22,588 nucleotides of DNA from a virus. The notes below the pieces were generated by a model. It was not told where the DNA came from and ran no database searches. It saw nothing but the letters and a program-made list of their open reading frames with translations. Position 1 is the stretch's first letter. Every line of letters starts with the position of its first letter. The stretch spans positions 1 to 22,588 of IMG/VR virus record IMGVR_UViG_3300020473_001411; one strand, written 5' to 3'. Shown piece by piece: positions 1-22,588 of this stretch. A program made the translations under genes and the position numbers.

Positions 1-86
1 CATGGTAATCCTAATCTGGGTGTAATTAGATTTATGATTACCCAGATAGGATAAAGGCTCAATGCGATCCAAAACCATTCCATCAT
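1..86 (-). CDS. Truncated small membrane protein (5' end only)
   Basis: A reading frame starts with ATG ATG at 86 and stays open for 28 codons to the window edge. The start overlaps the TGA stop of the DUF1289-like gene upstream in an ATGATG arrangement, which suggests translational coupling. The visible part begins MMEWFWIALSLYPIWVIINL and is strongly hydrophobic, so it is probably a membrane segment. No family is recognisable and the C-terminus lies outside the window. Confidence 0.5.
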   Translation of the reverse strand, partial: MMEWFWIALSLYPIWVIINLITPRLGLP

Positions 87-250
87 GTAACTCTCAATCT
101 GTCAATCACTTTTTGTCTCCATTCGTCTGTTTCTCTGGTCCATAATTTTATTTCTTCTCTCGTTCTCCCACATCCTACGCAAAATTCTTCTCCGTTGTTT
201 TTGCGTTTTACAAGTTTGCATATGCTTTTGCATGGTGACTTTACTTTCAT
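83..250 (-). CDS. DUF1289-like Cys-rich mini-protein (55 aa)
   Basis: This 55-aa protein begins MKVKSPCKSICKLVKR and continues with FCVGCGRTREEIKLW. The pattern SPCxxxC near the N-terminus, then CxGCGRTxxEIxxW, is the signature of the DUF1289 family, small Cys-rich proteins whose function is unknown and which may bind a metal or an Fe-S cluster. All four conserved cysteines (residues 7, 11, 24, 27) are present. Its ATG overlaps the TGA stop of the upstream lipoprotein gene (ATGA), and its own stop overlaps the next start. A longer frame over the same bases (102..326) is an arginine-rich shadow without family features. The family call is from the motif; the function is unknown. Confidence 0.8.
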   Translation of the reverse strand: MKVKSPCKSICKLVKRKNNGEEFCVGCGRTREEIKLWTRETDEWRQKVIDRLRVT

Positions 251-1128
251 TTTTGTAGGATAACTTGTAATGTCTGACTGTCTGCATCACAAGATTTTCC
301 AACACCACCCCAATTTCTATTTCCAATCAATGGTCTAATCGTATATCCTACGTCCGTAGATTTTAAACAAGCACAATCTCTTCTTTGTCTATCAAATGCA
401 CTCAACTCAAGACCCCAACCACATTTACCTATTGTCCAATACATACCATCACAATACAATCCATAGACCTCAAATGAAGCATTGTCTTTGTTTCGTAAGA
501 AGTCATTGATAAACGTGCTGTTTGTGCAAGTTGTCATATTATCTGGATTGCCAATTGAAATATTGTCCCATGTCTGACTTGATGCGTTATCCCAGAAATC
601 TTTGTATGTCTGTTCTTGTATCAAATTGGGAACTTGACCTCTCGTAAAATTATCAGACCAAGAAAGTATTTGAGTTTCTACGAGAATGGTTTCATTGTCA
701 ACAACTTCCTCTTCAACCACTTGACTAGGATGATCTGTATTGACAGAAACAGGAATAGTAATAGTGGTGGTTGGAGAGCTACTATATGTGACAACAAAAG
801 GGTCTGAAAATCCAGATTCATAATATATTTTTGGTTCTTCAAGTGTATAGTTTTTGTACTGAACTTCTAGGTTTACATCAACTGGCACCATAACTGTGCC
901 TGTCATACTTTTGTCTAATTCAGTAGAATCATATATGTTTTTGTAGTCATAATCTGTAACATCAATGGTGTGTTTTGAAATAACGATAGGTGATCGAATA
1001 CTTTTTTGTCGTGATTGTTCGTGACTGTATGTTAGAGATACTTTTACGTCTTCTTCTTTTTGTCCCTCACAACTAATTAAACTTGTAACGGCGATCAACA
1101 ACCCTAATATTATTTTCGTTATGGTCAT
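247..1128 (-). CDS. Phage-encoded lipoprotein with Cys-rich C-terminal domain
   Basis: This 293-aa protein starts MTITKIILGLLIAVTSLISC. A short basic N-terminus, a hydrophobic core and the lipobox L-I-S-C (residues 17-20) form a bacterial lipoprotein signal, so Cys20 is the expected lipidation site. Residues about 25-190 are rich in Thr, Ser, Val and Asp/Glu, like an extended beta or linker region. The last 100 residues hold several cysteines and aromatic motifs (YWTIGKCGWG, then RPLIGNRNWGG), suggesting a compact disulfide-bonded exported domain. The start at 1128 overlaps the end of the preceding 81-aa gene by 56 nt. I do not recognise the family. A surface lipoprotein made during infection could act in superinfection exclusion or modify the envelope, but this is inference. 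Confidence 0.75.
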   Translation of the reverse strand: MTITKIILGLLIAVTSLISCEGQKEEDVKVSLTYSHEQSRQKSIRSPIVISKHTIDVTDYDYKNIYDSTELDKSMTGTVMVPVDVNLEVQYKNYTLEEPKIYYESGFSDPFVVTYSSSPTTTITIPVSVNTDHPSQVVEEEVVDNETILVETQILSWSDNFTRGQVPNLIQEQTYKDFWDNASSQTWDNISIGNPDNMTTCTNSTFINDFLRNKDNASFEVYGLYCDGMYWTIGKCGWGLELSAFDRQRRDCACLKSTDVGYTIRPLIGNRNWGGVGKSCDADSQTLQVILQK

Positions 1129-1318
1129 GTATGAATACTTCTTTGATGGGTCCGTCTATGTTCTTGTCCCAATAGTCAAGAAACTCTGTTATTCTGGGAT
1201 ATTCTGGAATCTGGTCTTCAAATTGACATAAAAATTCATTTACTAAAGAAAGATGGTCTGGGATGTAATAAACCACCTGAACAGTTGCAGTTGTCCATTT
1301 CTTTATGATGTAGACCAT
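1073..1318 (-). CDS. Unknown 81-aa phage protein
   Basis: The protein begins MVYIIKKWTTATVQVVYYIP and ends with a charged, polar tail (HDHNENNIRVVDRRYKFN). It lies 3 nt after the XkdW-like gene and overlaps the start of the lipoprotein gene, so it belongs to the same transcript. There is no signal peptide or clear membrane segment. The alternating hydrophobic N-terminus suggests a beta-strand start. I do not recognise a family. No clear Shine-Dalgarno precedes the ATG, so its translation may be coupled to the gene upstream. Confidence 0.6.
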   Translation of the reverse strand: MVYIIKKWTTATVQVVYYIPDHLSLVNEFLCQFEDQIPEYPRITEFLDYWDKNIDGPIKEVFIHDHNENNIRVVDRRYKFN

Positions 1319-1321
1319 GAA

Positions 1322-1576
1322 TTATTTTGGTTTTGGATTTGCATCCTTGACTGCTTTTATTTTAGCAGTCATATCATCTGAAAATGCACCTTTTTTATAG
1401 AGGTCATCTAACTGGTCACCGATATCTGGGTAGCTTATTCTTCTGTCATCTCTATATTTCACTTTAAGATATTCTTGTTTTTCTTTTTCCGCTTGTGCTT
1501 CTTCAGCATCCCTGGCAGTTTCTTCTTCAGGAGTTAGATTTACCTCTAATCCATTTATGATTTTTGTTCTAGGCAT
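1322..1576 (-). CDS. XkdW-like small tail-associated protein
   Basis: This 84-aa protein has an acidic helical N-terminal half (TPEEETARDAEEAQAEKEKQ). Its C-terminal part reads YPDIGDQLDDLYKKGAFSD, then MTAKIKAVKDANPK. That pattern (YPxIGDQLDxLYxxG...IxAVKxxxPK) is typical of the XkdW-like domain found next to tail and fibre genes in many phages, often including marine T4-like phages. Its neighbour upstream is a fibre-like protein, which fits a role in tail or fibre assembly, though the exact function of the family is not established. The start has a purine-rich GGAATAAAAG before the ATG. Confidence 0.7.
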   Translation of the reverse strand: MPRTKIINGLEVNLTPEEETARDAEEAQAEKEKQEYLKVKYRDDRRISYPDIGDQLDDLYKKGAFSDDMTAKIKAVKDANPKPK

Positions 1577-2210
1577 CTTTTATTCCATACATTGCAATTG
1601 ACCCTGAAGCGAAATATCCAGTTGAGTAAAAAAACTTAATTGCTGTTATTTCATCACTCGATGAATTATGATGCCAGCCACCACAAAGGTTAGTGTTAAT
1701 ATAACCAGATTCAACCCACGCACTTATTTCTCCAATTAAGGATTTTCTGTATGTAGTGCTTTGATGACCATAAAGTGTCAATTTACCTGAAATATGACCA
1801 TCGTTTCCCATATACAGCACACTACATATTGCAGAACTTGATGCATAACTATCATTATTTGTAGATGAGAGGTTAGTAAAGGCACGGGTTAATACGTAAT
1901 AATAATTTGATGTTAGGTAAGTAGTTCCATCTATTGCTACTTGACTTTTAAACTCAACATTGTCAGCTGTAGGAGTTAGACCATTCAACACAAATACAAG
2001 GTCTTTAAATGAAGAATGATTGCCTAAACTGGTAAATTCAATTGATGACGTAGTTGTTCCACTTATTGTAGCTTTTGATATAAAGTGCATCGACAAACTC
2101 GGTCCAGTAACACTACTTCCCAAAGTTGCTGTATCACCAGACAAAGTGATTGGAGCTCCAGATGCTGTTCCTGTTGCACCTGTTATCTTATCTACGTTTA
2201 AACGACTCAT
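1569..2210 (-). CDS. Short tail-fibre-like structural protein (213 aa)
   Basis: The protein begins MSRLNVDKITGATGTASGAP and continues with Ser/Thr/Gly-rich repeats. This N-terminus (LNVDKITGATGT, then PITLSGDTATLGSS) is typical of small fibre or virion-surface proteins of marine T4-like phages, which attach by the N-terminus and carry a variable beta-rich C-terminal domain. The C-terminal part holds GKLTLYGHQSTTYRKSLIGE and ends AMYGIKDA, resembling a small jelly-roll or beta-sandwich receptor-binding head. It overlaps the downstream XkdW-like gene by 8 nt and follows the dUTPase gene with a 4-nt overlap. A purine-rich AGGAAAGAA sits before the ATG. The role is inferred from composition and neighbours. 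Confidence 0.65.
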   Translation of the reverse strand: MSRLNVDKITGATGTASGAPITLSGDTATLGSSVTGPSLSMHFISKATISGTTTSSIEFTSLGNHSSFKDLVFVLNGLTPTADNVEFKSQVAIDGTTYLTSNYYYVLTRAFTNLSSTNNDSYASSSAICSVLYMGNDGHISGKLTLYGHQSTTYRKSLIGEISAWVESGYINTNLCGGWHHNSSSDEITAIKFFYSTGYFASGSIAMYGIKDA

Positions 2211-2734
2211 TTCTTTCCTGTTGAACCAAACCCACCATCACGTTCTGTTTTACGTTCTGGTCTTTCAAAAACCTCTTCTAAAATGTGAGGTTGGTCTTTG
2301 AATAATTCTGCCTGACAAATTCTTTCTTCGTGATTGATGTATTTTACATAACCACTCATGTTGAAAATCATGGCAAAAACTGGTTCTACATAATCTGAAT
2401 CTATGATACCTACATTGTTTGCAAGTGTGAGTCCTTGTTTCAATGCGAGGCTTGACCTTGGATAAAGTCGTACAGAATAACCTTTTGGAATATCAAGTAT
2501 CAATCCAGTTGGAATCAAAATTCTCTCTTTAGGATTGATCGGTACTCTTTTCAGCTTTACTACTCTCGTTACCTTCTCTGTCTCTTCAAAATCGTTTCTA
2601 TATACTGTTACTTCCGAATCTTCTTGCAGAAAAGAGTACAAATCAAAACACGCCGAACCACTAGTGGCACGATATGGATCTTTGACCTCTGGATTCAACT
2701 TGTAGTAACGTAAATCACTACTCATTGTCAGCAT
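2207..2734 (-). CDS. dut: dUTP diphosphatase (dUTPase)
   Basis: It hydrolyses dUTP to dUMP and pyrophosphate, keeping uracil out of DNA and feeding dTMP synthesis. All five motifs of the trimeric dUTPase family are visible: I ACFDL (residues 28-32), II PRSSL (92-96), III NNVGIIDSDY (106-115, with the catalytic Asp), IV ERICQAEL (137-144) and V RDGGFGSTG (165-173). At 175 aa it is longer than the usual 150 or so, because of an insert at about residues 37-65 between motif I and the next strand. ATG at 2734 is used here, with a weak GAGA upstream; ATG at 2725 is also possible. The start lies inside the end of regA, so the two genes overlap and are probably coupled. Confidence 0.95.
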   Translation of the reverse strand: MLTMSSDLRYYKLNPEVKDPYRATSGSACFDLYSFLQEDSEVTVYRNDFEETEKVTRVVKLKRVPINPKERILIPTGLILDIPKGYSVRLYPRSSLALKQGLTLANNVGIIDSDYVEPVFAMIFNMSGYVKYINHEERICQAELFKDQPHILEEVFERPERKTERDGGFGSTGKK

Positions 2735-3140
2735 CGGTTTCTCTTTTATTTCCTATATTATATTTAGGAGTCAACTCCCATTCGTCCTTTTCCTTGAAGG
2801 AAAGGATTTTTAACTGACTTAATGGGACAGTTGGTTCCTCTGTTTTTCCTGCATCTGCAAGCGAAATGAGTTCCCATTCCGCTAACAAGTTTGCAATCGT
2901 GTTTCTTCTTGCTTTGTCGTTTTCAGAAAAGTTTGATGCTTTTCCGTCAAGTGCAAATAGTTCTTTGAAATGAACTATGTAATACTTACCCTGCTTGTGC
3001 AGAATATGACATGACTGAAATAAAGTTTTATCTTTTCTTGATGCGATGCCGATACGTGTGAGGGTTTCTCTGACTTTGAGAAAATCATCAGCCTCTTTCA
3101 ATCTCACTTCAATCATGGAATCAATGATGTTTTCACTCAT
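2718..3140 (-). CDS. regA: RegA translational repressor
   Basis: This is a homologue of T4 RegA, an RNA-binding protein that blocks ribosome binding on many early phage mRNAs. The conserved core is clear: DDFLKVRETLTRIGIASRKD, then LFQSCHILHKQGKYYIVHFK, and FKEKDEWELTPKYNIGN near the C-terminus. At 140 aa it is longer than the T4 protein (122 aa). The chosen start adds 8 residues before MIEVRLKE, which aligns with the T4 start. It was kept because a good Shine-Dalgarno (AAAGGGAAAA) precedes the ATG at 3140, and the ATG overlaps the TGA of gp62. Its position just after gp62 matches T4. In T4, RegA regulates its own operon. Confidence 0.95.
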   Translation of the reverse strand: MSENIIDSMIEVRLKEADDFLKVRETLTRIGIASRKDKTLFQSCHILHKQGKYYIVHFKELFALDGKASNFSENDKARRNTIANLLAEWELISLADAGKTEEPTVPLSQLKILSFKEKDEWELTPKYNIGNKRETDADNE

Positions 3141-3525
3141 TTTTCCCTTTCAAACCACCTTTATCAGAATGTTTTCTTAATATATCCAGTTGCGAATCAT
3201 TGAGAAGTGTAGCATAATCTCTCGCTTTCGCATAACTGCATTTATAATAATCTTTTATCAATTCAAGAACTTCATTGTTCTCTCTTTTCAACCATTTACT
3301 GTATCGTTTCTTTGGTCTAATACTATTTAGAAAAAAGTCAAATTGAAGTTTTGAATCAAGGTGATTGTATTCATTCATGAGATTTGCATAAAGAACCATG
3401 TCATGACTGAAACTCAATGCACGATTTACAATGAAAGGTTTGTATTCCTTTTCAAGCTCTGGATTCTCATCAATGAGATTTTGTTTACCATGCTCAATCT
3501 GTTTGGTGAAATCAAATGGACTCAT
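3133..3525 (-). CDS. 62: Clamp loader small subunit gp62
   Basis: In T4, one gp62 joins four gp44 subunits to load the gp45 clamp at primer-template junctions. This 130-aa protein is shorter than T4 gp62 (187 aa), but the short form is usual in marine T4-like phages. Recognisable pieces are YKPFIVNRALSFSHDMVLYA, then KLQFDFFLNSIRPKKRYSKW, and a C-terminal LRKHSDKGGLKG. Position strongly supports the call, since it lies directly before regA. The ATG overlaps the TGA of the glycosyltransferase gene upstream (ATGA). In T4, gene 62 directly follows 44; here a 554-codon glycosyltransferase-like gene separates them. Confidence 0.88.
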   Translation of the reverse strand: MSPFDFTKQIEHGKQNLIDENPELEKEYKPFIVNRALSFSHDMVLYANLMNEYNHLDSKLQFDFFLNSIRPKKRYSKWLKRENNEVLELIKDYYKCSYAKARDYATLLNDSQLDILRKHSDKGGLKGKNE

Positions 3526-5186
3526 GACATAAACTCCGAAAGAGATGAACGAACTTTGGTCTTGTTGAGTTCACTATGAAACGCTTCATGTTTCTTCATG
3601 GAATGTTTAGAACCATCGTATCCTTCCAAATATTTTTCCATCTTCTTTCTTATCTCATCGTTTGGAATAAACAAACGAGTGTGACGAGAGCGTGGGTCAT
3701 CTTTAAGTCCGAACTGCAAACACCATCTGCGAATCGTTTCCCAAGAATTACCACCCTGAGCATCCACCATGATTGGATGAGTTTGATACAGAAAATCTTT
3801 CTTGTATTCCAAGTCATTGAGAATAAAATACAACCAAGGTTTGCAGAAAGAACCTTCTTTGTTTTCCTTGGTTACATTCCAACTGTTTTCCATAGCATTC
3901 ACCAAGTTTCCACGAAATACTTCATCGTGTTTGGGGATTTGATGAGAGAAGTTGTCTGGGAGATTTTGTAGTTTGTGTTGAAAATCATCCTTCGTCTTGA
4001 AATATAAAGGATAATTGTCTCCCAGAACTTCTCTCATCATCGGAGAATCGTAAACAAGAGTTGGAGTTCCTGCAAGGATTGGATCTTGAACTGAAAGATT
4101 CCAAGTTGCATACCCCTTTATCCACGCAACTGAAGCATAAGAGTTTCGCAGAAAATCAGAATATAGTTCATAAGAACCAAGAAGTGATTTTGGAACACCT
4201 TCATATGCATACTTGAATCTTCCTGGCTCAAATACTGACTCTTCGTTAGAATCATTTTCTTCTAGTTCTTCCAAAGAAGCATTCTCAACTGGCGAATATC
4301 CAGACAATGGTTTTTTTACCTTTACATCAGTCACAAAAACTTGATACTCATCTGGAAGTCCTTGCATCATCTTATGCAAACCTCTTGCACCAGTTGTTTC
4401 ATTCCAACGATGATTAAATGCAATCGCTTTGATTCCATCTGGAGCATTCCAGTATTCACCATTTGTCATTGGAAGTTCACGAGCTTTGAGAGGCATCTTT
4501 CCAATCTTACTCATGAGTGCGTTCTCATCTGGAACAAGAACATGAGGTTTCTTCTCAAAGTTAGAGAGAAGATACTTCGTGCTAGCATCAGAATGAAAGA
4601 AGATTTTACTGCACCTGTCAATCGCTTCAAACTGACGAAAGAATGTTGGTGGAAAGGATGGTGCAGGACTTGATGCATTACAATCAACCCAATGAAAGAA
4701 ACACATGGAATCGGTGTTATTCATACCATATCGTAATGATAACAGATTCCACAAAACATTTGTAAGTATCTCTGGTTGATGACAGAAGACAAAATCAATA
4801 TCAATGGATGAAGTGTGAAGTGTTACAAACTCACCAGGGCGAAACTCCACTTTCTGTCTACCAGAAAAGATACGACAAAATGTTTTACCATCAAAGTTAG
4901 CACGATTCTGCATAACGGATTGTGGATACGGAAACGGAATAATGGTTACATTGTCCATAGAATACAATGGGTCTGAAGGAGACAATGTATTCAGTTCAGG
5001 AATCAAGATGTAATGATGACAAATAGGCAGAAAATGAACTGTATCCATCATCACTTTCCAATTTGAGCATCTCTCTACTTCATACTTGCGACCTTTCCAA
5101 CGAACAGGAGAAGCCACGTGTAGAATACGTTTACCAAAGATTGAAACACCAGAATAATCTTTGTGAAATTGTGTCATTTCCATCAT
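3522..5186 (-). CDS. GT-B-like glycosyltransferase inserted between gp44 and gp62
   Basis: This 554-aa protein looks like a two-domain GT-B glycosyltransferase. The N-terminal half has Rossmann-type strands (KRILHVASPVRWKG near residues 19-32, DFVFCHQPEILTN near 131-143, KIFFHSDASTKYL near 194-206). The C-terminal half starts with IAFNHRWNETTGARG (255-269) and has a donor-binding-like stretch, VQDPILAGTPTLVYDSPMM (366-384). An acidic linker lies near residues 301-320. The substrate is unknown; sugars on phage DNA, virion or host surface are possible. It overlaps gp44 by 4 nt and gp62 by 4 nt, so it is embedded in the replisome operon and would be co-expressed with it. The fold assignment is from pattern only. 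Confidence 0.7.
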   Translation of the reverse strand: MMEMTQFHKDYSGVSIFGKRILHVASPVRWKGRKYEVERCSNWKVMMDTVHFLPICHHYILIPELNTLSPSDPLYSMDNVTIIPFPYPQSVMQNRANFDGKTFCRIFSGRQKVEFRPGEFVTLHTSSIDIDFVFCHQPEILTNVLWNLLSLRYGMNNTDSMCFFHWVDCNASSPAPSFPPTFFRQFEAIDRCSKIFFHSDASTKYLLSNFEKKPHVLVPDENALMSKIGKMPLKARELPMTNGEYWNAPDGIKAIAFNHRWNETTGARGLHKMMQGLPDEYQVFVTDVKVKKPLSGYSPVENASLEELEENDSNEESVFEPGRFKYAYEGVPKSLLGSYELYSDFLRNSYASVAWIKGYATWNLSVQDPILAGTPTLVYDSPMMREVLGDNYPLYFKTKDDFQHKLQNLPDNFSHQIPKHDEVFRGNLVNAMENSWNVTKENKEGSFCKPWLYFILNDLEYKKDFLYQTHPIMVDAQGGNSWETIRRWCLQFGLKDDPRSRHTRLFIPNDEIRKKMEKYLEGYDGSKHSMKKHEAFHSELNKTKVRSSLSEFMS

Positions 5187-6124
5187 ACGAACTCACATTC
5201 TGCCATCAACTCAACAAGACAGGCGACAAGGTTAATCTCTTGGTCTGCAACAAAAGCAGATTTATATTGATACTCTGCAATTGTCAGGACCGCTTGTGGA
5301 ATGGAACCTTTATCCACTACATTATATAGCTCATCGTAGATTTTACGATAGACAGTTGCAGGGTCATTATCTACGTTTGCAACAACCCACTGTCTCATCT
5401 TGGAAAAGTTTTTCTCACGCAACGAATCTATCAACTCTCTGAGATTCATTTCCTTGATGTTAGCAAGAACACCAGAATTTATTTCACCAGAAGTTGAGTA
5501 TCTTTGCAACTCGTTTAGCACTCTGCGAAAATCTGGAAAGTGCTTAAGAACAAGTTTTGCAATTACCTCTTTATCGTAATCAATAGATTCATCTGAAAGA
5601 ATACCTTCCACTCTTTTCATGAAACGAGCTGCGATGACTTGTTTCTCTCCATTTTTCAAAGAGAAGTCAATCACAGCACAACGAGAATGAATCGGTTCTA
5701 TGATACGATTTTTGTAATTACAAGTGAAGATAAAAGAACAGTTATCCGCAAATCGTTCTGTGAAGTTTCTCATCGCTGGTTGAACAGAGTCAGCATTCAT
5801 GTAATCTGCTTCGTCTATGATTACAACCTTACGACTACCAGACAATGAGATTGTAGAACAGAATTGTGTCAACTTTGTTCTGAGAGTGTCAATCATTCTA
5901 CCTTCATCAGAACCATTGATGATAAGATAGTCCGCTTGTGTCTCATTACAAATAGCACGAGCAGCAGTTGTTTTACCAATACCAGATGTTCCAGTAAACA
6001 TCATGTTTGGTATTTTGTTTTGACTGACTACATCACGTAAAGTTTTTTTGATTGATTCAGGAAGAATACAATCTTCAATAGTTCTCGGCCGATATTTCTC
6101 GACCCATAACAAAGATTCTGACAT
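5183..6124 (-). CDS. 44: Clamp loader ATPase subunit gp44
   Basis: This AAA+ ATPase drives loading of the gp45 sliding clamp. The sequence opens LWVEKYRPRTIEDCILPE, the standard RFC/gp44 N-terminus. Walker A is GTSGIGKT (residues 45-52), Walker B is VVIIDEAD (100-107), sensor 1 lies near FTCNYKNR (133-140), and the SRC arginine-finger motif is at 147-149. The 313-aa length is close to T4 gp44 (319 aa). A Shine-Dalgarno AAGG lies 7 nt before the ATG, and only 2 nt separate the gene from the clamp stop codon, so 45 and 44 are one transcript. All catalytic residues are present. Confidence 0.97.
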   Translation of the reverse strand: MSESLLWVEKYRPRTIEDCILPESIKKTLRDVVSQNKIPNMMFTGTSGIGKTTAARAICNETQADYLIINGSDEGRMIDTLRTKLTQFCSTISLSGSRKVVIIDEADYMNADSVQPAMRNFTERFADNCSFIFTCNYKNRIIEPIHSRCAVIDFSLKNGEKQVIAARFMKRVEGILSDESIDYDKEVIAKLVLKHFPDFRRVLNELQRYSTSGEINSGVLANIKEMNLRELIDSLREKNFSKMRQWVVANVDNDPATVYRKIYDELYNVVDKGSIPQAVLTIAEYQYKSAFVADQEINLVACLVELMAECEFV

Positions 6125-6126
6125 GA

Positions 6127-6798
6127 TTACCCTTCATATGTGGAGTTCTGCTCGAGAGCAATCCAATATTCAAGGGAATCCGATTTTCTTTTAAAATGTG
6201 ATATTCTTTTAGAAGAAAGTTCTATATCGTAACTTCCTTCCATGACTTTGTTAAGGTTTTCTGTTTTGAAAACCATTCTGAATTTTTTGTCAGTCACTCC
6301 AACTTTGATAGAGAATATATCAGAACTGACATTACCAGTATCAGAAACGACCAAACGAATTGCTGTGCCATCGCCTTCTACCACTATCTCTGGTAAACTA
6401 AGAGTATTGGCTGCATTGACAACTTGTTTGAAGTCATCTGTTTCAAGTGTGAAATTAATTTCCGCCATTGGGAAACTTATCTCCTTTTCTGGTGGAGTTT
6501 GAAACATAGAACTACTTCCACAATACCGATATTCGGCATATCTTTTACCATCTGAAATTTTAACTGAATTTTCACCAAACTCAAGTTCAGGGCTATCAAA
6601 TAAATTGATAGTTCCAAGGAATCTATTCAACTCATAGATTGGAAAATTTCTTGGGAAGTTCTCTGTAATCTTGACAGAGGCTAGAATTGTATTCAAGGGA
6701 GATACAGTTTTGAGTGTATCACCTTCACGAAATTCTAAACTTTGATTGATTGTTGCGTAGTTCTTGAGGAACGTTACTGTACTTTCACTTAATTTCAT
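6127..6798 (-). CDS. 45: DNA polymerase sliding clamp gp45
   Basis: This is the trimeric processivity clamp of T4-like phages. In T4 it also acts in late transcription as a mobile activator that contacts RNA polymerase through gp33 and gp55. The 223-aa length matches T4 gp45 (228 aa). The order clamp, gp44, gp62, regA confirms the assignment, since clamp sequences diverge quickly. The start at 6798 (MKLSESTVTFLKN) is preferred over an upstream frame start at 6810 because GGAG lies 6 nt before it. A sigma70-like promoter (6837..6865) lies just upstream inside the DUF3310-like gene. The TATAAATA late promoter at 14172 implies that the clamp-dependent late system exists in this phage. Confidence 0.93.
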   Translation of the reverse strand: MKLSESTVTFLKNYATINQSLEFREGDTLKTVSPLNTILASVKITENFPRNFPIYELNRFLGTINLFDSPELEFGENSVKISDGKRYAEYRYCGSSSMFQTPPEKEISFPMAEINFTLETDDFKQVVNAANTLSLPEIVVEGDGTAIRLVVSDTGNVSSDIFSIKVGVTDKKFRMVFKTENLNKVMEGSYDIELSSKRISHFKRKSDSLEYWIALEQNSTYEG

Positions 6799-7105
6799 TG
6801 CTATCTCCAATTAGATTATCATGTATGAATAACATTATTATGACATAGTGTGCGATCTTTGTCAAGTCCTTTCTGTTACGACCAGCTTTCTTTCCGTAAC
6901 GTTGTGCGTATTTGATAATATTGCCGATACAGAACCCCTCCCCATGTCCTGCATCAGCGATGAATTCAGTTGATTGTACTCTGTTTTGAGCATAATGAGC
7001 TGTGTATGTAGAATCAATGTGATTCTTCAGTTCTTGAATATATTGATCTTCATCAAATGCATATTCAATTTCGTTTTCTCTTGTTCTTTCTTCTTCGTTT
7101 TTCAT
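6785..7105 (-). CDS. DUF3310-like protein (T7 gp1.7-type)
   Basis: This 106-aa protein has a charged N-terminus and the core FCIGNIIKYAQRYGKKAGRN, followed by KDLTKIAHYVIIMLF. That corresponds to the DUF3310 signature (GNaiKYlxRxGkK...DLxKAxxYl) found in many phages, including T7 gp1.7, which has been reported to be a nucleotide kinase. Activity cannot be inferred from the motif alone, because there is no P-loop. The gene overlaps the end of the glycosyltransferase upstream by 41 nt and the start of the clamp gene by 14 nt. Its 3' part also carries the candidate promoter of the clamp operon. Confidence 0.72.
   Translation of the reverse strand: MKNEEERTRENEIEYAFDEDQYIQELKNHIDSTYTAHYAQNRVQSTEFIADAGHGEGFCIGNIIKYAQRYGKKAGRNRKDLTKIAHYVIIMLFIHDNLIGDSNEIK
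6837..6865 (-). promoter_or_regulatory. Candidate sigma70-type promoter for the clamp operon
   Basis: The minus strand reads TTGACA (6865-6860), 17 nt, then CATAAT (6842-6837). The -35 box is perfect and the -10 box differs at one base. It lies inside the DUF3310-like gene, about 40 nt before the clamp ATG. It lacks the A-tract and the TGTGATG start region of the main promoter family, so it is less certain. Confidence 0.45.
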
Positions 7106-7964
7106 AATTTTTCACTCTAGTTTCATTATCCATTCCATGTGATGCAAATTCAAGTTTTGCAAGGCTTCCCATTGAACCATTAAAAACATACGAACCAGTA
7201 TGTGCCAATCTCATCCAAGGACAAAGATAGATTTTGTAACCTATCTTACGAACAAATTGACAGAAGAAATAATCTTCTGACAAGTATCTGTCACTATCAT
7301 CGGAAACGTCACCAAGATATTGTTTTGAATCAATGACAGTATCAAAATAAGCATGAATATATCGGTCACCAGTGAAATGTTCTGAACGATTGTGATCTGG
7401 TTTGTAAGTGAATTGAGGAAATGCTTCACGAAAATCGTCAAACACTTGTCTTTTGATCATCATAAAACCAGTTCCAATTTCAAGAACTTCTACTGGATCA
7501 TTTACATTGATTTTCTTTGTATTCTCTACTGGATTGAAAACGTAATCACCAGTATACTCTTCCAGAATTTGTGGATCTTCATCTGCGAGTCCCATATCGA
7601 CAGCATTGCGAACCTTCTCCCAGGCGATACACTTCTTAGGATATGGTCCACCGATTATGTCTTTGTCCAAAGCTGCAAGAGTAAGAACATCTCTTGGGTC
7701 AAAATGAATGTCTGCATCAATGAACATAAGATGAGTATATTCACTTCTCAAAAACTCATCACAGAGATAGTTTCTCGCTCTTGGTATGAGAGATTCATTG
7801 AAGAGGTAAAAATACTTCAGGTCCATCTGATATTGTGCTGCGAGTGTTGAAAGGTCACAACACGCTTTTGTATACATTCCACCACACATCCCACCATACA
7901 TGGGAGTACAAACCATTATTTTTGCTTTACGTAGTTCTTCAACTGGTACTTTTATGTCTACCAT
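7065..7964 (-). CDS. GT-A family glycosyltransferase
   Basis: This 299-aa protein resembles GT-A (GT2-like) glycosyltransferases. After a first strand (KIMVCTPMYGG, residues 15-25) comes HLMFIDADIHFDP (78-90), whose D-A-D triad at 83-85 is the classic metal and nucleotide-sugar binding motif. A later acidic pair in LSEDYFFCQFVRKIGYKIY could hold the catalytic base, and RLAHTGSYVF carries a conserved-looking His. The C-terminus is very basic (KRRRKNKRKRN). Start: GGAG 7 nt before ATG. It is the first gene after the terminator closing the cobS unit, so it relies on read-through or a promoter I cannot see. Substrate unknown. Confidence 0.8.
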   Translation of the reverse strand: MVDIKVPVEELRKAKIMVCTPMYGGMCGGMYTKACCDLSTLAAQYQMDLKYFYLFNESLIPRARNYLCDEFLRSEYTHLMFIDADIHFDPRDVLTLAALDKDIIGGPYPKKCIAWEKVRNAVDMGLADEDPQILEEYTGDYVFNPVENTKKINVNDPVEVLEIGTGFMMIKRQVFDDFREAFPQFTYKPDHNRSEHFTGDRYIHAYFDTVIDSKQYLGDVSDDSDRYLSEDYFFCQFVRKIGYKIYLCPWMRLAHTGSYVFNGSMGSLAKLEFASHGMDNETRVKNYEKRRRKNKRKRN

Positions 7965-7984
7965 AATAACTCCACTTTAGGCCA

Positions 7985-8017
7985 TAAAAAAAGAGAGTGA
8001 GATTTATCCCACTCTCT
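7985..8017 (-). terminator. Intrinsic terminator after the cobS-like gene
   Basis: On the minus strand an 11-bp stem (AGAGAGTGGGA paired with TCTCACTCTCT, one G-T pair) with a TAAA loop is followed directly by a run of seven T. It begins 14 nt after the cobS-like stop codon. This is a textbook Rho-independent terminator and marks the end of the VWA/AAA+ transcription unit. Confidence 0.9.
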
Positions 8018-8030
8018 ATATATCAACCGA

Positions 8031-9230
8031 TTACCAAGGAATATCGTCAGTTTTTCCGGCTTCCCATTCTGACTTTTCAGAGTCAGAATTTTCTTCAACC
8101 GAAACCTTCTCATCCAACTTGGAGTAAAGGTCCATGAAAACTTCTTTGGTCTGGTCATCAAACCGAGCGACACACATCGCAATCGCTTTCATGCGATCCT
8201 TAAAGATTGCAAAAGCATGGACAATGTGAACCAGACGGCGAGTAGCGATAATTTCATCAACTCCACCATCGTAGAAGGTTTTACGAATCAAATCCGCCCA
8301 GTCAACCAGTTTTCCAGCATATTCTTCATCCACACACCCAAGGTTTTCCATGAGTTTGATGACGATTTTCTTCTCAACCGAAACAGAAGGATATTCTTGT
8401 TCTACAGTCACAGGAAATCTCTCAAGGAATGCTTCGTTGAGAATGTTAGTTCCAATGAACCGACCATCTTCAGAACCTTTACCTTTAGTGTTTGCTGTCG
8501 CCATGACAGTGAAACCAGGCGCAGGACGAACAATCCGACCTTCTTTTTTGATGAGAAGTGGATTACCTTCCAGAACAGGCTGAAGACACATAATTTTGTT
8601 GGATGCAAGGTCAACCTCATCCAGAAGCAAAGTAGCACCACGCTCCATTGCCATGGTCACTGGTCCATCCTGCCAGACAGTCCGACCATCAACCAAAGCG
8701 TAGTGACCAATCATGTCATCTTCATCGGTTTCAATGGTAATGTTCACACGAAAAAGTTCTTTCTTGATTTCAGCATGAACTTGTTCAATCATCATGGTCT
8801 TACCATTACCAGACAAACCAGTGATGAAAATCGGGTAGAACTGACCAGATTTAGCGATGGTCTTGATATCATTGTAGTGACCGAACTTTACATAACCCTT
8901 CACTTTAGAAGGAACGTAAGATTCAGTTTCGGTTTTGGGAAACTCGATTACATTTGAAATGTTTGGAGATTCAGTCACAGGAATTTCTACGACAGGTGCT
9001 TTTGGCATGGGTCTTGCAAGGGTTACAAGGTTACCACTCTCATCAAGAGTAGGAATACGAAATACGCCTCTGCGAACAGAGTTTTCAGAACTCCATACAA
9101 ACGATGGTGCATACTTGGATAGACCACAATTTATAGCCCAATCCATCAGTTCTCGGCGTGACGCTTCGCCATCTGGGAAGTCACGTAAAAGACCTTGAAT
9201 GATTTGTTGTCGTTTTTCAGTTGTTGCCAT
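8031..9230 (-). CDS. cobS: CobS/MoxR-type AAA+ ATPase
   Basis: This 399-aa AAA+ protein is of the CobS/MoxR group, common in marine T4-like phages and usually annotated cobS. Walker A is GLSGNGKT (residues 138-145) and Walker B is LLLDEVD (201-207). A downstream VMATANTKGKGSEDGRFIG block and ERFPVTVEQEYP fit the family. The N-terminal 130 residues hold a small helical domain and a Pro/Glu linker. MoxR-type ATPases act as remodelling chaperones with VWA-domain partners, and the gene directly upstream encodes one. Whether it takes part in cobalt insertion into corrins is doubtful; a phage-specific remodelling task is as likely. GGAG lies 8 nt before the ATG. It has its own promoter (9300..9328), a leader hairpin and a terminator. 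Confidence 0.88.
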   Translation of the reverse strand: MATTEKRQQIIQGLLRDFPDGEASRRELMDWAINCGLSKYAPSFVWSSENSVRRGVFRIPTLDESGNLVTLARPMPKAPVVEIPVTESPNISNVIEFPKTETESYVPSKVKGYVKFGHYNDIKTIAKSGQFYPIFITGLSGNGKTMMIEQVHAEIKKELFRVNITIETDEDDMIGHYALVDGRTVWQDGPVTMAMERGATLLLDEVDLASNKIMCLQPVLEGNPLLIKKEGRIVRPAPGFTVMATANTKGKGSEDGRFIGTNILNEAFLERFPVTVEQEYPSVSVEKKIVIKLMENLGCVDEEYAGKLVDWADLIRKTFYDGGVDEIIATRRLVHIVHAFAIFKDRMKAIAMCVARFDDQTKEVFMDLYSKLDEKVSVEENSDSEKSEWEAGKTDDIPW

Positions 9231-9255
9231 AACAAATACTCCATCTTGGAGGTTT

Positions 9256-9285
9256 CAAAAAGGAGAGAGGGGGAATCCCTCTCTC
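9256..9285 (-). terminator. Terminator-like hairpin in the cobS leader
   Basis: The minus strand reads GAGAGAGGG, loop ATTCC, CCCTCTCTC, then CTTTTT. This 9-bp GC-containing stem with a T-run has the form of an intrinsic terminator. It lies downstream of the cobS promoter (about +8 of the transcript) and upstream of the ATG. It could terminate read-through from the upstream VWA gene, attenuate cobS, or protect the 5' end of the mRNA. Confidence 0.7.
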
Positions 9286-9299
9286 GTCATCACAATTAT

Positions 9300-9328
9300 A
9301 TAATATCAAACAAAACTCCGAATGTCAA
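9300..9328 (-). promoter_or_regulatory. Sigma70-type promoter for the cobS-like gene
   Basis: TTGACA (9328-9323), 17 nt, TATTAT (9305-9300), preceded by AAAAAC. The downstream sequence is ATAATTGTGATGACG, sharing TGTGATGA with two other promoters in this window. It sits in the 100-nt gap between the VWA-protein gene and cobS. Confidence 0.9.
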
Positions 9329-9332
9329 GTTT

Positions 9333-11705
9333 TTACGCAATCTTTTCAATAAATGCATTGAGCATCACACGATTTTGTAACTTGTTTTTGGTGTTCTTCT
9401 TGAGTGCTTTTCTCAGTTCCGACTTGGACGCTCCAGCACTTACTTCATTGATGTGATCCACACCATCAATCTCAAGACCTTTGGAATTGATGATGTAAAG
9501 TTCATCATATGCAGTTCCTTTTTCAATCCAGAACTTGTTCCTGCGAAACTCTCTGACTTCATCATCCTTCAGGTATCGGTCAATGACACCGACAAGGTTC
9601 TGAACTCTGGAACTTTGAGTGAGAAAGAAACCAAGAAGATTGACACCAGTTGTTTCTTTGAGGAACCTCAGATACAAACTGGTAGTATCAGCTCTTCGGT
9701 AGTAACCGCCACGTGATTCTTGATTCATCACTCTTACTCTGGTCTTACGATCATCAATGACAACTTGACTGTCAATGACATCATAACCACGCTCTTCAGA
9801 AGTGTTTCTGTAAGAATTGACAGGAGAACTTGCACCATCGGTCAAGAAAATAGCATTGACAATCTGTGCTTTGGTCTTAACCTTGTAATCTTCAATCAAT
9901 GACTTTGCAGTAATGATTGTATCATCAAGTGGTGTTCCACCCAAACTGAAGTTATGAGGCATACCAAAATAACTTCTTCTGTCAAATCCAAAATATCGAT
10001 TTGAATAACCACCGAAAGCATCTGCAAGCATCAAAAGATTTTTGATTCCAGTAACAAAATCAGTTCTTCTCATTCTTGAAGAAACCAAATTGAGAAGGCT
10101 GAAGTAATTGTTGATCAACAAATCTTTGTTGCGATAGTCAGCGATCTTTTTACCATCAATAGTGTATCCATTGGTGATATCACGATTCCGATAATGATCA
10201 TATGCACTAGAATTGTTTTTCATACTTCGGCGAGCATAAGAATCACTGAATGCATAAACCTCAAAAGGAATCTGCACTTTCTGACAGAACATTGCAAGGT
10301 TTATCACTTGATGAATAGTGTCCTGAATCATTCCTGACATTGAACCAGACCAATCAATGAACATGACCATTGCGTGGTTCTTGCCTTCTGGAAGATTGGT
10401 GATTTGTTGAAAAAGATTCTCACTGTACTTGTAAGCGTGAATCTTGTTCATGTCAAGAGTTCCTTTCTTTGAATTGTACGCTCTGCGATGAATATCCGCA
10501 GCTTTCTTCATTTCAAACTCTTTGACCATATAACTAATCATCTTCTCATTGTCTTTACGAAACTGATTATAAAGTTTGTTCTCATACTCAGCAGCACCAT
10601 CAAGTTTTCCGTAAAACTCAGAGATTTCTTGTGTGATATCTTTGTAGTCAACAATCAGATTTTCGTAATGAACTTTCGGGAAAGTCACGTAAGAAGGAGC
10701 GTAATACCGATCACCCATCTCAGCGATTGACTCTTCATTTCTGCGAAAGTTCTCATCAGTTCGTGAAGTAGGAACAAACTCATCCTTGGAGAATGGGTTT
10801 CCTTTTCCACCTTCAGGACCAAATGACATTTTCTCACTTGAAGATTCAGACGGCTTCTCTTCCGACTCATCAGATGAATCTTCTTCAGGTCCATCAGACG
10901 ATTCATTCTCAAATTCATTTTTGAATTTATCAGCAGGTGAATGACCAGAATCAGATTCTTCACCTTCCTCACTTGGAGAAGGACTGTCTGATTTCATTTC
11001 CTCATCTGAATCCATCATTTGCATTGGTGATTCGCCAGTCATTGACATATCATCGTCACTCTCATCTGAACCATTTTCAGCAGTAGCAAAGTTGAAGTCA
11101 GAATAACTGTTATCGGTTTCGGATTCGTTTTCCTTGCAGTAAGCAAAGAGAGCGTCTGTGACTTTGACAACATCATCAAAGGTTTCAGTTCCCATGACTT
11201 TATCAATCCACTCTCGCTCTTCTTCAGTAAAATCAATTCCGTAACTTCCACCCGCTTTGGTGTAAAGGTTGATTCTGTCAATCAGATTCAGTTCGTTGAC
11301 ATCAACACCCATTTCACGAATACCAAAGAAGTCAGCGTTCATGAGTTCATTGTAACCATCACTCATCGCTTTTCTTGCGCCAGGAAACTTTCTCTTGATT
11401 TTCTTCTCAATACGTGCATCTTCTACAACGTTGAGAAATGACTTGTAACCACTTCCCTTGTCATTTGTAGAAGAATGCCAACCCTCTTCAGGAGTCCAGA
11501 GTGCATGACCTACTTCATGAGAACAGAAAAGGTCATAAACATCAGAACCAGGCTTCCATTTGAGAATTGGGAGATACAGCACACGATTTTTGATATCAAA
11601 TGCTGCGGTAGGAATCTTCTTGTGTTCAACAGTAATGTTCTCAGACGCCATCAACTTGGCGAGAACTGACTTCTGTTCTACAAGAGCGTTAGTGTTTTTT
11701 TTCAT
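9333..11705 (-). CDS. CobT-like protein: metalloprotease-like motif plus VWA domain
   Basis: This 790-aa protein has three parts. The N-terminal part holds HEVGHAL (zinc-binding HExxH, residues 63-67) and, 25 residues later, NVVEDARIE, whose Glu could be the third ligand. Residues about 196-310 are an extremely acidic Ser/Asp/Glu linker. A VWA domain follows, with the MIDAS motif DWSGSM at 451-456 and FLTDGASSP near residue 630. Acidic linker plus VWA domain is the layout of cobaltochelatase CobT and related MoxR partners; the next gene encodes the matching AAA+ protein. The frame can start at TTG (11711), but ATG at 11705 is preferred. No Shine-Dalgarno is seen; ATTGATT precedes the ATG, as at the 45-aa gene start at 16448. 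Protease activity is unproven. Confidence 0.85.
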   Translation of the reverse strand: MKKNTNALVEQKSVLAKLMASENITVEHKKIPTAAFDIKNRVLYLPILKWKPGSDVYDLFCSHEVGHALWTPEEGWHSSTNDKGSGYKSFLNVVEDARIEKKIKRKFPGARKAMSDGYNELMNADFFGIREMGVDVNELNLIDRINLYTKAGGSYGIDFTEEEREWIDKVMGTETFDDVVKVTDALFAYCKENESETDNSYSDFNFATAENGSDESDDDMSMTGESPMQMMDSDEEMKSDSPSPSEEGEESDSGHSPADKFKNEFENESSDGPEEDSSDESEEKPSESSSEKMSFGPEGGKGNPFSKDEFVPTSRTDENFRRNEESIAEMGDRYYAPSYVTFPKVHYENLIVDYKDITQEISEFYGKLDGAAEYENKLYNQFRKDNEKMISYMVKEFEMKKAADIHRRAYNSKKGTLDMNKIHAYKYSENLFQQITNLPEGKNHAMVMFIDWSGSMSGMIQDTIHQVINLAMFCQKVQIPFEVYAFSDSYARRSMKNNSSAYDHYRNRDITNGYTIDGKKIADYRNKDLLINNYFSLLNLVSSRMRRTDFVTGIKNLLMLADAFGGYSNRYFGFDRRSYFGMPHNFSLGGTPLDDTIITAKSLIEDYKVKTKAQIVNAIFLTDGASSPVNSYRNTSEERGYDVIDSQVVIDDRKTRVRVMNQESRGGYYRRADTTSLYLRFLKETTGVNLLGFFLTQSSRVQNLVGVIDRYLKDDEVREFRRNKFWIEKGTAYDELYIINSKGLEIDGVDHINEVSAGASKSELRKALKKNTKNKLQNRVMLNAFIEKIA

Positions 11706-11749
11706 AATCAATAAAGAAATAAAGGGTTGAACCTCATCATCACAATTAC

Positions 11750-11778
11750 AGTATATAAAGATTTGAGGAATTTGTCAA
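11750..11778 (-). promoter_or_regulatory. Sigma70-type promoter for the VWA-protein gene
   Basis: TTGACA (11778-11773), 17 nt, TATACT (11755-11750), preceded by AAAAAAC and followed by GTAATTGTGATGATG. The TGTGATGATG start region is identical to that at 16490..16518. The stop codon of the 49-aa gene upstream lies inside the -35 box. Confidence 0.9.
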
Positions 11779-11924
11779 GTTTTTTCGTCTGACTTCTTTT
11801 TGAGAGTATGTCGTGCGTAGTCACCTGTTCCATCGTCAAGGTGACAATACCCTTCCAATGAATATCCTGAATACTTCTTCAACAGTTCTTTACGATGTCT
11901 CTTTGACAATCTTGCGTAGTTCAT
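11775..11924 (-). CDS. Small basic protein (49 aa)
   Basis: This short gene begins MNYARLSKRHRKELLKKYSG and ends TLKKKSDEKT. It has a strong Shine-Dalgarno (AGGAG, 6 nt before ATG) and sits directly behind a sigma70-type promoter (11950..11978), which supports its being real. The N-terminal half is highly basic and likely helical; the middle (EGYCHLDDGTGDY) is acidic. The stop TGA lies within the -35 box of the next promoter. No family is recognised. Small basic phage proteins made early often bind host enzymes or nucleic acid, but nothing here decides that. Confidence 0.65.
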   Translation of the reverse strand: MNYARLSKRHRKELLKKYSGYSLEGYCHLDDGTGDYARHTLKKKSDEKT

Positions 11925-11949
11925 TTGACTCCTTTCTCATTACCTTACT

Positions 11950-11978
11950 ATAATACCAAAAAAAGAGAGGAATGTCAA
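11950..11978 (-). promoter_or_regulatory. Sigma70-type promoter for the 49-aa gene
   Basis: TTGACA (11978-11973), 17 nt, TATTAT (11955-11950), with AAAAAAT upstream. The start region AGTAAGGTAATGAG lacks the TGTGATGATG element shared by other members. It lies just after the last fibre-like gene, resetting transcription to the next unit. Confidence 0.85.
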
Positions 11979-11983
11979 ATTTT

Positions 11984-12484
11984 TTATCTGAAAACTGCAA
12001 TATGTACATAATTCATATCGTTTACACTGCCTGCATGATGAATTAATACAAAACGACAACTGCTAGTAGAAATAGCAGTAGCATGAGAGGCAATAAAAGA
12101 GTAATAGTTACTAGAATTACTACCCACATTACTTCCTACAATAGCATAGTTTGCATCAGGCATCGCAGTTGCAAAGTTTACTGTATAATCACCAGTTCCA
12201 TTACGAACTACTTTGCTCACATTACCACTTGCACGAATTGCACAACAATCTTCACTACTTATGGAAGTGGTAGAAGTTCCGTCAAAATTAACCCATGCAC
12301 GACAACCAAAAAGAGGTAGAGTTGTGCTTTTGGTTACAGCTGTTCCACTTGTAGGTCCATTCGAAGCGGAACTGTCAAGTGCAGAAAATGCTGGTTTTAT
12401 ATTCAAACCACTATCAACTGAAACAGTCGTTCCACTCTTACTCATGACAGTTGTACTATCTATTTTAAACGTAGGATCTGGCAT
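11984..12484 (-). CDS. Tail-fibre-like protein, module 3 (166 aa)
   Basis: The N-terminus PTFKIDSTTVMSKSGTTVSV is closely related to that of the fibre-like protein at 12705..13274 (FKMGSKTVMSQSGT). The C-terminal part reads ASGNVSKVVRNGTGDYTVNF, then ATAMPDANYAIVGS. That VVRNGTGxYTVxF...MPDANY pattern is a beta-rich tip domain common in tail fibres and surface proteins of marine phages. AGGATAAA precedes the ATG; the gene starts 1 nt after the stop of the 71-aa gene. It is probably a virion-surface or receptor-binding component made late. The specific role is inferred. Confidence 0.7.
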   Translation of the reverse strand: MPDPTFKIDSTTVMSKSGTTVSVDSGLNIKPAFSALDSSASNGPTSGTAVTKSTTLPLFGCRAWVNFDGTSTTSISSEDCCAIRASGNVSKVVRNGTGDYTVNFATAMPDANYAIVGSNVGSNSSNYYSFIASHATAISTSSCRFVLIHHAGSVNDMNYVHIAVFR

Positions 12485-12485
12485 T

Positions 12486-12701
12486 TTATCCTGTCAAGTT
12501 GATACTACCAGAACTTCCGATAGTCGTGTTCCCTGTCACATCTAAATCACCTACAACATTCAGCACACCATTCACCTCAATGTTTGGGACTGTTACCGGC
12601 CCAGACAGAACAGCAGTGTGAGTGCTTGCAACTTCTACGTTTGCAGTAAAAGTTTGCGTGTTGATTCCGATAAGAACAGATTGATTTTTTGTTACTCCCA
12701 T
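12486..12701 (-). CDS. Tail-fibre-like protein, module 2 (71 aa)
   Basis: This short protein begins MGVTKNQSVLIGINTQTFTA and ends NTTIGSSGSINLTG. The second half (VEVNGVLNVVGDLDVTGNTT-like repeats) is the short beta-solenoid or fibre-shaft motif (GxLxVxGDxxVxGN) seen in phage fibres. It lies between two other fibre-like genes, with gaps of 1 and 3 nt, and has AGGATAAAAT before the ATG. At 71 aa it is too small for a whole fibre and could be a connector or chaperone-like piece. Confidence 0.6.
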   Translation of the reverse strand: MGVTKNQSVLIGINTQTFTANVEVASTHTAVLSGPVTVPNIEVNGVLNVVGDLDVTGNTTIGSSGSINLTG

Positions 12702-12704
12702 ATT

Positions 12705-13274
12705 TTATCCTGCTATTTCCATCGCTGTTATGGTTGAAATACCAGTTCCATCTCTCTCTGTTTCATTTGTATTTCTTTCGGAACGATTGACATATGCTGA
12801 ACCACCACTTTGAACTCTTAATTGAATTTTATAAACAATGGATGTTGAACCATCTCCGCCTGGGGTAGTATCTAAAAATTGCATCGATGTTGACATTGTT
12901 TCATATGTTGCACCTTCACTTCCGTAAGTTGACATAGTTGCCGCTGGTCTATTGCCTGGATTCGTGTTTATTCCAATAGCAGTAGAATCTCTCATGAATC
13001 GTAGATAAATGTTGTAGTTTGTACCACTTGTCATCAAAGTTGCCATCAATAATATTTTACTGTTTGTTTTTGGAGTTACAGACACACTTAGAGCACTACT
13101 TTGATCGTCAGCTATATCGGTGAAAGAAGTGCTCGTAAATTGGGATGATGCTCTGGTTATAGATGTTGATGTAACATTTATGATACAACCAGTAGGAGCA
13201 TTCGCACCCCAAGTTGGATTGCTCGTGCCTGATTGGGACATCACAGTTTTTGACCCCATCTTAAAATCACCCAT
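12705..13274 (-). CDS. Tail-fibre-like protein, module 1 (189 aa)
   Basis: It begins MGDFKMGSKTVMSQSGTSNP, sharing the KTVMSQSGT anchor with the module at 11984..12484. The rest is Ser/Thr-rich and beta-like (FTSTSFTDIADDQSSALSVS, then PKTNSKILLMATLM), with YLRFMRDSTAIGI and KIQLRVQSGGSAYVNRS. This resembles the small jelly-roll C-terminal domains of marine phage fibre and surface proteins. It abuts the P-loop gene (stop and start adjacent) and has GGAGATGTAA before the ATG. It is probably transcribed from the late promoter at 14172. Function inferred from composition. Confidence 0.68.
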   Translation of the reverse strand: MGDFKMGSKTVMSQSGTSNPTWGANAPTGCIINVTSTSITRASSQFTSTSFTDIADDQSSALSVSVTPKTNSKILLMATLMTSGTNYNIYLRFMRDSTAIGINTNPGNRPAATMSTYGSEGATYETMSTSMQFLDTTPGGDGSTSIVYKIQLRVQSGGSAYVNRSERNTNETERDGTGISTITAMEIAG

Positions 13275-14135
13275 TTACATCTCCGAAGAATCAGTTGATA
13301 TCATATCCCTTGTAAGTTTTGTTTTTGGAACATTACTTGCAATCCACCCCATGAGTTGTTTCTTAATGTCACTTTCGGGTGCAACTGACTTGCCTTCTTT
13401 CTTGAAGGTAAGGTAGGTAAAATCTTTTACGAGAATGTCACCCTGTTTTGTCTTGACCATCTTCTTTGTTTCTGGGTCTACATAAGGAATAGTATTTTCA
13501 CGATTATTGAGAATCACACGAACACCACCATTCAGTCCTCTGGGAATCTTGCCCTTGATGACATTATACATACTGGTTGCAGCTCCTTCATGTGAGAGAA
13601 GCATGATGTCTTCTGGAACTACTCTTTCACGATTACGATTATTTTGAATTGCAATTGCGTAGTTTGTCAATACCCAAGTAAGATGAATGTTCTTTGGGTC
13701 ATATCCAGCGGCAAGGAGTTGTGGAAGAACATCCGTGATATCTCCTGCATCTTTCATTGTGATATCAAACATAATGTTAGGTAATCTGCTCGCATTAGAA
13801 TCTCTGAGTAGAAGTTCTAATGATCTATCTTTGATTCCTTTTTCTTTCACAAACATATGAAGTTTGTAAACATCTTTTGGATTCCTAAGTTGAAGATTTC
13901 TCAACTCTTTGTATTCACTTTTGACTTGTGCTAGTTTGAGGTATGCTTTTTTCCATTCATCAACATCACGAACTTTGAACTTTTCTTTCTCCATGAAATG
14001 AGAAATCGCAAAACCTTTGCCAGAACCAGCACCACCTGCTAGAAATACGATTTGACCATATTTTTTACCTTGATTGTAGAGAATAAGTTTCTCTTCAAGA
14101 TATTGTTCTGTGATATAATTTTGGAAAGATAACAT
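13275..14135 (-). CDS. P-loop NTPase/kinase-like protein with capsid-targeting-like N-terminus
   Basis: This 286-aa protein has Walker A GGAGSGKG (residues 34-41) after strand QIVFLA, then RDVDEWKKAY and a basic region near NNRNRERVVPEDIM. The pattern fits zeta-toxin-like or polynucleotide-kinase-like P-loop proteins, which phosphorylate a small molecule or nucleic acid end. The N-terminus MLSFQNYITEQ resembles the T4 internal-protein capsid-targeting peptide (MKTYQEFIAE), with the form M-x-[ST]-[FY]-x-x-[FY]-I-x-E. A perfect late promoter lies 36 nt upstream, so the gene is probably expressed with virion genes, and the protein may be packaged. The substrate is unknown; both the kinase and packaging ideas are inference. 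Confidence 0.72.
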   Translation of the reverse strand: MLSFQNYITEQYLEEKLILYNQGKKYGQIVFLAGGAGSGKGFAISHFMEKEKFKVRDVDEWKKAYLKLAQVKSEYKELRNLQLRNPKDVYKLHMFVKEKGIKDRSLELLLRDSNASRLPNIMFDITMKDAGDITDVLPQLLAAGYDPKNIHLTWVLTNYAIAIQNNRNRERVVPEDIMLLSHEGAATSMYNVIKGKIPRGLNGGVRVILNNRENTIPYVDPETKKMVKTKQGDILVKDFTYLTFKKEGKSVAPESDIKKQLMGWIASNVPKTKLTRDMISTDSSEM

Positions 14136-14171
14136 AGGAATCCGTTTTATAAAAATAATCTTTGATATTAA

Positions 14172-14179
14172 TATTTATA
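14172..14179 (-). promoter_or_regulatory. T4-type late promoter TATAAATA
   Basis: The minus strand carries an exact TATAAATA, the T4 late promoter element recognised by gp55-RNA polymerase with the gp45 clamp. It is 36 nt before the P-loop gene start and 15 nt after the end of tRNA-Trp. I found no other exact match on either strand of the window. Confidence 0.85.
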
Positions 14180-14194
14180 AAACAGAAAGTTGGA

Positions 14195-14268
14195 TGGCAG
14201 GTCATGTAGGAATCGAACCCACATTGACGGATTTGGAGTCCGTAGTTTTACCATTAAACTAATGACCT
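14195..14268 (-). tRNA. tRNA-Trp (CCA)
   Basis: The acceptor stem AGGTCAT pairs with ATGACCT, with discriminator G and an encoded CCA. The anticodon stem ACGGA/TCCGT encloses the loop CTCCAAA (anticodon CCA). The T-loop TTCGATT is standard. Length is 74 nt. It is last of four tRNAs in the cluster. Confidence 0.95.
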
Positions 14269-14271
14269 GTG

Positions 14272-14347
14272 TGGCTCCCCGAGCTGGACTCGAACCAGCG
14301 ACAAGGTGATTAACAGTCACCCACTCTACCAACTGAGTTATCGGGGA
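14272..14347 (-). tRNA. tRNA-Asn (GTT)
   Basis: The acceptor stem TCCCCGA pairs with TCGGGGA, with discriminator G and an encoded CCA. The anticodon stem GGTGA/TCACC encloses the loop CTGTTAA (anticodon GTT). The T-loop TTCGAGT is standard. Length is 76 nt. Only 3 nt separate it from tRNA-Trp. Confidence 0.96.
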
Positions 14348-14350
14348 TTG

Positions 14351-14426
14351 TGGTGGAGCTGACAAGAATCGAACTTGCTACCTCTTCCGTGCAAGGGAAG
14401 CGCTCTCCCAGATGAGCTACAGCCCC
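14351..14426 (-). tRNA. tRNA-Ala (TGC)
   Basis: The acceptor stem GGGGCTG pairs with CAGCTCC (one G-T pair at position 3), with discriminator A and an encoded CCA. The alanine G3-U70 identity pair is present. The anticodon stem CTTCC/GGAAG encloses the loop CTTGCAC (anticodon TGC). Length is 76 nt. Confidence 0.96.
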
Positions 14427-14427
14427 G

Positions 14428-14503
14428 TGGAGCTACTGATTGGAATCGAACCAACGACCTGAAGTTTACAAAACTCCTGCTCTACCATCTGAGCTACAGT
14501 AGC
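14428..14503 (-). tRNA. tRNA-Thr (TGT)
   Basis: The acceptor stem GCTACTG pairs with CAGTAGC, with discriminator T and an encoded CCA. The anticodon stem GGAGT/ACTTC encloses the loop TTTGTAA (anticodon TGT). The T-loop TTCGATT is standard. Length is 76 nt. It is first of the four-tRNA cluster. Confidence 0.94.
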
Positions 14504-14764
14504 ATAAAAGGGGGGAGAAGCGAGAACAGCAAATGAATCCTCAAATGAGTCGATTCAAACAAGGTTCAAACGTCAAAAAACAAATTTGATACCTAATGTC
14601 ATTCTCCGTCTGCAAAAAAGGCGAGCGACCTAACAAAAAGCAAATATTCTTCTTTTAACGGAAGCAGATATCTTAGTTCTTTGTTCGATTGTTTGTAGTT
14701 GACTAACGTCAAATAATTCCATATGGTAGGAATCAGACCTCTCACCTCTCCCTACCAACATAAG
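14504..14764 (-). other. Non-coding spacer with hairpin and possible tRNA remnant
   Basis: This 261-nt spacer lies between the 189-aa gene and the tRNA cluster and holds no convincing gene. At 14724..14757 the arms TGGTAGG and CCTACCA (minus strand) enclose GAGGTCTGATTCC, which resembles the T-arm and CCA end of a tRNA; it may be a decayed tRNA. At 14535..14556 a hairpin pairs GAATC with GATTC and CTCA with TGAG, with a 2-nt bulge. A 30-codon frame (14630..14722) lacks a ribosome site. The spacer is probably transcribed as part of the tRNA precursor. Confidence 0.4.
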
Positions 14765-15334
14765 TTAGATTAGGTTTTCCTTACGGAGAACTTCCTCTAC
14801 GAATGTTGGCAATTCAATATCCGTTCTGATATTTAGTTCTAACAACTGGTCATTAATTGACGCCTTTCTTCGGCGCAATTCTTTGACCTTATCTCCCCAA
14901 TGATCCCTGTCCTCTTTACTGATTACAGAAACTTCCATTTCCATGTAACCATCGTATTCAGGATTGTCAACACGAGCAAGTTTACGCTCACGTTTCTTCT
15001 CAAGAATCTCATCCTTCTCACGAGCAGATTGTTGGATGATGAACCTTTGGATGGTAATGATTGCTGAGTCAGTAGAAGCCAACTCAGTTAATAAATCAGA
15101 TACACCACACTCTGCATTTGCAGCCGATACCAGTTGACGAATCGTAAAACGAACATTCACCATATCCAACTTGCCACGAATCTCGTCAAAGTAACGAGTT
15201 TGCACATTGTTGATTTCTGGTTTCCACATAACAGTATTCAAAACATCAACTTCACGTTGAGTTTTAGTTGAGGATTTTACTGCCTCTGCAAGTGCTTCTT
15301 GAAGGGCGTTTGCTTTACGTAATGAAACTTTCAT
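14765..15334 (-). CDS. Coiled-coil protein, DIP1984-like (189 aa)
   Basis: This 189-aa protein is mostly helical and charged. It begins MKVSLRKANALQEALAEAVK; the middle has a long helix (DEILEKKRERKLARV), and the end reads VKELRRRKASINDQLLELNI followed by RTDIELP. The two-helix layout, with SDLLTELASTDSAI in the middle and INDQLLELNIRTDIELP at the end, loosely resembles the bacterial DIP1984 (tropomyosin-like) family. That resemblance is from memory of the pattern and is weak. A strong Shine-Dalgarno (AAGGAGATACC) precedes the ATG and starts at the stop codon of the 59-aa gene upstream. The role in the phage is unknown. Confidence 0.65.
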   Translation of the reverse strand: MKVSLRKANALQEALAEAVKSSTKTQREVDVLNTVMWKPEINNVQTRYFDEIRGKLDMVNVRFTIRQLVSAANAECGVSDLLTELASTDSAIITIQRFIIQQSAREKDEILEKKRERKLARVDNPEYDGYMEMEVSVISKEDRDHWGDKVKELRRRKASINDQLLELNIRTDIELPTFVEEVLRKENLI

Positions 15335-15343
15335 GGTATCTCC

Positions 15344-15523
15344 TTATTCTGTGTGTGTCTTTGTATATTCTTTGATATGATTTTTTGCTTCTTGTTCTGT
15401 TTTAAAGAATGTTCCACTCATTTCAAGACCATCTTCAAACAATCGTACACAATATTGTCCAGAAGTTTTTGATCCAAATACTCTATCTTCTGGTTCTAGG
15501 ACTTCAAGTGTCGCTGTTTTCAT
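15344..15523 (-). CDS. Small protein, MKTAT paralogue B (59 aa)
   Basis: This 59-aa protein begins MKTATLEVLEPEDRVFGSKT and contains GTFFKTEQEAKNHIKEYTK. It appears to be a paralogue of the gene just upstream (15520..15741): both begin MKTAT followed by L/I-E, the first 15 bases are the same, and both have F-x-T-x-x-E-A followed by a helix. The layout suggests a small beta-beta-beta-alpha fold. It overlaps the upstream gene by 4 nt. The function is unknown. Confidence 0.65.
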   Translation of the reverse strand: MKTATLEVLEPEDRVFGSKTSGQYCVRLFEDGLEMSGTFFKTEQEAKNHIKEYTKTHTE

Positions 15524-15741
15524 AACATTCTCAATTCTGAATAATTATTCAAATATTCTGGTGCATATGAATAAATTTCACAAGACCTTATTGGATTGTC
15601 CTCTTCATAAATTGTTAAATACTCCCAGGCTTCCATTCTTGTGTGAAAATATCTTAAAGGTAATATATTACCATCTGTAGCGACTACTTTATAACGTAGT
15701 TGATCGCCATTATCTTCAATTTCAATTGTCGCTGTTTTCAT
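15520..15741 (-). CDS. Small protein, MKTAT paralogue A (73 aa)
   Basis: The preferred start is ATG at 15741 (MKTATIEIEDNGDQLRYKVV), because the matching paralogue downstream begins the same way; an in-frame ATG at 15768 would add nine residues lying within the upstream gene. The pattern YFHTRMEAWEYLTIYEEDN parallels FFKTEQEAKNHIKEYTK in the neighbour. The C-terminus is extended (SCEIYSYAPEYLNNYS). It overlaps the end of the Cys-rich gene upstream by 20 nt. No named family is recognised. Confidence 0.65.
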   Translation of the reverse strand: MKTATIEIEDNGDQLRYKVVATDGNILPLRYFHTRMEAWEYLTIYEEDNPIRSCEIYSYAPEYLNNYSELRML

Positions 15742-15922
15742 CTTTATATCTTTCACTGTCCCATGCATTGGGAAAATCTAAACTTTGTGATTCTATCTCA
15801 CATTTACTGGAACACGCATATGCGTGATCTATATCTAAATTCCAAATGTGGCTGATGTCAAACCCACCTTCACTAAATGACTCATGACAAATAGAGCAGT
15901 GTTTGACATCAGGCCATCCCAT
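15722..15922 (-). CDS. Zinc-binding-like small protein (66 aa)
   Basis: Start at 15922 (MGWPDVKHCSICHESFSEGG) is chosen because AGGAG lies 8 nt before it and the ATG overlaps the TAA of the upstream gene (TAATG). An earlier in-frame ATG at 15940 lies inside that gene. CxxCHxSF near the N-terminus and the later HAYACSSKCEIES provide two Cys pairs that could bind one zinc ion. The protein is acidic at its end. It probably binds a nucleic acid or protein partner, but no family is recognised. Confidence 0.7.
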   Translation of the reverse strand: MGWPDVKHCSICHESFSEGGFDISHIWNLDIDHAYACSSKCEIESQSLDFPNAWDSERYKDENSDN

Positions 15923-16314
15923 TATAACGCTCCTGTCCAACGAACTCGAGCAAACCTCTTATCTACTGAATCAAAGATGTTTCCTCTTGCAAAGTTCCTC
16001 GCAGGAGTTTTCCAACCAGCAGGTTTCAGAATGTCACCATACTGAAACTTCTTATCGTTAGTGCAAGCAACAACAAATGCACAAACTGAATTGTTTGCAA
16101 TAACCTTGACATATTTCTTACCCATGTAATAGGTAAGTGAAGCGTGATACTCGTTACACATTCGCTTCTTGATTGGGTCATCGGTTTTCATCCACTCACG
16201 ATAACTGTCATTCATATGGTCAATCATCATATCCATATGTTCAACAAACTTTTCTACCATCTCACCACTTGGATAAGATTTATCAATGATATCTTCGTAA
16301 GTCAAATCACTCAT
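15922..16314 (-). CDS. Unknown 130-aa phage protein
   Basis: It begins MSDLTYEDIIDKSYPSGEMV, has a helical Met/His-rich region (KFVEHMDMMIDHMNDSYREW) and ends FDSVDKRFARVRWTGAL. The second half (KVIANNSVCAFVVACTNDKK, then FQYGDILKPAGWKTPA) looks like a small beta domain. The ATG overlaps the TGA of the 45-aa gene upstream (ATGA), and the TAA overlaps the next ATG, so it is coupled in an operon from the promoter at 16490. No family is recognised. Confidence 0.7.
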   Translation of the reverse strand: MSDLTYEDIIDKSYPSGEMVEKFVEHMDMMIDHMNDSYREWMKTDDPIKKRMCNEYHASLTYYMGKKYVKVIANNSVCAFVVACTNDKKFQYGDILKPAGWKTPARNFARGNIFDSVDKRFARVRWTGAL

Positions 16315-16448
16315 ATTACCTCATTTGCATAATGGTCAAACAATTCTTCTTCCGCTTCCTCAATTGACATAGCAAAGTCAATCATGGACCTAATAGCGTC
16401 TTCATCTTCAAAGTCAACCATGACTTCACTTTCTCTCTCTTCACTCAT
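16311..16448 (-). CDS. Very acidic small protein (45 aa)
   Basis: This 45-aa protein begins MSEERESEVMVDFEDEDAIR and ends EAEEELFDHYANEVI. About a third of its residues are Asp or Glu. It is the first gene after the strongest promoter of the window (16490..16518), so it is probably made early and abundantly. There is no clear Shine-Dalgarno; ATTGATT precedes the ATG, as at the VWA gene. Small acidic early proteins of phages often mimic DNA or bind host polymerase, but nothing here shows that. Its stop overlaps the next start (ATGA). Confidence 0.65.
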   Translation of the reverse strand: MSEERESEVMVDFEDEDAIRSMIDFAMSIEEAEEELFDHYANEVI

Positions 16449-16489
16449 AATCAATTTTTACTAGAGGTTATAATCATCATCACATTTAT

Positions 16490-16518
16490 ACTATATCAAA
16501 TTGACAACCACTTGTCAA
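16490..16518 (-). promoter_or_regulatory. Sigma70-type promoter for the 16.4-14.8 kb operon
   Basis: TTGACA (16518-16513), 17 nt, TATAGT (16495-16490), preceded by AAAAAAC. The start region ATAAATGTGATGATG shares TGTGATGATG exactly with the promoter at 11750. It lies between the 72-codon gene upstream and the 45-aa gene it drives. Confidence 0.92.
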
Positions 16519-16527
16519 GTTTTTTTA

Positions 16528-16749
16528 TCAAATCTTCTCGTGTTTTCTCTCTTGTAAGGTTTGTTCATTATAATACTTACGTGGATTTCCGCACATATGA
16601 CAACTACACCATTTCGGTGAATGTGACCTCATACCAATTGTTCTGGAATCCCATTCGCCACTGTCATCTGGCCACCAATTGTAATACTCTCTAACTACCT
16701 TTTTCTTTTTTCTAACTTCTTGTTTCCTACGCCAAGCCTTATTTCTCAA
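16528..16749 (-). CDS. Zinc-finger-like small basic protein with TTG start (73 aa)
   Basis: The gene starts at TTG (16749), preceded by a perfect Shine-Dalgarno (AGGAGGA, 4 nt away) and an in-frame stop further upstream. No early ATG exists in this frame, so TTG is the likely start. The N-terminus is very basic (MRNKAWRRKQEVRKKKKVVR). The core WCSCHMCGNPRKYYNEQTL holds CxCxxC, a motif seen in many small phage and bacterial proteins next to a basic helix. It may bind zinc and nucleic acid. The function is unknown. Confidence 0.7.
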   Translation of the reverse strand: MRNKAWRRKQEVRKKKKVVREYYNWWPDDSGEWDSRTIGMRSHSPKWCSCHMCGNPRKYYNEQTLQERKHEKI

Positions 16750-16761
16750 TTGGTCCTCCTA

Positions 16762-16965
16762 TTATGCGATTTCTTCTGTGAGGTGAGCAATCGGGGTTTC
16801 TTCCCCTGTGAAAAGGTCCACTTCCCTAGCACAACGAACTTCCACCCATTCGCCAGTGTGGTCCTTGAAAGTTTTGACTCCGTAACGAGTCATCCACTCC
16901 AACCCAGCCTTCATTGACTCTAAACCAGTTTCGTACTCAACAAATTCTTTTTTTACCATTCCCAT
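16762..16965 (-). CDS. Unknown 67-aa phage protein
   Basis: It begins MGMVKKEFVEYETGLESMKA and ends FTGEETPIAHLTEEIA. The N-terminal part is helical and amphipathic; the second part (HTGEWVEVRCAREVDLF) alternates like short beta strands. CGGAGAATACT precedes the ATG at 16965. It lies 12 nt after the 92-aa gene and 12 nt before the TTG-start gene, in the operon driven from 17297. No family is recognised. Confidence 0.65.
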   Translation of the reverse strand: MGMVKKEFVEYETGLESMKAGLEWMTRYGVKTFKDHTGEWVEVRCAREVDLFTGEETPIAHLTEEIA

Positions 16966-16977
16966 AGTATTCTCCGA

Positions 16978-17256
16978 TTAAGAAAACAAAGAAAAACATT
17001 CACGTTCAGTCAAGGACCAGTTGTCCAGATCATTCGCTTCACGCAGATCAGACCACTCACACCACTCAATTGATCCGTCACGATCATAATGAACCATGTA
17101 ATCATACTCACCATCTCCATTCAGAGATCGCTTTGTGACTTCACCGACCAGATCATTTAAGGCATGAACCACAACCATATCACCGACTTCCCATCGAGTT
17201 CTGTATGTCTCTTCTGCATTCTCAATTATCTCGTCTGAACTAATCACGTATGTCAT
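16978..17256 (-). CDS. Unknown acidic phage protein (92 aa)
   Basis: Start at 17256 (MTYVISSDEIIENAEETYRT) is chosen because GGAG lies 8 nt before it. The longer in-frame start at 17286 would fall within a few bases of the predicted transcription start. The middle (RWEVGDMVVVHALNDLVGEV, then YDYMVHYDRDGSIEWCEWSD) resembles a small SH3- or Tudor-like beta barrel: a turn-rich VGDxVxVxxxxxxxGxV start, then an aromatic strand pair. This is a fold guess only. It is the first gene behind the promoter at 17297..17325. Confidence 0.65.
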   Translation of the reverse strand: MTYVISSDEIIENAEETYRTRWEVGDMVVVHALNDLVGEVTKRSLNGDGEYDYMVHYDRDGSIEWCEWSDLREANDLDNWSLTERECFSLFS

Positions 17257-17296
17257 ATCGAATCTCCGAAAGGGTTTCTCAATCACTCACAAGTAT

Positions 17297-17325
17297 ATAA
17301 TACCAAATCGGAGACAGAATGTCAA
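17297..17325 (-). promoter_or_regulatory. Sigma70-type promoter for the 17.2-16.5 kb genes
   Basis: TTGACA (17325-17320), 17 nt, TATTAT (17302-17297), preceded by an A-tract (AAAAAAATT). The start region ATACTTGTGAGTGATTG shares TGTGA with the other family members. Confidence 0.9.
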
Positions 17326-17332
17326 ATTTTTT

Positions 17333-17581
17333 TCAATTTTTTTTACCGACTTGCCAGTAATGTTTCAAAAAAGAATCAAACTGACTCTGAAGTGATTTTA
17401 TTCTTATCTCATTGAAGTCAATCGGGTCACTCTTTGGAAGTGTTGATTGAAAGAAGATCCAACCAGCTGCAATAAGAAACATACCGATTAGAAGTTGTGT
17501 GTAGGGTTGAACCATCCATATGCCCAGGATGAGACAAATAGTGGACATCACCCATTTGAAGGTATTACTTAACGATTCCAT
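17333..17581 (-). CDS. Small membrane protein, two segments (82 aa)
   Basis: It begins MESLSNTFKWVMSTICLILG. Two hydrophobic stretches (about residues 10-25 and 28-45: VMSTICLILGIWMV and LLIGMFLIAAGWIFF) are joined by a short PYTQ turn, giving a hairpin in the inner membrane. The C-terminal half is soluble and charged (SDPIDFNEIRIKSLQSQFDS). AAAGGAAAAAC precedes the ATG. It is the last gene before a strong promoter and appears to close the accessory operon. No family is recognised. Confidence 0.65.
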   Translation of the reverse strand: MESLSNTFKWVMSTICLILGIWMVQPYTQLLIGMFLIAAGWIFFQSTLPKSDPIDFNEIRIKSLQSQFDSFLKHYWQVGKKN

Positions 17582-17592
17582 GTTTTTCCTTT

Positions 17593-17844
17593 CTATTCAT
17601 CTTTAAGAGGTTTTGCTTTGGTTACACCATCGCTTGTTTTTGGTGGGGATGGTTTTGATTCTGGTTTCTTTGTACCATAACCATCTTTGTACCACCCACC
17701 ACCTTTCAATTCAAAACTTGACAAACTGATAATTTTCTTTGCCGTGTTATTACAAACAGGACATTTAATTTCATCAACGTCATGTCTTTGAATTTGTTCT
17801 TCAATATTTGTGCAAACGTCACACTTGTATTCGTAAATAGGCAT
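17593..17844 (-). CDS. FmdB-like zinc ribbon protein (83 aa)
   Basis: The start MPIYEYKCDVCTNIEEQIQR, followed by EIKCPVCNNTAKKIIS, matches the FmdB/CxxC_CxxC_SSSS family: MPxYEYxCxxC, then CPxC about 18 residues on, then a K-x-x-S tail. The two CxxC pairs (cysteines at residues 8, 11, 28, 31) form a zinc ribbon. The family is regulatory by name, but its biochemical role is not established. The Pro/Lys-rich C-terminus (KPESKPSPPKTSDGVTKAKP) is likely disordered. The ATG follows the upstream stop by 1 nt (TAGTATG) and no Shine-Dalgarno is seen, so translation is probably coupled. Confidence 0.85.
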   Translation of the reverse strand: MPIYEYKCDVCTNIEEQIQRHDVDEIKCPVCNNTAKKIISLSSFELKGGGWYKDGYGTKKPESKPSPPKTSDGVTKAKPLKDE

Positions 17845-17845
17845 A

Positions 17846-17998
17846 CTATTTTTTGTATATTTTTAACAAGAGTGGATTTTCTCTATATCGTTTTTGTGTC
17901 CATCTCCATACATTATAACATTTACGATGACAAAACTTTTCATTTCGTCCTTTGATGGGACTCCAACAATTCATACAATCTTTAGTGCTTTTAGACAT
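17846..17998 (-). CDS. Cys-rich zinc-finger-like peptide (50 aa)
   Basis: This 50-aa protein begins MSKSTKDCMNCWSPIKGRNE and continues KFCHRKCYNVWRWTQKRYRE. CxxC and CxxxC, 12 residues apart, form a likely zinc site, followed by a basic aromatic helix. The pattern resembles small treble-clef or MYND-like fingers in phages. It overlaps the end of the 58-aa gene upstream by 8 nt and precedes the FmdB-like gene by 1 nt. The function is unknown; nucleic acid or protein binding is likely. Confidence 0.65.
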   Translation of the reverse strand: MSKSTKDCMNCWSPIKGRNEKFCHRKCYNVWRWTQKRYRENPLLLKIYKK

Positions 17999-18167
17999 GA
18001 GGTTCCGTGTGTCCATGAGATTGTTCAGGTTTCACGTTGTCAGTATGACATTTGTTATGTTGAATATTTTTTTTAGGCCAGATTGCTGCATAGGCCATCG
18101 CAGTGAGTGAAATTACCGTTACGATGACCATAGCTACAAACATCATCATGAATATCATTTTGACCAT
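17991..18167 (-). CDS. Single-span membrane peptide with His-rich tail (58 aa)
   Basis: It begins MVKMIFMMMFVAMVIVTVIS, a Met-rich hydrophobic helix reaching about residue 30, then a polar tail with five His and one Cys (IQHNKCHTDNVKPEQSHGHT). The tail could bind a metal ion, but this is a guess. It overlaps the upstream membrane protein by 13 nt and the downstream Cys-rich gene by 8 nt. No family is recognised. Confidence 0.6.
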   Translation of the reverse strand: MVKMIFMMMFVAMVIVTVISLTAMAYAAIWPKKNIQHNKCHTDNVKPEQSHGHTEPHV

Positions 18168-18409
18168 ATAAAAATAGATTTTTCATAAAGAAAAGGAAAA
18201 CGTTCTTTCGCTAAAGAATGTATTCCAATTTGTCTCCAAAACGCAATGCAAACTGCAACAGACCAATGCAATGCCCAAACTCCCAGAAAAAAGGGAGTCA
18301 TAGAGGGCATTACATACATCATTGCAACTGCACCTATCAAATATACTTTACCTGTGGCAAGAATTACCCAAGCAACCTTGTCCCAGATATTGTTCATCTG
18401 TCCTGTCAT
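18155..18409 (-). CDS. Small membrane protein, two segments (84 aa)
   Basis: It begins MTGQMNNIWDKVAWVILATG. Hydrophobic segments lie at about residues 12-32 (VAWVILATGKVYLIGAVAMM) and 38-57 (MTPFFLGVWALHWSVAVCIA). The ATG overlaps the TGA of the 39-aa gene (ATGA). The in-frame ATG at 18397 has a closer AGGA and is also possible. The protein is probably in the inner membrane. No family is recognised; similar small membrane genes are common in the accessory regions of large phages. Confidence 0.6.
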   Translation of the reverse strand: MTGQMNNIWDKVAWVILATGKVYLIGAVAMMYVMPSMTPFFLGVWALHWSVAVCIAFWRQIGIHSLAKERFPFLYEKSIFIWSK

Positions 18410-18525
18410 TTCTTAGGTCCGTACAAAGATTTTGTTACACCGATTAAAAAAATTGCAGAAACCCCAATACCAAAACAAAATATAATTGCACTATTGGGGT
18501 CATTAAAAAAATCAATCAGTCCCAT
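18406..18525 (-). CDS. Single-span membrane peptide (39 aa)
   Basis: This 39-aa protein begins MGLIDFFNDPNSAIIFCFGI and ends LIGVTKSLYGPKK. One hydrophobic helix (residues 13-31) is flanked by an amphipathic N-terminus and a basic C-terminus, so the C-terminus should face the cytoplasm. It overlaps the genes on both sides (14 and 4 nt), which supports it as part of the operon. No function is known. Confidence 0.55.
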   Translation of the reverse strand: MGLIDFFNDPNSAIIFCFGIGVSAIFLIGVTKSLYGPKK

Positions 18526-18700
18526 CTTCCTCTTGCCCTGTTTCAATTACTCTAAATGCTCCCAGAATAGAGGGAACCCAAAGTCCTACATAGATACCAT
18601 AAAGTTTAGCATCTGGACTATCCATAAAGAAGAATAAGTAAATTGACAACGCAAGAGAGAGAACTGTTGCGAGTAAAACATATTGATGAGATTTTTTCAT
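18512..18700 (-). CDS. Small membrane protein, two segments (62 aa)
   Basis: Start at 18700 (MKKSHQYVLLATVLSLALSI) is chosen because AAAGGAAAA directly precedes it; in-frame ATGs at 18712 and 18733 lack a ribosome site. Two hydrophobic segments (YVLLATVLSLALSIYLFFF and KLYGIYVGLWVPSILGAF) are joined by the polar turn MDSPDA. The tail is acidic (ETGQEEDGTD). It belongs to the run of membrane peptides between the peroxiredoxin and FmdB-like genes. The function is unknown. Confidence 0.6.
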   Translation of the reverse strand: MKKSHQYVLLATVLSLALSIYLFFFMDSPDAKLYGIYVGLWVPSILGAFRVIETGQEEDGTD

Positions 18701-18714
18701 TTTTCCTTTCATTA

Positions 18715-18885
18715 TTAAAAAACGTCTGCCCATTGTTTATCAAGAACAAGGTCAAACTGTTTTTGTTTCTCATATTTAGAAATCAAGAATTCCAGCTCTT
18801 CATTACAACCAAGTAAGTAGTCGATTCTTTTTTCGAGTTTAACTATTTTTTGTTTGTCCTGTTTGTGCTGAATTCTTGCTTTCAT
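18715..18885 (-). CDS. Small coiled-coil peptide (56 aa)
   Basis: This 56-aa protein begins MKARIQHKQDKQKIVKLEKR and ends DLVLDKQWADVF. It is a single charged helix with heptad-like spacing (IVKLEKRIDYLLGCNEELEF). Its ATG overlaps the TGA that ends the peroxiredoxin gene (ATGA), so its translation depends on ribosomes that finish that gene, including those that pass the internal UGA. No family is recognised. Confidence 0.6.
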   Translation of the reverse strand: MKARIQHKQDKQKIVKLEKRIDYLLGCNEELEFLISKYEKQKQFDLVLDKQWADVF

Positions 18886-19367
18886 AACGAGTTTAATAGA
18901 TTTTCTGGTTTAGTGATCTCATAGGGATCATCATCAAGTCCCATTTGATTTATGCCGTCTTCACGCCATAATTTTTCTACTTCCATGTCATTGATTACCA
19001 TAGCATATCTCCAACTACGATAACCAAAGTTTTGTGCTGGTTTCCAAACCAACATATTCATGTCTCTGGTGAATTCTCCACTACCATCGGGAATCATCTT
19101 GACATTTTCTATTTCATGTTTTTCTGCCCATGCATTCATCACAAATGAATCGTTGACAGAAAGACAATACACCTCATCTAAACCCTTTGACTTGAAATCG
19201 TCATACAATGCTTCCAGCCCTGGAAGTTGCATCTCGCTTCATATGGGTGTAAATGCTCCTGGCAGAGATACGACCAATGACCTCTTACCAGCAAAATACT
19301 GATGTGCAGTATGAATTTTCCAATCATTATTGACTCTAACTTTCCAGTTAGTATTAGGCACTTTCAT
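18882..19367 (-). CDS. Putative selenocysteine peroxiredoxin (Prx5-like), in-frame UGA at the catalytic site
   Basis: Read through one UGA (19241-19239, codon 43) this is a complete 161-aa Prx5-type peroxiredoxin, which reduces peroxides with thiol donors such as glutaredoxin. The active-site motif PxxxTxxC reads PGAFTPI-U-SEMQLPG, so the UGA takes exactly the place of the peroxidatic Cys. Downstream landmarks are intact: VYCLSVNDSFVMNAWAEKH, MIPDGSGEFTRDM and FGYRSWRYAMVIND with the conserved Arg (117, 120). A SECIS-like hairpin follows the UGA. The start at 19367 (MKVPNTNWKV) has AAGGAGG before it and overlaps the glutaredoxin gene by 14 nt. The gene ends at a normal TGA, so UGA also means stop here. 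Alternatives are a nonsense-mutated Cys gene or a sequencing error; position, hairpin and intact reading frame argue against both. Confidence 0.85.
19203..19232 (-). promoter_or_regulatory. Bacterial SECIS-like hairpin after the UGA
   Basis: On the minus strand, ATGCAA pairs with TTGTAT (one G-U pair), then CTTCCA pairs with TGGAAG, with a 2-nt CA bulge on the 3' side and the tetraloop GGGC. The loop starts 18 nt after the UGA, the same distance as GGUC in the E. coli fdhF SECIS. Two leading G in a short apical loop are the SelB-recognised feature. The leader bases up to the loop are also coding. Confidence 0.7.
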
Positions 19368-19623
19368 CTTCTTCTTCCTCCTTATCAAGAAAGTGTTGTA
19401 ACATACCCTTGTAATCTCCAACAAACTCGCCTTTGATGACGATTTGTGGAACTGATGTTGATTTAGTTTCCTTCATCAACGAACCAAAGAACATCTTGTC
19501 AGCATTGATGACCGAATACTTCAATCCCTTCTCATCAAGATATTCTTTTGCTTTGTCACACCATTGACAATCTGGAATAGATTGGTGACGGATAATGACA
19601 TTTCCTTTTAGGTCTATATTCAT
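19354..19623 (-). CDS. grx: Glutaredoxin
   Basis: This 89-aa protein has the thioredoxin-fold glutaredoxin layout. CQWC (residues 19-22) is the dithiol active site after strand NVIIRHQSIPD. The cis-proline loop is STSVPQIVIKGEFVGDY, and a helix with an acidic tail (LDKEEEEDESA) ends the protein. It reduces disulfides with glutathione and is the usual reductant of Prx5-type peroxiredoxins; in some bacteria the two are one fused protein. Its end overlaps the peroxiredoxin start by 14 nt, and the shared stretch includes the ribosome site AAGGAGG. The likely job is to recycle the selenoperoxiredoxin. T4-like phages also use glutaredoxins with ribonucleotide reductase, which remains possible. Confidence 0.93.
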   Translation of the reverse strand: MNIDLKGNVIIRHQSIPDCQWCDKAKEYLDEKGLKYSVINADKMFFGSLMKETKSTSVPQIVIKGEFVGDYKGMLQHFLDKEEEEDESA

Positions 19624-19632
19624 ATTTTCCTT

Positions 19633-20001
19633 TCAAAACACTTGAAATGCTTCATACTGAGTGCTATTCACTTTTATAGAATTTCTATTTTCTGCAAAAA
19701 TTTCTTTGGGTATTTCATATGCCGCTCCATTATCACAAACCGCAAAAAGAATATCGTAAATAACATCTGTCCCAAATTTTTGAACTGTTCCTGCATTACC
19801 ACCAAGAACACGCAATCCTACATTACCACTTTTTGTCGTTTTAACTTGAACTTTTTGAAGTCCTTTAACATTTTCTATTATTAAGTCATAATCTTGACTA
19901 TCTGTGATTGGTATTGAAACTGTATTTCCTAATTTTGTGTAGTAGGCTATTGCAACTCCAACTCCAGCATCACCTTTTTTCTTACTATTTTTATAATTCA
20001 T
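19633..20001 (-). CDS. PD-(D/E)XK nuclease-like protein
   Basis: This 122-aa protein begins MNYKNSKKKGDAGVGVAIAY, has DSQDYDLIIENVKGLQKVQV with KTT following, and ends NSTQYEAFQVF. The arrangement (helix, YDL at Asp39, then QVKTT at 52-56) fits the PD-(D/E)XK nuclease fold, in the QxK variant known from small phage and homing-type enzymes (PDDEXK_5-like). The usual acidic residue in the first helix (G-E) is replaced by Val here, so activity is uncertain. AGGAAAAT precedes the ATG. It lies between a tRNA pair and the glutaredoxin gene; free-standing nucleases near phage tRNAs are often mobile, but no intron is visible. Confidence 0.65.
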   Translation of the reverse strand: MNYKNSKKKGDAGVGVAIAYYTKLGNTVSIPITDSQDYDLIIENVKGLQKVQVKTTKSGNVGLRVLGGNAGTVQKFGTDVIYDILFAVCDNGAAYEIPKEIFAENRNSIKVNSTQYEAFQVF

Positions 20002-20032
20002 ATTTTCCTATACTGTTTGACAGTCCGTTTTC

Positions 20033-20051
20033 ATCGGTCTAATAGACCGAT
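20033..20051 (-). other. Hairpin between tRNA-Tyr and the nuclease gene
   Basis: ATCGGTCT pairs with AGACCGAT around a 3-nt loop, giving an 8-bp perfect stem. It lies 26 nt after the tRNA-Tyr 3' end and about 30 nt before the next ATG. There is no T-run after it, so it is more likely an RNA-processing or stabilising hairpin than a terminator. Confidence 0.45.
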
Positions 20052-20076
20052 ATAATATATAGGAAAAATGAATTTT

Positions 20077-20159
20077 TGGTGGGAGCGGTAGGATTTGAAC
20101 CTACAAAGTCATAGACCACTGATTTACAGTCAGCTTATCTCACCAGTGAATGCACTCCC
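20077..20159 (-). tRNA. tRNA-Tyr (GTA)
   Basis: The acceptor stem GGGAGTG pairs with CGCTCCC, with discriminator A and an encoded CCA. The anticodon stem GCTGA/TCAGT encloses the loop CTGTAAA (anticodon GTA). A long variable arm (GGTC/GACT) makes it class II. Length is 83 nt; the D-arm is short and irregular. Confidence 0.88.
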
Positions 20160-20164
20160 ATATT

Positions 20165-20243
20165 TGGTCTGGGTGAAAGGATTTGAACCTCCGAAACCTC
20201 TTGCTCCCAAAGCAAGCGCTCTACCTGACTGAGCTACACCCAG
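20165..20243 (-). tRNA. tRNA-Pro (TGG)
   Basis: The acceptor stem CTGGGTG pairs with CACCCAG, with discriminator A and an encoded CCA. The anticodon stem CTTGC/GCAAG encloses the loop TTTGGGA (anticodon TGG, with G37 as in Pro tRNAs). The T-stem has two G-T pairs. Length is 79 nt. It lies 5 nt before tRNA-Tyr. Confidence 0.92.
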
Positions 20244-20252
20244 ATTAATATT

Positions 20253-20372
20253 TTATGCGCCGATTAATACTTGTAAAACTGTTCCAACGATGAACATGAG
20301 GAAAAACATACCGATTCCCATCCACATCACTTTGGACCAACTAAAATTATCTCCTAGATAATTATTTTCCAT
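20253..20372 (-). CDS. Single-span membrane peptide (39 aa)
   Basis: This 39-aa protein begins MENNYLGDNFSWSKVMWMGI and ends TVLQVLIGA. A long hydrophobic helix fills the second half (MFFLMFIVGTVLQVLIG). Its ATG overlaps the last codons of the cupin gene (11 nt), so it belongs to the accessory operon, and it ends 10 nt before tRNA-Pro. No family is recognised; the N-terminus should be outside the hydrophobic part. Confidence 0.6.
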   Translation of the reverse strand: MENNYLGDNFSWSKVMWMGIGMFFLMFIVGTVLQVLIGA

Positions 20373-20730
20373 TCTTACTCTTCTTGGAAATTGTTCCCCC
20401 ATGATTTTCTCTTAAAATATCATTGGGATTAAACTCGCCCCAATACAATTCAAATGCAATCGTATCTTCCAATGCTTCAAATTGATGATACTCTTGAGGT
20501 GGAACGACATGAAATTGTCCAGAACAAATAGTGGTTTTGTCAACTAGGTCATAACCAGATTTCCAAACAGAAACCACAAGGACACCCTCTTCAACGTAGA
20601 ATCCATTGTACTTATGTTTATGTAAATGCTTAGAACAAAATCCACCTTTGTCTACTCTTATACGATGAAATTCAAAATTGTGATTGGAAAAAACGTTTTC
20701 AGTTTCTCCCCAAACTTTTCCTGCTATCAT
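20362..20730 (-). CDS. Cupin-domain protein
   Basis: This 122-aa single-domain cupin has motif 1 as CSKHLHKHKYNGFYVEEGVL (His35, His37 and His39, with Glu48 possible) and motif 2 as GQFHVVPPQEYHQFEA (His82). That gives a likely metal site in a beta barrel. The opening KVWGETENVFSNHNFEFHRI resembles the cupin part of type II mannose-6-phosphate isomerases (WGxxxxxxxxxxxxxkrixVxxG), so a sugar ligand is possible, but catalysis is unproven. The ATG overlaps the stop of the SET gene (ATGA). Position next to SET and lipase genes gives no clear pathway. Confidence 0.82.
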   Translation of the reverse strand: MIAGKVWGETENVFSNHNFEFHRIRVDKGGFCSKHLHKHKYNGFYVEEGVLVVSVWKSGYDLVDKTTICSGQFHVVPPQEYHQFEALEDTIAFELYWGEFNPNDILRENHGGTISKKSKNGK

Positions 20731-21026
20731 GTTACCTCATATAAAGTGTAAGCCCAAGTTAATTCTTCTCCCTCTTCAATGTCTCTTTTTGACACAATCC
20801 AAACAGTATTGTCATCTGTCATTTCTAACTTGTAACAAGAAGGATTAAAGGAATGATTCCCAAAAGCACCAAGTGGAGTTCTAAAATACCCATGCAATTC
20901 CTTTTCGTTTGGAATGTGAATCATACCAATCAAAGTTCCTGCTTTGATTTTTTTTGTCGCAATCAGTCCCAACCCTTCTATTTCAGATTCTCCAATTGTG
21001 ACTCCATCTGGTAAAGGTCTGTACAT
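20727..21026 (-). CDS. Minimal SET-domain protein
   Basis: This 99-aa protein has the main SET landmarks in order: EGLGLIATKKIKAGTLIG (residues 17-34), FGNHSFNPSC (55-64, matching the NHSxxPN core) and DIEEGEELTWAYTLY (82-96, matching GEELTxDY). SET proteins usually transfer methyl groups from S-adenosylmethionine to lysine. This one lacks most of the SET insert and pre/post-SET parts, and Trp replaces the usual Tyr before the final aromatic. It may be a small active methyltransferase or a binding protein. It overlaps both neighbours (1 and 4 nt). The target is unknown; a host or phage protein is possible. Confidence 0.82.
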   Translation of the reverse strand: MYRPLPDGVTIGESEIEGLGLIATKKIKAGTLIGMIHIPNEKELHGYFRTPLGAFGNHSFNPSCYKLEMTDDNTVWIVSKRDIEEGEELTWAYTLYEVT

Positions 21027-21301
21027 TATAAACTTAAACCTGTGATAGATGCAAGATAATTTTTTTCAATGTCACTTTTCGCTTTTGTCTCAACCACAAT
21101 ATGAGAAAATGAAATTTGAATAAAATCACCTTTTGCGGCCATCATCCAAGGAACCATTGCAAAACCCATCTGTCCTGCCGCTTGACCTGGCACAGGCGCT
21201 AACGTCATCGGTTTTTCAAGTTCCATATAATCTCTATTTTGTTTTGCTCTTGCAATAACTTCTTCGCCAGTTGTCAGTTTCAAAACTTTTACTTCACTCA
21301 T
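21026..21301 (-). CDS. Lsm-like small protein (91 aa)
   Basis: This 91-aa protein begins MSEVKVLKLTTGEEVIARAK and continues YMELEKPMTLAPVPGQAAGQ. The first part (VxxLxTGEEVIAxxxxxxxYMxLEKP) has the shape of the Sm1 motif of Sm/Lsm beta-barrel proteins, which form RNA-binding rings, and such proteins are common in marine T4-like phages. The middle (GQMGFAMVPWMMAAKGDFI) replaces the usual loop, and SFSHIVVETKAK fits the Sm2 strands. RNA binding is inferred. The ATG overlaps the stop of the upstream gene (4 nt), and the TAA overlaps the SET start. Confidence 0.65.
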   Translation of the reverse strand: MSEVKVLKLTTGEEVIARAKQNRDYMELEKPMTLAPVPGQAAGQMGFAMVPWMMAAKGDFIQISFSHIVVETKAKSDIEKNYLASITGLSL

Positions 21302-21918
21302 TTTTTCCTTTTATAGAATCCAACTCTTTTGTAGTCAGGTTGTTCAATATAAGTAAAACCATTAGGAGCATTTATTTCTTCTCCTTTCCAAACAGGAATA
21401 ATCTCATCGTATTCTCCCATGTCTTCATTTGCACGAAAATGAACTTCAATGAGGTTTCCATCAATAAACTCACAGTTAATAACTGGATATTCACCAAATA
21501 AATTATAAAGAACTTTTGGATACTTGACAAACTCATCAACACGAATCCATCTTCTAAACTTCCAAAGTGGATCACCTTCATTACGAAAACCTTCAGTTGT
21601 CAAACCTTGAGAAATTGTTCTTGTTTTAAGGTCGGTGACATAATCAACACTTAAATGTTTTCCTTCAAAAATCTCACACCAAAAAGTTCCAGGCGGTAAA
21701 TAATCTGTATCTGTTTCTTTTTCAATGTAATCTATGTATGCACCCTTGCTCATTCCAACTGCATTGACACAAGGACGAATTATGTAATTTTTTGATTCAG
21801 GAGTCCAACCACCGGCCGGACCACACTGATATCCAAGTTTCTTTGCAAGAATAAGTTTATCAAAAATCCAAAGGTCTTCTTTATTTGCTAAATCCCACAC
21901 TTCATCGTCATAAATCAT
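21298..21918 (-). CDS. Unknown 206-aa phage protein, possible ATP-grasp-like fold
   Basis: It begins MIYDDEVWDLANKEDLWIFD. The middle reads NYIIRPCVNAVGMSKGAYID, then LPPGTFWCEIFEGKHLSVDY. A basic, glycine-containing strand (IRPxxNAVGMSKG) followed by W-C-E-x-F-E-G-K-H-L-S-V-D-Y recalls the substrate and metal regions of ATP-grasp enzymes, but the resemblance is loose. The C-terminus (VGFYKRKK) is basic. It overlaps the lipase by 11 nt and the Lsm-like gene by 4 nt. I do not recognise the family and give no function. Confidence 0.6.
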   Translation of the reverse strand: MIYDDEVWDLANKEDLWIFDKLILAKKLGYQCGPAGGWTPESKNYIIRPCVNAVGMSKGAYIDYIEKETDTDYLPPGTFWCEIFEGKHLSVDYVTDLKTRTISQGLTTEGFRNEGDPLWKFRRWIRVDEFVKYPKVLYNLFGEYPVINCEFIDGNLIEVHFRANEDMGEYDEIIPVWKGEEINAPNGFTYIEQPDYKRVGFYKRKK

Positions 21919-22564
21919 TTTGGTGACGCTCCAAAATCTTGATGTACTCTTTTATAGAATGATCTCTTGCATCAATTTTTGTTACATCACCAATAGGATG
22001 ATCTTCATCCCAATCTAAAGTTTCAGCATTTATTCGTATACCCCAATGCACGTAAGGAAATGGTGGTAAAAAAGGCACAGGGTCATTTTCTAAATAAACT
22101 CTAAAATGTCCATCTATCCACATCTGTTCTGTTATTACGGAAGGAGAACCATAAGTGTAAATCTGAACTTCGTAAGCATCATCTTCTAACCATAAACCAA
22201 TGATTTGTGCAACCGCTCCACCAAGAGAATGTCCTGTGAGAATAACTGTTTCTTCAAGTGCATAATTTTCAAGTAGGTCATCTCGTATTTTCTCAGCCGC
22301 ATCTCTAAAACCTCTATGAAGATTTGCACCAAGTTTTTTGTCTTTGAATGGTCTAGCATCAAGATCCGTTAAAACATTTCTTCCGTTATTCGTTCCACGA
22401 ATGATGACAATCGTAACACCTCTATCCTGAATAACATCATAAGAAAACTCATTATCGCCAATCTCTTCCCCATCATCGTAAACTCTTTCACAATACCCGG
22501 CCATCTCTAACAGGACTTCTATCCCTACTGGTAGATTTTCTTTTGTTCCGTTTGCACCACCCAT
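21908..22564 (-). CDS. Class-3 lipase-like alpha/beta hydrolase
   Basis: This protein (218 aa from the first ATG) has the lipase_3 layout. The nucleophile elbow is GHSLGGAVAQ, preceded by GRNVLTDLDARPFKDKKLGA and a helix. YGSPSVIT follows, then ENDPVPFLP (catalytic Asp) and DARDHSIKEYI (catalytic His), giving a complete Ser-Asp-His triad. Such enzymes cleave acylglycerols or phospholipid esters. There is no signal peptide, so it would act inside the host cell. The frame stays open to the window edge (TTG at 22570 and eight more codons), so the true N-terminus may be further upstream. It heads an operon with the unknown, Lsm-like, SET and cupin genes. Membrane-lipid turnover or lysis support is inference. 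Confidence 0.85.
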   Translation of the reverse strand: MGGANGTKENLPVGIEVLLEMAGYCERVYDDGEEIGDNEFSYDVIQDRGVTIVIIRGTNNGRNVLTDLDARPFKDKKLGANLHRGFRDAAEKIRDDLLENYALEETVILTGHSLGGAVAQIIGLWLEDDAYEVQIYTYGSPSVITEQMWIDGHFRVYLENDPVPFLPPFPYVHWGIRINAETLDWDEDHPIGDVTKIDARDHSIKEYIKILERHQNDL

Positions 22565-22588
22565 ACTCAAAAATTGATTTGTAGAAAC

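Follow-up and report, generated by a model that had tools for sequence, protein, structure and literature searches.

The question raised by this locus is whether a phage gene interrupted by a single in-frame stop codon is broken, divided in two or read through as a selenoprotein. The window, by which we mean the whole stretch of 22,588 nucleotides analysed (positions 1 to 22,588 of IMG/VR record IMGVR_UViG_3300020473_001411), contains two open frames in the same phase separated by one TGA, and an initial annotation, made from the sequence alone, had proposed that together they encode a peroxiredoxin (Prx) with selenocysteine (Sec) at its catalytic position. Sec-containing Prx is itself known in bacteria. 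As far as the accessible portions of the GOS surveys go, Prx is among the commonest selenoproteins (PMC9402790, PMC2398784), making up 7.1% of the 4324 GOS selenoprotein genes (PMC9402790); the same portions, and those accessible of PMC5029168, make no mention of phage selenoproteins. In the literature searched, which was open-access and hence only part of the whole, we came across no previous description of a phage selenoprotein.

Joined across the TGA, the two frames do give a full Prx5-type protein (Table 1), the translation of which has only one internal stop, the UGA of codon 43 in the motif PGAFTPI(UGA)S. With Cys put at this position (U43), the protein matches the Pfam Redoxin family (PF08534, 2.6e-24) and PHROG 2281 "peroxyredoxin antioxidant" (3.7e-65). 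The position is the catalytic one, as first claimed: in the best solved relative (1.2e-36), the H. influenzae Prx5-glutaredoxin hybrid HI0572 (PDB 1NM3), the residue opposite U43 is the active-site Cys of the motif PGAFTPTCS. The Redoxin fold signature, the PxxxTxxC/U motif and the conserved catalytic Arg region expected of a Prx5-type protein are all present, and P36, T40, C/U43, R117 and R120 are invariant. HI0572 also resembles the window in coupling its Prx5 domain to a glutaredoxin (Grx), but it is a single fused chain with Cys, whereas here there are two overlapping genes, one with UGA: an intact Grx ORF shares 14 bp with the start of the Prx gene. This overlap, the ribosome site and the terminal TGA shared with the next start are all as the initial annotation had described them. 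Grx adjoins the UGA-Prx in most of the window-like members whose flank is available, and it also lies beside the Prx of the nearest Cys relative (L129). The attribution to a T4-like phage holds as well, the window carrying T4-type clamp loader and sliding clamp genes with PHROG matches; the nearest known records of the contig are Pelagibacter phage Mosig and cyanomyophages. The PHROG 2281 proteins of cyanomyophages and of Pelagibacter phage HTVC008M are homologous to the window Prx and about 50-56% identical to it.

Table 1. Features of the window that bear on the interrupted peroxiredoxin gene (all on the minus strand)
Feature	Position	Strand	Basis or remark
Peroxiredoxin gene, Prx5-type, in-frame UGA at codon 43	18882..19367	-	161 residues with UGA read as Sec
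Proposed selenocysteine codon, UGA at the peroxidatic-cysteine codon	19239..19241	-	Conserved in relatives, Cys codon in other homologues
bSECIS-like RNA hairpin 3' of the UGA	19203..19232	-	Folds and synonymous-shuffle test
Hairpin core stem	19221-19226 with 19211-19216	-
Hairpin tetraloop GGGC	19217-19220	-	nt +19 to +22 after the UGA
Glutaredoxin gene	19354..19623	-	Pfam PF00462, 1.5e-12; adjacency and co-transfer
Shine-Dalgarno AAGGAGG of the peroxiredoxin gene	19377..19383	-	Sequence
Terminating TGA of the peroxiredoxin gene (18882-18884), within ATGA shared with the ATG of the next gene	18882..18885	-	Sequence
T4-type clamp loader	5183-6124	-	PHROG 168, 8.7e-123
Sliding clamp	6127-6810	-	PHROG 223, 2.8e-61
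Clamp loader and sliding clamp region	5183..6810	-	Marks the contig as a T4-like marine phage

An in-frame stop could be the mark of a decaying gene, by nonsense mutation or by assembly error, and one-base changes that turn TGC or TGT into TGA are, in principle, common. The initial annotation considered a chance hit on this codon unlikely; it expected Cys or U at residue 43 of homologues and the same UGA in related phage contigs, and named other disabling mutations in homologues as evidence to the contrary. Its expectations are borne out. In a protein search, the matches spanning residue 43 have UGA there in all nine independent viral-contig relatives of 87-99% identity and Cys in five viral-contig relatives at about 53%. 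Viral contigs were also scanned at the DNA level with a degenerate pattern of the UGA-bearing motif, which by design favours UGA. This found 30 contigs, all of them with Prx5 genes whose frame is open on both sides; they reduce to 24 distinct sequences, each open beyond the UGA, in three groups: a (window-like, SEMQLPGLE), b (TKQHLPRLE, SNRQLPSLE) and c (STQQVPQFEW). The proteins of groups a and b are only 56-60% identical. Over 134 distinct homologues, codon 43 is TGA (50), TGT (61) or TGC (23) and never anything else, and it is TGA in 15 out of 15 of those at least 65% identical to the window gene, so that an in-frame UGA aligns with the catalytic Cys of homologues, as in a selenoprotein. 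No other disabling mutation was present in any relative examined. With the same UGA recurring in many metagenomes, in three phage groups and in two bacterial chromosomal contigs, decay or misassembly is already refuted by conservation. Two of the UGA genes (L018 and L041) also have a C-terminal extension of about 60 residues that is absent from the others.

Sec insertion in bacteria is directed by an RNA structure, the bSECIS; that of E. coli fdhF is a hairpin directly 3' of the UGA with the loop AGGUCU. Zhang and Gladyshev are reported to have set the criterion in 2005: a stem-loop immediately after the UGA, its apical loop being small, G-bearing and some 16-37 nt from the codon. Just 3' of codon 43, the stem C-U-U-C-C-A / loop / U-G-G-A-A-G spans +13 to +28 nt after the UGA and places a small G-bearing loop within that distance. 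As in fdhF, the hairpin stands directly 3' of the UGA, and in phages L005, L007, L018, L029 and L040 the AGGUCU loop is identical, with GGUC at +19 to +22. In contrast to fdhF, the 5' side carries no bulged U, and the loop of the window group is AGGGCU, without the GU of fdhF. No SECIS match was obtained from Rfam.

The hairpin belongs to the UGA genes. Its six stem pairs score 135 over the 24 distinct UGA genes, against a mean of 86.5 and a maximum of 99.5 in 300 synonymous shuffles, while the same pairs in 70 Cys genes score 220.5 against a shuffle mean of 208.1 and maximum of 227; likewise, the fold z is -2.08 for the UGA genes versus -0.06 for the Cys genes (Mann-Whitney p ~3e-9), relatedness among the sequences inflating both statistics. 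By the synonymous shuffles, the structure is thus conserved beyond the needs of the protein. Among the Cys homologues from viral contigs, those examined use TGT or TGC at this codon and, unlike the window gene, have no hairpin. Groups a and b, for all their divergence, nevertheless have the same synonymous choices frozen: Leu CTT, Pro CCA, Leu YTG and Glu GAA (except where Glu is Asp). In L005 and the SAR324 copies described below, an Asp GAT disrupts the outer pairs and AGC/GCU pairs form outside them instead; at this site group c forms another hairpin, one that has a bulged U. Strict covariation is weak, with one pair changed on both sides, because the stem is nearly invariant. Dinucleotide shuffles alone, applied to single folds, give z values from -2.35 (window) to +0.85 (a SAR324 copy).

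The UGA-motif pattern was also run against 84,980 species genomes, where it found two phage-type UGA genes, the rest being a distant chromosomal Sec-Prx clade, mostly of Alphaproteobacteria, and chance matches. One phage-type gene (L046) is on a 16-kb contig of the SAR324 single-cell genome AG-404-P05 and the other (L054) on a contig from a Legionellales-labelled MAG. Both have the Grx and UGA-Prx genes, with 75-81% DNA identity to the window-like phages over about 735 bp; for 4.5 kb the contigs run colinear with each other at 86.6%, and over its second half L046 matches further SAR324 genomes (about 65-85%). The SAR324 contig is not that of an infecting phage: its iron ABC transporter, SCO1 and molybdenum dehydrogenase genes are chromosomal. 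Nor is it a single-cell chimera, which is excluded by the 4.5 kb of colinearity with L054. The Legionellales label is probably a misbinning; that MAG has neither SelB nor SelD over the cut-off and no SelA match.

SAR324 bacteria, on the other hand, use Sec. Over the curated cut-offs, SelB is found in 31 of 31 SAR324-family genomes, SelA in 26 and SelD in 27, and ARAGORN calls a tRNA-SeC in the single-cell genome carrying the gene; neither SelA nor SelD is detectable in that carrier genome, which we put down to its incompleteness. The search for selA, selB, selC and selD proposed by the initial annotation thus has a positive outcome in SAR324 as a plausible host group. Loops were compared with those of selD because the formate dehydrogenases of SAR324 are without Sec; the SAR324 selD genes themselves contain UGA, and in those read the stem-loop has GGUC at +18 to +21. 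No phage contig, all of them fragments, has a tRNA-Sec over the cut-off, and the phages appear to depend on their host for the Sec machinery. Where ARAGORN was run, most of the sub-threshold tRNA-Sec matches in phage contigs coincided with ordinary tRNAs.

Could a near-cognate or altered tRNA misread the UGA as Cys, Trp or another of the ordinary amino acids? One base separates it from the Cys codons, and tRNAs can be supplied by the phage itself, the window carrying several; but the window tRNA-Trp has the ordinary anticodon, CCA, a hairpin limited to UGA genes would have no role, and the same UGA and hairpin are kept in SAR324, with its Sec genes. Moreover, UGA terminates this very ORF and 21 of the 45 ORFs taken as window genes. 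Misreading seems to us very improbable, and a split gene more improbable still. The latter would consist of a 42-residue leader ending at the UGA and a 116-residue protein, functional or not, started three codons on, where the window group indeed has an ATG (19230-19232). That ATG is absent, however, from groups b and c and from L018 (SSQQLPGLE), the N-terminal landmarks as far as the UGA are conserved in all the UGA groups, and the peroxidatic residue would have been lost in every lineage though the remainder stays constrained. Since UGA also ends this ORF and so many others in the window, any recoding at codon 43 is context-dependent, and with this dependence, a hairpin confined to UGA genes and a carrier that uses Sec, the insertion of Sec under the direction of SelB is better supported than misreading, a split gene or decay.

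We therefore prefer, among these explanations, SelB-directed insertion, and put at about 0.92 the probability that the phage gene encodes a selenoprotein, a Prx5-type, glutaredoxin-linked peroxiredoxin with Sec as its peroxidatic residue that is read by the SelB of the host. The likely selenoprotein of the initial annotation has gained the support of a bSECIS-like hairpin and of the same gene pair in the chromosome of a Sec-using bacterium; actual Sec insertion at residue 43 we infer from these sequence comparisons. Host SelB, guided by the hairpin, would bring Sec-tRNA(Sec) to the ribosome for insertion at UGA-43, and the terminal UGA, which has no hairpin, would still terminate. The selenolate would then reduce peroxides and be regenerated by the glutaredoxin of the overlapping upstream gene, the likely electron donor, presumably to the benefit of the phage under oxidative stress.

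Where such a gene came from is suggested by the phylogeny. The phage UGA clade is nested in phage Cys-Prx, apart from bacterial Sec-Prx, and the SAR324 copies are nested in turn within it (support 98/97). The AU test rejects (p=0.0017) a topology in which the phage UGA genes form one clade to the exclusion of SAR324, and the transfer was therefore most likely from phage to SAR324, with the Grx gene a likely part of the same transferred pair. The tree also suggests an independent origin for the UGA of group c; a single UGA clade including group c is not rejected (AU p=0.19). We consider it probable, if with distinctly less assurance than the selenoprotein itself, that phages evolved a selenoprotein at least once and perhaps twice (groups a and b; group c), a Cys codon becoming UGA along with a SECIS for the SelB of the host, and then donated the gene to a SAR324 bacterium; viruses could, in other words, both create and spread selenoprotein genes. 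The Cys-to-Sec change would have taken place inside the phage lineage, starting from a Cys-Prx widespread among marine T4-like phages, with the chromosomal transfer of the Grx-SecPrx pair coming later. Cys versions near the phage family also occur in bacterial genomes or bins (L121 and L125 in G055; L101 in G002), which suggests further phage-to-bacterium transfers of the peroxiredoxin gene.

Judging by the shared gene, SAR324 bacteria are probably the host of these phages; we know of no phage isolate for this group. The selenoprotein could be real and the host another Sec-using marine bacterium, SAR324 having received the gene by illegitimate transfer only: the pair is in just one of the 31 SAR324-family genomes, and the nearest cultured phages infect Pelagibacter and Synechococcus. 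We regard this as unlikely, though a good deal less so than misreading or a split gene. Apart from the contig colinear with that of SAR324, the 84,980 species genomes hold a phage-type UGA gene in no other group, the GGUC loop is the same as in SAR324 SelD, and the transfer into a SAR324 chromosome implies that phage DNA entered such cells.

Bacterial Sec-Prx, in the accessible portions of the reports on it, likewise has UGA at the active-site Cys and a downstream hairpin (PMC9402790, PMC2398784, PMC5029168), and chromosomal relatives of the phage gene occur in Reyranella and other Alphaproteobacteria. The window gene differs from these in being phage-encoded, in its separate clade within phage Cys-Prx and in that no tRNA-Sec of its own was seen. 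If our reading is correct, some of the ocean Sec-Prx genes counted in metagenome surveys would be viral, and standard gene calling would split such genes in two at the UGA. The phages would depend on the selenium supply of their host and be tied to Sec-using hosts such as SAR324. It would also show directly that a selenoprotein can originate in a virus and its gene then pass to a cell.

Some minor observations may be added. In Reyranella and related Alphaproteobacteria (L056, L057, L062, L069, L078), a Sec-Prx5 gene and a Cys paralogue lie inside the same 8 kb. In a noisy scan of phage contigs for further UGA/Cys sites, no second sense-strand candidate stood out in the window among the matches listed. 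The window has a tRNA cluster (Trp-Asn-Ala-Thr, 14195-14503) and a separate tRNA-Pro (20165-20243), sets that differ in relatives. Finally, close to the Grx-Prx pair, a small protein encoded at 20362-20730 matches PHROG 7851 "cysteine dioxygenase" and is possibly the product of a second sulfur or redox gene.
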